From contig NZ_JBDXXH010000001.1 of the NCBI RefSeq assembly GCF_040373385.1, positions 487,483 through 551,482 of the forward strand: a stretch of 64,000 nucleotides of DNA. Reading direction: 5' to 3'. The notes under the pieces were generated by a model that ran no database searches, was not told the origin of the DNA, and saw nothing but the letters and a program-made list of their open reading frames with translations. The DNA comes from Nitratidesulfovibrio sp. (lineage in GTDB: Bacteria; Desulfobacterota; Desulfovibrionia; Desulfovibrionales; Desulfovibrionaceae). A program made the translations under genes and the position numbers. Below are positions 1-64,000 of the stretch, piece by piece (position 1 is the first letter of the stretch; each line of letters begins with the position of its first letter).

Positions 1-378
1 GGGCACATGGTGGCGGCGGGCACGCGACTGGCCGCACCCGCGCACCTGGCGAAGGCGTTCGGCGGGGGCGCGCAACGCTTCGAACTGGGCATCCGGCCCG
101 AAAACCTGCGCGTGACAGAACCGGCGTCCGGTTTGGCGTCCGGTTTGGCATCGGGTTTGGCATCGGGCTCCATTACCGGCGAGCTGACGGACATCGAGGC
201 ACTGGGGCTGAAGTCCGTGCTCACGGTGACCAATCCGGCGGCGCGGCTGCGCGTGCTGGTGGACAGCGCGGAGGTCCGGACGTTGCGCCTGGGCCAACAG
301 GTGGGGCTGGAGGCGGTGAACACGCCGCGCATGCTGGCCTTCGACCCGGACGGCGGCCGCAGCCTGCTGCACGGCTGA
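1..378 (+). CDS. ABC transporter ATP-binding protein, C-terminal part (TOBE domain)
   Basis: This is the 3' end of a gene that begins upstream of the window; the reading frame is open from base 1 to the TGA at 376-378. The visible part contains the phrase GIRPENL, typical of the TOBE (substrate- or regulator-binding) domain that follows the ATPase domain in MalK/PotA/FbpC-type importer ATPases, and a beta-rich remainder. The Walker and signature motifs lie outside the window, so the substrate cannot be named. A short in-protein repeat of the unit SGLA occurs at about residues 44-54, encoded by a tandem DNA repeat at 127-170. It is followed after about 100 bp by the radical SAM / molybdoenzyme pair, so a link to molybdate or tungstate supply is possible but is only inference. 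Confidence 0.7.
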   Translation, partial: GHMVAAGTRLAAPAHLAKAFGGGAQRFELGIRPENLRVTEPASGLASGLASGLASGSITGELTDIEALGLKSVLTVTNPAARLRVLVDSAEVRTLRLGQQVGLEAVNTPRMLAFDPDGGRSLLHG

Positions 379-400
379 GGCGTTTCCGCCCACCCGTCAG

Positions 401-448
401 CCTGTCCGGCCATTCGCCTGTCCGGCCATTCGCCTGTCCGCCCATCCG
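401..448. repeat. 16-bp tandem repeat, three copies
   Basis: The unit CCTGTCCGGCCATTCG occurs twice exactly (401-416 and 417-432), followed by a degenerate third copy. It fills the spacer between the ABC ATPase stop and the radical SAM start. No regulatory role is evident. Confidence 0.85.
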
Positions 449-474
449 TTTGTCCGCCTATTCCAGAGACGCGC

Positions 475-1533
475 ATGATCAACATCTTCGTGACCTACCG
501 GTGCAACCTGGCCTGTTCCTACTGTTTCGCGCGCGAGTTGCACGGCGAATTCCCGCAGGACATGGCGGACGACCGCTTCGGCATCCTGCTGGACTGGCTG
601 GTACGGGCCGGGGTGCCGGTGGCGGCGTTCATCGGGGGCGAGCCCACCCTGCACCCGCGCCTGGCAGACATGGTGGAACGCACCACCGATGCGGGCGTGG
701 CCGCCGTGCTGTTCACCAACGGCCTGTTCCCGCGCGAACTGGCTGGCCAGTTGGCGGGGCGGGTGTCCAACTTCGTCATCAACTACAACGCGCCGGAGGT
801 GTATACCCCGGCGCAGTGGACCCTGCTGCACGAAAACCTGGACCGGCTGCACGACCTTTCGGCGCGGATCACCTTTTCGAAAAACTTCGCCCCCGGCCAC
901 GCCGACTACGGCTACCTGCTGCAAGGCATCGACCGCTACGGCGTGACCTCGGTGCGTTACGACATCTCGCGGCCCAGCGGCAGGGGCGGCAACGACCACT
1001 GCACCTTCGACGATACCGGCGCCATGATGGCCCACGTGGTGGGCTTCGTGAAGGCGTGCGAGCGGCGGGGGGTGCGCACGGGGCTTGATTGCAGCGTCCG
1101 GCTGTGCGACCTCAGGGATGACGACAGGCGGTATCTGGAACGCGTTTCCACCAAGTTCACCGGGGTGTGCCACCCGTCCATCGACGTGCACCCGGACCTG
1201 TCGGCCTCATACTGCCTGCCCCTGAGCGGGCTGCGGGTGCCCGACGTGACGCGCTTTGCCGATCAGGATGCGTTGCGCTGGCACTTCGCGCAGGCGGTGC
1301 GGCCCCTGCGGCAGGAGAACGTTTCCGCAGCGTGCCTGGATTGCAAGGACTTCATGCGTCGCTGCCAGGGGGGGTGCCTTGCCCTGCGGCAGGGCGCGGC
1401 CCGCGCGATGCAAGATGTGTCAGCGGATGTCTCTGCGGGTGCACCCGCGTCGGCAGACGACATGACGAACGGGCGGGACGCTACGTCCCGTGCCACGCAA
1501 TGCCCCCCGGAATGCCCTCCGGACTGTTCATGA
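475..1533 (+). CDS. Radical SAM protein with C-terminal cysteine cluster
   Basis: A 352-residue radical SAM enzyme. The N-terminus carries the [4Fe-4S]/S-adenosylmethionine motif CNLACSYC (Cys10, Cys14, Cys17), followed by GGEPTLHP, the usual second SAM-contacting glycine/glutamate motif. A cluster of four cysteines near residues 287-301 (CLDCKDFMRRCQGGC) resembles the auxiliary cluster region of SPASM-type enzymes. The last 45 residues are a low-complexity tail rich in Ala, Asp, Cys and Pro. The start is the ATG at 475, which places the cluster motif right at the N-terminus as in the family. Its stop codon overlaps the start of the next gene (ATGA at 1530-1533), so it is translationally coupled to the molybdopterin oxidoreductase-amidotransferase. 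The substrate is unknown; peptide modification or activation of the partner enzyme are options. Confidence 0.85.
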   Translation: MINIFVTYRCNLACSYCFARELHGEFPQDMADDRFGILLDWLVRAGVPVAAFIGGEPTLHPRLADMVERTTDAGVAAVLFTNGLFPRELAGQLAGRVSNFVINYNAPEVYTPAQWTLLHENLDRLHDLSARITFSKNFAPGHADYGYLLQGIDRYGVTSVRYDISRPSGRGGNDHCTFDDTGAMMAHVVGFVKACERRGVRTGLDCSVRLCDLRDDDRRYLERVSTKFTGVCHPSIDVHPDLSASYCLPLSGLRVPDVTRFADQDALRWHFAQAVRPLRQENVSAACLDCKDFMRRCQGGCLALRQGAARAMQDVSADVSAGAPASADDMTNGRDATSRATQCPPECPPDCS

Positions 1534-4274
1534 GCGCGAAAGACATGGGGGACACCGACGTGGCCGAACAACGCATCATCACCAGTTGCACACGCGACTG
1601 CCCCAACAGCTGCGGCCTTGTGGCCACCGTGCGCGATGGCCGCCTGGTGAAGCTGGCGGGCGACCCGGACCACCCCCTGACGCGCGGCAAGGCCTGCGTC
1701 AAGGCGCAGCGCTACGTGAAGCGGGTGTACAGCCCGGAGCGCATCACGCATCCGCTGCTGCGCGACCACCGCACCCAGCCGTGGCGCCGCGCCACCTGGG
1801 ACGAGGCGCTGGACCGCATCGCCGCGCGCATGGCCGCCATCCGCGACGAATCCGGCACGGAAGCCATCCTGTACTACCAGGGCTATGGCGAACGCACCGC
1901 GCTGAAACTGCTGAACCGCTATTTCTTCAACCTGTTCGGCGGGGTGACCACCCTGCGCGGCTCGTTGTGCGGCGGGGCGGGGCAGGGTTCGCAGAACCTC
2001 GACTTTGGCGAGCGCGTCTCGCACGACCCGCTGGACCACTGCAACAGCAACTCGCTCATCCTGTGGGGCCGCAACCCGGCGTCCACCCAGATCAGCCTGG
2101 TGCCCATCCTGCGCGAGATTCGCAAGCGGGGGGCCACGGTGGTGCTGGTGGACCCGGCCCGCAACCGTTCGGCCCCGCTGGCGGACCGGCACATCGCGCC
2201 GCGTGCGGGCACGGACGCCTTTCTGGCCATGGCCGTGACCAGGCTCATCCTGCGCGCCGGGGGCGAGGACCGCGCATTCATGCAGCGCCACGCCGAGGGC
2301 GCGGCGGAATACCTGCGCATCCTTGACCGGTACACGGTGGACGACCTGTGCGCCCGCTGCGGCGTACCCGTGGCTGACGCGGAATTTCTGGCGGACATGA
2401 TGCTGCGCCAGCGGCCCACGTCCATCCTGCTGGGCTGGGGCATGCACCGGCACGAGGCGGCGCACCTGTCCATCCGCGCCGTGGACGCGCTGGGGGCCAT
2501 CAGCGGCAACATCGGCGTGCCGGGCGGCGGCGTGAGCCAGGGCTTCGAGGAATACGGCCCCTACGACCAGCAGTACTGGGGCGACGGGCTGAACCCGCCC
2601 CGGCGTACCCTGCTGCTGCCGGAAATTGGCCGCGAGATACTGGCCGCGCGCGATCCGGAAATCCGCATGATCATGGTCACGGCGGGCAACCCGGCCTGCA
2701 TGGCGGCGGATGCCGGGGCCGTTGCCCGCGCCTTCCGCAAGGCGGAGTTCGTGGTCTATTCCGGCCACTTCATGGATGACACGGCGGATCTGGCCCACGT
2801 CTTCCTGCCTGCCACCACATTCCTGGAAGAAGATGACGCCATGGCCAGCTACGGCCACAACTACGTGGGGCCGGTGAACAAGGCCATCGAGCCGGTGGGC
2901 GAGTGTCGTTCGGAATTCATGATGTTCCACGGTCTTGCGGCGCGCTTTCCCTTTGCCGGGCGCTTCCGGCGCGGCGTGGACGAGTGGCTGCGCGACCTGT
3001 GCACGCCCATGTGGGAACAGGGCTGCACCCTGGAGCGGCTGCGCGCCGGGGCCTACCGGCTGGACGCGCCCATGGTGCCCTACGCGGACAAGACCTTTCC
3101 CACGCCGTCCGGCAAGTTCCGGTTCATGACCGAGTTCGATCCCGCAGGGCTGGGCGCGGTGGAACCGGACTATCCCTACCGCCTGCTGACCATCGCCCCG
3201 CACGGGTACATCTGCTCGGAGCGCACCATGGCCGAGCACGACGCCCTGACCGAGGTGGTGCTGGCCACGCAAGAAGCCGCCCGACTGGGCTTGGCCGACG
3301 GTGCGGTGGTGCGGGTGGAAAGCAGCGTGGGCGCGGTGAAGGCCATCCTGCGCACCGAGGACGGCCAGCGGGCGGACATCCTGGTGGCCGAGCGAGGCGG
3401 CTGGAACAAGGCCGGGCACGGGCTGAACCTGCTCACCCGCGCCCTGTCCAGCCAGGTGGGGCGCGGCACGCCGTACTACGAAACCTGCGTGCGGGTAACC
3501 CCGTGGCCCGACGACGGCGTCACGGGCTTGCGCGTGCTGGTGGTGCAGCACAGCAACGATGCCCCCGGCGGCAACTTCTGCAAGGAACTGGAACGCTGCG
3601 GCGCTGCGTTGACCACCCTGCGGCCCGGGCACGGAGATGCGCTGCCATCCCTCGACGAGGCCCTGACCGGGTACGACGCGCTGGTGGCTCTGGGCGGGCA
3701 GCAACACTGCTGGGACGATGCAGGCTCGCCCCATTTTCCGCACCTGATGGACCTGCTGCGCGCCTTCGACGCGGCGGGCAGGCCGGTGGCGGGCATTTGC
3801 CTGGGGGCGCAATTGTTGGCGCGGGCACATGGCGGCAGGCCGTGGACCATGGACGCGCTGGAGTTCGGCTTCGTGTCCTGCATCCCCACCGACGCGGGCC
3901 TGGCCGATCCGGTACTGTCTGGCGCGTTGCCCCTGCCGCGCCTGATGTCCTTCCACGAAGACACCTTCGACCTGCCGCCAGGCGCCACCCTGCTGGTGCA
4001 GGGCACCCAGTGCCGCAACCAGTGCTTCCGCGTGGGCAACGCCTCGTACGGGTTCCAGTTTCACCTGGAGGTTGATGCCGCCATCGTGCAGGACTGGGTG
4101 GACATATTCCGCAAGGGGCGCATGAGCGAATACGCAACCTACCGCGAGACATTCGACGACGTGTATTTCGACGACCTGGCCCGCGACATGCCCCTGCTGG
4201 TGGAAGCCTCCGGGGCGTTCTGCCGCAAGGTGGCGGCGGCGTGGCTGAGACTTGCCCGGCGGCAGGGGGGCTGA
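1530..4274 (+). CDS. Molybdopterin oxidoreductase fused to class I glutamine amidotransferase domain
   Basis: A 914-residue two-part protein. Residues about 10-655 are a bis-MGD molybdopterin oxidoreductase of the DMSO reductase superfamily: an N-terminal [4Fe-4S] motif CTRDCPNSC with a fourth Cys in GKACVKAQ, the catalytic domain, and the dinucleotide-binding C-terminal beta domain. GSLCGGAGQ near residue 145 may supply the metal ligand (Cys), but that assignment is uncertain. Residues about 665-885 form a class I glutamine amidotransferase (GMP-synthase type) with the nucleophile in GICLGAQ and the His/Glu pair in FHLEV, so the triad looks intact. No twin-arginine signal is present, so it should be cytoplasmic. 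The start at 1530 overlaps the previous stop; ATG 1545 and GTG 1560 are alternatives. The substrate is unknown. Ammonia released from glutamine being used in, or coupled to, the redox reaction is an inference. Confidence 0.85.
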   Translation: MSAKDMGDTDVAEQRIITSCTRDCPNSCGLVATVRDGRLVKLAGDPDHPLTRGKACVKAQRYVKRVYSPERITHPLLRDHRTQPWRRATWDEALDRIAARMAAIRDESGTEAILYYQGYGERTALKLLNRYFFNLFGGVTTLRGSLCGGAGQGSQNLDFGERVSHDPLDHCNSNSLILWGRNPASTQISLVPILREIRKRGATVVLVDPARNRSAPLADRHIAPRAGTDAFLAMAVTRLILRAGGEDRAFMQRHAEGAAEYLRILDRYTVDDLCARCGVPVADAEFLADMMLRQRPTSILLGWGMHRHEAAHLSIRAVDALGAISGNIGVPGGGVSQGFEEYGPYDQQYWGDGLNPPRRTLLLPEIGREILAARDPEIRMIMVTAGNPACMAADAGAVARAFRKAEFVVYSGHFMDDTADLAHVFLPATTFLEEDDAMASYGHNYVGPVNKAIEPVGECRSEFMMFHGLAARFPFAGRFRRGVDEWLRDLCTPMWEQGCTLERLRAGAYRLDAPMVPYADKTFPTPSGKFRFMTEFDPAGLGAVEPDYPYRLLTIAPHGYICSERTMAEHDALTEVVLATQEAARLGLADGAVVRVESSVGAVKAILRTEDGQRADILVAERGGWNKAGHGLNLLTRALSSQVGRGTPYYETCVRVTPWPDDGVTGLRVLVVQHSNDAPGGNFCKELERCGAALTTLRPGHGDALPSLDEALTGYDALVALGGQQHCWDDAGSPHFPHLMDLLRAFDAAGRPVAGICLGAQLLARAHGGRPWTMDALEFGFVSCIPTDAGLADPVLSGALPLPRLMSFHEDTFDLPPGATLLVQGTQCRNQCFRVGNASYGFQFHLEVDAAIVQDWVDIFRKGRMSEYATYRETFDDVYFDDLARDMPLLVEASGAFCRKVAAAWLRLARRQGG

Positions 4275-4395
4275 ACCCTCCGCGTACCCCTCCCGCGTGT
4301 CCCCGGCCCGCGTCCAGACGTCCTGTGCCCCCTGACATCCCGCCCCCCGGACGTACTGTCCGCGCATGGTATTCATGCCGTGCGTACGCACGGCG

Positions 4396-4423
4396 AAACC
4401 CCGGCCCCGCGCCGGGGTTTTTC
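4396..4423 (+). terminator. Intrinsic terminator after the oxidoreductase-amidotransferase gene
   Basis: A GC-rich hairpin with arms AACCCCGGC and GCCGGGGTT is followed by a run of T (4418-4422). It lies about 120 bp past the stop at 4274. The rest of the 4275-4576 spacer shows no gene. Confidence 0.85.
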
Positions 4424-4576
4424 GTGTGTCGGCGGCATGCGGCAACGGCTATCCGGCGGTCTGGCCCCTGCCCGGCGGCAATAATGGACATGCCGACCTC
4501 TTTGTTTCATGGTGCAAACTGGCGCAGGCCCGGATGCGATTTCGGCATTCGGTCGTTGTCACGCCACGGGGGTGCC

Positions 4577-5623
4577 ATGGCTAGCCGTTCCTGTTTCATC
4601 CTGCCGTTGTCGGCGCTGCTGACCGTGCTTGCATGGGGCACGGCGTTTCCGCAGGCCGCCCCGGCGCGCACCACGTTGACGCGGGTGTGCGTGGTGCAGA
4701 GTTATCACTCCGAATACGTCTGGTGCCAGAACATCAACGAGGGCATCCGTGCCGCGCTGCGGGGCGCGGGAGCCGTCATTGACGTGTTCTACCTGGATGC
4801 CAAGCGTTCCCCCTCGCCGGACAGCCTGCGCGCCGCCGCACGGGGCATTGCCGCCCGCATTGCGGAACTGGAACCGCAGGTGGTGATAACCGTGGACGAT
4901 GCGGCGCAATTGTACCTGGCCGTACCGTACCTGATGGGCAAGGGCGGTGCCGGAGGCGGGCCGCAGGTGGTGTTCTGCGGGGTCAATGCCCCGCTCGGGA
5001 ACTACGGCTACCCCGCGCCCGACGTTACCGGCGTGCGCGAACGCTGGCACTTCCGCGAAGGGTTCGACCTGTTGCGAAAGATCGCACCCCGCATCAGGAA
5101 CGTGGCGGTGCTGCTGGATGACTCGGAATCCGCCGGATTCGTGCTGGCGGACATGCGCGACGACCTTGCCCGCAACGGCCCCTTTGCCCTGCCACTGTCC
5201 GACGTGGCCATGCTGCACACCTTTCAGGACTGGAAGCGCGCGGTGCTTTCCGCGCAGGACCATGCCGACGCCCTGGCGCTGGGCCTGTACCATTCGCTGG
5301 TGGACGCCGCCACCGGCAAGGTGGTGCCCGTCGAATCCGTGCGCGACTGGAATCTTTCCGTACTGCGCAAGCCCACGCTGGGCTTCAGCGATGCCACGCG
5401 CGACCATGGCCACCTGTGCGGCATTCTGGAATCGGCCCACGAACAGGGGCTGCTGGCGGGGCGCATGGCGCGTCACCTGGTACTGCGCGGGGGATCGGCG
5501 GGCGACCTGCCCGTGGCCGTCAACCAACAAGGCTTGGTATTCGTCAACCTGAAGACGGCGGAACGTCTGGGGCTGGTCATTCCCTACGAGATCATCAAGG
5601 CGGCGGAGTTGGTCATCCAATGA
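4577..5623 (+). CDS. Periplasmic ABC-type substrate-binding protein, kinase-linked
   Basis: A 348-residue exported protein with a hydrophobic signal peptide (residues about 6-28, cleavage likely after the AFPQAAPA region). The body matches the ABC_sub_bind type (VCVVQSYHSEYVWCQNINEG at the start of the first lobe, repeated alpha/beta units, and a Val/Asn-rich end). The ATG at 4577 is chosen because it gives the signal peptide directly after a G-rich ribosome site. No permease or ATPase gene is nearby. The stop overlaps the start of a membrane histidine kinase (ATGA at 5620-5623), so the protein most likely serves as the ligand-binding partner of that sensor rather than an importer component. 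The ligand is unknown. Confidence 0.8.
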   Translation: MASRSCFILPLSALLTVLAWGTAFPQAAPARTTLTRVCVVQSYHSEYVWCQNINEGIRAALRGAGAVIDVFYLDAKRSPSPDSLRAAARGIAARIAELEPQVVITVDDAAQLYLAVPYLMGKGGAGGGPQVVFCGVNAPLGNYGYPAPDVTGVRERWHFREGFDLLRKIAPRIRNVAVLLDDSESAGFVLADMRDDLARNGPFALPLSDVAMLHTFQDWKRAVLSAQDHADALALGLYHSLVDAATGKVVPVESVRDWNLSVLRKPTLGFSDATRDHGHLCGILESAHEQGLLAGRMARHLVLRGGSAGDLPVAVNQQGLVFVNLKTAERLGLVIPYEIIKAAELVIQ

Positions 5624-7875
5624 GTTTTCCCGATACGCCAGCCCCTCCAGAACCACGTGCGCCGGGCAACACCCGGATATGGGCCATGCCCGAAGGGTTC
5701 ATCGCCACGGCGCTTACGGCGGTGTTCATCGGCGTGCTGGTCATTTCCGGCGTTGCCTATCGCTATACCCGTGGCGCGGCAGAAGAAATGGCCGGTGCGC
5801 AGATGGTGCAGGCGCTGGAACTGCTGGACCGCGACGTATCCGGGCGGGTGCGCGACATCGCGCGGCGCACCGTTCTGGTCAGCCAGGAAGAGGTGCTGCC
5901 GCTGGCGCTGGAGGATTCGTACCTGGGGCGCTCCGCCCGTGTGTCGGCCCAGCGCAGGCTGGACGCCTTCGTGCAGGCGGGCGGGTTCAGCCATCTGCTG
6001 CTGGTGGATCGGGCAGGCGGCGTGGTGCTGTCCACCCTGCCGCCCACCCTGCCACTGGACGAGACCCGGCGAGATGTTTCCGACCGCGAGACGTTCCGGG
6101 CGGCCATGCGGGGCGTCCCCGCCCTGGAACTGGTGGAGCGGTCGCGGCTTACCGGCGGGCCGGTGCTGGTCACCGTCGAACCGGTGCGTGGCCCCGATGG
6201 CGAGGTGCTGGGCATGGTGGCTGCCATCACCGCCATGGACGTCTTTGCGCGGGATATCCTGGACAGCGTGCACCTGGGCGCGGCGGGCGGTGCGTATATC
6301 CTGAGCGGCACGGGGGTACTGCTGGCACAGCCCGCATGGGCCGGACCGGACGATTTTGCGCCCGACGCGGAACTGCTGGAAATGCTTCGCGCGGGCGGCA
6401 GCGCGGCGCGGGGCGCCAACCCGGCAGCCCAGGTGATACAGCGGGCGGGCGGACAACAGCTGATCATATTCCGGCGCAATGCGGCCACCAACTGGCTGCT
6501 GGTTGTCGAGGCGGATGAAGAGGACATCCTGGCCCCGGCGCGCCGCCTGGCCGCCGCCAGCGGGGGCATATCGCTGGTCACGCTGGCCTGCGTGGCCCTG
6601 GCGCTGGGTGCGTTGCAGCGGGCCATGGCCCGGCTGCGCCAATCGGAGGACCGTTTTTCCAGTCTGTTCCGCCTTTCTCCGGACAGCGTGCTGCTGGTGG
6701 CGCCGGAGAACGGCATGGTGGAGGACGTCAACGATGCCGCTGCCAGCGCGTTCGGCCTGGCACGCCGGGCCATGGTGGGCCGCACGGTATACGACCTGGG
6801 CATCCTGTCCGACGAGGATGCGCGGCAAGCCGTGTGGGCGCAGTTGGAGGGCGAAGGCACCATCCGTAACGTGGAGGTGGCGGGGCGCGCCCCGGACATG
6901 GGGGACGGACGGGAGGTGTTCCATTCCCTGTCCGGCCAGGCCATGGATATCGGCGGCAGGCCCCTGTTCATGCTGGTGCTGCGCGACGTGACAGAGCTGA
7001 AGAAGATGCAGGAGGTGATGATCCAGACCGAAAAGATGATTTCGGTGGGGGGCATCGCGGCGGGCATCGCCCACGAGATCAACAACCCCCTGGGGGCCAT
7101 CATGCAGGCCTCGCAGAACATGCAGCAGCGCATGAACACCGTGCTGCCCGCCAACATCGTCGCTGCACAGGAGGCGGGGCTGGACCTTGACGCCCTGCAA
7201 CGGTACCTGCGGATACGCAAGGTGGACCGGTTCATCGAGGACATTCGGGCGGCGGCCATCCGTGCTTCCGGCATCATCCGGCACATGCTGGACTTCAGCC
7301 GCAGCAGCGCCGCGCGCAGCACCGTCAGCGACCTTCGGGGGCTGGTGGCCCGCGCCGTGAACCTGGCCGCCAGCGACTACGACCTGAAGAAGAACTACGA
7401 TTTCAGAAAGATCAGCATCGATATCCGCATGGCGGACAACCTGCCCCCGGTGCCCTGCGTGGAGACCGAGGTGGAACAGGTGCTGCTGAACCTGCTGCGC
7501 AACGCGGCGCAAGCTTTGTCCGGCATGAACCCGCCCCGCGACGATCCGCGCATCGTGCTGCGTGCCTTTGCGCAGGATGGCTGGCTGCGCCTGGAGGTGG
7601 AGGACAACGGCCCCGGCATGTCGCCCGAGGTGCAGCGCCGCATCTTCGAGCCGTTCTACACCACCAAGCCGCCGGGAGTGGGCACGGGCCTTGGCCTTTC
7701 GGTGTCGTACTTCATCGTCACCAAGGGGCACGAGGGTCGCATGGCCGTGGAGTCGCACCCCGGCGAGGGCAGCGTGTTCCGCGTCGACCTGCCCGTGGGC
7801 GGGCCGTCCCGTTCCGTACCTACCCGGCGTGAAGACGGCGGGGCTGTCCCCCCGGATGGTGGTGCCCCGTCCTGA
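5620..7875 (+). CDS. Membrane sensor histidine kinase (dCache-like sensor, PAS, HisKA-HATPase)
   Basis: A 751-residue kinase. Two membrane helices (residues about 26-48 and about 310-332) bracket a large periplasmic domain of Cache type that includes LLLVDRAGGVVLSTL. A PAS domain follows at about residues 347-460 (SLFRLSPDSVLLV), then the phosphoacceptor box with HEINNPLGAI, a long insertion between the two dimerisation helices, and the ATPase domain with N box (LLNLLRNAAQAL), G1 (DNGPGM), F box (FEPFYTTK) and G2 (GTGLGLS). The ATG overlaps the stop of the periplasmic binding protein, so the two are coupled and probably form one sensing unit. No response regulator is adjacent; the partner must be encoded elsewhere. 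Confidence 0.9.
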   Translation: MSFPDTPAPPEPRAPGNTRIWAMPEGFIATALTAVFIGVLVISGVAYRYTRGAAEEMAGAQMVQALELLDRDVSGRVRDIARRTVLVSQEEVLPLALEDSYLGRSARVSAQRRLDAFVQAGGFSHLLLVDRAGGVVLSTLPPTLPLDETRRDVSDRETFRAAMRGVPALELVERSRLTGGPVLVTVEPVRGPDGEVLGMVAAITAMDVFARDILDSVHLGAAGGAYILSGTGVLLAQPAWAGPDDFAPDAELLEMLRAGGSAARGANPAAQVIQRAGGQQLIIFRRNAATNWLLVVEADEEDILAPARRLAAASGGISLVTLACVALALGALQRAMARLRQSEDRFSSLFRLSPDSVLLVAPENGMVEDVNDAAASAFGLARRAMVGRTVYDLGILSDEDARQAVWAQLEGEGTIRNVEVAGRAPDMGDGREVFHSLSGQAMDIGGRPLFMLVLRDVTELKKMQEVMIQTEKMISVGGIAAGIAHEINNPLGAIMQASQNMQQRMNTVLPANIVAAQEAGLDLDALQRYLRIRKVDRFIEDIRAAAIRASGIIRHMLDFSRSSAARSTVSDLRGLVARAVNLAASDYDLKKNYDFRKISIDIRMADNLPPVPCVETEVEQVLLNLLRNAAQALSGMNPPRDDPRIVLRAFAQDGWLRLEVEDNGPGMSPEVQRRIFEPFYTTKPPGVGTGLGLSVSYFIVTKGHEGRMAVESHPGEGSVFRVDLPVGGPSRSVPTRREDGGAVPPDGGAPS

Positions 7876-7913
7876 GAGGGCGGGTTTGCTTTACACGTCC
7901 AGACATGACGCAC

Positions 7914-7952
7914 AAGGCCCCCGGCACGTCACGCGTGACGCCGGGGGCCTTT
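7914..7952 (+). terminator. Terminator hairpin after the kinase gene
   Basis: Arms AAGGCCCCCGGC and GCCGGGGGCCTT enclose a smaller palindrome (GTCACGCGTGAC). The T tract is short. It lies 38 bp after the kinase stop. Confidence 0.75.
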
Positions 7953-8123
7953 CCGCGTGGCCGTGCAGGGTGGCCCGCGGACAGGAGGATGCATCAAGGA
8001 GCCGATGCATCACGGATGCTCCGCCCGGCGTTCCGCAGGGCGCGGGATGCAGCCGCGCCGCCGGAACGCCGGACCGCCGGAGCGGGGAAGGGCGGCAGCG
8101 GGGCCGACCTTCGGAGCCACGGT

Positions 8124-8152
8124 GCGCGCCCGGCCGGTGGGGCCGGGCGCGC
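8124..8152 (-). terminator. Hairpin downstream of catalase gene
   Basis: A 12-bp perfect stem (GCGCGCCCGGCC / GGCCGGGCGCGC) with a five-base loop sits just past the catalase stop on the minus strand. There is no T run, so termination or mRNA 3' protection are both possible. Confidence 0.5.
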
Positions 8153-8160
8153 GGTACATG

Positions 8161-9603
8161 TCACATCTTGAGTCCCAGGGCCTTGGCCACGCCCGCGCCG
8201 TAGGCCGGGTCGGCCTTGGCGCAGTTGCCCACGTGGCGCCGCTTGATTTCTTCGGGTGCGTCGCCCATGGCGCGGGCGGTGTTCTGGAACAGGGCCTCCT
8301 GCTGCTGCGGGGTCATCAGGCGGAACAGCCGGCCCGGCTGATCGTAGTAGTCGGCGTCGTCCTCGCGGAAGTTCCAGTGCGCCGCATCGCCCTTGATGGC
8401 CAGGGGCGGTTCGGCGAAGTCCGGTTGTTCCTGCCACTCGCCGTAGCTGTTGGGTTCGTAGGCCAGCGTGCTGCCGTGGTTGCCGTCAACCCGCATGGCC
8501 CCGTCGCGGTGGTAGCTGTGCATGGGGCAGCGCGCCGCGTTGACCGGGATGAGGTGATGGTTCACGCCCAGCCGGTAGCGCTGTGCGTCGCCGTATGAAA
8601 ACAGCCGCCCCTGCAACATCTTGTCGGGCGAAAAGCTGATGCCCGGCACCACGTTGGCGGGGTTGAAGGCTGCCTGCTCCACCTCGGCGAAATAGTTTTC
8701 GGGGTTGCGGTTCAGTTCCAGCACCCCCACCTCGATGAGCGGGGCGTCCTTGTGAAACCACACCTTGGTCAGGTCGAAGGGGTGGTAGGGGAACTTTTCC
8801 ACGTCCCGTTCCGCCACCACCTGCACGAACATGGTCCACCTGGGGTATTCGCCGCGTTCGATGCTTTCGTACAGGTCGCGCTGGTGGCTTTCGCGGCAGG
8901 TGCCCACAAGGGCCTCGGCCTCGGCGTCGGTCAGGTTCTTGATGCCCTGCTGGGTACGGAAGTGGAACTTCACCCAGTAGCGCTGGTTGTCCGGGCTGAT
9001 GAAGCTGAAGGTGTGGCTGCCGAAACCGTGCATGTGCCGGTAGCTGGCGGGAATGCCCCGGTCGCTCATGACCACGGTGACCTGGTGCAGCGCCTCCGGC
9101 AGGGATGTCCAGAAGTCCCAGTTGTTCTTCGCGCTGCGCATGTTGGTGCGCGGGTCGCGCTTCACGGCGTGGTTCAGGTCGGGGAACTTCAGCGGGTCGC
9201 GCAGGAAGAAGACCGGGGTGTTGTTGCCCACCAGATCCCAGTTGCCCTGTTTGGTGTAGAACTTGATGGCGAACCCCCGGATGTCGCGTTCCGCGTCGGC
9301 CGCGCCGCGTTCGCCCGCCACGGTGGAAAAGCGCACGAACAGTTCGGTCTTCTTGCCGATTTTCGAGAACAGGGCCGCCTTGGTGTATTTGGAAATGTCG
9401 TGGGTGACGGTGAACGTGCCGTACGCGCCGGACCCCTTGGCGTGCATGCGCCGCTCGGGAATCACTTCCCGGTCGAAGTGGGCCAGCTTTTCAAGAAACC
9501 ACACGTCTTGCAGCAGCATGGGGCCGCGCGGCCCGGCGGTCATGGCGTTCTGGTTGTCGGGTACCGGGGCGCCTGCGTTGGTGGTGAGCTTGTGCTTTGT
9601 CAT
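8161..9603 (-). CDS. katA: Monofunctional haem catalase
   Basis: A 480-residue small-subunit catalase that disproportionates hydrogen peroxide to water and oxygen in the cytoplasm. The distal haem residues are visible: His54 in [12 protein letters not shown] and Asn127 in [11 protein letters not shown]. The proximal haem tyrosine lies in [14 protein letters not shown]. Length and order match clade 3 catalases. The start is set by a strong AGGAGG site just upstream on the minus strand. The gene is preceded by an AT-rich palindrome of PerR/Fur type and, one gene further upstream on the same strand, by perR, which strongly suggests peroxide-inducible control. Confidence 0.97.
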
Positions 9604-9669
9604 GGGTTCCTCCTGTTGGGGTGGCCTGTGGATCTGATGGTCGGGCAGGTGGCGATAAAAATACCTTTG

Positions 9670-9681
9670 TAATAATTATTA
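9670..9681. promoter_or_regulatory. PerR/Fur-type operator upstream of katA
   Basis: The perfect palindrome TAATAATTATTA, inside a strikingly AT-rich island in GC-rich DNA, lies 67 bp upstream of the catalase start. It resembles the ATAAT-N-ATTAT core of PerR and Fur boxes. The adjacent perR gene makes PerR the likely binder. Confidence 0.75.
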
Positions 9682-9714
9682 TCCACAAAGAACAAAAACT
9701 GTCAATGCAAATGA

Positions 9715-9738
9715 ACAGGCCCGGCGGACCGGGCCTGT
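9715..9738 (-). terminator. Hairpin between perR and katA
   Basis: Ten-base perfect arms (ACAGGCCCGG / CCGGGCCTGT) with a four-base loop. It follows the perR stop on the minus strand and would separate perR transcription from the katA promoter. The T tract is interrupted. Confidence 0.6.
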
Positions 9739-9795
9739 GGTTTGCAGAAAAGTCATGAAAACCGGGGTGTAATGACCTGCTTCGGCAGGGGGCGG

Positions 9796-10293
9796 CTAGC
9801 CGGGGAGTTGCCCTGTGGCGTGGTCGGCGTCGCTCTGCGCCACGGTATTGGGCTTTGGGGCCGTAGCGCGGCAGGCAGGGCACAGGCCGAACATGTCGAA
9901 CCTGTGGCTGGCCACGGCAAAGCCTGTTTCGGCGGCCATGCGCGCCACCAGTTCGTCCAGGCCCTGCAACGAATAGTCGGCAATGGCCCCGCAGCGGGTG
10001 CAGATGAGGTGGGGGTGCGGTTCCGGGTGTTTGCCGTCATAGCGGCTGCCCAGTTCGCCAAAGCCCAGTTCCAGCACCTCGCCGTCTTCCTTCAGCATGG
10101 CGATGGTCTTGTACACCGTGGCCAGGCTGGTGGTGGGAAAGTCCGGCAGGATGGCCTGGTGCAGTTGCTCCACCGTGGGGTGGCCGTCGTGTTCCACCAG
10201 GGTGCGGATGATGGCCACCCGCTGGGGGGTGAGCCGGTGTCCTTTGTCACGCAGGCTGTCCAGCAGGGTGGCGAGGCGGGTGCGGGTATCCAT
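9796..10293 (-). CDS. perR: Fur-family peroxide regulator PerR
   Basis: A 165-residue metal-dependent repressor. The N-terminal winged helix carries the Fur-type recognition segment (TTSLATVYKTIAML, residues 54-67). The C-terminal dimer domain has two CxxC pairs, Cys98/Cys101 and Cys138/Cys141, that form the structural zinc site of PerR/Fur proteins, plus the His-rich stretch HPEPHPH at residues 89-95. It sits immediately upstream of katA on the same strand with a palindromic box between them, which favours PerR over Fur or Zur. The C-terminal tail of about 20 residues after the second CxxC is polar and low in complexity. Confidence 0.88.
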   Translation of the reverse strand: MDTRTRLATLLDSLRDKGHRLTPQRVAIIRTLVEHDGHPTVEQLHQAILPDFPTTSLATVYKTIAMLKEDGEVLELGFGELGSRYDGKHPEPHPHLICTRCGAIADYSLQGLDELVARMAAETGFAVASHRFDMFGLCPACRATAPKPNTVAQSDADHATGQLPG

Positions 10294-10493
10294 GGAGTGC
10301 CGGTGCGTTCCGGAGCCGGGGCGGTTGTGGTGGGGGAAGAATGGTGCCAGGCGTGGCCGACCCCGTCAATCGGGGCCGGTTGCGGGCTGTCAAGACGAAT
10401 GGGGGTGAATGTCGGCCCACTGGCGGGCCAAAGGCGCGCCAGCCGCAAGAACGGTTGTTTGCGGATAAAAGATATTCCGGGGCGGAAGGACTG

Positions 10494-11510
10494 TCAACGC
10501 GGGGCCTTGCTGGTGTCGTCCCCCGGCACTTCGCTCTTGCTGGGGGTGCCCGGCACCCAACCCAGGGGCGGGGCGGCCTGTGCCTCGGCGCCTGCGCCGC
10601 GCGTCTTCAGCACCGAGATCAGCATGGACCCGGCGATGATGGCAAACGTCACCAGCAGGGCCACGCTGGTGGATATGACCTTGGCGTCGAAGGCGGCGTT
10701 GACGATCATCTTGCCGCCAATGAATACCAGCACCAGCGACAGGCCGTACTTGAGGTAGCGGAAGCGGTGGATGACCCCCGCCAGCGCAAAGTACAGCGCC
10801 CGCAGGCCCAGGATGGCGAACACGTTGGAGGTGTACACGATGAACGGGTCGGTGGACACGGCGAAGATGGCGGGGATGGAGTCCAGCGCAAAGACCAGGT
10901 CGGAGAATTCAATGATCACCAGCACCACCAGCAACGGGGTGGCGTGCAGCAGGCCGTTCTTGCGCACCACGAAGTGCCCGCCCTCGTAGCCTTCCGTCAG
11001 CCGGAAGTGGCGGCGGAACAGCCGCACCACCCGGTTGCCCGAAAGGTCTGGTTCGCTGTCGGCGGCCAGCAGCATCTTGATGCCGGTGATGACCAGAAAC
11101 CCGCCGAACACGTAGATGACCCAGTGGAAGGCGTTCAGGATGGCCGCCCCGGCCAGGATCAGCCCGGCGCGCATGGCCAGCGCGCCCAGGATGCCCCAGA
11201 ACAGCACCCGGTACTGCAACGCGGCAGGCACCGCGAAATGGGTGAACACCAGCACGAACACGAAAATGTTGTCCACGCTGAGGCTTTTTTCGATGAGGTA
11301 GCCGGTGATGTATTCCAGCCCCTTCTGCTCGCCCATGAACACGAATACGCCGCCGCCGAAGGCCAGTGCCAGCGCGAAGTAGGCAAGGCTCATCCACAAC
11401 GCGCCGGACAGGGACATCTCCTTGTCCTTGCGGTGCAGCACGCCAAGGTCGAAGGCAAGCAGGACGAGCACGAAGAGGTTGAAGCCGCCCCAAAGCATGT
11501 AGCCGGACAT
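10494..11510 (-). CDS. TerC-family integral membrane protein
   Basis: A 338-residue polytopic membrane protein with at least eight hydrophobic segments. It shows the TerC/Alx hallmarks: an acidic pair in a helix (SLSVDNIFVFVL near residue 75) and a second intramembrane motif (EFSDLVFALDSIPAIFA near residue 200). Family members are linked to metal ion (manganese) efflux or metalation of exported proteins and to tellurite resistance; the exact role here is inferred. The start at 11510 is preferred over the ATG at 11528 because GGGAGA lies at a good distance. The upstream leader of about 150 nt was examined for a yybP-ykoY-like manganese riboswitch, but I could not recognise one. Confidence 0.88.
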   Translation of the reverse strand: MSGYMLWGGFNLFVLVLLAFDLGVLHRKDKEMSLSGALWMSLAYFALALAFGGGVFVFMGEQKGLEYITGYLIEKSLSVDNIFVFVLVFTHFAVPAALQYRVLFWGILGALAMRAGLILAGAAILNAFHWVIYVFGGFLVITGIKMLLAADSEPDLSGNRVVRLFRRHFRLTEGYEGGHFVVRKNGLLHATPLLVVLVIIEFSDLVFALDSIPAIFAVSTDPFIVYTSNVFAILGLRALYFALAGVIHRFRYLKYGLSLVLVFIGGKMIVNAAFDAKVISTSVALLVTFAIIAGSMLISVLKTRGAGAEAQAAPPLGWVPGTPSKSEVPGDDTSKAPR

Positions 11511-11784
11511 GAACGTTCTCCCTGTCATGTGAAGTGGTCCTGAACCGCACGGGGTCGCCGGGATCGCATGGCGGTGAAGCGGTGCGAAACCGCGCACCGG
11601 GCCGCACGGTGGCCGTTGCTGCCGGGCGGGTACGCTTTTCGATGTTTGCAATCTAGCAGGATGGTGGCACGGAAGCAACGCGGCACCCGGAGGGGGGCGT
11701 CGGCAGCCTTGCCGCATGGAGTGCCCGCCATTGCATGGGGAAAGGCGTTCGGCAACGAATTGACGTGTGGCCGTCACGCCGTTG

Positions 11785-11798
11785 CGCAATGTTTTGCA
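11785..11798. promoter_or_regulatory. Possible activator site of the TGCAA-N4-TTGCA type
   Basis: The plus strand reads CGCAATGTTTTGCA, whose reverse complement TGCAAAACATTGCG differs at two positions from the two sites at 47082 and 49393 that sit upstream of sigma-54 promoters. Weak -24/-12 candidates lie on both sides (11674-11689 minus, toward terC; 11863-11878 plus, toward the small exported peptide). Confidence 0.4.
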
Positions 11799-11825
11799 CC
11801 GTGCGGAAAAGAAACGCATTTTGGC

Positions 11826-11854
11826 TTGCGTGACGGACCATCCCGGACTATAGC
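11826..11854 (+). promoter_or_regulatory. Sigma-70-like promoter for the small exported peptide
   Basis: TTGCGT and TATAGC are separated by 17 bp, about 90 bp upstream of the ATG at 11942. Confidence 0.5.
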
Positions 11855-11941
11855 GCATGCAACGGGGACCGCATTGCGCAGTCAGGCGCCCAGTGCGCCG
11901 CACCTCGCCACCTTCAACCGTCGCAGAAGGATGTCCGTTCG

Positions 11942-12067
11942 ATGAGGTACTTGTTGCTGGCCATCATCATTCTCACTTCGGCCCTGTTCACGTTCGTCCA
12001 TGCGCAGAACGAGGTGGCGCGCGGTGCCGCGGCATCCGCCCCCCTTGAAGCAACGCAGGACCGCTGA
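11942..12067 (+). CDS. Small membrane or exported peptide (41 aa)
   Basis: A short reading frame starting with ATG at 11942 behind an AGAAGGA ribosome site. Residues about 2-20 are strongly hydrophobic (RYLLLAIIILTSALFTFV), ending in HAQ, so it looks like either a signal peptide with a 20-residue mature part or a single-span membrane peptide. It has its own upstream promoter-like signal and is followed within 30 bp by a strong intrinsic terminator, so the unit appears to be monocistronic. I do not recognise a family. A candidate sigma-54 activator site lies about 150 bp upstream. Confidence 0.55.
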   Translation: MRYLLLAIIILTSALFTFVHAQNEVARGAAASAPLEATQDR

Positions 12068-12095
12068 GCCGATCCGGCGTTTCACGCCGGGCGAG

Positions 12096-12136
12096 CGCGC
12101 CGACCAGCCTCTGGGCTGGTCGGCGCGTTTCGTTTT
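12096..12136 (+). terminator. Strong intrinsic terminator after the small peptide gene
   Basis: A 14-bp near-perfect GC-rich stem (CGCGCCGACCAGCC / GGCTGGTCGGCGCG) is followed by TTTCGTTTT. A smaller hairpin (CCGGCG / CGCCGG) precedes it at 12074-12090. Confidence 0.9.
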
Positions 12137-12325
12137 CTGGGAGGGTGCGCGCCGGTTCCTGAACGTGCAGGAGACGGCAAGGGGCGGTGGCCGCACTCCG
12201 CCACGCCGCGCCGGGCGGTACATGACGGGCGGCGTGCTGCCCGCGCCGAACGCAAGATAATTCATGATGTTGTCCAGTGCGGGTGCCGCGTGGTGCGATG
12301 CGCGCGAAAGGTGACGCACCGGGGC

Positions 12326-12353
12326 TTGCATTGGCCGTGCAATGATGTATAGT
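12326..12353 (+). promoter_or_regulatory. Sigma-70-like promoter of a short transcript
   Basis: TTGCAT and TATAGT are separated by 16 bp. Transcription would begin near 12360 and end at the terminator at 12560-12600, giving an RNA of roughly 240 nt. The spacing region (GTGCAATG) resembles that of the creA promoter at 15063-15090. Confidence 0.6.
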
Positions 12354-12429
12354 GAGGCCGGTGCGTCCGAAACCGATCTTTCGTGAAGTACGCCGGATTT
12401 GTCCGTAAAAGAACTGCGAGGAATCTCCC

Positions 12430-12531
12430 ATGCGTTTCATTTCCCTTTCCGCACGCACTACCGCATTTACCGGTTCCGACCGGTTCTTTGCCCGTGGTGA
12501 ACGCGTCACCGGAACGGGAGGGGGCGCATAG
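12430..12531 (+). CDS. Possible 33-aa peptide, or part of a small RNA
   Basis: A short reading frame with ATG at 12430 behind GAGGA, encoding a basic, Ser/Thr/Gly-rich peptide beginning MRFISLSARTTAF. It sits alone between a good promoter (12326-12353) and an intrinsic terminator (12560-12600). The peptide has no recognisable domain and no clear membrane segment. The unit could equally be a non-coding small RNA of about 240 nt; codon use gives no decisive signal at this length. Confidence 0.3.
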   Translation: MRFISLSARTTAFTGSDRFFARGERVTGTGGGA

Positions 12532-12559
12532 CGGCATTCCGCACGCACACGCAACACGC

Positions 12560-12600
12560 GGCCCCGTCCACCACTCTGGTAGGCGGGGCCTTTTCTTTTC
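12560..12600 (+). terminator. Intrinsic terminator of the short transcript
   Basis: Hairpin arms GGCCCCG / CGGGGCC, with further pairing inside, are followed by TTTTCTTTTC. Confidence 0.85.
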
Positions 12601-12781
12601 ATCCTGCGTTCCTTGCGTCACCTGCGTACCCAATTTTACCCGGTTTTTCCCAACAGTACTCAACAGTACCCAACTGGCCCGGCTGATCGCCGGGCCCAAT
12701 GTGCCCCCAGGGGCATCCGGCGCAAGGCCGCCCCCCGCGCACTGTGCGGGCCGGGCCGCGCCGCGCCGAAGGAGGATCGAC

Positions 12782-13141
12782 ATGCGTGAAGAAACCATTG
12801 CCGTGGTACGGCGCAGACTGAAGCAGGAAATCCGAGACCTGCGCGAGGCCCTGGACCGCTGGCGCGGCGTGCAGGGCGTGGAGGACGCGGGCGACCCCGA
12901 ACGGCTGCCCGACGTGGACGGCATGACCTATCGTTCGTGGAAGCAACGTACCGAGGCCCGCTTGCAGGTGCTGCGTGCCACGCTGGAACGGCTGGACGAC
13001 GAGGATTTCGGCTACTGCGACGATTGCGGCAACGAGATTCCCGCCGCGCGGCTGCTGGCCGTGCCCACCACCACCCGCTGCGTGCACTGCATGTCCGAGC
13101 GCGAAGAGCGCGGGGTGCAGGCCCGGCCCATGGTGTTCTGA
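12782..13141 (+). CDS. TraR/DksA-family zinc-finger protein
   Basis: A 119-residue protein with an N-terminal coiled-coil-like helical hairpin (rich in Arg, Glu and Leu, residues about 1-75) and a C-terminal four-cysteine zinc finger, CDDCGNEIP followed by CVHC near residues 79-104. DksA-type proteins bind RNA polymerase through the secondary channel and modulate initiation with ppGpp. The key DxxDxA tip motif of DksA is not evident, so it may be a DksA-like relative rather than DksA itself. The start is fixed by AAGGAGG five bases upstream. It has its own terminator at 13146. Confidence 0.88.
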   Translation: MREETIAVVRRRLKQEIRDLREALDRWRGVQGVEDAGDPERLPDVDGMTYRSWKQRTEARLQVLRATLERLDDEDFGYCDDCGNEIPAARLLAVPTTTRCVHCMSEREERGVQARPMVF

Positions 13142-13145
13142 CAAG

Positions 13146-13171
13146 GGGGCTCCGCATTGCGGAGCCCTTTT
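13146..13171 (+). terminator. Intrinsic terminator after the DksA-like gene
   Basis: Arms GGGCTCCGC / GCGGAGCCC with a three-base loop, followed by TTTT, five bases past the stop. Confidence 0.92.
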
Positions 13172-13324
13172 GCGTGCCGGTAACGCGGTCTCGCCAGCCG
13201 TCCCATCCCCGTCCTTTTCCCCCTCCGTACCGTTGCCTCGCCGCCCCGACCGCTGGTACAGCGAAAACACGCAATCCCCGCGCTTCTTCCTTTTTCCCGT
13301 TGCCCGTTCACCGCAGGAGGCCCC

Positions 13325-14926
13325 ATGCTCGACGCGATCATGTTCTTGTCCGGCACCATGGTCATGGTGCTCGAAATGGTGGGGGCGCGCCTGCTGGCCC
13401 CGCATCTGGGCACCTCGGTCATCGTCTGGACCAGCCTGATTGGCGTGGTGCTGGCCAGCCTGAGCGCGGGCTACTGGCTGGGGGGCCGTCTGGCCGACCG
13501 CACCTTGTCGCGGCGCACCCTGTCACGCATCCTGGCCGGGGCCGCGCTGTCCGTGCTGGCCGTGGCCCTGTCGCATGGCCGGGTGGTGGGCTGGGTGGCC
13601 GGGGGGCTTGATTCGCTGTACCTCGCCGCCGTGGTGGCCGCCGTGCTGCTGTTCGCGGTGCCGGGCGTGCTGTGCGGCATGGTATCGCCCTACGTGGTGC
13701 GCCTGGCCCTGTCGGACATGGACACCTCCGGCGCGGTGGTGGGGCGGCTGTACGCCGTGTCCACGGCTGGCAGCATTCTGGGCACCTTTCTGGGCGGCAT
13801 GGTGCTGGTTTCGTGGTTCGGCAGCACGCTGATCCTGCACGGGGTGGCGGCCTGCCTGCTGGGGGCCTCGCTGCTGGCGCACCCCCGCGCGCCGCTGGCC
13901 CGGCTGGCCCTGCTGGCCGGGGTGGGCGCGCTGGCCTGGGCCTCGCACGCTTACGCCGCCTTTGCGGAACGCTATTACGGGGTGCGGGTGACCGAAACGC
14001 CGTACAACCACATCCGGGTCTACGACGCCACTCTGGCCGGGCGCCCCCTGCGCCTGCTGGCCACCGATCCGGGCCGCTACCAGTCCGCCGCCTACCCGGA
14101 CGACATGGCCGAACTGGCCCTGCCGTACACCCGCTTCTACGCGCTGGGCCCGGCGCTGGTGCCCGGCGCACGCCGGGTGCTGATGCTAGGCGGCGGCGGG
14201 TATTCCGTGCCCAAGTGGCTGCTTTCCGGGCGGGCCGGGCTAAACGCGGATGCGCTGCGGGTGGACGTGGTGGAACTGGACCCCGACATGACCGGGGTTG
14301 CCCGCCGTCACTTCGGCCTGGCGGACGACGCGCGGTTGCGCATCTTTCACGAGGACGCGCGGGCCTTCCTGAACCGGCGGGCGCAGGCACGGGCCGGGCA
14401 GGGAGACGGGGGTGCCGGTGCCGTCGCCGCCAGCGATGTCGGCGCCACCGTGGGAGGGGGCGAGGCGGACCGCTATGACCTGATCTTCACCGACATATTC
14501 AACTCGTACTATTCCGTGCCCTTCCACGTGGGCACGGTGGAGGCGGCCCGGCGCATGCGCGCGCTGCTGGCCGACGACGGGGCCGTGGTCATGAACATCA
14601 TCTCCGCCGCCGGGGGCGAGGACGGGCGACTGTTCCGGGCCATCCGCGCGGCCTTTGCCGCCTCGTTCGCGGACGTGCGGGTGTATGCCGTGGCCACCGC
14701 AGATTCCGTGGACTACGTGCAGAACCTGATGCTGGTGGCCCGGCCCGTGACGGGGCTGCCGGAAACGCCCGCCGCCGCCCTGTCGCCGGACCTGCGCGAG
14801 ATGCTTACCCGTCGGCTGGAATTGCCCACGGCAGGAGCGGGCGTGGCGCGCGACGACGTGCCCCCGCTGACCGACGAATACGCCCCGGTGGAGCGGTATG
14901 CGCTGGGGTTGGTGCGCTGGCGGTAG
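13325..14926 (+). CDS. Membrane-anchored spermidine synthase-like protein
   Basis: A 533-residue protein. The N-terminal part (residues about 1-205) has six to seven hydrophobic helices arranged as in the fused MFS/spermidine synthase family. The C-terminal part (about 215-500) is an S-adenosylmethionine-type Rossmann fold related to spermidine synthases, with the nucleotide motif VLMLGGGGYSVPK, the acidic VVELDPDM strand and FTDIFNSYYS in place of the usual aminopropyl-acceptor motif. A low-complexity Ala/Gly insertion interrupts the fold near residues 355-380. Real aminopropyltransferase activity is uncertain because the polyamine-site motif is altered. AGGAGG precedes the ATG. It appears monocistronic. 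Confidence 0.82.
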   Translation: MLDAIMFLSGTMVMVLEMVGARLLAPHLGTSVIVWTSLIGVVLASLSAGYWLGGRLADRTLSRRTLSRILAGAALSVLAVALSHGRVVGWVAGGLDSLYLAAVVAAVLLFAVPGVLCGMVSPYVVRLALSDMDTSGAVVGRLYAVSTAGSILGTFLGGMVLVSWFGSTLILHGVAACLLGASLLAHPRAPLARLALLAGVGALAWASHAYAAFAERYYGVRVTETPYNHIRVYDATLAGRPLRLLATDPGRYQSAAYPDDMAELALPYTRFYALGPALVPGARRVLMLGGGGYSVPKWLLSGRAGLNADALRVDVVELDPDMTGVARRHFGLADDARLRIFHEDARAFLNRRAQARAGQGDGGAGAVAASDVGATVGGGEADRYDLIFTDIFNSYYSVPFHVGTVEAARRMRALLADDGAVVMNIISAAGGEDGRLFRAIRAAFAASFADVRVYAVATADSVDYVQNLMLVARPVTGLPETPAAALSPDLREMLTRRLELPTAGAGVARDDVPPLTDEYAPVERYALGLVRWR

Positions 14927-15062
14927 GGGCTGTCTCTAACTTGTCCTTTCGCCCGTTGGCGGGCCGCCCCGAAGGGTGCCAACCGTGCCCGTTACGCGAG
15001 TTTGCGGGCCGGGCCGGAACGGCGCTGAGGGTTCGGGGTGCTTCCCCATCGCCATTCCGGCC

Positions 15063-15090
15063 TTGCATCGCCCGCGCAATGCGTTATCCT
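15063..15090 (+). promoter_or_regulatory. Sigma-70-like promoter of creA
   Basis: TTGCAT and TATCCT are separated by 16 bp, 50 bp upstream of the creA start. Confidence 0.55.
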
Positions 15091-15139
15091 GAAAGCTGGT
15101 TGCGTTCAGCCGACGTCACGAAGCCCAAGGAGCCTCACC

Positions 15140-15679
15140 ATGCATCTGCGTACCCGCACCGCCCGCCCCCGCGCCGTGGCCCTTGCCGCCACCCGCGAAG
15201 ATACCTTTTCCGCTGTCCTGCTGGCCTCCGCCGTGCTGCTTCTGCTGCTGGGCATGCTGGCCCTGGCCGCTCCCGCGCGCGCCGACGACAGCGAGGTGGG
15301 TTGCGTGACCACCGAATGGAAGCTGCTGGGCGCCAACCATCAGGTGTGCGTCTTCGCCTTCCAGGATCCGCGCATTCCCGGGGTGTCCTGCTTCATCAGC
15401 CAGGCCAAGACCGGCGGCATCAGCGGCAGCCTGGGACTGGCGGAAGATCCCTCCAACTTCTCCGTCTCGTGCAGCCAGACCGGCCCCATCACCATTCCGG
15501 ACAAGCTGCCCGCCAAGGAAAACGTGTTCAAGGAATCGACCTCGGTGTTCTTCAAGGCCACCCGGGTGACCCGGCTGTGGGACAAGCAGCGCAACACGCT
15601 AGTGTACCTTGCGGTAAGCCGCCGGGTCATCGAGGGCTCGCCCTACAATTCCGTGTCCACGGTGCCGGTGCGCCAGTAG
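15140..15679 (+). CDS. creA: CreA family exported protein
   Basis: A 179-residue protein with a long signal sequence (basic residues 1-20, hydrophobic core about 27-45, cleavage near APARADDSE). The mature part follows the CreA pattern: cytosine-free beta-rich segments with conserved cysteines (VGCVTTEW, HQVCVFAF, VSCFISQAKTGG, SVSCSQTGPI) likely to pair in the periplasm, and a C-terminal VYLAVSRRVIEGSP. The function of CreA is not known. The start is chosen for the AAGGAG site at 15127-15132. It is flanked by its own promoter and terminator. Confidence 0.88.
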   Translation: MHLRTRTARPRAVALAATREDTFSAVLLASAVLLLLLGMLALAAPARADDSEVGCVTTEWKLLGANHQVCVFAFQDPRIPGVSCFISQAKTGGISGSLGLAEDPSNFSVSCSQTGPITIPDKLPAKENVFKESTSVFFKATRVTRLWDKQRNTLVYLAVSRRVIEGSPYNSVSTVPVRQ

Positions 15680-15742
15680 ACGGGCCGTGGACGGTTTCAG
15701 GCCGTCTTTCGGTTTTCCCGTCTTTCCGCCTGACGTAACAGC

Positions 15743-15772
15743 AAGGCCCGTCGCAATCGCGGCGGGCCTTTG
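15743..15772 (+). terminator. Intrinsic terminator after creA
   Basis: Arms AAGGCCCGTCGC / GCGGCGGGCCTT with a four-base loop, then TTTG. Confidence 0.88.
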
Positions 15773-15813
15773 TGCTACCAATGTCTGCCTGTCCCCGCGC
15801 AAGAATCAGGGGT

Positions 15814-15843
15814 TTGCCCACATCGCGGCGGGTGCGCTATGCT
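15814..15843 (+). promoter_or_regulatory. Sigma-70-like promoter of the DUF4412-like gene
   Basis: TTGCCC and TATGCT are separated by 18 bp, about 60 bp upstream of the ATG at 15904. Confidence 0.45.
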
Positions 15844-15903
15844 GCGGGGCGGGGATGGTCGAAGCACGCCCGATGCCGCGCGCACGGGCACGGAGGTCGC
15901 CGG

Positions 15904-16662
15904 ATGCAGGATACGTACGGAATGCGGGCCGCGCACAGGATGGTTCTTGCCGTGGCATGCCTTGCCGTGACGGTGCTTTGGTGGGCCGTGGCGGCGCGGG
16001 CGGGCAGCGTCAGTGACTACGCCGGGGACATGGTGTCGCTGGACGCAGCGGGCAAGGTGGAGAACACCAGCCGCCTGTTCTTCTCCGACGGCAAGGTGCG
16101 CGTGGAGGTGCCCGCGCAGGAGGGCATGGGGCCCATGGTGCTCATCCTGCGGCCCGACCGCAAGGTGCAGTGGATGATCGACGAGTCGGCCAGGACTTGG
16201 TTCGAGCAGCCGCTGGACGAGAAGGCCATCGCCGACATGAGCCGGGGCGGTGGACCTGTCATGCCCATGGGCGAACATGCCGTGAAGGAAGAGCCGCTGG
16301 GCATGGAAAAGGTGAACGGCTACGCCACGCAGAAGAAGCGGGTCACCGTCACCTCCAGGATCATGGGGCAGGCCCAGACCACGGTATCCACGGTGTGGAC
16401 GGCCGACGAGTTCGACGTGCCCCTGCGGGAGCGCGATGAAACCGGTGAAACCGAGGAGTTCCGCAACATCAGGGTGGGGGCGCAGCCCGCCGCACTGTTC
16501 GAGGTGCCCACGGGGTACACCCGCAGCAAGGGCATGCCCGGCATGCCCGATATGACGGGAATGCCGGATATGAAGGATATGCCGGATATGCCAAGCATGA
16601 AGGACATGAAGGCGCTGGAAGGCATGGGCCTGCCGCCCGGCCTGAAACTGCCGGGGCAGTAG
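15904..16662 (+). CDS. Exported DUF4412-like protein with Met-rich C-terminal repeats
   Basis: A 252-residue protein with a signal peptide (hydrophobic residues about 14-31, cleavage near AARAGS). The mature domain resembles DUF4412 (LolA/LolB-like beta fold): SDYAGDMVSLDAAGKVENTS, MVLILRPDRKVQWMIDE and a final VPTGYTR. The C-terminal 45 residues hold repeats of the type GMPDM/DMPDM/SMKDM, giving about a dozen methionines. Met-rich repeats of this kind in exported proteins can bind copper(I) or silver, but that is inference. GGAGG lies upstream of the chosen ATG. A bidirectional terminator follows. Confidence 0.75.
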   Translation: MQDTYGMRAAHRMVLAVACLAVTVLWWAVAARAGSVSDYAGDMVSLDAAGKVENTSRLFFSDGKVRVEVPAQEGMGPMVLILRPDRKVQWMIDESARTWFEQPLDEKAIADMSRGGGPVMPMGEHAVKEEPLGMEKVNGYATQKKRVTVTSRIMGQAQTTVSTVWTADEFDVPLRERDETGETEEFRNIRVGAQPAALFEVPTGYTRSKGMPGMPDMTGMPDMKDMPDMPSMKDMKALEGMGLPPGLKLPGQ

Positions 16663-16687
16663 CCGCAAGCGGCGGAAGCAAGGCAAG

Positions 16688-16722
16688 AAAAGGGCCGGGC
16701 ATGGAAATGCCCGGCCCTTTTG
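16688..16722 (+). terminator. Bidirectional intrinsic terminator
   Basis: A 15-bp stem (AAAAGGGCCGGGCAT / ATGCCCGGCCCTTTT) with A-rich left and T-rich right flanks. It can serve the plus-strand DUF4412-like gene and the convergent minus-strand gene ending at 16797. Confidence 0.92.
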
Positions 16723-16796
16723 GCGTTTGCGGTTGGCCGTGGTTGCAGGCCCCCGGCGGTGCGTTACGCGGAAACGCCCCGTCGGGATGGCGTGCC

Positions 16797-17096
16797 CTAG
16801 CGGGCTTCCATCACCAGGATGCGCGTGCGCCCGGTGTCGGACTCGCGCACGGTGAGTTCCACGGTGCGGGCGTTGTTCTTCACGGCGTCCACCATCAGTG
16901 TGGCCGTCTCCTTGGTGTCGCAGTCGAACACGTCGACGATCTCGCCGCGCATGGGCACGGCATCCACATCGACTTCCACGAGATGGCCCGATTCGGTGTC
17001 AAAGCCGTCCCACGCCATGGCGGCGCAGGGCAGGGTCAGGGACAGCAGCGCGGCCAAGGCGAACGGGCGGACGAGCGGGCGGATGGTGTGCTTCAT
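16797..17096 (-). CDS. Small exported protein, DUF5334-like
   Basis: A 99-residue protein with a clear signal peptide (residues about 1-28, cleavage after CAAMA). The 70-residue mature part begins WDGFDTESGHLVEV and is acidic and beta-rich with VRESDTGRTRILVMEAR at the end, a pattern seen in DUF5334 proteins. Only one Cys remains in the mature part. The assignment to that family is from memory of the pattern and tentative; no function is known. Confidence 0.7.
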   Translation of the reverse strand: MKHTIRPLVRPFALAALLSLTLPCAAMAWDGFDTESGHLVEVDVDAVPMRGEIVDVFDCDTKETATLMVDAVKNNARTVELTVRESDTGRTRILVMEAR

Positions 17097-17151
17097 CCGG
17101 CCCGTTTAGCAGAGCCGGAACGGTGCGGCAAGTGCGTATTCTACCGGGTGG

Positions 17152-17988
17152 TTACGGCAGCATCTTGAGGAATTCCCCGTACCCCTCGGCCTGCATGGCC
17201 TCTCGCGGGACGAAGCGCATCGCGGCCGAGTTCATGCAATAGCGCAGGCCCGTGGGGGCCGGTCCGTCGGGAAACACGTGCCCCAGGTGCGACCCGGCAA
17301 GGCGGCTGCGCACCTCCGTGCGCACCATCCACAGGGTGCGGTCCACGTGCTCGGTCACCGCCTCGGGTGTCACGGGCCGGGTGAAGCTGGGCCAGCCGGT
17401 GCCCGAATCGTACTTGTCGGACGAAAGGAACAGCGGTTCGCCCGATACCACGTCCACGTATATGCCCTGTCGCTTCTCGTCCCAGTATTCGTTGTGGAAG
17501 GCACGTTCGGTGCCTTCCTTCTGGGTGACCTCGTATTGCTGGGGCGTGAGGCGGTCGCGCAGTTCCTTGTCGGTTGGTTTGGAAAAGCCTTGCCATGGTG
17601 CGGATGCGGTCATGGGAATGTCTCCCTTGTCCCCGGATGTGCCATGCGCGGCGTTCGGGGTGTGTGTCGGAAGGGGGGCGGCATCGGATGGTGCCGCGCC
17701 GGATGTGGGTGCGCCGGCCGCCGATGGGGACTGCGGCGCCGCCATGCCCGGTTGCCCGGCCAGCAGGGCGAACAGCAGTACGGCCAGCAACAGCCAGAGC
17801 AGGTCGGGCAGGCCTTCGCGCGTGCGGATGCGGCGGTGGGCGGGGCGAGATGCGGCGGCGTCTGCCGCATCCTGGCCGGGGCGATGGCGGGGGGTGCGCA
17901 TCAGGCGGGCGGCAACGCGCGAGAGCAGGCGCGGCTTGGCGCCTGGGGAGCGGCGGGTGGAACGTAGCGTGGCGTATGCAGCGAACAT
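17152..17988 (-). CDS. msrB: Membrane-anchored peptide methionine-R-sulfoxide reductase (MsrB)
   Basis: A 278-residue protein. Residues about 1-60 are basic, followed by one membrane helix (about 63-82) and a Pro/Ala/Ser-rich linker, so the catalytic domain (about 127-278) should face the periplasm. The domain shows [39 protein letters not shown] and the catalytic cysteine in [13 protein letters not shown]. The two zinc CxxC pairs of classical MsrB are absent. The position that often carries the recycling Cys (SGCGWPSF in many homologues) is Thr here (SGTGWPSF), so this looks like a one-Cys enzyme that needs an external reductant. GGGAGG precedes the ATG on the minus strand. Confidence 0.9.
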
Positions 17989-18324
17989 GGATGCCTCCCG
18001 GCGGCGTTCTTGCACCGCCTTGCCTTGGCCCCTGTCCGGTTTAATGCGTAGTCTCGTGCGTTGTGCCGGGGCATTTCCGGCGGGGCTGGCCGCTTCTACA
18101 CAGGTAGAGCCTGTGGGGGCAGTGTCAAGGCGGGCGCGCTGCCGGCGGGCAGAACGGGCGGCGGATCGGGGCGGATCAGGGCGGATCAGGGCGGGCCGGA
18201 CGGGAAATGCACCGGGATGGTTCACAGAAGCGCGGAACATGGTTACCGTAACATCCCGGACCGGAGACGGACCGCCCGATGCGGAGCCTGTCCGGTGCAA
18301 GACCTTGCGCAGGAGCCCCTGCCA

Positions 18325-18353
18325 TTGAACGGAGCCGTCAAGGGCTGTAGGGT
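18325..18353 (+). promoter_or_regulatory. Sigma-70-like promoter of the fdhE operon
   Basis: TTGAAC and TAGGGT are separated by 17 bp, 76 bp upstream of fdhE. The remaining spacer 17989-18324 between msrB and this site shows no gene. Confidence 0.55.
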
Positions 18354-18428
18354 ACCCTTCAGGGGTGCCGCACGCCTGACGCTGCCTGCCGGGGTCGCGC
18401 TCCAACCACGTTCCACTCAGGAGAACGC

Positions 18429-19376
18429 ATGACCTTCGATTTCGATCGCGAGTTGCAACGCCTTGAAGGCAAGCTGAAAGCCCTGCGCAGCAAGGAATAC
18501 ATCCCCGACGCCCTGCTGGAGATCGTGGCGCGCACCGCCGCCATCCAGTTGGAGGCGCGCGCCGCCGCGCAGGCGGACCAGCCCGCTGGATCAGCCTCCG
18601 GGCTGTCCCCCGAGTTGATTGCCGGACTGGCCACGCCGGAGGCCCACGCCCAGGGCGCGCCGCTGCTCCCGCGCGATGCATTTACCTACGACAGGGTGCG
18701 CACGGCGGCCACCTTCGGTCGCCTGCTGGCCATGATGCGCGCCGCCGGGGGCAGCCTTGGCACCGCCGCAGAAGTGGTGCGCGAGGCCATGGAAAAGGGC
18801 GAACTTGCCGTGGAGGACGCCTGCGACGCGGCCCTGCGCGACGACGTGGCCTGGTTCGACGCCTGGGCCTTGCGCCTGAACGACGCCCCCAGCCTGGTGC
18901 GCTTTCTGGCCATGGGCAGCGTGGTGCCCTCGGTGGAGGTGCTGGCTCAGGCAGTGGCGGCGGAACACGCCCGCCGTACCGGCGCGGACCAGCCGGGCGC
19001 AACCCCGGTGGTCTGGCAGCACGGCCACTGCCCGGTGTGCGGCAGTGCGCCGCTGGTGGGCCGCCTGGTGGGCAAGGAAGGGGCGTTGCACCACACCTGC
19101 TCGTTCTGCCGCCACGAATACCGCGCCAAGCGGTTGCAGTGTCCGTTCTGCCTGGAGAACGAATCGAAGAACCTCGAATACTTCACCGCCGATGGCGAGC
19201 CCGGCTTTCAGGTGCATGTCTGCACGTCGTGCAAGGGGTACATCAAGGTGGCGGATTTCCGCGAGTTCGACCGCGTGTCCATTCCGGTGCTGGACGACCT
19301 GGAGTCGCTGGCGCTGGACATCGTGGCGCGCCAGCAGGGCTACGCGCGGCCCACGGCGTCTGCCTGGGGGTTCTGA
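18429..19376 (+). CDS. fdhE: Formate dehydrogenase accessory protein FdhE
   Basis: A 315-residue cytoplasmic protein needed for formate dehydrogenase maturation in the family. The C-terminal half holds four CxxC pairs (CPVC, CSFC, CPFC, CTSC) arranged as two rubredoxin-like knuckles, the hallmark of FdhE. The N-terminal half is helical. It opens the operon fdhE-fdhD-mobA-moaA; its stop overlaps the next start (TGATG at 19374-19378), so the genes are translationally coupled. The probable client is the formate dehydrogenase at 38238-41974. Confidence 0.93.
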
Positions 19377-20197
19377 TGACCGGGGGCGACGCGACGCGAC
19401 TGCCGGATGGTGCAAACGGGGTCGCCGGGGCCATGCCGCGCCCGGTTTCCGTGCGCCGCTACAAGGATGCGGCCTGGGGCGACGTGGACGACGTGCTGAG
19501 CCGCGAGGTGCCGGTGCGCGTGGAATGGAGCCCGGAACCGGGCGAGGCGGGCATCGCCGCCGGAGCCACCCGGCTGTGGGCCTGGCCGCACGGCCTGGCC
19601 GACCTGGCCCTTGGGCACGTGCTGCTGGACCGGGTGCACCCCGCCGTGACCGGGCAGGAACCGGGGGCGTGGGGCATCCGCCACGCGGGCACGGTGGCCG
19701 AGGTGAGCGAGGGCGGCAGCCTTGGCTTTGCCGTAAGCCTGCGTGCCGCACCGCGCGTCACGGCGCCGCAACCGCCCGTGCCCATGCGGGCCGCCGTGCT
19801 GCTGGACGCCATGCGCGCCTTCATGGGCGAGGAAGGACTGTGGGACGGCACCGGCTGCTTTCACCGCGCGGGCGTGTACGATCCCGTGCAGGGCCGCCTG
19901 CTGCGCCGGGCCGAGGACATCGGTCGCCACAACTGCATCGACCGCCTGGCCGGATGGGCCGCGCGCGAAGGCGTGGACCTGGCCCCCCGGCTGCTGCTGG
20001 TTTCCGCGCGGGTGACGGCCAGTCTGTTCGCCAAGGCGCGCAGGGCGGGTTTTTCGTTCATCGTCAGCCGTTCCGCCGTGACCACCGGCTCGGTGGACAT
20101 GGCCACGGAACAGGGCGTGACCCTGGTGGGCTTTGCGCGGGACCGCGAGGAGCGCTTTACCGTGTTTGCCGATGCCGGGGGCAGGGTGCAGGAATGA
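19376..20197 (+). CDS. fdhD: FdhD-like sulfurtransferase, lacking the usual CxxC
   Basis: A 273-residue FdhD/NarQ-family protein. In E. coli, FdhD passes sulfur from IscS to the molybdenum cofactor of formate dehydrogenase using a CxxC loop. The C-terminal family motifs are present: GTGCFHRAG and EDIGRHNCIDRLAG, followed by SFIVSRSAVTTGSVDMA. However, the segment between the N-terminal domain and GTGCFH contains no cysteine at all; the only Cys residues are in GTGC and RHNC. Sulfur transfer, if retained, must use one of these. It overlaps fdhE (TGATG) and mobA (ATGA), so stoichiometric expression with both is likely. Confidence 0.88.
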   Translation: MTGGDATRLPDGANGVAGAMPRPVSVRRYKDAAWGDVDDVLSREVPVRVEWSPEPGEAGIAAGATRLWAWPHGLADLALGHVLLDRVHPAVTGQEPGAWGIRHAGTVAEVSEGGSLGFAVSLRAAPRVTAPQPPVPMRAAVLLDAMRAFMGEEGLWDGTGCFHRAGVYDPVQGRLLRRAEDIGRHNCIDRLAGWAAREGVDLAPRLLLVSARVTASLFAKARRAGFSFIVSRSAVTTGSVDMATEQGVTLVGFARDREERFTVFADAGGRVQE

Positions 20198-20964
20198 GAC
20201 GCCGGGGCACGGAGCACGCGGAAAATACGCCTGGGGACGGGGTGGACGCCGCCCACGGCATCGCCTTGGCCCAGCCCCGTGACGATTCGCCGGACAGGGA
20301 TGACACCCCGGACAGGGATGCCCCGCCGCCATCTGAGGACGCAGCGCACGGCATCGTCGGCGTGGTGCTGGCGGGCGGGTTGTCCACCCGGCTCGGGCAG
20401 GACAAGACCCGGCTGCGCCTGCATGGCGAATCCGCGCCGGGCATGCTGGCCCGTACGGCAGAGCTGCTGCACGCGGTCACCGGCGAGGTGTGGATTTCCT
20501 GCCGGGGCAACCGGCCCTGCCCGGTGTCCGAATCCGGCGTCGATGGCCCCTACTACCGCCTGAACGACGAGGTGGAGGGCATGGGGCCGTTCGGCGGGGT
20601 GATCACCGCCCTGCGCGTGGCACAGGGGCCGGTGCTGGTACTCTCGTGCGATTTGCCGTTCATGGAGCGCGCCGTGCTGGAACGGTTGCTGGCCCGGCGG
20701 GCAGCGCGGCGACCGGGAGCGCTGATGACCACCTTTCGGCAGGTGGAGACCGGCTTCATCGAATCGCTGGTGGCCATATACGAATTCGAGGCCCTGCCGC
20801 TGTTCCGGCAGGCACTGGAGGACGGAGAACGCAAGCTGAGCCGGGTGGTGCCGCCGGACCTGCGCGAGCACATTCCCTACTCGGTGAGCGAAGCCCTGCC
20901 GTTCTTCAACATCAACTACCCCGCCGACCTCGAGATGGCCCGGCGGATCATCGGCGCGCTGTAG
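20194..20964 (+). CDS. mobA: Molybdenum cofactor guanylyltransferase MobA
   Basis: A 256-residue protein. After a polar, Asp/Pro-rich N-terminal extension of about 50 residues comes the nucleotidyltransferase signature VVLAGGLSTRLGQDK, the GMGPFGGV motif and the LSCDLPFM metal/nucleotide motif. MobA attaches GMP to molybdopterin to give the MGD cofactor used by formate dehydrogenase and other DMSO-reductase-type enzymes in this window. The C-terminal FNINYPADLEMA matches the MobA ending. It is coupled to fdhD by ATGA. The start could lie downstream of the extension, but no better ribosome site was seen. Confidence 0.92.
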   Translation: MRRRGTEHAENTPGDGVDAAHGIALAQPRDDSPDRDDTPDRDAPPPSEDAAHGIVGVVLAGGLSTRLGQDKTRLRLHGESAPGMLARTAELLHAVTGEVWISCRGNRPCPVSESGVDGPYYRLNDEVEGMGPFGGVITALRVAQGPVLVLSCDLPFMERAVLERLLARRAARRPGALMTTFRQVETGFIESLVAIYEFEALPLFRQALEDGERKLSRVVPPDLREHIPYSVSEALPFFNINYPADLEMARRIIGAL

Positions 20965-21014
20965 CAGGCGCGCCGCACGGGCAGAAGCCCCCGCATCGGC
21001 TTCGCGGAAACGCC

Positions 21015-21074
21015 ATGACCGGAAATGCCATGACCAGAAATGCCATGACCCGAAATGCCATGACTAGAAACGTC
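21015..21074. repeat. 15-bp tandem repeat at the moaA start
   Basis: Four copies of a unit like ATGACCGGAAATGCC begin at 21015, 21030, 21045 and 21060 (the last is degenerate). Each encodes M-T-x-N-A/V in the moaA frame, so the gene begins with four consecutive in-frame ATG codons. Copy-number change would alter the N-terminus without a frameshift. Confidence 0.9.
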
Positions 21075-22220
21075 GTCCTTGCCAGAGATGGAGCCGCCCC
21101 GGAAGGGGATGCCGAAACCCGTGCGGTGCCCGGCATGGCAGCGGGCACCGTGCCCGACGGCGCCACCCTGACCGACACGCATGGCCGCAAGGTGCGTTAC
21201 CTGCGCCTGTCGGTCACCGACCGCTGCAACCTGCGCTGCTCGTACTGTTGGGGTTGCACGGAAATGCGCTTCATCCCCCACGACGATGTGCTGCGCTACG
21301 AGGAAATGGTGCGCATCGTGGACGTGGCCGTGGAAGAGGGCGTGGAAAAGGTGCGCCTGACCGGGGGCGAACCCTTCGTGCGCAAGGGGCTGACCGGCTT
21401 TCTGGACATGCTGCACCAGCGTCATCCGGCGCTGGACATCCGCATCACCACCAACGGCACCCTGCTGGCCCCGCACGCTGGCGTGCTGCGCGGCCTTGGT
21501 GTGAGCACGGTGAACATCTCGCTGGATACCTTCCGGCGCGACCGATTTGCCGCCACCACCGGGCGCGACATGCTGGCCCAGGTGCTGGAAGGCATCCACG
21601 CCGCGCTGGACGCGGGGCTGGCCGTGAAGATCAACGCCGTGGCCCTGAAGGGCGTCAACGACGACGAACTGGCCGCCTTCCTCGACTTTGCGCGCCGCCA
21701 TCCTGTTGACGTGCGCTTCATCGAATTCATGCCCATGGGCGGCGGCACCAGTTGGACGGAAGACCAGTTCTGGGGCGCCCCGGACATCCTGTCGGCGGCG
21801 GGGCGGCTGGCGGACCTTGTCCCCCTGGCCCCCGGCGAGCGGCGCAAGGGACCGGCCAAGCTGTGGGGCATCGCCGGGGGGCTGGGCCGCTTCGGGCTCA
21901 TCACGCCCCTGTCCGACCATTTCTGCGGCGATTGCAACCGCCTGCGCGTGACCCCCGACGGGCGGCTGCGCACCTGCCTGTTCTCCGACCGCGAATACCG
22001 GCTGCGCCCGTTGTTGCGCCATCCAAAGCTGGGGCCGGACGCGGTGCGCAGGGTGCTGCGCCTAGCCAACCGCCGCAAGCCGCTGGGGTACCAGTTGCTG
22101 GCCAGGGTGCGTGCGGGCCAACTGGCCGAATTGCGGGGAACGGGGCAAGAACTGCCCAACGCCCCGTGCGAGGGCGGCACCGCCGTGGCCAATCGCCGCA
22201 TGAGCGCCATCGGCGGGTAG
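21015..22220 (+). CDS. moaA: GTP 3',8-cyclase MoaA
   Basis: A 401-residue radical SAM enzyme that performs the first step of molybdopterin synthesis from GTP. The SAM cluster motif is CNLRCSYC (Cys71, Cys75, Cys78) and the C-terminal GTP-binding cluster is carried by HFCGDCNRLRVTPDGRLRTC. The family usually ends in GG, and here the terminus is RRMSAIGG, which is intact. The first 50 residues are an extension containing four M-T-x-N repeats and an Ala/Gly-rich stretch; the true start could be any of the four ATGs. MoaA normally works with MoaC, which is not in the window. Last gene of the fdhE operon; terminator follows. Confidence 0.95.
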   Translation: MTGNAMTRNAMTRNAMTRNVVLARDGAAPEGDAETRAVPGMAAGTVPDGATLTDTHGRKVRYLRLSVTDRCNLRCSYCWGCTEMRFIPHDDVLRYEEMVRIVDVAVEEGVEKVRLTGGEPFVRKGLTGFLDMLHQRHPALDIRITTNGTLLAPHAGVLRGLGVSTVNISLDTFRRDRFAATTGRDMLAQVLEGIHAALDAGLAVKINAVALKGVNDDELAAFLDFARRHPVDVRFIEFMPMGGGTSWTEDQFWGAPDILSAAGRLADLVPLAPGERRKGPAKLWGIAGGLGRFGLITPLSDHFCGDCNRLRVTPDGRLRTCLFSDREYRLRPLLRHPKLGPDAVRRVLRLANRRKPLGYQLLARVRAGQLAELRGTGQELPNAPCEGGTAVANRRMSAIGG

Positions 22221-22315
22221 GGTCTGTTTCCATCGCGGCCATTTTGTCCCCTGCCTGATCGGCGAAGGGGCGGAGCCTGTCTTTTCCTGGCATGATCGTG
22301 GACCGCACAATGGGC

Positions 22316-22348
22316 GAGGCCGGAACCCGAAAGGGTTCCGGCCTCTTT
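22316..22348 (+). terminator. Intrinsic terminator of the fdhE-moaA operon
   Basis: A perfect 13-bp stem (GAGGCCGGAACCC / GGGTTCCGGCCTC) with a GAAA tetraloop, then TTT. Confidence 0.88.
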
Positions 22349-22448
22349 GCGTCGTCGGACCGTCTCCGGTCCCTTTTCGTCCCGGCGGGTGCGGACCGGG
22401 GCGGGGCACGGCGCGCGGGTGGCCCCGCGCGCCGCTCCGTTTGTGCAA

Positions 22449-24260
22449 TTACTCCGTCACTACTTCCAGCACGTCGTCGCCGTCCTCGTCGGTGACGGTC
22501 TTCTGGATGGCCAGCAGTTGCATCCAGCGCTTCACCGTGCCCACGATGACCACCGCCATCAGGCACATGACGATGATGGCCAGCGTGGAGAGCAGGTACA
22601 GGCCCTTGGGCAGGTAGTTGTTCATCACGTTCAGGTAGCCAGCCCAGAAGGTGATGCCCACCATGGACAGGCCGGGAATGGCGGTCATCCACGCATACTT
22701 GGCCTTGTTCATGCGGATGATCATGGTGGTGCCGATCAGCAGGCCCACGGCGGCCAGCAATTGGTTGGACATGCCGAACAGAGGCCAGATGGTCGAGATG
22801 TCGCCAGTGTACACCAGGTACCCCCACGATGCGGTAAACAGGGCGCTGGTGATCAGGATGCCGGGCATCCAGCGCTTTTCGGCGAACTTGGGAATCACCG
22901 TGCCGATCATTTCCTGCAGGAAGAAGCGGCCCACGCGGGTGCCGGTGTCCACGGCGGTGAGGATGAACACCGCTTCGAACATGATGGCAAAGTGGTACCA
23001 GTACGACATCAGGTGTTCCATGAACGGGATGGACGAGAAGATGTGCGCCATGCCCACGGCCAGCGACACCGCGCCGCCGGGACGGCCCTGGATGTTTTCG
23101 CCCACGGCGGCGGCAAGCTGCGGCAGGTCCACGGTGGTCATGCCCAGCTTGGCAAACACGGCGGGGGCGGCGTTGATGGCAAAGTAGTCGGCAGGCGCCA
23201 GCACGCAGGCGGCAATCAGGGCCATGATGGCCACGAAGCCTTCGGTAAGCATGGCGCCGTAGCCCACGAACAGCAGGTCACGTTCGCTGCCGATCATCTT
23301 GGGGGTGGTGCCGGTGGCGATGATGGCGTGGAAGCCTGACAGCGCTCCGCAGGCGATGGTGATGAACAGGAACGGGAACACCGCACCGGGGATGATGGGG
23401 CCGCCGCCGTTCACGAACGGGGTAAGGGCTTCCATCTGCAAGGTGGGATGCACCCAGAAGATGCCGATGGCCAGCGCCGCGATGGTGCCGATCTTCAGGT
23501 AGGTGGACAGGTAGTCGCGCGGGCACAGCAGCAGCCACACCGGCAGTACCGACGCGGCAAAGCCGTACACCGGGATGGACAGCGCGATGGTGTGGCGCGA
23601 CATGTTGAACCACGAGGACAGCACCGGGTGCTCCACAACGTACGGGCCAGCCAGAATGGCCAGGGCCAGCAGCACCACGCCGATGATGGAAGCGCCCTTC
23701 ACGTCGCCGTCACGCCACACGTGCAGGTACACGCCCATCAGCAGCGCGATGGGAATGGTGGCGAACACGGTGAAGGTGCCCCACGCGCTGTCGTGCATGG
23801 CGTTGACCACGGCGATGGACAGGCCCGCCAGGGTCAGGATGAGGATGAACAGCACCGCGAACGAGGCCACTGAGCCGGTGAACTTGTCGATTTCCTTGCC
23901 AGCGATGTAGGCAAGGCTTTGCCCCTTGTGGCGGATGGAGGCGAACAGCACCACGGTGTCATGCACCGCGCCCGCCACCACGCAGCCGATCAGGATCCAA
24001 AGGGTGCCCGGCAGATAGCCGAACTGTGCGGCCAGCACCGGGCCAAGCAGCGGGCCTGCCGCCGCGATGGCGGCGAAATGGTGTCCGAAGAGCACGTACT
24101 TGTTGGTTTCCACGTAGTCGTGGCCATCGGCCATGCGTACCGCCGGGGTCGGTCTGCCGGGTTTTACCCCCAGAACCGTGCGGGTCAGGAAAAGCCCGTA
24201 GAAGCGATAGGCGATGGCGAAGACGCATAGTGCAGCGAAGACAAGCGTCAATGCGTTCAT
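22449..24260 (-). CDS. cstA: CstA-family peptide/pyruvate transporter
   Basis: A 603-residue inner-membrane carrier with about 16 hydrophobic helices. Hallmarks of the CstA/BtsT family include PAVRMADGHDYVETNKYVLF near residue 40, HHFAAIAAAGPLLGPVLAAQ, GAVHDTVVLFASIRHKGQSL, ACGALSGFHAIIATGTTPK and GMSNQLLAAVGLLIG. BtsT of E. coli takes up pyruvate by proton symport and CstA has been tied to peptides and pyruvate. A LytS/LytTR-type two-component pair lies 2 kb upstream on the same strand, matching the BtsSR/BtsT arrangement. Pyruvate as substrate is an inference; it would fit a lactate- and pyruvate-using sulfate reducer. Confidence 0.92.
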   Translation of the reverse strand: MNALTLVFAALCVFAIAYRFYGLFLTRTVLGVKPGRPTPAVRMADGHDYVETNKYVLFGHHFAAIAAAGPLLGPVLAAQFGYLPGTLWILIGCVVAGAVHDTVVLFASIRHKGQSLAYIAGKEIDKFTGSVASFAVLFILILTLAGLSIAVVNAMHDSAWGTFTVFATIPIALLMGVYLHVWRDGDVKGASIIGVVLLALAILAGPYVVEHPVLSSWFNMSRHTIALSIPVYGFAASVLPVWLLLCPRDYLSTYLKIGTIAALAIGIFWVHPTLQMEALTPFVNGGGPIIPGAVFPFLFITIACGALSGFHAIIATGTTPKMIGSERDLLFVGYGAMLTEGFVAIMALIAACVLAPADYFAINAAPAVFAKLGMTTVDLPQLAAAVGENIQGRPGGAVSLAVGMAHIFSSIPFMEHLMSYWYHFAIMFEAVFILTAVDTGTRVGRFFLQEMIGTVIPKFAEKRWMPGILITSALFTASWGYLVYTGDISTIWPLFGMSNQLLAAVGLLIGTTMIIRMNKAKYAWMTAIPGLSMVGITFWAGYLNVMNNYLPKGLYLLSTLAIIVMCLMAVVIVGTVKRWMQLLAIQKTVTDEDGDDVLEVVTE

Positions 24261-24288
24261 CGTGTTCCTCCGTTGATGCTGTCGGTTT

Positions 24289-24393
24289 GCCAGTCTTCAT
24301 GAAAGACTGGCGGATGCCCTGTATGCAGTTTCCAGCTCTTGGGCCGATAATCGGAGGAAAGCATGCATCATGGCAACGTACCCTGTTGCGATG
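24289..24393 (-). promoter_or_regulatory. Leader of cstA with hairpin and inverted repeat
   Basis: The 489-bp spacer before cstA holds no gene. Two structures are visible: a hairpin GCCAGTCTT / AAGACTGGC (24289-24311) in the probable mRNA leader, and an inverted repeat GCAAC-N7-GTTGC (24373-24389) flanked by CATC/GATG, which is a possible regulator site. I could not identify a LytTR direct-repeat operator with confidence. Confidence 0.35.
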
Positions 24394-24569
24394 TGCACTT
24401 TTTCACGTGCGGAATGTCGGAAAACACTCCTGAAATGCCGCTGTGTGCGGCGAGTCGCTTTTCAGGCATGGAAATGTGCGTGGTGGTGGCGTGTACTTTG
24501 TGAGGTTCTGGAGGGAATAGGGAATAATGTCAGTGGGATATTGATAGTGTCCTCGTCTGCAAGGAGCAG

Positions 24570-24597
24570 GGCCGGGCATGAGTGGACATGCCCGGCC
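24570..24597 (-). terminator. Hairpin downstream of the second CstA-like gene
   Basis: Perfect 11-bp arms (GGCCGGGCATG / CATGCCCGGCC). It lies 150 nt past the stop at 24750 in the direction of transcription. The T tract is poor. Confidence 0.5.
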
Positions 24598-24749
24598 TTG
24601 TCAGATCAGCCCTTGCCAGATCAGCAGGACAGGGAACGGCGGGGGAGGGGGGCGGAAGATACCGCACTGAGGCAGGAAGGACGCCCGAAAATACTTGGCC
24701 CCGTCCTTGTTACAGTACGCCAGACGCGCCAGACGCGCGGAAAGGGGAA

Positions 24750-26153
24750 TCAGGCCTTGCGGCGGCAGCGGGACAGGAACAGGGCCAGCGCCAGCGCGGC
24801 GGCAACACCACCCATCCACGAAGAGACGCTCAGCGGCAGGTTCAGGCCGATGCGGGCGTGGCAGATGTAGGTGGCGCACACGGCGGTCATGAAGCTGGCG
24901 GGCAGGCTGGCGGGCCAGTGGAACATGCCTCCCCGCGCCAGAAAGGCCGCGACGGTCCACAGCACCAGCGTTGCCAGCACCTGGTTGGCCCAGCCGAAGT
25001 AGCGCCAGATCACCTCGAAGTTGACCTGCGACAGGGTGGCCCCCAGCGCGAACAGCGGCACCGCGATGAGCAGGCGGCGGCCGCGTTCCCGCTGCGCGAT
25101 GCCGAGCACGTCGGCGATGGTCAGGCGGGCGGAACGGAAGGCCGTGTCGCCGGAGGTGATGGGCAGCACGATGACCCCCAGGATGGCCAGGATGCCCCCC
25201 GCAGGGCCCATCAGTTCCATGGACACGTCGTTGACCACCTTGCCGGGCCCCCCGGCGGCTATGGCGGCCTGCAACGTCGCGGGGTCGGGGTACAGGGCCA
25301 TGCCCAGGGTGGCCCAGATCAGCGCCAGCGCGCCTTCGGCGATCATGGCCCCGTAGAACACGGGCAGCCCGCTGCGTTCGTCGGGCAGGCAGCGGGCCAT
25401 CAGGGGCGACTGGGTGGCGTGGAAGCCGGAAATGGCCCCGCAGGCGATGGTGATGAACAGCAGCGGCCACATGGGCAGGTCCGCTGGTGGTGTCGTCCAG
25501 GCCAGGGGGGCGCGGGTGGCGTACCCTTCCACGAACAGCGCGGCGGTAAGCCCCACGGCCATGACCAGCAGCGAGCCCGCGAAGATGGGATAGACCCGCC
25601 CGATGACCACGTCGATGGGCAGGATGGTGGCCAGGAAGTAGTAGGCGAAGATGACCACCACCCACGTCATCACGGGTATGGTGGTCATGTCCGACAGCAG
25701 GCGCGCCGGGCCGGTGACGAACACCACCCCCACCAGCACCACCACCACCAGCGAGAAGACCTGCATGAAGCGGCGCATGGAGGTGCCCAGATGGTCGCCC
25801 ACCACGTCGGGCAGCGAAAGGCCGCCCCGCCGCACGGAAAGCATGCCCGAGAAATAATCGTGCACCCCCCCGGCGAAGATGGACCCCAGCACTATCCACA
25901 CCAGCGCCCACGGCCCGTACAGCGCGCCCAGGATGGGGCCATACACCGGCCCGATGCCCGCGATGTTCAGCAACTGGATGAGAAAGACGCTCTTGGCGGG
26001 CATCTTCACGTAGTCCACCCCGTCGGCCATGGTGCAGGCGGGGGTGGGCCGGGCGTTGTCCGGGCGCATCAGGCGCACCATCAGGCGGCCGTAGAGAAGG
26101 TAGCCGCAGACAAGCGCGGCAAGGCTTATGGCAAGGTATGCCCCAGGCGGCAT
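24750..26153 (-). CDS. Second, shorter CstA-family transporter
   Basis: A 467-residue polytopic membrane protein of the CstA family, about 135 residues shorter than its neighbour at 22449. It shares the family signatures: PACTMADGVDYVKMPAKSVF, NIAGIGPVYGPILGALYG, GGVHDYFSGMLSVRRGG, ACGAISGFHATQSPL and FGWANQVLATLVLW. The missing C-terminal region suggests a different subfamily rather than a truncation, since the reading frame ends cleanly. AAGGAG precedes the ATG at 26153. It lies between the LytS-type kinase and cstA on the same strand, so the four genes may be one regulated locus. Substrate unknown. Confidence 0.88.
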   Translation of the reverse strand: MPPGAYLAISLAALVCGYLLYGRLMVRLMRPDNARPTPACTMADGVDYVKMPAKSVFLIQLLNIAGIGPVYGPILGALYGPWALVWIVLGSIFAGGVHDYFSGMLSVRRGGLSLPDVVGDHLGTSMRRFMQVFSLVVVVLVGVVFVTGPARLLSDMTTIPVMTWVVVIFAYYFLATILPIDVVIGRVYPIFAGSLLVMAVGLTAALFVEGYATRAPLAWTTPPADLPMWPLLFITIACGAISGFHATQSPLMARCLPDERSGLPVFYGAMIAEGALALIWATLGMALYPDPATLQAAIAAGGPGKVVNDVSMELMGPAGGILAILGVIVLPITSGDTAFRSARLTIADVLGIAQRERGRRLLIAVPLFALGATLSQVNFEVIWRYFGWANQVLATLVLWTVAAFLARGGMFHWPASLPASFMTAVCATYICHARIGLNLPLSVSSWMGGVAAALALALFLSRCRRKA

Positions 26154-26420
26154 GGGTGCTCCTTGAGAAGGATGACGCAGACGGCGTGGTGACCGGCGAC
26201 CGGGGGAAAATACCCGCAACCGTCGCGCATGGCAACGCGGCGTGGGGCGGCGCGTAGTGCGGGCGCGGCAAAAAGGGCGGCGCGTATCGGGGGGCGGCGA
26301 CCGGCCACGGCCATGCCGCGCGCGGTGGCCGCAATGCCGGGGGACGTACGGCACGCGTAGACCGCGACGGCAACGTTGCGGGGACGTTTGGTCCGGCGCT
26401 ACCGCACCCTCTGGCCGACG

Positions 26421-28271
26421 CTACTGCAACTGCTGGCGCGGAATGCGGAACGAGACGCGCGTGCCCTTGCCCGGCTCGCTGTCTATGCGCATGGCGTACG
26501 ACGGGCCGTACATCTGCATCAGCCGCTGGTTGCAGTTCCGCGCGCCGATACCGTCGTGCAGGCTTTCGCCCGGGGGGCCGATGCAGGCCGTGCCCGGCTG
26601 CGTGCCCGGCCGGGGGCCGGATTGGGCGCCGCCTGTCTGGTGGCTGGCCTGCACCTCGTCCTGAATGCCTGCGTACACGTGGGGCGAAAGGTCGCTGGCG
26701 TCCGGGGCCAGGATGGCGTTGCGGGTGTCGTCGTCCATGCCCGCGCCGTCGTCCTCCACGGTCACCAGCAGGTGGTCGCCGTCGGCATGGGCCGAAAGGC
26801 GCACCAGCCCGCCTTCCTCGCGGGCCAGAATGCCGTGGCGCACGCTGTTTTCCACCAGCGGCTGGATGAGTAGCGGGGGAATCAGCCAGTCGGCGGTGCC
26901 GGGGGCCAGGTCGATGTCGGCGCGGATGCGGTCGCCGAAGCGGGCCTGCTCGATGACCAGGTACGAGCGCACCTGCTCCAGTTCCTCGGACAGGCGGATG
27001 GCCCCCCGGCTGGAATCGAGGTTGCGGCGCATGTACCGGGCAAGGTCCAGGATCAGGTCGCGGGCCTGGCCGGGCGCTGTGCGGCAGAACGAGGCCACCG
27101 TGTTCAGCGAGTTGAACAGGAAATGCGGGTTGATCTGGGCCTGCAGGCGGCGGATTTCGGCGCGCGCGATGAGCTGGTTCTTGATGCCTATCTCTTCCAG
27201 CTCGATCTGGGTGGAGAACAGGTCCGCCAGCCCCTTGGCCAGTTCGAAGCGGGTCTGGTCCAGCGGGCGGTTCTTGGTGCCGTACAGTTTCAGGCAGCCC
27301 AGGATGTGGCCGCCCTTGCGCAGCGGCACGATGATGGCGTCGGTCAGCGGGCAGCCGGGCTGGCGGCAGCCGATGGAATCACGGTCGCGCACGAACAGCG
27401 CCTCGCCCGTTTCCGCCACCCGCCGGGTGGCCAGCGTGCGCACATGGAACCCGGCCAGGTGGTGGTCGGCCCCTGCGCCCACATGGGCCAGCACCATGTC
27501 GCCCCCGGTCAGGGCCACGGCGGCCACATGGGTTTCGTCCAGGATGATTTCCGCCGTGGCTTGGGCGGACGAGCGGGTCAGGCCGGAGCGCAGGTGGGTC
27601 AGGCTCTGGTTGGCGATGGACAGGATCTGCCGGGCCTGGGTGGAGTCGCGCAGGTCGCGGAAGTGCAGTTGCAGGCGCAAGGCCTGCACGAACAGCGCAG
27701 CCCCCATGGCGTTGATGAGGATCATGGGCAGGCTGATCACCCGCACCAGTTCCACGGCCTCGGTAAAGGGTTCGGCCAGCCACAGCACAAGGCCCATGTG
27801 GTAGGTTTCGCCCACCAGCCCCAGGGTCAGGGCCGTGGCCCAGTCCAGCCGCCGTTCCGGAAAGCGCCAGGCCACCAGCCCGGCCAGTATCCCCTCGCTT
27901 AGCGTGGCAAGGCCGCACGGCAGCGCGCTGAACCCGCCCACGTCGATGAGGTAGCGGTGCCCGGCAGCTATGATGCCCGCCCCCGCGCCTACCACCGGCC
28001 CGCCGAACAGCCCGGCGGTGATCACGCCCATGGCCCGCAGGTTGGCGAAGGACTGGAACACGAAGTTGCCGGTGTAGGTGCCGAGAATGCCGAACATCCC
28101 GAACATGACCACCAGAAGCGCCGTGGCCCACAGCGGGCGCGAGCGGCCCGGCCCCACCTTGTCCAGCGGGGCAAAGGTCATGATGGCAAAGCCCCCGGCC
28201 AGCAGCAGGCCGAAACGCTGGGTAAGGGTGATGAACAGTTCCGGAACGTGGGGGGAAAGTATCGGGTCCAT
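26421..28271 (-). CDS. LytS/BtsS-type sensor histidine kinase
   Basis: A 616-residue membrane kinase. The N-terminus has six or so helices of the 5TM-5TMR-LYT type (residues about 15-195, including the NLRAMGVITAGLFGGPVVGA turn). A GAF-like domain with three cysteines (GCRQPGCP and GHILGCLKLYG) follows, then the His_kinase segment LQAQINPHFLFNSLNTVASF and the ATPase region PPLLIQPLVENSVRHGI. Between the G1 box (DDGAGMDDD) and the last ATPase strands there is an unusual Pro/Gly/Gln-rich insertion of about 45 residues. It begins 12 bp after its LytTR partner on the minus strand. Pyruvate or peptide sensing for the nearby CstA transporters is the likely role. Confidence 0.9.
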   Translation of the reverse strand: MDPILSPHVPELFITLTQRFGLLLAGGFAIMTFAPLDKVGPGRSRPLWATALLVVMFGMFGILGTYTGNFVFQSFANLRAMGVITAGLFGGPVVGAGAGIIAAGHRYLIDVGGFSALPCGLATLSEGILAGLVAWRFPERRLDWATALTLGLVGETYHMGLVLWLAEPFTEAVELVRVISLPMILINAMGAALFVQALRLQLHFRDLRDSTQARQILSIANQSLTHLRSGLTRSSAQATAEIILDETHVAAVALTGGDMVLAHVGAGADHHLAGFHVRTLATRRVAETGEALFVRDRDSIGCRQPGCPLTDAIIVPLRKGGHILGCLKLYGTKNRPLDQTRFELAKGLADLFSTQIELEEIGIKNQLIARAEIRRLQAQINPHFLFNSLNTVASFCRTAPGQARDLILDLARYMRRNLDSSRGAIRLSEELEQVRSYLVIEQARFGDRIRADIDLAPGTADWLIPPLLIQPLVENSVRHGILAREEGGLVRLSAHADGDHLLVTVEDDGAGMDDDTRNAILAPDASDLSPHVYAGIQDEVQASHQTGGAQSGPRPGTQPGTACIGPPGESLHDGIGARNCNQRLMQMYGPSYAMRIDSEPGKGTRVSFRIPRQQLQ

Positions 28272-28283
28272 GCGGCCCTCTTG

Positions 28284-29066
28284 CTAGACGCCCAGCCGGG
28301 CGCGGAAGTCGCGCGCGCGGTTGCGGCTGACGGTGACCTCGGTGCGGTCCGCGTCGTTCATGACCAGGTGGTACTTGCCGTTGATCCACGGCGAAAATTC
28401 GGCAATGCGCTCCAGGTTCACCAGCACGGCGCGGTTCACCCGAAAGAACGGCAGCCCGGCCAGGCGTTCTTCCGCCCGGGCCAGGGTGTTCATGTTGTGG
28501 CAGGGCAGGCGCCCTTCGTCGGTAACGGCCACGATGCGCTTTTCCTCGGCCTCTATCATCACCACGTCGCGCGTGGGGATGAGGCTGATGCGCCCACCGT
28601 GTTCGACGGCAAGGCGCTCCACCGGCTTGGAATGGCCCAGCGCGCCCAGCAGGGTGGCCACGGCGTTCTGCAGCGGCTGTGCACCGTCGGTGGCCAGTCG
28701 CCCGCGCACCCGGTCCAGGCAGCGGGCCAGCCGGGCCGGGGCCACGGGTTTGAGCAGGTAGTCGAGGGCGTTTTCCTCGAAGGCGTGGATGGCGTGCTCG
28801 TCAAAGGCGGTGACGAAGACGAAGAGCGGCGCGGCCTCGCCCGGCTGCGACTGGGCTTGCGCCTCGCGCAGGACGTGGAAGCCGTCGTGCCCCGGCATCT
28901 GGATGTCCTGGAAGACCAGGTCGAACTTTTCTTCCGCCAGCTTGCGCAACGCCTCGCTGGCCGATGCCGCCTCTGCGGCCTCCACGTCCGGATAGGCCGA
29001 GAGCAGGTAGGCCAGTTCGTCCCTGGCGGGGCGTTCGTCATCGACGATGAGGGCGCGGATGGTCAT
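28284..29066 (-). CDS. LytTR-family response regulator
   Basis: A 260-residue regulator. The receiver domain (residues about 1-120) has the acidic pair VDDE, the phosphoacceptor in FQDIQMPGHDG and the conserved Thr/Lys of VTAFDEHAIHAFEENALDYLLKP. The C-terminal LytTR DNA-binding domain (about 155-258) is recognised by GRISLIPTRDVVMIEAEEK, FFRVNRAVLVNLERI and VTVSRNRARDFRARLGV. It is the first gene of the minus-strand operon with the LytS-type kinase. The likely target is the cstA promoter; the palindrome at 29128-29160 in front of this gene may be an autoregulatory or divergent-gene site. Confidence 0.93.
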   Translation of the reverse strand: MTIRALIVDDERPARDELAYLLSAYPDVEAAEAASASEALRKLAEEKFDLVFQDIQMPGHDGFHVLREAQAQSQPGEAAPLFVFVTAFDEHAIHAFEENALDYLLKPVAPARLARCLDRVRGRLATDGAQPLQNAVATLLGALGHSKPVERLAVEHGGRISLIPTRDVVMIEAEEKRIVAVTDEGRLPCHNMNTLARAEERLAGLPFFRVNRAVLVNLERIAEFSPWINGKYHLVMNDADRTEVTVSRNRARDFRARLGV

Positions 29067-29127
29067 GGACGTGCCTTTCCGGAAAGGAAGTGCGGAGCCT
29101 TTGGCGATTTACATTCTGCCGACTTTT

Positions 29128-29160
29128 ATATAGCAAAACAGATATCTGTTTTCGCTATAT
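29128..29160. promoter_or_regulatory. Large AT-rich palindrome between divergent genes
   Basis: The core AAAACAGATATCTGTTTT (29135-29152) is a perfect 18-bp palindrome, extended outward by TATAGC/GCTATA with a single extra base on the right arm. It lies 62 bp upstream of the LytTR regulator start (minus) and 170 bp upstream of the GTG at 29330 (plus), so it is placed to act as an operator for either or both. Confidence 0.7.
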
Positions 29161-29329
29161 ACTGCCATGGCCGAACCGTGCGCCGGGTTTGCATGCTGCG
29201 GCAAGGGGGCTGGTCCGACACCGGAGCGGCGTTTTTCGTATATCCCGTATCGTCCGGTTAGAGAAGTCCGCCCCGGATGCCCACAGGGCGGGGCAAGACG
29301 CGCACGGACGGTTCAGGCGAGGGGGCTGC

Positions 29330-30163
29330 GTGGATAATACCAACGGAGTGCAGGGCGGCTTTGGCGACCACCTGTTCTCACCAGTGACGATGGTCATGCT
29401 TCTGGTCGCCTTGGTAGGGGTTGCCGGTACTGCGGCATTTTCGTTCGTTCCCTTGAGAGTTCCGATGCTCCAATTGTTGTGCATGGTTGGGGGCGCTTAC
29501 ATTGTATTGGCCGTGGTGTGGCATCACCGTTGGGGCGTGCCGTTCCGGCCCGTGTTGCCGTATGTGCTGCTGGGTATTTTTTTGCTTTGGGGACTCGGGA
29601 ATCTTGATGCCGTTAAGGCGCTCTATTCCAATGGCGAACCCACGCCAACTCCGATCCCCACTCCCCCGTCGGCCCCCGCTCCCACGCCTTTCCGTACGAC
29701 AACATCGATCCCGACTCCGACGCCCACGCCCACGCCGGCTCCGACGCCCACGTCCAAGCGCGTATCAGCGCCGAAGCCTGTCAGCCCTGCGCGGCCTGGT
29801 GGGGGCGTGGATGTCATTGTCAGTGATCGGAAAATGGACGCCGCTCTACGGCAGGATGTCGAACGGATAGTGAAGCGCGAGGTAGGAACCCAGCACTACC
29901 TGCATGATGTGTTCGTCGAAGTGGATGTCGAATCGTTATTCTCGCGGGACGAGCGTGCGCCGGGCAAGGGAGACCTGTCTTCAACGGGTGCTCACGCCAA
30001 GGTGAGCATCGTCGCATATGCCCCGAACTCGAACCGGATTCTGCACAAGGTTAACGCTATTGGCCGGTCGGTGGCGTTTCAAGGACAGGAATCACCCATG
30101 GACCAAATGAAGAAGGAGGCGCTTTCGGATGCTCTTGAATCCGCGTTCAAACAGATTCGGTAG
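29330..30163 (+). CDS. Membrane protein with Pro/Thr linker, partner of CsgG-like lipoprotein
   Basis: A 277-residue protein of unknown function. Residues about 18-105 contain three hydrophobic helices. A 45-residue linker of repeated TPTP/PTPT units follows (about 104-148), then a C-terminal alpha/beta domain of about 118 residues (VDVIVSDRKMDAALRQDVER onward) with no family I recognise. The topology places the C-terminal domain outside the inner membrane if the helix count is three. The GTG at 29330 is chosen because of a GAGGGGG site just before it and because it removes an implausible upstream stretch; ATG 29390 is an alternative. Base composition is visibly less GC-rich than its neighbours, which may point to acquisition. 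It overlaps the next gene by 35 bp. Confidence 0.65.
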   Translation: MDNTNGVQGGFGDHLFSPVTMVMLLVALVGVAGTAAFSFVPLRVPMLQLLCMVGGAYIVLAVVWHHRWGVPFRPVLPYVLLGIFLLWGLGNLDAVKALYSNGEPTPTPIPTPPSAPAPTPFRTTTSIPTPTPTPTPAPTPTSKRVSAPKPVSPARPGGGVDVIVSDRKMDAALRQDVERIVKREVGTQHYLHDVFVEVDVESLFSRDERAPGKGDLSSTGAHAKVSIVAYAPNSNRILHKVNAIGRSVAFQGQESPMDQMKKEALSDALESAFKQIR

Positions 30164-30782
30164 TGGGGTGGCTGGCGGGGCGGTGGCGCTGGCCATGGTG
30201 TGCATGCTGCTGGCGGCGGCATGCACGCCAAAATCGACCAATTCCGCGCAGGGGCCAAACGGCGCGCCGCCGCCTCCGCCCCCACCCATCGTGACCTCCA
30301 GTGGAGCGTCCTTGCAGCGGGTGGCGGTGATCGTCATCCCCGACAAGGGGTTCAATTCGGTACGGGCGGAAAACATGGCGCTGGAGGATCTCACGCGCAA
30401 GGGCTACCTGCTGGCCAGCCGATCGGACATCGACATGATCTTGCGGGAGCAGAAACTGCAATACAATCAGCTCATGGAAAAGGACTTCCGGGTCAAGCTG
30501 GCGGAATTGCTGAACGTGCAGGCCATGTTCGTCATCGAGGCCACGTCCATTTACCGGGGCTACAATCAGGGCAAGGAATATTTCGACGTGCGGGCCGTGG
30601 CGGCACGCCTGATCGACGCGCAGCATGGCACCGTGTTGTGGATCAAGAATGTCGAGCGGCCTGCGCCGGGTCTCGTGGAAGGGCTGGTCATGCTTTCCGT
30701 GTCCATCGTCGCGGGTGATGTCAGCGGAGATGTGGTCGAGGCGGCGCTGAAGGAATTTCCGCGCTGTGCCGCACGATCATAA
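30129..30782 (+). CDS. CsgG-like lipoprotein
   Basis: A 217-residue protein with a lipoprotein-type signal (hydrophobic residues about 14-30, then LAAAC). A short Pro run (seven consecutive prolines near residue 52) precedes the folded part. That part resembles CsgG-type domains: VAVIVIPDKGFNSVRAENMA, LASRSDIDMILREQKLQYNQ, LLNVQAMFVIEATSIYRGYN and VRAVAARLIDAQHGTVLWI. CsgG forms an outer-membrane secretion pore for curli, but many CsgG-fold lipoproteins have other envelope roles and no curli genes are seen here. AAGGAGG at 30113-30119 lies inside the end of the previous gene, so translation is coupled. Confidence 0.75.
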   Translation: MLLNPRSNRFGSGVAGGAVALAMVCMLLAAACTPKSTNSAQGPNGAPPPPPPPIVTSSGASLQRVAVIVIPDKGFNSVRAENMALEDLTRKGYLLASRSDIDMILREQKLQYNQLMEKDFRVKLAELLNVQAMFVIEATSIYRGYNQGKEYFDVRAVAARLIDAQHGTVLWIKNVERPAPGLVEGLVMLSVSIVAGDVSGDVVEAALKEFPRCAARS

Positions 30783-30884
30783 TCGGCCTGAACGGTATGC
30801 CGAAAGGGCTGCATGCGGTGTGCATGCAGCCCTTTCTTGCGTCCACGCCGCACCCAGCGCCGTCGCCGGTATCGCACCGCCTGG

Positions 30885-31643
30885 CTATTCCGCCGTCGCC
30901 GCCACCTCCACCGTGGCGTTGTGGGCAATGCCCACCACGTCGAACACGGTGGAAAGGTTGGGCGACACCCCGGTGACGCGCACCGCGCGCCCCAGCGTGC
31001 GGGCGTGGCGCACCAGTTCCGCCAGCACGGCAATGCCCGCGCCGTTCACCGAAACGGATGGCTCGAAGTCCAGTACCACGGTGGGGGCGCCGGTCAGCAG
31101 GGCCTCTTCGAACACGTGGCGCAGCACCGGTTCCGCCGGGCTGTTCACCGTGCCGCGTATGCGCACCACGGCGGTGTCGTCTCGAACCGCAGCGCCTGCG
31201 TCCCCGCCGTCCCGTGCAGCGCCCGTATCCGCCACCCCCGGTCCGGCCACCAGGCGGATTTCCTCTTCCTTGGCGCGCTTCAGACGGATGCGCTCTGCGG
31301 CGCGCGCAAGCGCGTGTTCCAGCGCCTCGCGCCGCACCGGCTTGTTGATGAAGTCGGTGGCGTCCAGGTGCAGCGCCTCGATGGCCAGTTCCGTGTCGCC
31401 GTGGCCGGTGATGACGATGACCTCGCTGCGCGGGTCGGCCTCCTTCAGGGCGCGCAGTACGTCCATGCCGTCGATGCCGGGCATCTTGATGTCGGTCAGC
31501 ACCACGTCAGGGCGTTCGCGGTCAAAGCTGATCAACCCCTCCTCGCCAGATTCCGCCGCCAGCGGCACGTGCCCCAGCGCCTCCAGCAGCAGGCCGAACA
31601 TCTTCAGGGTGGGCACCTCGTCGTCAATCACCAGGATGCGCAT
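30885..31643 (-). CDS. Response regulator with receiver and STAS domains
   Basis: A 252-residue protein. Residues 1-120 form a receiver with the acidic pair IDDE, the phospho-Asp in VLTDIKMPGIDG, the Thr in VIVITGHGD and the Lys in DFINKPVRRE. After a variable Ala/Gly/Asp linker, residues about 155-250 form a STAS domain (VVRIRGTVNSPAEPVLRHVF, VVLDFEPSVSVNGAGIAVLAEL), as in anti-anti-sigma factors. There is no DNA-binding domain, so output is probably through protein partners, for example an anti-sigma factor. The start at 31643 overlaps the end of the upstream kinase by 20 bp and has AAGGA in front. Confidence 0.9.
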   Translation of the reverse strand: MRILVIDDEVPTLKMFGLLLEALGHVPLAAESGEEGLISFDRERPDVVLTDIKMPGIDGMDVLRALKEADPRSEVIVITGHGDTELAIEALHLDATDFINKPVRREALEHALARAAERIRLKRAKEEEIRLVAGPGVADTGAARDGGDAGAAVRDDTAVVRIRGTVNSPAEPVLRHVFEEALLTGAPTVVLDFEPSVSVNGAGIAVLAELVRHARTLGRAVRVTGVSPNLSTVFDVVGIAHNATVEVAATAE

Positions 31644-33684
31644 GACTGTCGTCCTTTCGTCCGCCGTGGGGCGGGGTATCGCGGTGGGCGGGCAGGCGCA
31701 CGTGGAACGCGGTGCCCTTGCCCTCCGTGCTTTCGATGCGGATGTCGCCGCCGTAGTCGCGCACGATGCCGTACACGATGGACAGCCCAAGGCCCATGCC
31801 CTGGCCCGTGACCTTGGTGGTGAAGAACGGCTGGAAGATCTGCTCGCGCAGCGCCTCGGGAATGCCCGCGCCGTTGTCGGCCACGGTGGCCACCACGGTG
31901 TCGCCCTCGGCCTCGGCCCGCGTGGAGATGGTGATGACCCCGCGCAGGCCGCCGTCGGTGCGGGCGCGGTCCAGGATGGCGTCGCGGGCGTTGGTCACCA
32001 GGTTGAAGAACACCTGCTGCAACCGGTTTTCGTGGGCGCGCACAGGGGGCAGGCCCTCGGCCAGGTCCAGCTTCACCTCCACGTTCTGGAGCAGGAACTG
32101 GCGCTCCACCAGCGGCAGCACGGCGCGGGTGGGCCGGTTGATATCCAGCGGCTCGATGACCGTATCGGCCTTGCGGCCGAACGAACGCAGGGTGTTGATG
32201 ATTTCCGTGGCGCGGTCCACCTGGGTGCAGATGTCGCGCGCCACCTCGTGCAGGCGCGACTGCGGCACCGGCAGCCCCTGCTCGATGACCAGCGACAGAA
32301 AGTCGCTGCCCATGCGGATGGCGTTGAGCGGCTGGTTCAGTTCGTGTGCCACCCCGGCGGACATTTCACCCAGCGACTTCATCTTGGCCGCCTGGATGAT
32401 CTGGGCGTCCTTGTCCATCATTTCGGTGATGTCGGTGGTGGACACGATGATGGCGGGCCGCCCGCGATAGCTGATGGGGCAGGCGTGCAGGTTGACGTGG
32501 AACACGCTGCCGTCCTTGCGTACCTGCATGGCCTTGGGGATGTTCAGACAGCCGCCAGCCGCGTCGCCGCCATCGAACACGGTGTCGAACACGGCGCTGC
32601 ACTCGCGCACGGTGTCGCCGCCCAGCACGGTGAGCGACAGGCCCTTCATCTCCTCGCGGGTATAGCCGTACATTTCCACGGCGCGCGGGTTGGCGTCCAG
32701 AATGCCAAGGTCGGTGCAGTCCACCACGAAGATGGGGTCCGGCCCGCTGTCGAACAGCGAGCGGTACTTGCCCTCCGATTCCTGCAACCGCTTGCGGTAC
32801 AGCCGGATGGACCACACCATGTTGCGGAACGAGTCGGCCAGCTGGATCACCTCGTCGCCGCCGCGCTTGCGGTAGAACACGCAGGTGGGGCAGCTGTGCA
32901 GCCGCTCCGGCGACTGGCGCGGGCCACGGCGCTGCTCGTCAAAGTGCCAGCAGGGCAGGTCGGTGTTGCTGTAGGCGGGGCAGTCGTGGATGTCCCAGCC
33001 CGCGTCGGGCACGTCGAGGTCCACGGCGGTGTTGAAGTTGCCGCGCGAAAGATCGTCGGAAATGCGCGTCAGGCGCGTTACCGGCGCGGTGATGTACCGG
33101 GCGAGGTAGTGGCTGATGAAGAAGGTGATCACCACCACCGCCGTGATGAACCCCAGAAAGGTCACCCGCAGCTTGCCCACCAGGCTGTCCATGTGGTCCT
33201 TGCTGAGGCCCACGTGCACGTCGCCGATGCGGTACAGCCCCTCCTTCACCGGCACGGCGATGTCGTAGGCCGACATGCCCAGCACGTCCACCAGCTCCAC
33301 GCTTTTGGCCACCCCGTCGGGCAGGGGGTTGGCCATGCGCAGGTATTCGGGGAATGGCTTGATGAAGGTGTGGGCCAGCACGGTGCCCTGCGGGTCGGTG
33401 ACGAAGATGTACGCGATGAACTGGTGCCGCTCGCGCAGTTGGGCCTCGTCGAAGATCAGCCCCACCAGTTGCGGCACGTCGTTGTCCAGGATGTACCCCG
33501 CCCCGCGTGCCGCCACGCTGTGGGCGATGGCCGCGCCGCGCAGTTCCAGTTCCGCCGTCAGGCCGGAAACCAGGATCCACCGGGCCAGCAGGGCGATGGT
33601 GCCGCTGATGGCCATGATCACCACCAGGATGGTGATGAAGAACTTCTGTTGCAGCCCCAGGCGCTGGAAGCGACGCAGGATCAT
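31624..33684 (-). CDS. Sensor histidine kinase with four-cysteine insert between HAMP and PAS
   Basis: A 686-residue kinase. Helices at about 15-38 and 174-194 flank a periplasmic domain (about 40-173). A HAMP segment (about 195-225) is followed by an unusual insert with Cys235, Cys245, Cys265 and Cys268 (the last two as CPTC) before a PAS domain (about 300-420, [13 protein letters not shown]). The phosphoacceptor is in [13 protein letters not shown], and the ATPase has N, G1 (DNGAGI), F (FQPFFTTK) and G2 (GMGLGLS) boxes. The cysteine insert could bind a metal or an Fe-S cluster and add redox sensing. It is coupled by ATGA to the upstream binding protein and overlaps the downstream receiver-STAS gene, giving a three-gene signalling operon. 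Confidence 0.92.
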
Positions 33685-35273
33685 GGCCGGACCTCCGCAG
33701 TGCCGGGCCGGACCTCCGCAGTGCCGGGCCGGACCGTGATGTCGCCGACCGGGGAGGAGGGCGCGGTGCCGGGGGGCGCGTCGGGCCGGGGGGCCTGTTC
33801 CGCCCCGGAGAGTGCGGGGGCTTGATCGGGAGCCTGATCGGGAGCCTGCCCGGACGCCTCGTCGGGAGTCGGTGCGGGCAGGGGGCGCACTTCGCCAAAA
33901 TCGCGGATCAGATCGAACTGCCCGTCGTGCAGCCGGGTGAAGTACACCTGGTTCATGCCCTGCCTGCTTTCGGGCGAAAAGGACACGTAGGTGCTGCCGC
34001 CCAGCGGGTAGTCGCGCAACGATTCCAGGGCCTGCACGAAGCCTTCGCGGGTCAGGTTGCGACCGGCGCGGCGCAGCCCTTCCACCAGGATGCGCGCGTT
34101 GACGTAGCCTTCAAGGCCGATGGTGTTGGGCGTCTCGTCGGGAAAGTAGCGGCGCAGCAGTTGCACGTAGTCGGCGGCGGCGGCCAGCAGGTCGGGGGTT
34201 TCCTTGGCGCGCGGGGGCGGCACCACCTGCGACATGGTCACCGGGTTCACCGGCGCGTTGCCCAGCAGCCGGGCCAGTTCTTCCGCCCCGGTGAACGACA
34301 GGCAGTGGAACACCGCGCGCAGGCCCGCCTGTTCCGCCAGGCGGATGAACCGGGCCGAGGGCTCGTAGGTGCCCACCATGACCACGGCCTGGGCGTCGGC
34401 GGCCAGGATGCGGCGCAGCCCTTCCTCCACCTTGGTGGTGCCGCGCACGTATGAGCCGCGCGTCACCGGGGCCAGGCCCAGTTCGCGCAGGGCTATTTCC
34501 GTGCCGGTCAGCCCGTCGAAGCCGTAGGCGTCGTACTGGTAGAACACGGCGATGCGCGTCAGCCCAAGGTCGCGCACCAGATGGCGCACGGCGGCCTTGG
34601 TTTCCTGGTAGTACGAGGCGCGCACGTTGAACACGTAGCGGTTGAACGGTTCGCGCAGGCCGTTGGCCCCGGTGAACATGCCCACCAGCGGGATGCGCGC
34701 CTCTTCCACCAGCGGCAGCACGCGCATGGTGGTGGGCGTGCCCACGTAGCTGAACAGGGCGAACACGTCGCCGTCGATAAGAAAACGCTGGGTGTTGGCC
34801 AGGCAGCGGGGCGGGTCGTAGCCATCGTCGGCGGCGGTGACCATGATGCGCCGCCCGTGCACCCCGCCGGTGTCGTTGATGTGGTGGATGTACGACAGCG
34901 CGCCGCGCAGGGTCTGCACGCCAAGGTAGCTGGCATGCCCGGTCAGGGCCAGGGAAGAGGCGAGGTGGATGGCGTCGTCGGTGACGCCCGGCGCGGTTGC
35001 GTCTTCCTGCTGGCGCGGGCTGTCGGCGTTGCAGGCGGCCAGCAGGGGGGGCAACGCCAGCAGGAGCAACAGCGGCAACAATGGCAACAGGGGCAACAGG
35101 GGAAACAGGGGAAACAGGGACAGCAGGCGGTGCCGGGCGGCATGGCGTTGGGCGGGGCGTGCCGGGGCGGATGCCGGAGCGGGTGCCGGAGCGGATCGGC
35201 AAATCCCCCCGGCTCGGCCCAAGGGAGCCTGATGCCGGGCGGCGGCGCGCGATGCGGCGGTGCGCGTGGTCAC
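33681..35273 (-). CDS. Branched-chain amino acid-type binding lipoprotein, kinase-linked
   Basis: A 530-residue periplasmic binding protein of the LivJ/Peripla_BP_6 type. A basic N-terminus is followed by a long hydrophobic stretch built from repeated Leu-Pro-Leu/Phe units and a lipobox (LLAAC, near residue 80). The ligand-binding fold is recognised by DDAIHLASSLALTGHASYLG, GGVHGRRIMVTAADDGYDP and VFYQYDAYGFDGLTGTEIAL. The tail has low-complexity repeats (QAPD and VRPGTAE). The start is a GTG at 35273 with GGGAGA upstream; no in-frame ATG is sensibly placed. No transport genes are adjacent, and its stop overlaps the kinase start (ATGA), so it most likely presents a ligand to that kinase. Confidence 0.85.
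   Translation of the reverse strand: MTTRTAASRAAARHQAPLGRAGGICRSAPAPAPASAPARPAQRHAARHRLLSLFPLFPLLPLLPLLPLLLLLALPPLLAACNADSPRQQEDATAPGVTDDAIHLASSLALTGHASYLGVQTLRGALSYIHHINDTGGVHGRRIMVTAADDGYDPPRCLANTQRFLIDGDVFALFSYVGTPTTMRVLPLVEEARIPLVGMFTGANGLREPFNRYVFNVRASYYQETKAAVRHLVRDLGLTRIAVFYQYDAYGFDGLTGTEIALRELGLAPVTRGSYVRGTTKVEEGLRRILAADAQAVVMVGTYEPSARFIRLAEQAGLRAVFHCLSFTGAEELARLLGNAPVNPVTMSQVVPPPRAKETPDLLAAAADYVQLLRRYFPDETPNTIGLEGYVNARILVEGLRRAGRNLTREGFVQALESLRDYPLGGSTYVSFSPESRQGMNQVYFTRLHDGQFDLIRDFGEVRPLPAPTPDEASGQAPDQAPDQAPALSGAEQAPRPDAPPGTAPSSPVGDITVRPGTAEVRPGTAEVRP
33685..33735. repeat. 21-bp tandem repeat at the gene junction
   Basis: The unit GGCCGGACCTCCGCAGTGCCG occurs twice exactly, with a partial third copy. 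On the minus strand it encodes VRPGTAE repeats at the C-terminus of the binding protein and also supplies the GGAGGT ribosome site of the kinase gene, duplicating that site. Confidence 0.9.
35068..35127. repeat. 9-bp imperfect tandem repeat in a signal-sequence coding region
   Basis: About six copies of a unit like GGCAACAGG encode the Leu-Pro-Leu/Phe repeats of the lipoprotein signal region (minus strand). The unit is a multiple of three, so copy changes would alter signal length only. Confidence 0.75.
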
Positions 35274-35489
35274 ACTTGCTCTCCCTGCTCTTGGGGCGTT
35301 GCCCGGTGAAATCCGGGGGGCGGATGCACGCCAAGGGTGCGCGCCGTGCGGACTGTAGCCCGACGACGGCGGAAAGTTCAAGGGTGCGCGAGGCCCGGAA
35401 AGAAATGCGCGCGGTATCCCCATGCGGTGCGGAACCGCCGGGAATGGCTGAAAAACGGCGCGGAGGGCCGGTTGGCGGGCGATACCCCG

Positions 35490-35518
35490 TTGTCAGAACT
35501 GCGGAGCGCGGCTACACT
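35490..35518 (+). promoter_or_regulatory. Sigma-70-like promoter of the thioredoxin-like gene
   Basis: TTGTCA and TACACT are separated by 17 bp, 68 bp upstream of the ATG at 35587. The rest of the 35274-35586 divergent spacer shows no gene. Confidence 0.55.
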
Positions 35519-35586
35519 TTTTGATGGTGCCACGAGGCGCGGCCCGGCACCACGCACACCTGCCGCGTCGGCACATGGGAGTCCGG

Positions 35587-36387
35587 ATGGCATCGTTTTT
35601 CCTGCGTAGGGTCATGTGGATGCATGGGCTGCACCCGCACGGGGTGACGGGGCGGTGCGCCGTGCCCATGGCTGGGCTGGCCCCGCTGCTTCGGCTGTTC
35701 CGGTGCGGCGTGCTGGCGGTGGCGTGCCTGCTGGCGATTGCCGTATCTCCGCCCCCCGTGGTTCGGGCGGGGCAGGGCGCCGCGCCGATGGAACAGCCCG
35801 GCGCGGGCGATGCGGCTGCGGTCTGGCCGTCCGGCGTGCGCTTTCCGGACATCGCCCTTGGCGCCCCCTCGCCGGATACCGGCTGGAGTGGCGGCCCGGA
35901 CGTGGCCATGCCCGCCCCCGTGGCGGGGCCTGCCGGGGCCGCTGGTCCTGCCGGGGCCGCCGATCCAGAAGGGCTGCCCGGCCGCCTTTCCGATCTGCGC
36001 GGGCAGGTGTTCATCGTGAACATGTACAGCTGGTTCTGCGCGCCCTGCCAGGAAGAAGCCCCGACCCTGCGCGCCCTGCATGCGCGGATATCGACCGCCA
36101 GCCACGGCGAACTGGCCGGGCGGGTGCGGCTGGTGGGCATTGCCGCCGGTGATGACTGGAATCTGGTGCAGGCCTTTCGCCAGCGGCACGGGCTGGCCTT
36201 TCCCCTGTTTGCCGACCCGGAACTGGCCGTGCATGGCCAACTGGGCGGTCTGCCGGTGCCGTACACCTGGGTGCTGCGGCGCGAGGCCGACGGGTTTCGG
36301 GTGCTGTTCACCCATGCCGGGGCGCTTTCCGGCACTCCGGCGGAGTTTCTGGACCGCGTGCTGGCGGCGGCGGGGCCGCTGCACTGA
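35587..36387 (+). CDS. Exported thioredoxin-like (TlpA/ResA type) protein
   Basis: A 266-residue protein with a hydrophobic N-terminal anchor or signal (about residues 35-60). After an Ala/Gly/Pro-rich linker comes a thioredoxin fold (about 130-266) with the active site WFCAPCQEEAP and the cis-Pro region GGLPVPYTWVL. TlpA/ResA-type proteins act in the periplasm as thiol-disulfide reductases, often for cytochrome c or other extracytoplasmic thiols. A possible client is the periplasmic one-Cys MsrB at 17152, but nothing here proves it. ATG 35587 follows GGGAGTCCGG; ATG 35611 is another option. Confidence 0.82.
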   Translation: MASFFLRRVMWMHGLHPHGVTGRCAVPMAGLAPLLRLFRCGVLAVACLLAIAVSPPPVVRAGQGAAPMEQPGAGDAAAVWPSGVRFPDIALGAPSPDTGWSGGPDVAMPAPVAGPAGAAGPAGAADPEGLPGRLSDLRGQVFIVNMYSWFCAPCQEEAPTLRALHARISTASHGELAGRVRLVGIAAGDDWNLVQAFRQRHGLAFPLFADPELAVHGQLGGLPVPYTWVLRREADGFRVLFTHAGALSGTPAEFLDRVLAAAGPLH

Positions 36388-36561
36388 GCGGCGGGGGAAG
36401 CGAAAGCCGGAGCAGGAGCCGGAGCAGCGACCGAAACAAGGATGGAGGCCGGGGCGGCGTCCGGGACGCGGTGCGTCCTTTGGGACGCTGGGACGCGGTG
36501 CGTCCGGCGGGGACACGGGGACGCATTGCGCGCCAAGGGTGATTTGGGCTACCAGAACGAT

Positions 36562-37443
36562 ATGGAATCGTTGCCCGAAGAGCCGTGCCTTGCCTCGGAA
36601 GAGGCGGCCCTTGCCCACCTTATGGAACACTGCTGGCCCGGCGGGCGCAGTTTCTGCCCCCGCTGCGGCGGGGGGCGGCTGTACGAGCTGTCGGCGGGGC
36701 GCTGGCGCTGTGCGGGCTGCAAGTACACCTTTCACCCCTTTTCCGGCCGCTGGATCAACAACGGCAACCTCACGCCGCTGACCTGGCTGCGCCTGCTGCA
36801 CCTGTACGCGGGCGAGGCCACCGTGCACACCCTGGCCGCCGAACTGGGCCTTTCGTACAACGCCGCCTACAAGGCCGTGACCACGGCGCGCTTCGCCATC
36901 CTGGCCCATGCGCCCGACGCCCGCCAACTGCTGGGGCCGGAAACCGGCCTTGGCGGCTACCTGAAGGGCAAGAAGCTGACCGGAGAGCCCAAGGGCGAGG
37001 GAGGGCAGGTGCCCATTCCCGTGTTCGGCATTCTGGAGCGCAATGGATGGGTGTTCATCGACCTTGTTTCCGGCCTGTCCGCCGAGACGGTGTTCCACTT
37101 CAACCACAATTTCCACCTGCGCATCGAACGTTCGGGCAATCTGGTGCATACCGCGCCCTATCGCCATTACGACGCGCTGGTGCTGTGCGGTGACGATTCG
37201 CTGCCCTACGAGTACATCCGGCGGCGGGCCGACGGCCAGGCGGAACCGAAGAGCGAGTTCTGGAAGTTCGCCGGGGGGCGGCTGCGCGCCTTCAAGGGCG
37301 TGTCGCCCCAGCGTTTTCCCCTGTACCTCAAGGAACTGGAATTCCGCTTCAACCATCGGCGCGAGAACCTGTTCGCCACGCTGGTGCGCTACCTGTGCGA
37401 CATGGTGCCCGACGTGCCGGAGCTGGATGAATCCCGCCCGTAG
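36562..37443 (+). CDS. IS1595/ISXO2-type transposase-derived protein, catalytic aspartates lost
   Basis: A 293-residue protein. An N-terminal zinc ribbon (FCPRCGGGRLY and CAGCKYTFHP) and a helix-turn-helix-like segment precede an IS1595-type core. The core retains VPIPVFGILERNGWVF, YRHYDAL, SEFWKFAGGRLRAFKGV and KELEFRFNHRREN. Where active relatives have Asp in VDET the sequence is PETGLGG, and where they have Asp before the GYxHYD-type motif it is HTAPYRHYD, so two of three DDE positions look lost. No terminal inverted repeats or target duplications were found. It may be a domesticated DNA-binding protein. The start is uncertain because ATG 36562 lacks a clear ribosome site; the frame is open back to 36442 through a repetitive GC-rich region. 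Confidence 0.7.
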   Translation: MESLPEEPCLASEEAALAHLMEHCWPGGRSFCPRCGGGRLYELSAGRWRCAGCKYTFHPFSGRWINNGNLTPLTWLRLLHLYAGEATVHTLAAELGLSYNAAYKAVTTARFAILAHAPDARQLLGPETGLGGYLKGKKLTGEPKGEGGQVPIPVFGILERNGWVFIDLVSGLSAETVFHFNHNFHLRIERSGNLVHTAPYRHYDALVLCGDDSLPYEYIRRRADGQAEPKSEFWKFAGGRLRAFKGVSPQRFPLYLKELEFRFNHRRENLFATLVRYLCDMVPDVPELDESRP

Positions 37444-37601
37444 GGGGTGTTTCTGGATTGTCTTTTTGTCCGTTGGCTTCGTGCGCAACGCGCGTGCTGA
37501 GGGGCATTCGCTGAGGATGACCGCCCCCCTCTCCCCATAAGGCTGACACCCCCTCCCGCGGGATAATTCGTCACTGTTTTACACCTGACTCGTGTTTATT
37601 T

Positions 37602-37640
37602 GGCCCGTGCCCGGTTTTCCGGTTGCGGGCCTTATTCTTT
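37602..37640 (+). terminator. Terminator-like hairpin
   Basis: Arms GGCCCG / CGGGCC (with inner CCGG pairing) are followed by TTATTCTTT. It lies 160 bp past the transposase-derived gene. Confidence 0.65.
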
Positions 37641-37717
37641 GCATTCCGGTGTGTTGCGTCATTCGTGTCGCCTCGGGGGGCGGTGTGGCTTGGTGCCAAA
37701 GTGCAATTATATGTTTT

Positions 37718-37745
37718 TTGACATCATGTAACGGGCGCGAATGAT
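37718..37745 (+). promoter_or_regulatory. Candidate promoter of the formate dehydrogenase operon
   Basis: TTGACA and AATGAT are separated by 16 bp in an AT-rich patch. An imperfect inverted repeat (TTTTTTGACATCAT against ATGATGGCACAAAAAA, 37714-37756) overlaps it. Transcription from here would include the small frame at 37927 and fdhA. Confidence 0.5.
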
Positions 37746-37926
37746 GGCACAAAAAACCCGGCATCAGTGCAGGACCGTGCGCAGGAAACGGAGCATTGAT
37801 GCGCCGCACAGTCACGCCTAACACCTTGCTGTAACAGGAAAGAAGCCTCGTTTGCGCCGCCGGGAACGGTGCGGAGGGGGCAGGGGACCGGCATGCCGCC
37901 GGGCCTCTACAGGGAAAGGGGACACC

Positions 37927-38163
37927 ATGTTCGCATACCCTGCAACACATGAGGTGCCGGGGAAAACCCCGCTGCCGTTCTCGGGCCTGGGACACGACCT
38001 GGCGCCCGTGGCATCGCACGTCCGCCTGCTGGCATGGATTCCCGTGCGGCGGATGCGCGATGCCCGGCCACATGCGGTGTGGCGTCGCCACGCGGGGCAT
38101 GCGCCCCGCCGCGCGGGCTACGCGCTGCTGGTGGAACTGGGACGGGAAACCAGGGGGCGCTGA
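37927..38163 (+). CDS. Small basic protein upstream of fdhA (78 aa), hypothetical
   Basis: A short frame with ATG at 37927 behind AAAGGGG. The product is basic (many Arg and His), with no signal peptide, cysteines or recognisable motif. It ends 74 bp before fdhA and would share its mRNA. Its reality rests on the ribosome site and position only. It might be a leader peptide or simply an untranslated leader region. Confidence 0.35.
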   Translation: MFAYPATHEVPGKTPLPFSGLGHDLAPVASHVRLLAWIPVRRMRDARPHAVWRRHAGHAPRRAGYALLVELGRETRGR

Positions 38164-38237
38164 ATGCGCGGCGCCACCGGCGCATGCGCATCCAGGCACC
38201 CTGCGGCAACGGTGCAACCGGTACGCAAGGAGGCATG

Positions 38238-41200
38238 ATGACTGTCAATCGCAGGCAATTTCTCAAGCTGAGCGCGGGCGCCACCCTGGCGAGCGCGTTC
38301 GGCGGGCTGGGGATCAGCCTTGCGCCCTCGGTGGCGCGGGCCGAACTCCAGAAACTCCAGTGGGCAAAGCAGACCACCTCGGTCTGCTGTTACTGTGCGG
38401 TGGGCTGCGGGCTCATCGTTCACACCGCCAAGAACGGCGAGGGCCGTGCCGTCAACGTGGAAGGCGACCCGGACCATCCGATCAACGAAGGTTCCCTGTG
38501 CCCCAAGGGCGCGTCCATCTTCCAGCTGGGCGAAAACGACGCCCGTCCGCCCAAGCCCCTGTACCGCGCGCCGAACAGCGGCGAGTGGAAGGAAGTGGAA
38601 TGGGACTGGGCGCTCACCGAAATCGCCAGGCGCGTCAAGAAGACCCGCGACGAATCCTTCCAGCTGGCCAACGCGGCCGGTGAAACGGTGAACCGGACGG
38701 AGGCCATCGCCTCGTTCGGCTCCGCCGCCATGGATAACGAGGAATGCTGGGCCTACCAGGTCATCCTCAGAAGCCTCGGCCTGGTGTTCATCGAACACCA
38801 GGCGCGGATCTGACACAGCCCCACTGTACCGGCTCTGGCAGAGTCGTTCGGTCGAGGTGCGATGACGAATCACTGGAACGATCTTGCGAACAGTGATTGT
38901 GTGTTGATCATGGGCAGCAACGCTGCCGAAAACCATCCCATTTCCTTCAAGTGGGTGCTGCGCGCGCAGGACAGGGGCGCCACGCTGATTCACGTGGACC
39001 CGCGCTTCACGCGCACGTCCGCCAAGTGCGACATCTACGCCCCCATCCGTTCGGGCGCGGACATTCCCTTCCTTGGCGGCCTCATCAAGTACATCCTCGA
39101 AAACAAGCTGTACTTTGACGAGTACGTGCGTGAATACACCAACGCCTCGCTCATTGTCGGTGAAAAATTCTCGTTCAAGGACGGCCTGTTCAGCGGCTAC
39201 GACGCGGACAAGCGCAAGTACGACAAGTCGCAGTGGGCCTTCGAACTGGACGAGAACGGCGTGCCCAGGCGCGACCCCTCGCTGAAGCACCCCCGGTGCG
39301 TGCTCAACCTGCTGAAGAAGCACTACGAGCGTTACACCGTGGACAAGGTGGCCGACATCACCGGCACGCCCAAGGACCTCATCCTGAAGGTCTACAAGGC
39401 CTACGCGGCCACGGGCAAGCCGGACAAGGCGGGCACCATCATGTACGCCATGGGCTGGACGCAGCATTCCGTGGGCGTGCAGAACATCCGTACCATGTGC
39501 ATGATCCAGCTTCTGCTGGGCAACATCGGCGTGGCGGGCGGCGGCGTCAACGCGCTGCGCGGCGAATCCAACGTGCAGGGTTCCACCGACCAGGGCCTGC
39601 TGGCCCACATCTGGCCGGGGTACAACCCCACCCCCACCACCAAGCAGGCCACGCTGGACCTGTACAACACCATCACGCCGCAGTCCAAGGACCCCATGAG
39701 CGTGAACTGGTGGCAGAACCGGCCCAAGTACGTGGCCAGCTACCTGAAGGCCCTGTATCCCGACCTGGCCCCGGCGGATGCCTACGACATCATGCCCAAG
39801 CTTGATGCGTCCAAGCCCGCCACCTACTACTTCTGGCTGAACATCTTCGACAAGATGGACAAGGGCGACGTGAAGGGCTGCTTCGCGTGGGGCATGAACC
39901 CCGCCTGCGGCGGCGCCAACGCCAACAAGAACCGGCGCGCGCTGGGCAAGCTGGACTGGCTGGTCAACGTCAACATCTTCGAGAACGAAACCTCGTCGTT
40001 CTGGAAGGGACCGGGCATGAAGCCCGAGGAAATCGGCACGGAAGTGTTCTTCCTGCCGTGCGCCGTGTCCATCGAGAAGGAAGGCTCCGTTGCCAACTCC
40101 GGCCGCTGGATGCAGTGGCGCTATCGCGGTCCGAAGCCCTGGGGCGCAACCAAGCCCGACGGCGATATCATGCTGGAAATGATGCACAAGATTCGCGACA
40201 TCTACGCCAAGGAAGGCGGGGTGCACGCCGACCCCATCCTGAAGCTGAACATCAAGGACTGGGAAGAACACAACGAGTTCTCCCCGGCCAAGACGGCCAA
40301 GCTGATGAACGGCTACTTCCTGAAGGACACGGAAGTGGGCGGCAAGCAGTTCAAGGCCGGGCAGCAGGTGCCCTCGTTCGCCTTCCTGACGGCGGACGGC
40401 TCCACCTGTTCCGGCAACTGGCTGCATGCCGGGTCGTTCACCGATGCGGGCAACATGATGGCCCGCCGCGACACCGCGCAGACGCCGGAGCAGGCGCGCA
40501 TCGGCCTGTTCCCCAACTGGTCGTTCTGCTGGCCTGTGAACCGGCGCATCATCTACAACCGCGCCTCGGTGGACAAGACCGGCAAGCCCTGGAACCCGGA
40601 CAAGGCCGTCATCGAATGGAAGGACGGCAAGTGGGTGGGCGACGTGGTGGACGGCGGCGGCGACCCCGGCACCAAGCACCCGTTCATCATGCAGACGCAC
40701 GGCTTCGGCGCGCTGTACGGTCCGGGGCGCGAGGAAGGCCCCCTGCCCGAGCACTACGAGCCGCTGGAGTGCCCGGTTTCCAAGAACCCGTTCTCGAAAC
40801 AGCTGCACAACCCGGTGGCCTTCAAGATCGAGGGTGAAAAGTCGGCGGTGTGCGATCCGAAGTTCCCCTTCATCGGCACCACCTACCGCGTCACCGAACA
40901 CTGGCAGACCGGCCTGATGACCCGCCGTTGCGCCTGGCTGGTGGAAGCGGAACCCGAGATCTTCGCTGAAATCAGCAAGGAACTGGCCAAGCTGCGCGGC
41001 ATCAAGAACGGCGACCGCGTCAAGGTCTCGAGCCTGCGCGGTTCGCTGGAAGCGGTGGCCATCGTCACCGAGCGCATCAAGCCCTACAAGGTCATGGGCG
41101 CGGAAATCCACATGGTGGGCCTGCCCTGGCACTACGGCTGGATGGTGCCCAGAAACGGCGGCGATACGGCCAACCTGCTCACGCCGTCGGCGGGCGACCC

Positions 41201-41264
41201 GAACACCGGCATCCCCGAGACCAAGGCGTTCATGGTCGATATCCGCAAGGTGGGAGGTAAGTAG
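38238..41264 (+). CDS. fdhA: Periplasmic formate dehydrogenase, catalytic subunit, selenocysteine-containing
   Basis: A 1008-residue Mo/W-bis-MGD enzyme that oxidises formate (or reduces CO2) in the periplasm. It begins with a twin-arginine signal (NRRQFLKLSAG). The [4Fe-4S] cluster is bound by Cys50, Cys53, Cys57 and Cys88 (C-x2-C-x3-C-x30-C). Codon 192 is TGA (38811-38813) inside the context HQARI-Sec-HSPTVPALAESFGRGA, exactly where formate dehydrogenases have the metal-ligating selenocysteine; both flanks are in the same frame and fully conserved in style, so this is recoding and not a frameshift. The start is ATG 38238 (AAGGAGG at 38227-38233); ATG 38235 is too close to the ribosome site. 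The stop is 2 bp before fdhB. Confidence 0.96.
38811..38857 (+). promoter_or_regulatory. Bacterial SECIS element of fdhA (candidate)
   Basis: The stretch starting at the in-frame TGA can fold into a stem-loop with apical pairing CTCT-GGC-AGAG about 20 nt after the TGA, the distance at which bacterial SelB-binding hairpins lie. It directs selenocysteine insertion at codon 192. Confidence 0.65.
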
Positions 41265-41266
41265 TC

Positions 41267-41974
41267 ATGGGAAAGATGTTCTTCATCGACCTTACCCGCT
41301 GCACCGGCTGCCGCGGCTGCCAGATAGCCTGCAAGCAGTGGAAGAACCTGCCCGCCGAGGAAACCCGTAATACCGGTTCGCACCAGAATCCGCCGGACCT
41401 CTCGTACGTCACCCTGAAGACGGTGCGCTTCGAGGAAGGCGTGTTCGACAAGAAGATGGACTGGCTGTTCTTTCCCGAACAGTGCCGCCATTGCGTCGAG
41501 CCCCCCTGCAAGGGCCAGGCGGACGTGGACCTGGAAGGCGCCGTGCTGAAGGACGAGGCGACCGGGGCCGTCATCTTCACCGAACTCACCGCCAAGGTGG
41601 ACGGCGAGATGGTGCGTTCCGCCTGCCCCTACGACATCCCGCGCCGCGACGCGGCCACCGGCCTGCTGTCCAAGTGCGACATGTGCAATGACCGGGTGCA
41701 GAACGGCCTGCTGCCCGCCTGCGTGAAGACCTGCCCCACCGGGTGCATGAACTTCGGCGACGAGGCGGACATGACGGAACTGGCCAACAAGCGTCTGGCC
41801 GAAGTGAAGAAGAAGCACCCCAAGGCCGTCCTGGGCGACCCCAACGACGTGCGCGTGGTGTACCTGTTCCAGCGCGACCCCAAGAGCTACTTCGAGCACG
41901 CGGTGGCGGAACTGGAATCCGGCCCGCTCACCCGCAAGCAGCTGTTCGCCAGGCTGTTCCGGGCGCGCGCGTAA
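41267..41974 (+). CDS. fdhB: Formate dehydrogenase iron-sulfur subunit
   Basis: A 235-residue ferredoxin-like subunit that takes electrons from FdhA and passes them, in the family, to periplasmic cytochrome c3. Cysteine groups CTGCRGCQIAC (near residue 12), CRHCVEPPC (near 75), CPYD (near 122) and CDMC...ACVKTCP (near 135-160) provide ligands for several [4Fe-4S] clusters. It has no signal peptide, as expected if it is co-exported with the twin-arginine FdhA. There is no membrane anchor and no cytochrome b subunit gene follows, so the complex is probably soluble FdhAB. It is followed by a strong terminator. Confidence 0.95.
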   Translation: MGKMFFIDLTRCTGCRGCQIACKQWKNLPAEETRNTGSHQNPPDLSYVTLKTVRFEEGVFDKKMDWLFFPEQCRHCVEPPCKGQADVDLEGAVLKDEATGAVIFTELTAKVDGEMVRSACPYDIPRRDAATGLLSKCDMCNDRVQNGLLPACVKTCPTGCMNFGDEADMTELANKRLAEVKKKHPKAVLGDPNDVRVVYLFQRDPKSYFEHAVAELESGPLTRKQLFARLFRARA

Positions 41975-41992
41975 CCTAGAACTGAAATGCAA

Positions 41993-42043
41993 GCCGGCCC
42001 GCCGCACCGCGTTTTCGACAACGCGCGGCGGGCCGGTGTTTTC
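41993..42043 (+). terminator. Strong intrinsic terminator after fdhB
   Basis: A 12-bp stem (CCGGCCCGCCGC / GCGGCGGGCCGG), loop of about 19 nt, then TGTTTTC. Confidence 0.9.
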
Positions 42044-42241
42044 TCCATCATCCCTGCCTCCTTGGGCGCGGAGCGGTTTCCCGCCTGCTTCGCGCCGGGC
42101 GGTGCCTGCGGCAATGCATGTGGCGAACGGCCAAGTGCATGGTGGCGGCAGCGCGCAAGGTGGCATCCCGCGCCGTCCGTGCGCCCGCGTTCCCCTGCCG
42201 GGAAAGGGGCGTGCGGACGGCGCTCCTTTTTTTCGCACGAC

Positions 42242-42270
42242 TTGTGCCGGAACCGGGGCAACGCTAGGAT
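42242..42270 (+). promoter_or_regulatory. Sigma-70-like promoter of mobB
   Basis: TTGTGC and TAGGAT are separated by 17 bp, 77 bp upstream of the GTG start of mobB. Confidence 0.55.
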
Positions 42271-42346
42271 GGAAGCCAAAAGAACCACACGCGGGCCAGC
42301 GCGCGGGAGCATGTCCGCGTACCGCAGCAGCCATACGGAGGACGCC

Positions 42347-43057
42347 GTGAAGGCAGTGAGCATCATCGGGTTCAAGAATTCGGGCAAGACCACCTGCACC
42401 GCGCTGCTGGCCGACGCGCTGGAGGCGCGCGGCCTGACCGTGGCCGTGGCCAAGCATACCCACCACAGCCTGGACAAGGCGGAAACCGACACCGCCCGGC
42501 TGATGAAGCCGGGGCGCACGGTCATCGGCATTGCCGAGGGCGAGTGCGCGGTGTTCTGGTCCACCCGGCGGCATCTGGCCGACCTGCTGCCGCTGGTGTG
42601 TGCCGACGTGTTGCTGGTGGAGGGGGGCAAGAGCCTTGGCTGGCTGCCGCGCGTGCTGTGCCTGCGCGAGGCGGGCGAGGCCCAGGCCCTGGACAGGGGG
42701 CTGGCGCTGGCCACTTTTGGCGGGGTGGGCGCGGAAGGGCTGCCCCGGTTCGACGCGGCCAGCGTGGAGGCGCTGGCGGAACTGGTGGCGGAGCGGGGCT
42801 TCGTGCTGCCGGGGCTGGACTGCGGGGCCTGCGGGCAGCAGGACTGTGCCGGGTTTGCCCGCATGGTGGTGGCCCATCAGGCCGTGGCGGGCGACTGCTG
42901 TTCCGTGGACGGTCCCCTGTCGGTGACGGTGAACGGGCATCAACTGGGGCTGAACCCCTTCGTGGCCCGCATCGTCTCCGGTGCGCTGAAGGGTATGCTT
43001 GCGGAACTGAAGGGCTATTCGCCAGGGGCGGAAGTGGTCATCCGCCTTGCGGAGTAG
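42347..43057 (+). CDS. mobB: MobB-type GTPase with C-terminal cysteine cluster
   Basis: A 236-residue protein. Residues 1-140 are a MobB-type P-loop protein (GFKNSGKTT at about 8-16; KHTHHSLDKAETDT; DVLLVEGGKSLGWLPRV), which assists MGD cofactor assembly. Residues about 158-187 carry CGACG-x2-DC and a later CC pair, resembling the small [4Fe-4S]-binding domain found at the ends of some redox proteins, and a C-terminal segment ending GAEVVIRLAE. The GTG at 42347 is chosen because CGGAGG lies six bases before it and the P-loop follows at the usual distance; ATG 42311 would add 12 residues. It lies directly after fdhAB, so cofactor delivery to formate dehydrogenase is a likely job. Confidence 0.88.
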   Translation: MKAVSIIGFKNSGKTTCTALLADALEARGLTVAVAKHTHHSLDKAETDTARLMKPGRTVIGIAEGECAVFWSTRRHLADLLPLVCADVLLVEGGKSLGWLPRVLCLREAGEAQALDRGLALATFGGVGAEGLPRFDAASVEALAELVAERGFVLPGLDCGACGQQDCAGFARMVVAHQAVAGDCCSVDGPLSVTVNGHQLGLNPFVARIVSGALKGMLAELKGYSPGAEVVIRLAE

Positions 43058-44031
43058 GAATTGCCGCAAAAGCATGTGTCCACTGCCGTGAAGGATAGTG
43101 GATTGTATGCTCTAATATGCCGCTTTCATTCGCTAAAAAAATCACAAAAACCTGCGGCGAAATGCTGGACTCCTGCCGGGAACTCGACTAAGCAGGAATT
43201 GTGTCTGGTTGGTTGCACAGTCTGTGTGCCAGCCGGACCCGCGCCGCAGCAACTGCCGTGTCCGGCTTCGGGCCGGGGCGGGTGGTGTCAAGGCGACCGC
43301 GACATGGGCACGGTCATGGCGGTGCCCATGCATGGAGAGACGAGAGTACCCACGCCCCCAACGGCGGGCCGCCGCCCTGCCGGGGGCGATTTGAGAGACG
43401 AGAACAACGGGGCCAATGCTCCCGGCCCCGCCGATCATGCCTGTTCGGTTCTCCCTCTTGCCCTGCGGGGCCAGGGACGCCCACACCCCTGGCCCCACCC
43501 TCTCCTCCCTGCCGTGACCTTTGGTGAACGGCGCGAATTTCCATATCGCCTGCCTCCACATGGCGAATCCGCCCTTGCACGGTCCGGTGAGTCGGCAGTC
43601 CCGGATCGATACGCGACAGGCGGTGCGCGTCCGCCGCTTCCCGGTTCCGCCCCGGCGGAACAGGCGAGACGACGCAGGACAGGCCCGGTGCCCCGTGCAC
43701 CGGGCCTGTTGCCTTTTCCGCCCCCTCCGGTTTTTCCCCGGACTTCGGGCTGTGTCTCCATCCGCCTGTATCCTGTTTCATTCGGCCCGCGTGCCGCCGC
43801 ATCTCGTCCCGCCCTGCCTTTCTGCCTGGTCGCAGTGCGATGCGTAGTGGTATGCATCAGGTGCCAAGGTATCCTTATGGGTACAATGGAACAGAATGGT
43901 GCGTACTTGTGTCAAGCGCGTCAGCTGCTATTTCGTCATGTACATGCCATCCGGACCGAACAGTCGCCACGCGGCGGCCCGGCAACGCCCGTTCCGGGCA
44001 TGGCGTGGCGTGGCGAACAGGAGACAGCGAA
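43058..44031. other. Long spacer without a convincing gene
   Basis: Nearly 1 kb between mobB and the metallo-beta-lactamase-fold gene. Open frames exist on both strands but look like GC-driven shadows (Pro/Arg-rich, no motif, no ribosome site). Visible structures are a short direct repeat GAGAGACGAGA (at 43335 and 43391), a GGGGCCAGGG/CCCCTGGCCCC-type hairpin near 43465-43500, and the terminator at 43679. The stretch at 43080-43160 is AT-richer. A small RNA gene is possible. Confidence 0.5.
43679..43718 (+). terminator. Intrinsic terminator in the mobB-MBL spacer
   Basis: A perfect 13-bp stem (ACAGGCCCGGTGC / GCACCGGGCCTGT) with a five-base loop, followed by TGCCTTTTCC. No assigned gene ends just before it, which suggests an unrecognised transcript upstream. 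Confidence 0.8.
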
Positions 44032-45018
44032 ATGATAGGCAGACGCAGGTTCATGCAGGGGGCGATGCTGGCTGTGGCGGGTACGGTGCTGGGCAAGGTG
44101 GTGCCCCCGGCCGTGGCGGCACCCGTGCCCAGGGTGGGGCGGCAGGCCCCCGGCTATTTTCGCATGCTGCTGGGCGATGTGGAGGTTACCGCACTGTACG
44201 ATGGCGGCGTGGGCATTTCTTCCAAGCTGCTGCATGGCGCGACGGAGTCCGAGGTGAACAGGCTGCTGGACGACGCGTATATTGATCCGCAGGCAGGTAT
44301 CCCCGCGTCCATCAATGCGTTTCTCGTCAACACCGGGCGCAACCTGATCCTTGTGGATACCGGGGTGGGGACCTACTTCGGCGACAAGGCCGGGCTGCTG
44401 CCGCAGAGTCTGGTCGAGGCCGGGTACCGTCCCGAACAGGTGGACACCGTGCTGCTCACCCATCTGCATTCCGACCATGCCCTGGGGTTGGTGGATGGGG
44501 CGGGCAAGCCGCTGTTCACCGGGGCCGAGGTGCGCGTGCACGAGGCGGAAGTGGCCTACTGGCTCAGCCCCGGCGCGGAAAATCGCGTCACCGAAGGGCA
44601 GCGCGTGGTGTTGCCCGCGCTGCGCGCCGCAGTCGAGCCGTACCGCGCCGCCGGGTCGCTGCGCCCCTTCAAGGCTGGCGAACCAACGGTGCCCGGAGTG
44701 GCGGCGGAACCCATCCTTGGCCATACGCCGGGACACTACGGGTTCCGCATCGGATCGGGCGGGGCCAGCCTGCTGTGCTGGGGCGACGTGGTGCACTGCA
44801 TGGATGTGCAGTTTCCCCGCCCGGCGGTGACCATCGACTTCGACGCGGACCAGGCCAAGGCCTTTCCCGCACGCCAGAAGGTCCTGGCTCGCGCTGCCCG
44901 CGAGCGGCACTGGGTGGCCGGGGCTCATCTGCCGTTTCCGGGCATCGGCCGCGTGCGGGCAAGGGATGGCGGCTATTCCTGGCTGCCCGCCCCGTATGCG
45001 GCCCTGCCCGTGGGGTAG
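44032..45018 (+). CDS. Exported metallo-beta-lactamase-fold hydrolase
   Basis: A 328-residue protein with a twin-arginine-like signal (GRRRFMQGAMLAVAGTVLG, residues 3-21), so it is probably folded and metallated before export. The MBL fold is shown by LVDTGVGTYFG, the metal motif THLHSDHALG, GHTPGHYGF and WGDVVHCMD. The overall arrangement is that of the lactonase/quorum-quenching-like and DUF-type MBL hydrolases. The substrate is unknown. An AGGAGA ribosome site precedes the ATG at 44032. It ends in front of a 10-bp tandem repeat and a convergent terminator. Confidence 0.85.
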   Translation: MIGRRRFMQGAMLAVAGTVLGKVVPPAVAAPVPRVGRQAPGYFRMLLGDVEVTALYDGGVGISSKLLHGATESEVNRLLDDAYIDPQAGIPASINAFLVNTGRNLILVDTGVGTYFGDKAGLLPQSLVEAGYRPEQVDTVLLTHLHSDHALGLVDGAGKPLFTGAEVRVHEAEVAYWLSPGAENRVTEGQRVVLPALRAAVEPYRAAGSLRPFKAGEPTVPGVAAEPILGHTPGHYGFRIGSGGASLLCWGDVVHCMDVQFPRPAVTIDFDADQAKAFPARQKVLARAARERHWVAGAHLPFPGIGRVRARDGGYSWLPAPYAALPVG

Positions 45019-45064
45019 GGGGGCGACCGGACACGCCAGACACGCTCGGACACGCCAGACACGC

Positions 45065-45119
45065 CCAGGCAGGCCCAGGCAGGCCCAAGCAGGCCCAGGC
45101 AGGCCCAGACAGGCCCTGA
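45065..45119. repeat. 10-bp tandem repeat
   Basis: About five copies of a unit like CAGGCAGGCC lie between the MBL gene and the terminator. They are preceded by shorter ACACGCCAGAC-type repeats (45029-45063). The period does not match a CRISPR array. Confidence 0.85.
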
Positions 45120-45154
45120 CGGGGTGTGCTGTGCGGAACATCCTTCGCAAGATG

Positions 45155-45192
45155 AACGGGGCATGGCCGGGAGTTGCCGGCCATGCCCCGTG
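45155..45192. terminator. Convergent terminator hairpin
   Basis: A perfect 15-bp stem (ACGGGGCATGGCCGG / CCGGCCATGCCCCGT) between the plus-strand MBL gene and the minus-strand chemoreceptor gene. No strong T run on either side. Confidence 0.7.
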
Positions 45193-45218
45193 TGCATGCA
45201 AAGACGCAAGGTGGAGGG

Positions 45219-46871
45219 CTAGCGCTTGCCGCCGTCCATCTGCTGGATGATCGACCGCAGCCGCTGGGCCATCTGCGCCAGGGCGCGAACGGCCTCGCTG
45301 GCCGCCTCCATGCCCCGTGCCGATTCGCTGGCCACGTCGTTGACCTCGGTGACGGCCCGGCTGATCTGGTCCGACGCGGCGGACTGCTCTTCGCTGGCGG
45401 CGGCGATGGACTGCACCTGTCCGGCGGTGTTGTCCGCGAATTCCACGATGCGCCGCAGCGCCCCGCCGGATTCGTCGGCCAGCCCGGTGGCGTCGGCCAC
45501 GGCCTGGGTGGCCGTATCCATGTTGTTCACGTTGCGCTGGGCCGCCGTCTGGATGGCCGAGATGCGAGTTTCCACTTCCTTGGTGGCGTTGGTGGTCTTT
45601 TCGGCCAGCTTGCGCACCTCGTCGGCGACAACGGCAAAGCCGCGTCCGGCGTCACCGGCGCGGGCCGCCTCGATGGCGGCGTTCAGCGCCAGCAGGTTGG
45701 TCTGGTCGGCTATTTCGTTGATGACGTTGATGACCTCGCCGATGGATTCGGCATCGCGTCCCAGCGACTGCATGTCGGTGCGCAGGCGGGTGGCGATTTC
45801 GTGCACGCGCGATATGGACCGCCCGGCGTTTTCCACCACCTGCTCGCCCTTCTGGGCTTCTTCGCGGGTGGACCTGGAGGCGTCCGCGGCCAGGGTGGCG
45901 TTGCGGGCGATCTCCATGACCGTGGCGTTCATCTGGTCCATGGCGGTGGCCGTCTCGGCCATGCGGGCGCGCTGCACCTCGGCCCCGGCGGATACCTGCT
46001 GGGTCTGGGCGGCCAGTTCCTGCGAGGCGTCGGTAAGGTCGCCCACGATGGCGGCGGCCTCTGCGGCCACGCGGCGCATGGTATCCACCAGTGCATTCAC
46101 TTCCTGCTCACGCGCAGTGGCCGCCTGCATGGCGGCGTGGGCCTGCTCGGCCTGGTGGCGGGCCTCGTCGCCCTTGGCAGAGCAGTCGTTCAGGGTTTCC
46201 TTCAGCCTGCCGACCATGGCCGTCAGGTCGTCACGCAGCAGTCCGAACTCGCCCGCCATGCTGCCACTGGCCGTGGCGTCCAGCCTGCCTGCCGCCACCT
46301 CGCGCGAGAAGGCCTGCAACGCGGCCAGCGAACGGGTGATGCCCGTGATCACGGCCAGCACGAACAGGGTGATGAGCACGCCCATGCCCACCTCGATGAC
46401 CGTGTTCACCGTCTTGACCAGGTTCCCGATTTCGTCGGCCTTGTCTTCGTACGCCTTGCGAATGTCGGCCAGCGCCGGTTCCACGGCCCGCCCGGCCTGG
46501 ATCATGGCGTCGGTTTCGGCCACCGTGCGGAACACCTCGTCCAGCGAGGCGTTGTAGCGGGAAAGGGTGGAGCGGCCCTTGTCGCACATGGCGGCGTTGC
46601 CGGGGTCCGTTGTCGCGATGCGTTGCAGCAGCGAATCTGCGGTGCCGATGTGCTTGCGGGTCTTGTCGGCCCACTGCATTTCCTTGCGCATGAGAAAGTT
46701 CTTTTCCTGGCGGCGGGCCTGCAACAGCTCTGTGTTGGCGTCCACGGCCAGGGCGCGCAGCGCAAGGGCCCGTTCGACCCTGGCGGAGCCTACCCAACTG
46801 GCGGTCACGATGGCGGCCAGGGCTACGAGAACGGAAGCGAGCAGCAGATACAGCCTGGTCTTGATCCCCAT
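45219..46871 (-). CDS. Methyl-accepting chemotaxis protein
   Basis: A 550-residue chemoreceptor. Helix 1 (about residues 8-28) and helix 2 (about 160-180) bracket a small helical periplasmic domain (about 29-158) of the four-helix-bundle kind. A HAMP-like region and a long coiled-coil signalling domain follow, with the hairpin tip [20 protein letters not shown] and [16 protein letters not shown]. The gene is divergent from the sigma-54 activator and has a near-consensus sigma-54 promoter at 46962-46977 and an activator-type palindrome further upstream at 47082-47095, so it is probably controlled by that activator. The ligand is unknown. Confidence 0.95.
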
Positions 46872-46961
46872 GAAGGTGCTCCTCTTTAGGAAACGGCGAC
46901 GGCGGCGACACGGTCCCCTGCGGTGTGCGCACGCGTAACGTCGGTTCAGGGTCAGGGAAGC

Positions 46962-46977
46962 AGCAAGCTTCGTTCCA
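46962..46977 (-). promoter_or_regulatory. Sigma-54 promoter of the chemoreceptor gene
   Basis: Read on the minus strand the sequence is TGGAACGAAGCTTGCT, matching the consensus TGGCACG-N4-TTGCW at all but one fixed position. GG and GC have the obligatory spacing. It lies about 90 bp upstream of the ATG at 46871. Confidence 0.85.
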
Positions 46978-47081
46978 TAATTCACATGCAAATATTTTGT
47001 TTTTATTTCAGGTTGTTGTGCTGCCTGCGCAAGGTCTTTCTTGCTTCGCGCAGGGGAATGGGATAGCGCTGTGAAAAGTTT

Positions 47082-47095
47082 TGCAACGTTTTGCA
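47082..47095. promoter_or_regulatory. Activator-binding palindrome upstream of the chemoreceptor promoter
   Basis: TGCAACGTTTTGCA (reverse complement TGCAAAACGTTGCA) is an inverted repeat TGCAA-N4-TTGCA. Its centre is about 112 bp upstream of the -24 element at 46977, the usual range for a sigma-54 activator site. It is also 70-83 bp upstream of the activator gene itself, so autoregulation is possible. A second, weaker inverted repeat GTGCA-N6-TGCAC lies at 47105-47120. Confidence 0.7.
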
Positions 47096-47164
47096 CCGTA
47101 CGTAGTGCAGGCCGTTGCACGGTGCGACGGGCGAGCCGTGAACGGGCAGGGCAGGGGAGGGGGA

Positions 47165-48748
47165 ATGGCCGGAGGGACGACACAGGACATGGCCGCATCG
47201 CTGGGGCCGCTGCTGCAAGGGCTGTTTGACCAGCCGGTGGCGGCGCGCACCCTGCTGGACCGCATCCCCCTGCCGCTGGCGCTTGTTTCCGCCGAACGGC
47301 GGGTGGTTTTCCTGAACCAGGCGGCTTGCGCCCTTACGGCCATGTCGCGCGAGCGGGCACTGAACCTGCCGTGCCGCTACGTGTTCCGATGCAGCCTGTG
47401 CACCGGGGGCTGCCCGCTGGACGTGGTGGACAAGTCGCCAGCGGCCAGCGTGGCCCCGGTGGCGCGCGAGGCGGATATCGTCAACGCCGACCGGGCGCGC
47501 ATTCCCGTGCGGGTGACCTGCGGTGCCCTGACCGCCCCCGATGGCGGCAGGGTGGGGTATTTCGAGACACTGGAAGACCTGCGCCTGTTCCGCCCGGCAG
47601 AGGCCCGGCCCGAGTGGCCGCAGGGCTTTGGCGACATGCTGGGGCACAGCCCCGAGATGGAGCGGGTGTTCCGGCTGCTGCCGGGCATCGCCCAGACGGA
47701 TTCCTCGGTGCTGGTCACCGGAGAAACGGGCACCGGCAAGGACCTGTTGGCCGAGGCGCTGCACAATGCCTCCAACCGGGCCAAGGGGCCGTTCATCAAG
47801 GTGAACTGCGGCGCCCTGCCGGAAAGCCTGCTGGAATCGGAGCTGTTCGGCCACCAGAAGGGCGCCTTTACCGGTGCGTCGGAAAACAAGCCGGGTCGCT
47901 TCCGGTTGGCCCACAACGGCACGCTGTTCCTCACGGAAGTGGGCGACCTGCCCCTGCCGTTGCAGGTCAAGCTGCTGACCTTCCTGGACGACAAGATCAT
48001 CCACCCGCTGGGTTCCACGCGTGGGGTGCACGTGGACGTGCGCATCATGGCCGCCACCCATCGCGACCTGCGCCGCATGGTGCGCGAGGGGCGCTTTCGC
48101 GAGGACCTGTTGTACCGCCTGAACGTGGTGCGCTTTCATTTGCCGCCCCTGCGCGAGCGTGGCGACGACGTTGCCCTGTTTCTGGCGCACTACCTGAAAG
48201 TGTACGCGGGCATGTTCGGCAAGCGGCTGACCGGGTTCACTCCGGCGGCCGAACAGGTACTGTTGCAGCATGCCTACCCCGGTAACGTGCGGGAATTGCG
48301 AAATATCGTGGAGTACTGCGTCAACGTGTGCCAGGACACCCACGTGGACCTGCCGCACCTGCCCCGTTACCTGCTGGAGGAAAGCGGCGAGCCCGACGCC
48401 CCCGATGGCGGCGGCGGTGCTGCGAAGATGGCGCGGGAGCACACCGGGCACTCCGGGCACACGGGACGGAGCGGGCAGCACGACCACGGGGGCTTGCCGG
48501 TGAGTGGCGGCATGTCGGGCAGGGCAGGCAACGCAGGTGCTGGCGCCGGGCCACCTGCCCGTGCCGACGAGGGCGCACCACCCGCCGGTGTGCCCCATGG
48601 TGATGCCACGTGGGCCGAGGCGGAGCGCCGCCTGATCATGGAGGCACTGGTGCGGGCGCGCGGGCGGCGCGGCGCGGCGGCCAGTGAGTTGGGCTGGGCG
48701 CGAACCACATTGTGGCGCAAGATGCGCCAGTACGGGTTGGACCAATGA
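47165..48748 (+). CDS. Sigma-54-dependent activator with cysteine-cluster PAS domain
   Basis: A 527-residue enhancer-binding protein. The N-terminal PAS domain (about 30-150) contains Cys70, Cys76, Cys79 and Cys83, a cluster that could bind an Fe-S centre or sense redox. The AAA+ domain (about 158-400) has [14 protein letters not shown] for sigma-54 contact, and [20 protein letters not shown] long Gly/His-rich linker (about 405-475) leads to a Fis-type helix-turn-helix ([20 protein letters not shown]). There is no receiver, so it is probably controlled by its own PAS domain. ATG 47165 follows a strong purine-rich site. Two sigma-54 promoters with matching upstream palindromes flank it. Confidence 0.93.
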
Positions 48749-49140
48749 ACAGCAGCGAGAACGGTACGGTGCCGTCCGGGACGGCCAGGCAGGAGGGCGG
48801 CGTGCGCGGCAACGTGCTGGTGGCCCTGCACCGCGATGCGGTGGCGCCCCGGTTCGACCGGGCCACAGAGGCGTGGCTGGGCCGCATCGACAGCGAGGGC
48901 GGGCTGGCGCGGTCGCGCACCATGGTGCTGGCCAAGGCATCGGCAGAGGAACTGTGCCGGATCATCCTGACGGAGAACGTCGCCATCGTGGTGTGTTGCG
49001 GCATAGAACAGGAATTCTACGACTACCTTACCTGGAAGCGCATCACCGTGCTGGATGGCGTGGTGGGGGGGCGCGATGCGGTCATCGGGGCGTTGCTGGC
49101 CGGTACGCTGAAGGCCGACGCCGTGCTGGGCGGCGTGTAG
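48745..49140 (+). CDS. NifX/NifB-C-like (dinitrogenase Fe-Mo cofactor family) protein
   Basis: A 131-residue protein. After a polar 20-residue start the sequence NVLVALHRDAVAPRFDRATE matches the opening of the dinitrogenase iron-molybdenum-cofactor biosynthesis family (NifX, NafY C-terminus, NifB C-terminus), followed by IVVCCGIEQEFYDYLTWKR and DGVVGGRDAVIGALLAGTLK. Such domains bind Fe-S or FeMo-type clusters; small stand-alone members are common in anaerobes with unknown function. Two adjacent Cys (IVVCCG) could ligate a cluster. It overlaps the activator gene by ATGA, so it may modulate it, for example by delivering a cluster to the PAS domain (inference). Confidence 0.78.
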   Translation: MNSSENGTVPSGTARQEGGVRGNVLVALHRDAVAPRFDRATEAWLGRIDSEGGLARSRTMVLAKASAEELCRIILTENVAIVVCCGIEQEFYDYLTWKRITVLDGVVGGRDAVIGALLAGTLKADAVLGGV

Positions 49141-49391
49141 CGGGTTGCCGCGCCCCCTGGGCCTCAACCGTCGGGGGGGGGGCGTTTGCCGTTGGTGGGC
49201 AGGCGTTGATATTTTCCATTCCCGCGCGGGCATTCAGCCTGCCTTGTTCTCTCTTTCCTTTCTTCTTTCTTTGCGTGCCTGCATTCCGGGCGTCCGCGGG
49301 TGCCGGACCGGGGTGGGCGCGCCGTGTGCCCTGTTTGGGCTGGACCGTTCCGTGCCGCTTCAAATCCCTCCTCTTTGTTCCGTTATTTGCG

Positions 49392-49407
49392 ATGCAAAAT
49401 GTTGCAT
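49392..49407. promoter_or_regulatory. Activator-binding palindrome upstream of the pseudo-receiver promoter
   Basis: ATGCAAAATGTTGCAT is an inverted repeat ATGCAA-N4-TTGCAT. The core TGCAAAATGTTGCA differs at one position from the site at 47082-47095. Its centre is about 112 bp upstream of the -24 element at 49512. Confidence 0.75.
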
Positions 49408-49511
49408 TATGATGCGCGGGATGCGTGTTGTCGTATCTGGAAGCGACGACACGGCGTGGGGGAACAGTGCGCCCATACGTCAACATGCCGCAACCATGAG
49501 GTAACTATTGC

Positions 49512-49527
49512 TGGAACGGACATTGCT
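49512..49527 (+). promoter_or_regulatory. Sigma-54 promoter of the pseudo-receiver gene
   Basis: TGGAACGGACATTGCT matches TGGCACG-N4-TTGCW at all but one fixed position. It shares TGGAACG with the promoter at 46962-46977. It lies 194 bp upstream of the ATG at 49721; the intervening leader contains only a 43-codon frame beginning at 49528, too close to the promoter to be translated. Confidence 0.85.
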
Positions 49528-49720
49528 ATGAATTTCACGAGGCGGGCCGTCAGCGCGTGCGGGTACTGCCTTCGGATTTCCATCCCCGCCTGCGGCTGCG
49601 CCCGGGATACGCGCCGCGATCGTCCCTGTGATCCGGACGCCGTACCCCGGACGGGATGACGGGCAAACGCGACAACAGGCCAACGCACCAACGGGATAAC
49701 GAGACAGTGGGCGGTGCACC

Positions 49721-50149
49721 ATGTGGATGACCTCGGTGCTGGTATTCGATACCGATACGTCCTTCGCCCGGCACGTGGCCGAATTGCTGGGCGGCGGTGG
49801 CAGCGCCTGCGTGGTGGCGGCCGAGCCGGACGATGCCCGCCGCCTGCTGGCCACAGGCGGCTTCAGCGTGTTCCTGTTCGGCTGCGCCGAAGGGCCGCCC
49901 TGTCCGTTGGGGCTGCTGGATTCGGCGCGGCGGCTGGCCCCGCACATGGGGGTGATCCTGATGGTCCGTCCCGCCCAGGTGCGGCTGTCCATCCAGTGCA
50001 TGAAGCGCGGCATCGACGATGACATCCTGATCCCCTTCGACATGGATTCCATGTTGCGCAAGGTGGCATCGGTGGCGCAGCGTCGCCGTCTGGCTCCCTC
50101 GTCACTGGTGGCGGGACATGGTGCGCCAGACTCGCGGGATGCGTCCTGA
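49721..50149 (+). CDS. Degenerate receiver-domain protein (pseudo-receiver)
   Basis: A 142-residue protein with the alpha/beta rhythm of a CheY-type receiver: VLVFDTDTSFARHVAELL for the first strand and acidic pair, VFLFGCAEG at the strand that should hold the phospho-Asp, VILMVRP near the Thr position and ILIPFDMDSMLRKV where Lys-Pro is expected. Both the phospho-Asp and the Lys are replaced, so it is probably not phosphorylated in the standard way. It has no output domain. It is driven by the sigma-54 promoter at 49512 and belongs to the regulon of the nearby activator. ATG 49727 is an alternative start. Confidence 0.7.
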   Translation: MWMTSVLVFDTDTSFARHVAELLGGGGSACVVAAEPDDARRLLATGGFSVFLFGCAEGPPCPLGLLDSARRLAPHMGVILMVRPAQVRLSIQCMKRGIDDDILIPFDMDSMLRKVASVAQRRRLAPSSLVAGHGAPDSRDAS

Positions 50150-50356
50150 TTGTGCGATGCGCGCTGCCGTACCGCTCCGGCAAAGGCAGGCGCGCCGGGG
50201 AGTGCTGGTGCGTTGCTGCCATGGCTTGGTGCGAATGCACCGGCATGTTGCGGTGTGCTGGCCGGATGCCGATGCGTTGCCGCAGGGATGGCACTGCGGT
50301 GTATAAAGGTATAGGCTCGCGGATGGTGACGGAGAGGCATCTTCCTTTGCATTCGC

Positions 50357-50385
50357 TTGCGTCTGCGAAGCTGGCGGCGTAGGAT
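50357..50385 (+). promoter_or_regulatory. Sigma-70-like promoter
   Basis: TTGCGT and TAGGAT are separated by 17 bp. A short inverted repeat GATGCAG / CTGCATC (50383-50400) overlaps the expected start of transcription. The coding start of the next gene is 45 bp downstream. Confidence 0.55.
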
Positions 50386-50430
50386 GCAGCGCCCTGCATC
50401 GTCGTGCAGCACAGGAGAACGCAACGAAAT

Positions 50431-50739
50431 ATGAACCCTCGTGTACTTGCGGACCTTAGGAAATTTCTGAAAGTTGCCGATCATGCTCCTGGCCGGTTGC
50501 GGCTCAAGGTGGACCTTGCCCTCCTTCGGCATCCGGCCGCCGCGCAACTGCGCGCCCTGACGCCCGAAACGTGGCCGGGACTGCGCGGGACACGGTTTGA
50601 CGTGTTCACCTCCACGCTCACGCTGGACTACGATCCGGCGGTACTGCCGGGTGAACTGTTTGAAGAATTGCTGGCGGCGCCCGACGATGAGCGGGCCGTG
50701 CAACTTGCGGCCAGGCTGTGCGGCACCACGCCAGCCTGA
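50431..50739 (+). CDS. Small HMA-like protein
   Basis: A 102-residue protein. The segment DHAPGRLRLKVDLALLRHP followed by a GTRFDVFTSTLTLDYDP strand and LPGELFEELLAAPDDE recalls HMA-type (ferredoxin-like, PF19991-style) domains near metal transporters and magnetosome or microcompartment genes. The metal-binding CxxC of true heavy-metal domains is absent; the only Cys is near the C-terminus. The start at 50431 has AGGAGA about 11 bases upstream. Function unknown. Confidence 0.65.
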   Translation: MNPRVLADLRKFLKVADHAPGRLRLKVDLALLRHPAAAQLRALTPETWPGLRGTRFDVFTSTLTLDYDPAVLPGELFEELLAAPDDERAVQLAARLCGTTPA

Positions 50740-50966
50740 CGGCAACGCTGAAAATCATGTCGCGCTTGCGGGGGCATGGCTAGGCTGGTCAGGCAGCATG
50801 GTGCCGCCTGGGCAGAACGGGGTAGGTTGGATTGCAATGGGCCGGATGGGGCATCGCCGTGTCCCGACGCGTCCCGAAGCGTCCGCCGACGCATCTTCCG
50901 GATGCGGCGGGAGGGTGCATTCGGCCGGACGCGTACGGACGGCCCCGGCCCGGCGGCGCTCGGGTT

Positions 50967-50983
50967 GGTTGGTACGGCCAACC
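50967..50983. promoter_or_regulatory. Inverted repeat upstream of the second chemoreceptor
   Basis: GGTTGG-N5-CCAACC, 41 bp upstream of the ATG at 51024. The arrangement suits an operator or a short leader hairpin. The rest of the 50740-51023 spacer shows no gene. Confidence 0.45.
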
Positions 50984-51023
50984 TGTGATGTCGTGACGTC
51001 AACGTTCCGGACGGGAGAAACAC

Positions 51024-53003
51024 ATGACGCTCGCCAAAAAGCTGATTCTGGGTTTCGGCCTTGTGCTCGTGCTGCTGGTTGCAATGGGGGGCATTTCCTA
51101 CAAGGCGCTTACCGACGCAACGACGGGATTCAACGATTACCGGCGCACGGCACGCGGTTCGCTCATGAGCGGGGGCATTATGGCCGACATGCTCAAGATG
51201 CGCCTGGGTGTGCTCAGCTACATGAATACCTCGTCCGAGGCCGCGTTGCGTTCCTATGAAGAAGGTCGCTCGGATCTGGCCAAAGGCTTGGACGAGGCCG
51301 ACAAGAGTATGAAGAATCCCGAGCGGCGCAAACACCTTGAATCCGTCGTCGCGTCGTACAAGGAATACGGCGCTGCCATGGATGAACTGCGCAAGCAGAC
51401 TGCGGCCCGCACGGTTGAGGCAGACCGCATGGGTCAGCTTGGACCGCAGATCATGGACGTTGGCAGGCGTGCGGCAGACGCGGCCGAACGCGAGGGCGAC
51501 CTGGCGGGCAGGGGCAAGGTGGAAGAGGCGCTGCGCCTCGTCCTTGAGGCCCGTGTGCCCATTGCCCGGCTGCTGCATGACGCCGACCGCAAATGGTACG
51601 ATCAGGGCAAGGCGGCGCTGTCCAATGCGGCCAGTGCGATTGGTCGTTTGCAGGCCGATCTGCGCGGGCCGGGGGCACGTGAGACCGCACGCGAAATGCA
51701 GGCCCTGTTCAGCCAGTACATGGCCGCCTTCGAGCCCATGGTTCAGGCCGGATTCCAGCGCGAGGAACTCTACACCAACCGTCTTGGCAAGCTCGGCCCG
51801 GCCATCGCTCAGGCCTGCGATGCCATCCAGAGCAGCTATGAGTCGGAACAGCGCGAAATCGGCCCGCGCGTGCAGGCATCCAACGATCAGGCCCAGATGC
51901 TGACCGGGGCCATTGCCCTGGCGGCGGTGCTGGCGGGCGTGGCCATTGCATGGCTGCTGATCCGGGTGGTCATGGCTCAGTTGGGCGCGGACCCCGCGGC
52001 CCTTGCCGCCATCACCCGGCGCATCGCGGCGGGCGACCTGGACGTGTCGTTCGACGCGGCCAGCGGCAAGCTGCGCGGCGTGTACGCCGACATGAAGGAC
52101 ATGACGGACGGCCTTGTCTCGGTGATCACCGAGGTGCGCTCCGGCGCCGAAAACGTGGCCTCCGGCAGCGAGGAACTTTCCGCCTCGGCCGAAACCCTGT
52201 CGCAGGGGGCCACCGAGCAGGCGGCGTCGATTGAAGAGATATCCTCGTCCATGGAAGAAATGGCGGCCAACATCCGCCAGAACATGGAAAACGCCCGCCA
52301 GACGGAAACCATTGCCATGCAGGCCGCCACCGATGCGGAAGGCGGCGGCAAGGCCGTGGGCGACACCGTGGGCGCCATGCGCGAAATCGCGGCCAAGATT
52401 TCCATCATCGAGGAAATCGCCCGCCAGACCAACCTGCTGGCGCTGAACGCCGCCATCGAGGCGGCCCGCGCCGGTGAACACGGCAAGGGCTTTGCCGTGG
52501 TGGCCGCCGAAGTGCGCAAGCTGGCCGAACGCAGCGGCCAGGCCGCCGCCGAGATCAGCGAACTGTCGTCGTCCAGTGTGGCCGTGGCCGAGCATGCCGG
52601 CGAAATGCTGACCAAGATGGTGCCGGGCATCCGCCGCACCGCCGAACTGGTGCAGGAAATCGCCGCCGCCAGCAACGAGCAGAACGTGGGCGCGGAACAG
52701 GTCAACAAGGCCATTGCCCAACTCGACCAGGTCATCCAGCAGAACGCCTCCGCCTCGGAAGAAATGGCCTCCACGTCCGAAGAACTCTCCAGCCAGGCCG
52801 AGCAGTTGCAGGCCACCGTCTCGCGCTTCCGCGTGGCGGCGCTGGACGACGGAATGGCGCGCACGCCGCGCCGGGCGCAGCCCAAGGTGGCGCCCCGTGC
52901 CGTTGCGGGCCAGACGCCACGCAAGGCGGTGCCCGGCAAGGGCGGCAACATCGCGCTGGACATGGATTCCGATGCGGATGACAGTGAGTTCGAGCGCTTC
53001 TAG
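51024..53003 (+). CDS. Methyl-accepting chemotaxis protein with long helical sensor
   Basis: A 659-residue chemoreceptor. Helix 1 is at about residues 8-28 and helix 2 at about 293-313; the periplasmic part between them (about 265 residues) is nearly all helical and of a size typical of helical bimodular (HBM) sensors. The cytoplasmic part has a HAMP-like region and the signalling tip [20 protein letters not shown] with [16 protein letters not shown]. The C-terminal 60 residues are basic then acidic (ending [10 protein letters not shown]). GGGAGA precedes the ATG. It is followed 24 bp later by a cheW gene, so receptor and coupling protein are co-expressed. The ligand is unknown; HBM sensors often bind organic acids. 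Confidence 0.95.
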
Positions 53004-53027
53004 CGCCGGTCAGCTTCGGGAGGCAGC

Positions 53028-53567
53028 ATGTACGAGACCAGCCAGTATCTGACCTTCACCCTGGGCGAAGAAGTGTTCGCGCTGGACATCAGCACCGTGC
53101 GCGAGGTGCTTGAACTGACCGCCATCACGCGCATACCCCGCACGCCGGAGTTCATGCGCGGGGTCATCAACCTGCGCGGACGCGCCGTGCCCGTGCTGGA
53201 GTTGCGCCGCAAGTTCGGCATGGAACCGGTAACCGACACCGTGAACACCTGCATCATCATCGTGGAGGCCGAACTCGAGGGCGAGGCCGCCGTGATAGGC
53301 ACGCTGGTGGATTCGGTGCGCGAGGTCATCGAGATTCCGTCCGACGCCATAGAGCCCGCCCCGCGCATGGGCACCGCCGTGCGGCAGGACTTCATCAAGG
53401 GCATGGGCCATCGCAATGACGGCTTCGTGATCATTCTGGACGGCAACCGCATCTTCTCGGTGGAGGAACTTGCCGCCACCGGGGCCGCCATCGGCAACGT
53501 GCCGCTGGCGGGCGACGGCGGCATGCCCGCCGCCGCGTCGGTGGGCGGCGAGGGCGCGCCCGCGTAA
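53028..53567 (+). CDS. cheW: Chemotaxis coupling protein CheW
   Basis: A 179-residue CheW-domain protein that links receptors to the CheA kinase. The beta-barrel core is recognised by YLTFTLGEEVFALDISTVRE, GVINLRGRAVPVLELRRKFG and GTLVDSVREVIEIP, ending with GFVIILDGNRIFSVEEL. The last 30 residues are an Ala/Gly-rich tail. It lies 24 bp after the chemoreceptor gene with GGGAGG before its ATG, and a strong terminator follows, so the two genes form one operon. Confidence 0.95.
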   Translation: MYETSQYLTFTLGEEVFALDISTVREVLELTAITRIPRTPEFMRGVINLRGRAVPVLELRRKFGMEPVTDTVNTCIIIVEAELEGEAAVIGTLVDSVREVIEIPSDAIEPAPRMGTAVRQDFIKGMGHRNDGFVIILDGNRIFSVEELAATGAAIGNVPLAGDGGMPAAASVGGEGAPA

Positions 53568-53598
53568 CACGCGGACACGCCGCACACACAGCTTGCAC

Positions 53599-53630
53599 AA
53601 CGGGCCGGGCGCATGCGTCCGGCCCGTTTT
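53599..53630 (+). terminator. Intrinsic terminator of the chemoreceptor-cheW operon
   Basis: Arms AACGGGCCGG / CCGGCCCGTT, an inner GCGCATGCGT palindrome, then TTTT. Confidence 0.92.
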
Positions 53631-53649
53631 CGCGCCGTGCCGCCGGACC

Positions 53650-53678
53650 TTGCATCGCCCCGGTGTTCCGGGTAGCCT
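53650..53678 (+). promoter_or_regulatory. Sigma-70-like promoter of the metal repressor gene
   Basis: TTGCAT and TAGCCT are separated by 17 bp, about 90 bp upstream of the GTG at 53767. Confidence 0.4.
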
Positions 53679-53766
53679 TGCTGGCATTGGCCGTTGCCCG
53701 CCGCGATTCCTTGCGTTGTGGCCCGGCCCGCAACGGGCGGCATGCCGCCGCAGGAGTCCACACCCG

Positions 53767-54261
53767 GTGAGCGCCCCAGACGCAACAGACGCCACGCAAT
53801 CCGCCAGCCCCGGTGCCGCGACCCGCTCCGGGAACTCCCGTGTCCGCAAGGCCGAATGCGCGCCCGGTAGGGCCGCTGCATCGGACAGGGACAACCTTGA
53901 CCTTGCCGAGACCCCGGTGTGCCAGCAGCACTGCGAGCACGCCGACGTCATCGCGCGGGTGCGCGCCCGCATGGCCCCGGACGAGGACATGGCCGAACTT
54001 GCCGCCACCTTCCGGCTGCTCGGCGACCGCACCAGGGTGCGCATTCTCGAGGCGCTGACCGGTGACGAGTTGTGCGTGTGCGACCTGGCCGCCGTGGTGG
54101 GGCACAGCCAGTCCGCCGTTTCGCACCAGTTGCGCCTGTTGCGCGCGGCCAAGCTGGTGCGGGTGCGCCGCGACGGCAAGAACGCCTTCTACTCCCTTGA
54201 CGACGACCACGTGCGGCACCTGTTCCGTCAGGCGCTGGACCACGTGCAGGAAAGCCGCTGA
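53767..54261 (+). CDS. ArsR/SmtB-family metal repressor of CadC type
   Basis: A 164-residue winged-helix repressor. A 45-residue Ala/Ser-rich extension precedes VCQQHCEH (Cys52, Cys56). The metal helix reads ELCVCDLA (Cys103, Cys105), and the recognition helix is VVGHSQSAVSHQLRLLRAAKLV. The pattern C-x3-C followed after 47 residues by C-x-C equals that of Staphylococcus CadC (Cys7, Cys11, Cys58, Cys60), which senses cadmium, lead and zinc. Metal binding releases the protein from DNA in that family. GTG 53767 is chosen because GCAGGAG lies upstream and no ATG fits. No metal-efflux ATPase is adjacent; the next gene is a DUF3124 protein. Confidence 0.88.
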   Translation: MSAPDATDATQSASPGAATRSGNSRVRKAECAPGRAAASDRDNLDLAETPVCQQHCEHADVIARVRARMAPDEDMAELAATFRLLGDRTRVRILEALTGDELCVCDLAAVVGHSQSAVSHQLRLLRAAKLVRVRRDGKNAFYSLDDDHVRHLFRQALDHVQESR

Positions 54262-54284
54262 CCGGCGGCGCAAGGAGCGTTTTC

Positions 54285-54935
54285 ATGTCCCAACTGTTCC
54301 GGGCATCCCGCTCGTCTGGCGTATCTGGCGCGTCAGGCGTATCTGGGGCCTCTGGACCCCGGCCCATGGCCGCCCGTGCGCGCGGGCTTGCCCTGCGCGT
54401 GGCCGCCTGCCTTGCGCTGTGCTGCGGCCTTGCCGCGCTGCCGGTACCCACGCAGTACCGGGCGGCGACCACCCAGGCGGCACAATCGGTTCAAACGGGG
54501 GTGTCTGCCCTGTCCCTTCTGCCCGGCGATGCCCGCGCGGAAATGGCCGTGGGGCAGACCATCTACGTGCCGGTGTATTCCTCGGTCGTCTACGGCAACC
54601 GGGGCCGCACCCTGAACATCACCACCATGCTCTCGGTGCGCAACACCGACCAGCGCGTGCCCATCACCCTCATGGAGGTGCGCTACGTGGACGAGCACGG
54701 CAAGACGGTGCGCAGCTATCTGGACGGGCCGCGCCAGTTGCCGCCGCTGGGTTCCGCCCAGTTCGTGGTGGAGGAATCGGATACCCTGGGCGGCTCCGGC
54801 CCCGCGTTCATCGTGGTGTGGCGCGCTGCGGCGCACGTGTCGCAGCCCCTGGCCCAGGGGGTGATGATCGGCACCGTGTCGTCGCAGGGCATTTCGTTCA
54901 TTACGGAGGGGAGGGTCATCGGCGGCGTGAAGTAG
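54285..54935 (+). CDS. Exported DUF3124 protein
   Basis: A 216-residue protein. A Ser/Gly-rich start and a hydrophobic signal or anchor (about residues 36-53) precede a beta-rich domain: VGQTIYVPVYSSVVYGNRGR, LNITTMLSVRNTDQRVPITL, YVDEHGKTVRSYLDGPRQLP and VEESDTLGGSGPAFIVVWR, the signature of DUF3124. Members are exported and of unknown function. AAGGAG precedes the ATG, 23 bp after the CadC-type repressor, so the two are probably co-transcribed; control by metals is therefore possible. Confidence 0.85.
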   Translation: MSQLFRASRSSGVSGASGVSGASGPRPMAARARGLALRVAACLALCCGLAALPVPTQYRAATTQAAQSVQTGVSALSLLPGDARAEMAVGQTIYVPVYSSVVYGNRGRTLNITTMLSVRNTDQRVPITLMEVRYVDEHGKTVRSYLDGPRQLPPLGSAQFVVEESDTLGGSGPAFIVVWRAAAHVSQPLAQGVMIGTVSSQGISFITEGRVIGGVK

Positions 54936-54968
54936 CGGGCATCGCAAGGGGCTTTTTGCTTCTGGTTT

Positions 54969-55157
54969 ACCGACCCGAAGGGCGCGGAGCGTGCCCGTTG
55001 GGCGAGTCTGCGAGCCTTGCCCCAGCCGTAGGCGAGTCCACGAGCCGTACGGATGGGGACAGCAACGATACGGGCATCGAGCGCAGAGACCGACCCGAAG
55101 GGCGCGGAGCGTGCCCGTTGGGCGAGTCTGCGAGCCTTACGGGCATCGAGCGCAGAG
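54969..55157. repeat. Composite direct repeat (50 bp and 19 bp units)
   Basis: Two identical 50-bp copies lie at 54969-55018 and 55089-55138. Each is followed, directly or after a spacer, by a 19-bp unit ACGGGCATCGAGCGCAGAG (55070-55088 and 55139-55157), so a larger block seems to have been duplicated. A shorter related segment (GGCGAGTCCACGAGCC) sits between them at 55031-55046. No coding sense is apparent. Confidence 0.9.
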
Positions 55158-55159
55158 CG

Positions 55160-55328
55160 GGAAAAACGGTTTTTCATTCCGGTCACGTACCAAAGAGTAC
55201 GCGCTGCTGTCGCCATCCGTAACATTCGCGCTGTGCGCTCATGTAACGGCTGCCGCGCTCCCTCCATGAAAAATCGTTTTTCCTTGCCAGAGAACAAAAA
55301 TCCCTCTTGCGACGCGGCGGTACTCTTT
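55160..55328. repeat. Nested inverted repeats in the LldR upstream spacer
   Basis: GGAAAAACGGTTTTTCAT (55160-55177) and ATGAAAAATCGTTTTTCC (55266-55283) are reverse complements with one mismatch. AAAGAGTAC (55192-55200) and GTACTCTTT (55320-55328) form an overlapping second pair. Each AT-rich arm is itself nearly palindromic. The pattern resembles a REP/BIME or a mini-element remnant. Confidence 0.75.
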
Positions 55329-55369
55329 CGCGCTTTTGTACCTGGAACCGAAACTATGTATTGGGGTAA

Positions 55370-55397
55370 CGCGCGGTCCTTCGGGCCGCGCGTTTTT
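55370..55397 (+). terminator. Intrinsic terminator before the LldR-like gene
   Basis: Stem CGCGCGGTCC / GGCCGCGCG with a TTCG-type loop, then TTTTTATT. It closes off the repeat-rich spacer. Confidence 0.88.
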
Positions 55398-55479
55398 ATT
55401 GTCTGCCCATAGCGCTTGCCCGGCGGAATTGCCCGACGGGTGGACTTGCCCGCCGGGCCACATCCGGCGCGGATTTTCG

Positions 55480-55508
55480 TTGACAGGGGGAGGGTGTTCG
55501 GGTGAATT
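55480..55508 (+). promoter_or_regulatory. Sigma-70 promoter of the LldR-like operon
   Basis: TTGACA and TGAATT are separated by 17 bp. The -10 hexamer overlaps the left edge of the operator at 55504-55538. Confidence 0.75.
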
Positions 55509-55538
55509 GGTTCAACCAGTGAATGGTTGTACCAATTC
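55504..55538. promoter_or_regulatory. Operator of the LldR/FadR-type regulator
   Basis: A 15-bp inverted repeat (GAATTGGTTCAACCA / TGGTTGTACCAATTC, one mismatch). Each arm contains a TGGT-N3-ACCA core, the FadR-subfamily GntR pattern. It overlaps the -10 region, so binding should repress the operon. Confidence 0.8.
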
Positions 55539-55579
55539 CGTACCCGTTCGCACATCCCACTGCCCGGGAGGGCCGTTGC

Positions 55580-56296
55580 GTGAAAGCGCAGATGACCCCC
55601 GCCTTCAAGCCCGCACGCCGCATCCGCCTGCACGAGGAAATCGTGGGGCAGATCCGCGACCTTATTGAGAAGGGCGAACTGAAATCCGGCGACAAGCTGC
55701 CCCCCGAACGCCGCCTGGCCGAGCTGTTCGGGGTCTCGCGTCATAGCGTGCGCGAGGCCATCCGTTCGCTGGAGCAGCAGCGCATCGTCACCAGCCGCCT
55801 TGGCGACGGCACCTACGTGCTGGACGACACGGAAGAAACGCTCATCGAGCCGCTGGCCGCCATCATCGCGCAGCGCCGCGCCAAACTGCGCGAGGTGCTG
55901 GAATTCCGCCGTCTGCTGGAACCGCAAATCGCTGCGCTGGCCGCAGCCCACGTCAGCGACGGCGACCTTGAGTCCCTGCGCCGTGCCCTGGATGCCCAGA
56001 TCGCCGAGATCGACGGCGGCAACACCGGGTCCGATGCCGACGTGGAATTCCACATGATCATCGCCCGCGCCACCCGCAACACGGTGGTGCAGGAAGTGCT
56101 GACCCGCCTGCACGACATTCTTACCGACAGCCGCGATTTCACCTTGCAGACCGAAGACCGCCGCCAGTGGGCCGTTGCGACCCACGCCAACATCCTCGCC
56201 GCCATGGAGGCGCGCGACCCCCAGGCGGCCTTTCGCGCCATGCATGAACATATTCTGCACGTCGAGGAAATAGCCCTCGAATGGTCCGGGGAATGA
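55580..56296 (+). CDS. GntR-family regulator, FadR/LldR subfamily
   Basis: A 238-residue regulator. The winged helix is shown by LHEEIVGQIRDLIEKGELKS, LPPERRLAELFGVSRHSVRE and SRLGDGTYV. The C-terminal FCD domain (about residues 85-225) has the metal/ligand residues in the style FRRLLEPQIAALAA, DVEFHMIIA (Asp, His) and a late THANILAAMEARDP (His). Family members sense lactate, glycolate or similar organic acids. The GTG at 55580 is chosen for GGGAGG eight bases upstream; ATG 55592 is an alternative. It has a perfect-type operator over its own promoter, so it is autoregulated, and it heads an operon with an FMN hydroxyacid dehydrogenase and a permease. Lactate is the likely ligand. Confidence 0.9.
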   Translation: MKAQMTPAFKPARRIRLHEEIVGQIRDLIEKGELKSGDKLPPERRLAELFGVSRHSVREAIRSLEQQRIVTSRLGDGTYVLDDTEETLIEPLAAIIAQRRAKLREVLEFRRLLEPQIAALAAAHVSDGDLESLRRALDAQIAEIDGGNTGSDADVEFHMIIARATRNTVVQEVLTRLHDILTDSRDFTLQTEDRRQWAVATHANILAAMEARDPQAAFRAMHEHILHVEEIALEWSGE

Positions 56297-56492
56297 CCCC
56301 CATGGGCAACCACGCATGACCACTCAGGCGGCAAGACCACTCACCGCGCGTTCCGGTGCTACCGGCGCCACCGGCGCTACCGCCGTATCCGGGGTTTCCG
56401 GCGCGCATCACGCCAACGACGCCCAGGGCGATCCACGCCCGGTGCGGGCACGGCCCGCGCCGCCCATGTTCGCCTGGCAACGGAGGGACATG

Positions 56493-57512
56493 ATGAAGGA
56501 AGTTCGCGACAAGGCACGTCAGTTGATGAAGGGCTACTGTCGAGTCTGCCCGGTGTGCAACGGCAAGGCCTGCTCGGGCGAGGTGCCCGGCATGGGCGGC
56601 CTGGGCACCGGCGCAACGTTCGCCGCCAACCTTGACGCGCTGTCTGCCGTGCGCCTGAACATGCGCCTGGTGCACGACGTGAAGGAACCCGACACCTCCG
56701 CCACCGTGTGCGGCATCGCCCTGGACATGCCCGTGCTGGCGGCACCCATCGGCGGCGTGTCCTTCAACATGGGCGGCGGCGTGAGCGAGGAAGACTACGC
56801 GGCTGCCGTGGTGAGCGGCTGCGCAGAGCGCGGCATCATCGGCTGCACCGGCGACGGCGTGCCCCCGTTCATCATCGACGCGGGTTTCGCGGCCATCACC
56901 GGCGCGGGCGGGCGGGGCATCCCGTTCATCAAGCCGTGGGACGGCGCGGAACTGGACGAAAAGCTGGACCGCGCGCTGGAACTGGGCTGCCCGGCCATAG
57001 GCATGGACATCGACGCGGCGGGCCTGGTCACGCTGCGCAAGATGGGCCGCCCCGTGGGCCCCAAGACCCCGGCGGAACTTTCGCGCATCGTGGCCAAGGT
57101 CAAGGCCAAGGGCATGGCGTTCATCCTGAAGGGCATCATGACCACCATCGACGCCAGCCTGGCGGTAGAGGTGGGCGCTGACGGCATCGTGGTGTCCAAC
57201 CACGGCGGGCGCGTGCTCGACCATGCCCCCGGCACCGCCGAGGTGCTGCCCGAAATCGCCGACGCGGTGAAGGGGCGCATCGCCATCCTGGCCGACGGCG
57301 GCGTGCGCGACGGCGTGGACGTGTTCAAGATGCTGGCCCTTGGCGCCGACGCCGTGATGCTGGGCCGCCCCTTCTCCATCGCCGCCGTGGGCGGCCTGAA
57401 GGACGGGGTGGCCATGCTGGTCGATACCATCAAGGGGCAGCTGGTGCAGGCCATGGTGCTGACCGGCAGCGCCAATGTGGCGTCCATTGGCCGCCACGCC
57501 CTGCGCATGTAA
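56493..57512 (+). CDS. FMN-dependent alpha-hydroxyacid dehydrogenase
   Basis: A 339-residue flavoprotein of the lactate/glycolate oxidase family. The TIM-barrel motifs are KGIMTTIDASLAVEVGADGI, VVSNHGGRVLDHAPGTAEVL (with the FMN/substrate Gly-Gly-Arg) and ILADGGVRDGVDVFKMLALG. The N-terminus carries a cysteine-rich segment (YCRVCPVCNGKACSGEVPGMGG) found in the anaerobic branch of the family, whose role is not known. The active-site His lies in SNHGG. Its probable substrate is L-lactate, given the LldR-like neighbour, but this is inferred. ATG 56493 suits the GGAGG site; ATG 56490 is only three bases from it. The upstream part of the open frame is low complexity. Confidence 0.88.
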   Translation: MKEVRDKARQLMKGYCRVCPVCNGKACSGEVPGMGGLGTGATFAANLDALSAVRLNMRLVHDVKEPDTSATVCGIALDMPVLAAPIGGVSFNMGGGVSEEDYAAAVVSGCAERGIIGCTGDGVPPFIIDAGFAAITGAGGRGIPFIKPWDGAELDEKLDRALELGCPAIGMDIDAAGLVTLRKMGRPVGPKTPAELSRIVAKVKAKGMAFILKGIMTTIDASLAVEVGADGIVVSNHGGRVLDHAPGTAEVLPEIADAVKGRIAILADGGVRDGVDVFKMLALGADAVMLGRPFSIAAVGGLKDGVAMLVDTIKGQLVQAMVLTGSANVASIGRHALRM

Positions 57513-57525
57513 TTGCAACTGGTCG

Positions 57526-57556
57526 TTTCGCCTGCTGGCCTCGCCAGCAGGCGAAA
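57526..57556 (+). terminator. Hairpin after the hydroxyacid dehydrogenase gene
   Basis: A 13-bp perfect stem (TTTCGCCTGCTGG / CCAGCAGGCGAAA). It lacks a T run and may protect the mRNA end or attenuate read-through to the permease gene. Confidence 0.55.
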
Positions 57557-57734
57557 GTCCTCATTGGCGATGCGAGAGACCTCGGGGCTGGCGGCTACCC
57601 GCGCAGGCTGACGCCGGACCATAATCGAGGTCTTCGGCAACGAGGTCTTCGGCCCCCCGGTGCCAGGCGGCACGCCGCGCGCCACGTTCGGAACCACGCG
57701 GGCCGCGCATTGCCCGCAACGCGGAGAGCCATTC

Positions 57735-58532
57735 ATGATTCTGACCCTTGCGCTCTATCTCGCCGTTGGCGCCATCGCGGGCATCCTGGCCGGGCTGCTC
57801 GGCGTGGGCGGCGGGCTGGTCATCGTGCCCATGCTCAACTTCGCCTTCGCGTTGCAGGCCATTCCGGGCGACTACATGCAGCACCTGGCGCTGGGCACGT
57901 CCATGGCCAGCATCATGTTCACCTCCATCTCCAGCTTCCGGGCGCACCACAAGCGCGGGGCCGTGTTGTGGAACGTGGTGTGGCGCATCACCCCCGGCAT
58001 CATCACCGGCACGCTCATCGGCACGTGGGTGGTGGCCCAGCTTTCCACCAGCTTTCTCAAGGGCTTCTTCGTCTGCTTCCTGTACTGGGTGGCGGCGCAG
58101 ATGCTGTTGAACCTCAAGCCCAAGCCCTCGCGCGAGTTGCCCGGCACCATGGGCATGTTCGGCATGGGCAACGTCATCGGCGGGGTGTCCAGCCTCGTGG
58201 GCATCGGCGGCGGCACGCTGTCGGTGCCGTTCATGGCGTGGTGCAACGTGGCCATGCACACGGCCATCGGCACCTCCGCCGCCATCGGCTTTCCCATCGC
58301 GGTGTCCGGCACCGTGGGGTACATAGTTAACGGGCTGGCTACCCAGGGCCTGCCCGCGAACACCTTCGGATTCGTTTACCTCCCCGCCCTGGTCGGCATT
58401 GTCTGCGCCAGCGTGCTCACGGCTCCCCTAGGTGCCCGGCTGGCGCACAGCCTGCCGGTGACCAAGCTCAAGCGCATCTTCGCCGTGCTGCTCATCGTCA
58501 TGGCCACGAAAATGCTGATAGGCCTCTTGTAG
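57735..58532 (+). CDS. TauE/SafE-family membrane permease
   Basis: A 265-residue protein with eight or so hydrophobic helices and two repeats of the family motif: GILAGLLGVGGGLVIVPML near residue 15 and GGVSSLVGIGGGTLSVPFM near residue 150. TauE/SafE proteins move sulfonates, sulfite, sulfoacetate or organic anions. In this operon with an LldR-like regulator and a hydroxyacid dehydrogenase, a lactate- or sulfonate-related anion is plausible. GGAGA precedes ATG 57735. The spacer before it (57513-57734) holds a hairpin and two copies of CGAGGTCTTCGG (57627 and 57640). Confidence 0.9.
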   Translation: MILTLALYLAVGAIAGILAGLLGVGGGLVIVPMLNFAFALQAIPGDYMQHLALGTSMASIMFTSISSFRAHHKRGAVLWNVVWRITPGIITGTLIGTWVVAQLSTSFLKGFFVCFLYWVAAQMLLNLKPKPSRELPGTMGMFGMGNVIGGVSSLVGIGGGTLSVPFMAWCNVAMHTAIGTSAAIGFPIAVSGTVGYIVNGLATQGLPANTFGFVYLPALVGIVCASVLTAPLGARLAHSLPVTKLKRIFAVLLIVMATKMLIGLL

Positions 58533-58569
58533 ACGGTTCTCTCCCCTACCGAAGGTATTCTCACGCACG

Positions 58570-58595
58570 GCCCCCGGCGCCCCTACGCCGGGGGC
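58570..58595 (+). terminator. Hairpin after the permease gene
   Basis: Arms GCCCCCGGCG / CGCCGGGGGC. No T run, so termination strength is uncertain. Confidence 0.55.
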
Positions 58596-58686
58596 TGCTG
58601 CGTTTGCGGACCTTGTCGCCGTTGCCCGTACACCCTTGCCGCCCCGCCGCGCGATTCCGAACGGCGCAACTGGCGGAGCCGGGGGG

Positions 58687-58713
58687 TTGCATTCGCCGGG
58701 CGAGGCATATAGA
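58687..58713 (+). promoter_or_regulatory. Sigma-70-like promoter
   Basis: TTGCAT followed after 15 bp by TATAGA (or 17 bp by TAGAGG), about 105 bp upstream of the ATG at 58818. Confidence 0.4.
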
Positions 58714-58817
58714 GGGGCTGAATGCCCACGCGCCTTTACAAATCTTTACATTCGTTCCGTGACGGGGCGTGCCGCGTGTCCGACGTGGTTCTCTGCCGGG
58801 CAGGGGGGCGTGGCAGG

Positions 58818-59363
58818 ATGGCGCCGGTGTCTGGCCCGCATGCGCCCCCGCCGCATGTTCGGGCTGCATCCCTGCTGGCCGCGTGCGCACTGGCCGTGTG
58901 CCTGCTGCTGCCCGGCCCCGCAGTCCGCGCGGCGGGCAGTGCGCTGGGGCAGGATGCCGACGCCGTGGACCGGATCATCCGTATCGGTGCGCAGCTTGCC
59001 GATGCCTACGGCGCTGGCCCGGTGTGCAATCGCATAGACCAGGACATGGACAGCGTGCGGGGTGCGCGCCTGGGGTCCGAGGCGGCCATGAAACGCCTGC
59101 TGCTGGTGGAGAACGACCCCAAGCAGGAAATGCTGCGCAGTGCGTTCCGCCGGGCCAACGAATCCGCCTCGCGGCTGGAGCGTACCCTGGACGGCACCGG
59201 GGCCATATGTCGCCAGGGGGGCGATGCCCGCATCGACTCCACGGGTTTTCGCCTGCGCCTGGAAAACGAGGCGCTGTTCATGGTCGAGAATGGCCGAACC
59301 CTGTGCCGCACCCTGCGTACCGAGGTTCCGGGCCTGGTCTGGCCCGATTGCGATCGCCCCTGA
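58818..59363 (+). CDS. Exported protein of unknown function
   Basis: A 181-residue protein with a signal peptide (hydrophobic residues about 17-36, cleavage near AVRAAGS). The mature part has four cysteines (PVCNRID, AICRQGG, RTLCRTL, WPDCDRP) that could form two disulfides, and a largely helical, Arg-rich character. I do not recognise a family. ATG 58818 is chosen because it gives a proper signal peptide and follows a G-rich ribosome site. Longer starts (ATG 58722, GTG 58776) are possible but add a basic, non-hydrophobic lead. It appears monocistronic. Confidence 0.65.
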   Translation: MAPVSGPHAPPPHVRAASLLAACALAVCLLLPGPAVRAAGSALGQDADAVDRIIRIGAQLADAYGAGPVCNRIDQDMDSVRGARLGSEAAMKRLLLVENDPKQEMLRSAFRRANESASRLERTLDGTGAICRQGGDARIDSTGFRLRLENEALFMVENGRTLCRTLRTEVPGLVWPDCDRP

Positions 59364-59450
59364 CGGACATGATGCGCTGACGGACATGACGCGCTGCCGA
59401 CCCAGAGGCGCTGCCGCCCCCAGGCGGCCCCGGCGCACTGATGTTCCCAG

Positions 59451-59520
59451 ACGCCCCCATATGCCCCCATATGCCCCCATATGCCCCCGGACGCCCCCGG
59501 ACGCCCCCGGACGCCCAGAC
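59451..59520. repeat. 10-bp tandem repeat, seven copies
   Basis: Units of the type AYGCCCCCNN (three ending AT, three ending GG, one degenerate) run head to tail. The array shifts from ATGCCCCCAT units to ACGCCCCCGG units half way. The 59364-60036 spacer that contains it has no convincing gene. Confidence 0.9.
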
Positions 59521-59909
59521 TGCGGACTCCGGGTCTCGCGGAAGCCTGGCGCACCGGCTCCCTGCAACCCTGACGCCCCCCGCCGCTGCCCGTCGGCCCG
59601 GCAATTGCCAGCCTGGCCGCTTTCCGCTTCCCCCGGTTTTCGTCCGTTCGCCGTTGCCATGCTGTCTGTCCGCGTGGTGCCGGGGGTATATCTTTCATCC
59701 GTACCGGTAGGCTGATGACCTGCCCGCTGCGGGGCGGCGGCTGTCGCATTGTCGCGCGGTGTGGGGCAGAGCCGTGAATCCGTTACCTTTTCGCGTGGCG
59801 GCAGGCGCGCCTGTTGTCGTTGCGCGGCTGCCCCGGTCGTCTTTTACCCCGGCGCCGCCCTTGCCCGTGCGCCGCATCCGGGGTAGAGGCACGGCCAACG
59901 CGCCCCGGC

Positions 59910-59938
59910 TTCACGGCAACGGCGGTACGCGGTAATCT
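59910..59938 (+). promoter_or_regulatory. Sigma-70-like promoter of the YitT-family gene
   Basis: TTCACG and TAATCT are separated by 17 bp, about 100 bp upstream of ATG 60037. Confidence 0.45.
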
Positions 59939-60036
59939 GGACAGAGTTGGGCGCGCCTGCCGCATGGCGGGGCGTGCCCCTGTTTTTTCATGTCGGCCAC
60001 GTGTGTTCGGGCACCGGGCCGGGCAGGGAGGTTTGC

Positions 60037-60900
60037 ATGTCTACCCGCAAGGAACTGGCCTATTCCGTCCGCTGGAACCTGCTGCTGCTCACCGTGGGGT
60101 CGGCGCTGTTCGCCCTGGGGGCGCAAGGCATCGTGGCCCGGCACGGGTTTCTTACCGGCGGCATCTACGGCATCGCGCTGATGGCGTGGTACCACACCCA
60201 TTTCTTGTCGCCAGCGGCGTGGTACCTGCTGTGCAACATCCCGCTGTTCGCGTTGGGGTGGCTGCACGTGGGGCGGCGGTTCCTGCTCTACAGCCTGTAC
60301 GGCATGCTTGCCACCTCGCTGTTCGCGGGAGTGTTCCAGAACGTGGACCTTGGCGTGCACGACCAGTTGTACGCCGCCGTGGCCTCCGGGGTCATCTGCG
60401 GGGCGGGCGGCGGCATCATGCTGCGTTCGCTGGGTTCCGGCGGCGGGCTGGACGTGGCGGCCATCATCCTGCACAAGCGCTTCGGGCTCGGCATCGGGCG
60501 GTTCGGCTTCGGCTTCAACGCGGTGCTGTTCACCGCCAGCCTTGTCTCCATGCCCGTGGACACGGTGATCGCCTCGCTGATTCAGGTGTTCATCGCGGCG
60601 GTGACGATGGAATACGTGCTGGCCCTGTTCAACCAGCGCAAGGTGGTGTTCGTCATTTCCGAGCACAGTCGGCGCATCGGGCACGACCTGGTTTCCGAAC
60701 TGGGGCAGGGGGCCACCTTTCTGCAGGGGCGGGGCGGGTATTCCGGCGACGACCGGGAAATCGTCATGACCGTGACCAACAACGTGCAGCTGAAGCGCAT
60801 GGAGGAACTGGTGTTCACCGTGGATCCCGAGGCGCTGTTCATCGTGGAAAACACGTTCACCGTGCTCGGTGGCCAGTTTGCCCGGAGAAAGGTGTACTGA
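60037..60900 (+). CDS. YitT-family membrane protein
   Basis: A 287-residue protein with five to six hydrophobic helices (about residues 12-175) and a C-terminal cytoplasmic DUF2179 domain (about 200-285). Family features are FLTGGIYGIALMAWYH, GVICGAGGGIMLRSLGSGGG and GRGGYSGDDREIVMTVTNNV. YitT proteins are widespread but poorly understood; roles in metabolite transport have been suggested. GGGAGG precedes ATG 60037. It is followed after 67 bp by a TRAP-type binding protein gene, possibly in the same transcript. Confidence 0.9.
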   Translation: MSTRKELAYSVRWNLLLLTVGSALFALGAQGIVARHGFLTGGIYGIALMAWYHTHFLSPAAWYLLCNIPLFALGWLHVGRRFLLYSLYGMLATSLFAGVFQNVDLGVHDQLYAAVASGVICGAGGGIMLRSLGSGGGLDVAAIILHKRFGLGIGRFGFGFNAVLFTASLVSMPVDTVIASLIQVFIAAVTMEYVLALFNQRKVVFVISEHSRRIGHDLVSELGQGATFLQGRGGYSGDDREIVMTVTNNVQLKRMEELVFTVDPEALFIVENTFTVLGGQFARRKVY

Positions 60901-60967
60901 CGCAGACAGTTGTGGCATACTTGTCGACACGCATGCATCGTTTCGACATCGCCTTGGGGGAGGCCGC

Positions 60968-62275
60968 ATGACCAACCTTGTCCCGCGAACCCCGTCGGGG
61001 TGCCGTAGCCCGGCACGTCCCGAGCATCCCGTGCCCGTGCATCCCGTGCCAGCGCATCCGCCAGCGCGCCGAGGCGCGGCGATGTCCGTGTGTCTGGCCG
61101 TGGCGGCCCTGTGCGCGCTGCTGGTCGCCGCCGTCCCGCCCGCGCAGGTGCAAGCTGCCACGGCAGCCCCAGTTTCCGCAGTCGCCCCAGTTGCCACAAT
61201 CGCCCCAGTTTCCGCAGTTTCCGCAGTTGGCGCACCTGCCGCCGAATCACCAGCTTCCGAAGCCGTCGCGGCAGAGCCACCCGCCGGGGCAACCCCGGAC
61301 GCGCGCCCCGAGGGCGGCGTGCCGGTGCTGCGCATTTCCGTGGACAACGGCCCCACGCACTTTCAGGTCAAGGCCCTGCGCCGCTTTGCGGATGACGTCC
61401 GGCAACGGCTGGCCGGGCGGCTGCGGGTGGAGGTGCACGACAGCGCCAGCCTGTACCGCGACCGCGACGTGTTGCAGGCACTGAACCTTGGCCGGGTGGA
61501 AATGGCCTTGCCCGGCACATGGGTGCTGCATTCCGTGGTGCCCGACTGCGGCGTGTTCATGCTGCCCGCCTTCTACGGTGCCCCGGCCCGCGCCAGTCTG
61601 GCCGTGGCCGACGGCCCGCCGGGGCGCATCATCGACACCCGCATCGAACGCAACCTGCGCGTCACCGTGCTGGGCCGCTGGCTGGAACTGGGCCACGCCA
61701 ACCTGTATCTGGTGGACCACTCCGTGCGGCGGCACGAGGACCTCGCGGGCCTGCGCATTCGCGTGGCGGGCGGCCCGGCCAACGAACTGCGTCTGGCGGC
61801 CATGGGCGCAAGGCCCCTGGTGGTGCCCTGGCCCGACCTGCCGCACTGGCTGCAGGGCGACAACCTGGACGGGTTGATGACCACCCACGAGACGGCGGTG
61901 TCCGGCCAGTTGTGGCGTTACGGCGTAACCCACGTGTTCGAGGACCGCGCCTACTTCGCCATGTACGTGCCGTTGGTCAGCCGGTCGTTCTGGGAACGCC
62001 TGCCCGAGGACATGCGCACCGTGCTGCGCGATGCCTGGGAAGCCCACGTGGACGGGGCGCGCGCCCAGGCCGAGGAGGCCCAGGCCGAGGCCCGCGAGGT
62101 GCTGCGCGGTCAGGGACTGGTATTCGCCGTGCCCGACGATGCCGTACTGCGCCGCTGGCGGGAACGGCTGCGCCTTGGCGAGCGCGATGTGGTGGATTTC
62201 GTGGGGGTGGACCCCACGCTGTATGAAATCGCCAAGACGACGGCGTGGCAGGCGGAGCAGAACCCGCCGCAGTAG
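60968..62275 (+). CDS. TRAP transporter DctP-type solute-binding protein, orphan
   Basis: A 435-residue periplasmic binding protein. The signal region (hydrophobic about residues 38-60) is followed by a 45-residue Ala/Val/Pro repeat linker (APVSAVAPVATIAPVSAVSA). The DctP fold is recognised by LRISVDNGPTHFQVKALRRF, LNLGRVEMALPGTWVLHSVV, LAGLRIRVAGGPANELRLAA and VPLVSRSFWERLPEDMRTVL. No DctQ or DctM genes are in the window, so it is an orphan binding protein here; partners may be elsewhere, or it may feed a sensor. GGGGGAGG precedes ATG 60968. The substrate is unknown, typically an organic acid. Confidence 0.88.
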   Translation: MTNLVPRTPSGCRSPARPEHPVPVHPVPAHPPARRGAAMSVCLAVAALCALLVAAVPPAQVQAATAAPVSAVAPVATIAPVSAVSAVGAPAAESPASEAVAAEPPAGATPDARPEGGVPVLRISVDNGPTHFQVKALRRFADDVRQRLAGRLRVEVHDSASLYRDRDVLQALNLGRVEMALPGTWVLHSVVPDCGVFMLPAFYGAPARASLAVADGPPGRIIDTRIERNLRVTVLGRWLELGHANLYLVDHSVRRHEDLAGLRIRVAGGPANELRLAAMGARPLVVPWPDLPHWLQGDNLDGLMTTHETAVSGQLWRYGVTHVFEDRAYFAMYVPLVSRSFWERLPEDMRTVLRDAWEAHVDGARAQAEEAQAEAREVLRGQGLVFAVPDDAVLRRWRERLRLGERDVVDFVGVDPTLYEIAKTTAWQAEQNPPQ

Positions 62276-62457
62276 AGGGCGGTTCCGGCCCCGGCGCGGA
62301 GTCGGGCCCACATCCGCACATGGTGCCGGTCCGGGGTGGTCGCCAAACCGCGAACCAGAGCAAACGTCAGCCCGACAGTTCCGGAGCGCAGCGCTGCCCG
62401 CCGGTCCGTTTTCCGCACGACACCGGGACACCATCCGGTCATCCACAGGGAGAATCC

Positions 62458-63759
62458 ATGCCTCCGTTCCGTTCGCCTTCTGTCCGCCCGGCTACCCCGA
62501 ACCGCCCGTTCCGCCCATTCCTCCCGCTTCGTTGCGCCAGCCTGCTCCGCATGGCAGCGCTAGTGCTGCTGGGGGTGGTGTGCCTGGGGCGGCACGCCCT
62601 GGCCGGAGACGCGGCCCTGCCCGCCCCCGCATCGCAACCGTGGCACGAGGTGGAGGCCGCCGCGCGCGGCACCACGGTGCGCTTTCACATGTACGGCGGC
62701 ATGGCCACGGCCAACCGATACGTGGACGGGTTCGTGGCGCCGGAACTGGCGCGCCGCCACGGCATTACCCTGGTGCGGGCGCCCATGGACGCCCCGGTGT
62801 TCGTCAACCGGCTGCTGGCGGAAAAATCGGCGGGCCGCGCCACCGGCAGCATGGACCTGCTGTGGATCAACGGCGAGAACTTTCGCAACGCCCGGCTGGG
62901 CGGCGTGTTGTGGGGGCCGTATGCCCCGGCCCTGCCCAACATGGCCCTGACCGACCCGGTGCAGAGTGCCACCGACTTCGGCTATCCCGTGGACGGCTAT
63001 GAATCGCCCTACGGCCGCGCGCAACTGGTGCTGGAATACGATAGCGCACGCACCCCCGAGCCGCCGCGTACCGTGGCTCAACTGGGCGAGTGGGTGAAAG
63101 CCCACCCTGGCCGGTTCACCTATCCCCAACCGCCTGATTTCACCGGGTCGGCCTTCATCCGTCAGGCGTTCTACGCCCTTACCGGGGGGCACGCGCAGTA
63201 CATGCGCCCGCTGGACAAGGATCTGCTGGGCCGCAATGCCCCGGCCCTGTGGGCCTGGCTGCGCGATCTGGCCCCGCACCTGTGGCAGGCCGGGCGCGCC
63301 TATCCGCGCGATGCCGCCGCGCTGGACGGGCTGTTCGCGCGGGGCGAGGTGGATTTTTCCGTCTCGTACCACCCGGCGCACGCCCAGGCGCTGATCGACG
63401 ATGGCACCTACCCGGCCACGGTGCGCACCGTGGCATTGGACGACGGGGCCATCTTCAACACCCATTTCGTGGCCATACCGTTCAACGCGCCCAACAAGGC
63501 GGGGGCCATGGTTGTCGCCAACTTCCTGCTGTCGCCGGATGCGCAACTGGCCAAGATGGACCCGGCCTGGTGGGGCGATTTTCCGGCCATCGAGGTGGGG
63601 CGGCTGCCCGAAGAGTGGCGCGCGCGCTTTGCCGCCTTGAAGATGGGCGAGGCAACCCTGCCGCCCGACGTGCTGGCCCGGCGGGCCGTGCCCGAGATCC
63701 CCGCCGACTGGCTGGAGGCGCTGGAGCGTGGCTGGGATGCCGAGGTGCTGCGCAAGTAG
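62458..63759 (+). CDS. ABC transporter solute-binding protein, YnjB type
   Basis: A 433-residue exported binding protein with a signal peptide (hydrophobic about residues 34-46, cleavage near HALAGDAA). The body resembles the COG4134 (YnjB) group: TVRFHMYGGMATANRYVDGF, DLLWINGENFRNARLGGVLW, FTYPQPPDFTGSAFIRQAFY and FVAIPFNAPNKAGAMVVANF. The cognate YnjC/YnjD permease and ATPase would be expected downstream, outside the window. The substrate of the family is not settled; thiamine and other small solutes have been proposed. GGGAGA precedes ATG 62458. The 62276-62457 spacer shows no other gene. Confidence 0.85.
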   Translation: MPPFRSPSVRPATPNRPFRPFLPLRCASLLRMAALVLLGVVCLGRHALAGDAALPAPASQPWHEVEAAARGTTVRFHMYGGMATANRYVDGFVAPELARRHGITLVRAPMDAPVFVNRLLAEKSAGRATGSMDLLWINGENFRNARLGGVLWGPYAPALPNMALTDPVQSATDFGYPVDGYESPYGRAQLVLEYDSARTPEPPRTVAQLGEWVKAHPGRFTYPQPPDFTGSAFIRQAFYALTGGHAQYMRPLDKDLLGRNAPALWAWLRDLAPHLWQAGRAYPRDAAALDGLFARGEVDFSVSYHPAHAQALIDDGTYPATVRTVALDDGAIFNTHFVAIPFNAPNKAGAMVVANFLLSPDAQLAKMDPAWWGDFPAIEVGRLPEEWRARFAALKMGEATLPPDVLARRAVPEIPADWLEALERGWDAEVLRK

Positions 63760-63811
63760 CCCGCCGCTCCGGTCCCGAATGGGGGCGAGTTGTGCTTGAT
63801 GACGCAATGCG

Positions 63812-63840
63812 GGGGCCGCTTCCGAAGGGGGGCGGCCCTT
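63812..63840 (+). terminator. Terminator-like hairpin after the YnjB-type gene
   Basis: Arms GGGCCGC / GCGGCCC followed by TTG. The weak T run makes it uncertain, and a downstream transporter gene could still be co-transcribed. Confidence 0.5.
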
Positions 63841-63928
63841 GTGCGTGGGCGGGGGAAAATGCGGGACGGGGGAGGTCGGAGGGGGGCAGCGGAGCCGGGC
63901 ACGAAAACGAGGGGTGGCAGGGCAAACA

Positions 63929-64000
63929 GTGCGGACAGGTGAGCCGTGCGGACAGGTGAGCCGTGCGGACAGGTGAGCCGTGCGGACAGGTGAGCCGTGC
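63929..64000. repeat. 17-bp tandem repeat running to the window edge
   Basis: The unit GTGCGGACAGGTGAGCC repeats four times exactly from 63929 and continues into the end of the window. The unit is not a multiple of three, and the array lies outside the assigned genes. Confidence 0.95.

Follow-up and report, generated by a model that had tools for sequence, protein, structure and literature searches.

The window, the 64,000-nucleotide stretch analysed here, contains a compact locus in which a sigma-54 activator gene and a gene for a NifX-like protein lie between two outward-facing -24/-12 promoters, each preceded by an upstream site (UAS A and UAS B). The genes and features of the locus are the following:

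45219..46871, minus strand: MCP1, chemoreceptor of 550 amino acids (MCPsignal, 1.7e-47), predicted target of promoter A
46962..46977, minus strand: promoter A, -24/-12 sigma-54 type, TGGAACGAAGCTTGCT, one mismatch to the consensus
47006..47018, plus strand: IHF-like block of region A, TTTCAGGTTGTTG, a candidate with putative function
47079..47095, minus strand: UAS A, TGCAAAA-CGT-TGCAAAA, containing the palindrome TGCAAAACGTTGCA at 47082-47095
47165..48748, plus strand: activator (EBP) with three-cysteine PAS domain, AAA+ domain with GAFTGA and Fis-type HTH (Pfam)
48745..49140, plus strand: NifX-like partner, overlapping the activator stop codon, with a weak PF02579 match and a predicted NifX-type fold
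49393..49409, plus strand: UAS B, TGCAAAA-TGT-TGCATTA, containing the palindrome TGCAAAATGTTGCA at 49393-49406
49481..49498, plus strand: conserved block between UAS B and promoter B, CAACATGCCGCAACCATG
49512..49527, plus strand: promoter B, -24/-12 sigma-54 type, TGGAACGGACATTGCT, one mismatch to the consensus
49721..50149, plus strand: ORF142, single-domain pseudo-receiver with a weak Response_reg match, predicted target of promoter B
50431..50739, plus strand: ORF102, small protein with a very weak likeness to HMA_2 (E=0.22, below the cut-off)
51024..53003, plus strand: MCP2, second chemoreceptor (domain search), with a conserved block upstream
53028..53567, plus strand: CheW (CheW domain, 1.3e-38)

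The activator matches the Pfam domains PAS, Sigma54_activat and HTH_8 (4.6e-12) and combines two features of a sigma-54 enhancer-binding activator, an AAA+ sigma-54 interaction domain with GAFTGA and a C-terminal Fis-type HTH. Its PAS-domain cysteines C71, C80 and C84 are present in all 55 activator loci, and the ATG start is retained in an alignment of eight loci. The original prediction had one gene, a sigma-54 activator, between the two sites; the activator is indeed there, but so is a second gene, the NifX-like one. The product of the latter scores 17.4 bits against PF02579, under the curated cut-off of 26.3, whereas its AF2 model (mean pLDDT 89.8) has a NifX-type fold; the best Foldseek match is 2yx6 (E=3e-7), NifX (9ian) and ORP (2wfb) are among the matches, and the fold matches comprise PH0822, MJ0327, NifX, NafY and ORP. 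The protein thus shares its predicted fold with the NifX/MTH1175/ORP family at a PF02579 score below the cut-off. The NifX-like gene is located directly downstream of the activator, on the same strand and within 400 bp, in 50 of the 55 loci, and on the sequence evidence it is part of the regulatory system.

The two promoters were scored against the consensus TGGCACG-N4-TTGCW, and nothing else in the window comes within one mismatch of it, so that the positions, strands and single mismatches originally proposed for them are all borne out by the pattern scan. With two mismatches allowed the window holds 11 matches against 17.2 in shuffles, and such weaker matches therefore carry no meaning. Genome-wide, the exact form TGGMACG-N4-TTGCW occurs nine times (three for the reversed-pattern control), and promoters A and B are two of the nine. 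All 16 columns of promoter A are invariant in eight genomes, within an invariant run of 26 bp, and 11 of 16 columns of promoter B are invariant in seven.

The repeats described upstream of both promoters, with 111-113 bp from their centres to the -24 end, are located at 111.5 bp in region A and 112.5 bp in region B. A genome-wide scan, proposed together with the original prediction, did not find the motif randomly scattered: allowing one mismatch, UAS A and UAS B are the only places in the 4.2-Mb genome that match TGCAAAAYGTTGCA. The reversed-pattern control for TGCAAAAYGTTGCA likewise gives two matches. Two matches are thus no more than chance would give, and the weight of the palindrome pair lies in its exactness, position and conservation. 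With up to two mismatches there are 40 palindromes against 25 for the control, of which only those of UAS A and UAS B lie within several hundred bases of exact TGGMACG-N4-TTGCW sites; the nearest other one is about 4.3 kb from such a site, on contig C8. UAS A also fits TGMAAMA-N3-TGMAAMA with no mismatch, and UAS B fits this looser form with two (P=0.005, 200 shuffles). The palindrome is probably a tandem half-site of two heptamers spaced by 10 bp that can also be read as a palindrome.

Both sites are retained together with the activator in the same-genus loci, as had been expected of orthologous regions, whereas the exact palindrome is absent from the 12 other-genus loci compared. The spacing is identical in 8/8 same-genus loci for region A (111.5 bp) and in 7/7 for region B (112.5 bp); the duplicate loci L071, L072, L073 and L095 were omitted before counting, and the partial locus L070 was used for region A only. 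Although the spacers between sites and promoters have diverged (37 of 104 columns invariant in A, 20 of 105 in B), they are free of gaps, whereas the flanking parts of the same alignments do contain gap columns. The IHF-like block of region A lies at one fixed place in all eight same-genus loci, with one or two mismatches to WATCARNNNNTTR, the IHF consensus according to the available part of PMC3897727. In region B of the same-genus alignment nothing as good was found consistently, so that IHF is kept as a possibility. Within the conserved block between UAS B and promoter B, CAACATGC is invariant in 7/7 same-genus loci, and this block might be an IHF site or a weak activator site. The IHF-like block in region A and the proximity of UAS A to the activator's own start would also suit a different explanation, in which a different protein, whether a repressor or a nucleoid protein, occupies the repeats and their distance from the promoters is incidental. 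Against this stand the fixed and almost equal distances that separate the two sites from their sigma-54-like promoters, and the occurrence in other genera of a related 10-bp element ahead of such promoters; we consider it very improbable.

MCP1, the predicted target of promoter A, is 91-96% identical across six full-length same-genus copies. The AF2 model of ORF142 (mean pLDDT 86.5) has a receiver fold, and its best Foldseek matches are receiver structures; in ORF142 itself the phospho-acceptor Asp is replaced by Gly and the conserved Lys by Ile. Because it has the receiver fold without the phospho-acceptor Asp, ORF142 is classified as a pseudo-receiver. The same-genus conservation, the scarcity of the motif and the fold of ORF142 support the original prediction: it is very likely that the activator, here seen to combine PAS, AAA+ and Fis-type domains, switches on the chemoreceptor gene to one side and the pseudo-receiver gene to the other. 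A conserved non-coding RNA 3' of promoter B, by analogy with DVU2359 (PMC4641369), was also considered; the alignment argues against it, with 32 invariant and 54 gap-containing columns among the 193 between promoter B and ORF142.

ORF102, which is conserved within the genus, MCP2 and CheW may perhaps be under promoter B as well. On the one hand, the order ORF142-ORF102-MCP2 is retained in six same-genus loci, and CheW comes next in all five whose sequence stretch extends that far. On the other hand, conserved blocks precede ORF102 (GTATAGGCT) and MCP2 (AAAATCATGT), in intergenic gaps whose lengths in the window are 281 and 284 bp; both blocks may be separate promoters, and the one upstream of MCP2 could be its own. 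That only MCP1 and ORF142 are controlled, with MCP2 and CheW served by promoters of their own, is thus a possibility that we hold to fall just short of even; the locus would then not be a chemotaxis operon in a broad sense. This possibility is compatible with the main reading and narrows its reach.

That main reading, a local sigma-54 regulon made up of the activator, two half-site elements, two promoters and MCP1 and ORF142 as targets, appears to us highly likely. The activator (47165-48748) would bind the two TGCAAAA-N3-TGCAWWA elements about 112 bp upstream of the -24/-12 promoters and, through ATP hydrolysis and DNA looping, would open the sigma-54 RNA polymerase, with MCP1 as the output on one side and ORF142, perhaps also ORF102, MCP2 and CheW, on the other. 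Signal input is probably through the PAS domain with its three cysteines, in partnership with the NifX-fold protein, and the signal itself may be of a metal, Fe-S or redox kind. Proximity is what assigns the activator to the sites, and we infer its binding, the dependence on RpoN, the signal and the direction in which the targets switched between genera; the sites, their conservation and fixed spacing, the gene pairing and the family-wide element described below are read directly in the sequences. The activator gene itself starts about 70 bp downstream of UAS A, so that autoregulation is possible; no sigma-70-type promoter for this gene was found in 46860-47200.

The same genome encodes a paralogue of the activator (C5:186254-187774, 48% identical) with a similar HTH, which might bind these sites too. 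The sites could then be real sigma-54 enhancers that serve another activator, such as this paralogue, while the activator that they flank works elsewhere. We judge this improbable: in the same-genus loci UAS A and UAS B lie on either side of this activator, the paralogue locus has no palindrome with at most one mismatch (it has one match with two), and a related element is present at activator-NifX loci of other genera, where a second activator is mostly lacking (none at 21 of the 27 loci checked, out of 55).

Within a wide activator-NifX family the regulon proposed for the window would be one branch; its locus has the defining features, namely a three-cysteine PAS activator, a NifX-like next gene and tandem heptamers before a sigma-54-like promoter. 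Chemoreceptors occur near the activator in the window's genus only, and elsewhere relatives of the activator often have genes for pseudo-receivers, CBS proteins and DASS-type symporters nearby; the family's predicted targets would include pseudo-receiver/CBS/DASS-type symporter operons there and chemotaxis genes here. An iterated ORF142 profile ended up collecting receivers of every kind (211 matches), so receivers were sorted by their acceptor residue. The exact sigma-54-like pattern is located upstream of 8/16 pseudo-receivers outside the genus and 7/7 inside it, against 0/81 canonical receivers and 12/673 other ORFs; a looser promoter pattern places sites near more pseudo-receivers, and the comparison with controls covers the exact pattern.

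The genus palindrome was found with zero or one mismatch at none of 12 other-genus loci (L057-L068) and with two mismatches at two of them (L059 and L064). The tandem element TGAAACA-N3-TGAAACA, with at most two mismatches, is present in 18 of 22 other-genus regions that precede sigma-54-like promoters in the vicinity of the activator-NifX pair (shuffles: mean 0.16, maximum 2) and absent at that threshold from four; 9/12 regions before pseudo-receivers and 9/10 before other ORFs have it. Other spacers between the heptamers give 0-2 of the 22 regions, except N7 with eight. The 22 regions lie outside the genus, carry a sigma-54-like pattern and extend at least 120 bp upstream; four of the 16 other-genus pseudo-receivers are without a sigma-54-like promoter and fall outside them, and the ten other-ORF regions were drawn from the 12 other ORFs with the exact pattern, one of the two omitted having the element at two mismatches and the other lying too close to a contig end. 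We chose the half-site and promoter patterns ourselves, and the window together with a site in G009, the closest relative in the tree, suggested the 10-bp tandem form before it was tested elsewhere. In G009 all three genome-wide matches with at most one mismatch are at the activator locus, one of them just upstream of the activator, whereas in four other genomes most such matches are located away from the activator.

The window's NifX-like protein resembles ORP 2wfb in predicted fold, and the orp genes presumably encode proteins of the ORP/NifX fold. The DVU2106/orp system of D. vulgaris Hildenborough, as described in the accessible portion of PMC3897727, has one sigma-54 activator with palindromes upstream of two adjoining sigma-54 operons, negative control of its own gene, and IHF between site and promoter. 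The likeness, to the extent of that description, is a single sigma-54 activator with palindromic sites before two promoters beside its own gene. DVU2106 has GAFTDA (a table in PMC4641369) where the window activator has GAFTGA; it targets orp operons, whereas the window activator has chemotaxis-type neighbours and a chemoreceptor and a pseudo-receiver as predicted targets; and the window locus differs in having the NifX-like gene downstream of the activator. The activators in the regulome study of D. vulgaris Hildenborough (PMC4641369) are likewise one-component proteins whose sigma-54 promoters and upstream sites are co-localised with them; chemotaxis is absent from the function labels of its Table 1 and appears among the operons with sigma-54 promoters for which no site was found. 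The locus tags given in the literature single out no Hildenborough orthologue of the window activator. In the open-access literature searched (titles, abstracts and passages) we recognised no description of this regulon or of such a sigma-54 activator-NifX pair.

DASS sulfate-transporter clusters of sulfate reducers were tied to sulfate uptake in 2025, according to the main text, as available, of PMC11887813, where 'nifx' and 'dinitrogenase' are absent and sigma54 appears once, in another context. As far as that text describes them, they contain Cache-domain kinases, response regulators, CBS proteins and DASS symporters, as do the surroundings of the activator relatives, which we infer to be the same clusters. 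The window's genus, unlike these clusters, has no close homologue of the symporter in the genomes searched: none was found at the window locus, its own genome gave no match at E<=1e-10, and six of seven same-genus genomes tested gave only one partial match (25% identity), while the search controls G014 (self) and G009 (78%) were matched.

These differences allow a speculative proposal, to which we give distinctly less credence than to its opposite. Sulfate reducers would share an undescribed sensor made of two proteins, a sigma-54 activator with a three-cysteine PAS domain and a NifX-fold partner, responding to a metal, Fe-S or sulfur/redox signal, which elsewhere controls DASS-type genes through pseudo-receiver operons via 10-bp tandem TGAAACA-like sites; in Nitratidesulfovibrio the site would have changed from TGAAACA to TGCAAAA and the control of sulfate uptake would have been rewired to chemoreceptors. 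If so, the signal that sets sulfate uptake elsewhere sets swimming direction here, and two related genera that differ in both the site and its targets offer a ready case for studying regulon rewiring. The predicted regulon itself is small, precise and testable and would, in sulfate reducers, link a chemoreceptor to a sigma-54 activator; the activator-NifX pair with its 10-bp tandem site is a candidate regulator and element for clusters like the published sulfate-uptake ones. The window's own genome has 11 matches to TGAAACA-N3-TGAAACA elsewhere (at most two mismatches; control 2), and among its seven other exact sigma-54-like sites one, L178, scored for the element (P=0.003).

The sigma-54 activator, its partner gene and the two candidate target regions are arranged in the window as follows.

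45219..46871 (-): chemoreceptor gene MCP1, divergent from the activator
46962..46977 (-): promoter A
47079..47095 (-): repeat of region A (UAS A)
47165..48748 (+): sigma-54 activator gene
48745-49140 (+): NifX-like gene, the second gene between the sites, overlapping the activator stop codon
49393..49409 (+): repeat of region B (UAS B)
49512..49527 (+): promoter B
49721..50149 (+): pseudo-receiver ORF142
50431..50739 (+): ORF102
51024..53003 (+): chemoreceptor gene MCP2
53028..53567 (+): CheW

All four sites of the original prediction, two -24/-12 promoters and two repeats, are found where it placed them, and the gene between them does encode a one-component activator with a Fis-type HTH, preceded by a PAS domain and an AAA+ sigma-54 interaction domain with GAFTGA. 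The predicted equal spacing of repeats and promoters is kept within the genus, where the orthologous locus is present in six genomes (G001, G003-G007), with a fragment in a seventh (G002), and keeps the activator, repeats and promoters. The repeat centre lies 111.5 bp from -24 in 8/8 copies of region A and 112.5 bp from it in 7/7 copies of region B. In region A the whole promoter (8/8) and 12 of 14 repeat columns are invariant, in region B (7/7 loci) 11 of 16 promoter and 11 of 14 repeat columns; single copies differ from TGCAAAAYGTTGCA in 0-1 and 0-2 letters, respectively. Neither spacer contains a gap column, with merely 37/104 (A) and 20/105 (B) spacer columns invariant, and the flanking intergenic parts have 4, 17, 192 and 54 gap columns. 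The mechanism that these sequences make most likely is a conventional one, sigma-54 activation from an enhancer at a fixed distance, and we infer that the activator binds the repeats and that the promoters depend on RpoN. By analogy with DVU2106 (PMC3897727), the activator could possibly also repress its own gene through UAS A.

The repeat was expected not to be scattered through the genome, and copies of TGCAAAAYGTTGCA with at most one mismatch indeed occur only at the window locus, two in 4.2 Mb; the reversed control also gives two, so this count by itself proves nothing. Allowing up to two mismatches raises the number to 40, vs 25 in the control. In G001-G007, 18 matches (at most one mismatch) compare with 8 in the reversed control, 12 of them lying at the orthologous locus and 6 elsewhere, as assigned by position. 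The exact sigma-54-like pattern has 9 matches in the own genome vs 3 in the control; two are the window's promoters, and none of the remaining seven has a TGCAAAAYGTTGCA repeat (up to two mismatches) within several hundred bases. Past ORF142 the chemotaxis operon may have its own promoters; a well-conserved AAAATCATGTCGC block between ORF102 and MCP2 (50750-50786) is perhaps a separate promoter for MCP2-CheW.

Outside the genus, TGAAACA-N3-TGAAACA (up to two mismatches) is found in 18 of 22 upstream regions, 9/12 before pseudo-receivers and 9/10 before other ORFs, at 69-115 bp from -24 in 17 of the 18 and at 49 bp in one. Other spacers occur in 0-2 of the 22 regions, except for 8 at N7, and shuffles give a mean of 0.16 and a maximum of 2 regions. 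The window's elements read TGCAAAA-CGT-TGCAAAA and TGCAAAA-TGT-TGCATTA. As the tandem form was first spotted in the window and in G009, the latter is no independent test; its three genome-wide sites with at most one mismatch (reversed control, 0) are all at the activator locus, one directly preceding the activator start. Such sites lie near the activator in 1/6 cases in G014, 1/4 in G026, 1/3 in G036 and 0/2 in G023. At L058 (11525-11577), about 80 bp upstream of a pseudo-receiver promoter, there is an inverted repeat with 23-bp arms, each built from a pair of TGAAACA units set 10 bp apart.

Among 104 receiver ORFs near activators, 23, including ORF142, lack the acceptor Asp. Exact TGGMAYRN4YTGCW precedes 8/16 of these pseudo-receivers outside the genus and 7/7 inside, vs 0/81 canonical receivers and 12/673 other ORFs. 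Seven of these 12 are receiver-bearing by profile search, and both of the two that were domain-scanned carry a cytidylate-kinase-like domain together with a receiver. Genes of this form with a sigma-54-like promoter upstream (L094:14860-16131, L102:14826-16040) lie in clusters holding DASS-type symporters.

The family was sampled as 55 loci, duplicates excluded, that had a strong activator match among the matches listed, from genomes taken one per species by activator similarity, and the frequencies hold for that sample. A NifX-like gene follows on the same strand within 400 bp in 50/55 loci; L105 is cut by a contig end, at L089 the gene is 1,079 bp downstream, at L066 it is on the opposite strand, and at L057 and L109 it was not found within 3 kb. 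PAS cysteines C71, C80 and C84 are all present in 55/55 activators, and across 53 rows of the NifX-like protein two cysteines are kept at 98% and 96%. The latter protein scores below the Pfam cut-off; its predicted structure (mean pLDDT 89.8) matches PH0822, MJ0327, NifX, NafY and the D. gigas orange protein. The three-Cys PAS domain and NifX-fold partner would form an unusual input, and in the window's genus the outputs would be chemotaxis-type genes.

CBS genes lie within 9 kb of the activator in at least 22/55 loci and a DASS-type symporter in at least 17/55, these being lower bounds because many contigs are short; chemoreceptors within 6 kb are confined to the seven loci of the window's genus. 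By Pfam the symporters are Na_sulph_symp/CitMHS, and one locus has a SulP permease. The link of the family to sulfate uptake rests on these genes and on section 14 of PMC11887813, which discusses kinases, regulators and CBS proteins and names no sigma-54 activator for such clusters. In the activator tree, rooted by midpoint only and with two long rows of unsure placement, the window's clade (7 rows, support 100/100) is joined by G009 (97/84) and then G022 (96/85). G009 retains the activator, NifX-like gene, promoter, pseudo-receiver, CBS gene and symporter (78% identity to the query), and G022 has no CBS gene or close symporter at the locus. The symporter search gave no match in the own genome and, across six genomes of the genus, nothing beyond a single weak partial match. 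Since several outer branches have CBS/symporter genes and only one genus has chemoreceptors, we infer that the targets changed from symporter to chemoreceptor.

The own genome has a second activator-NifX cassette, followed by a histidine kinase (L069, G000:C5:186254-187774); its activator is 48% identical to the window's, and TGCAAAAYGTTGCA with at most one mismatch is absent there. A 295-aa ORF is preceded by an exact sigma-54-like site (L178, G000:C2:469216-469262), which has a TGAAACA-type tandem (two mismatches) about 14 bp upstream of -24 and is a possible target of another activator. At L184 and L185 (G000:C15:12810-14140), possibly an orp-type locus, an exact sigma-54-like site is followed after about 1 kb by a PF02579 (ORP/NifX-type) gene.
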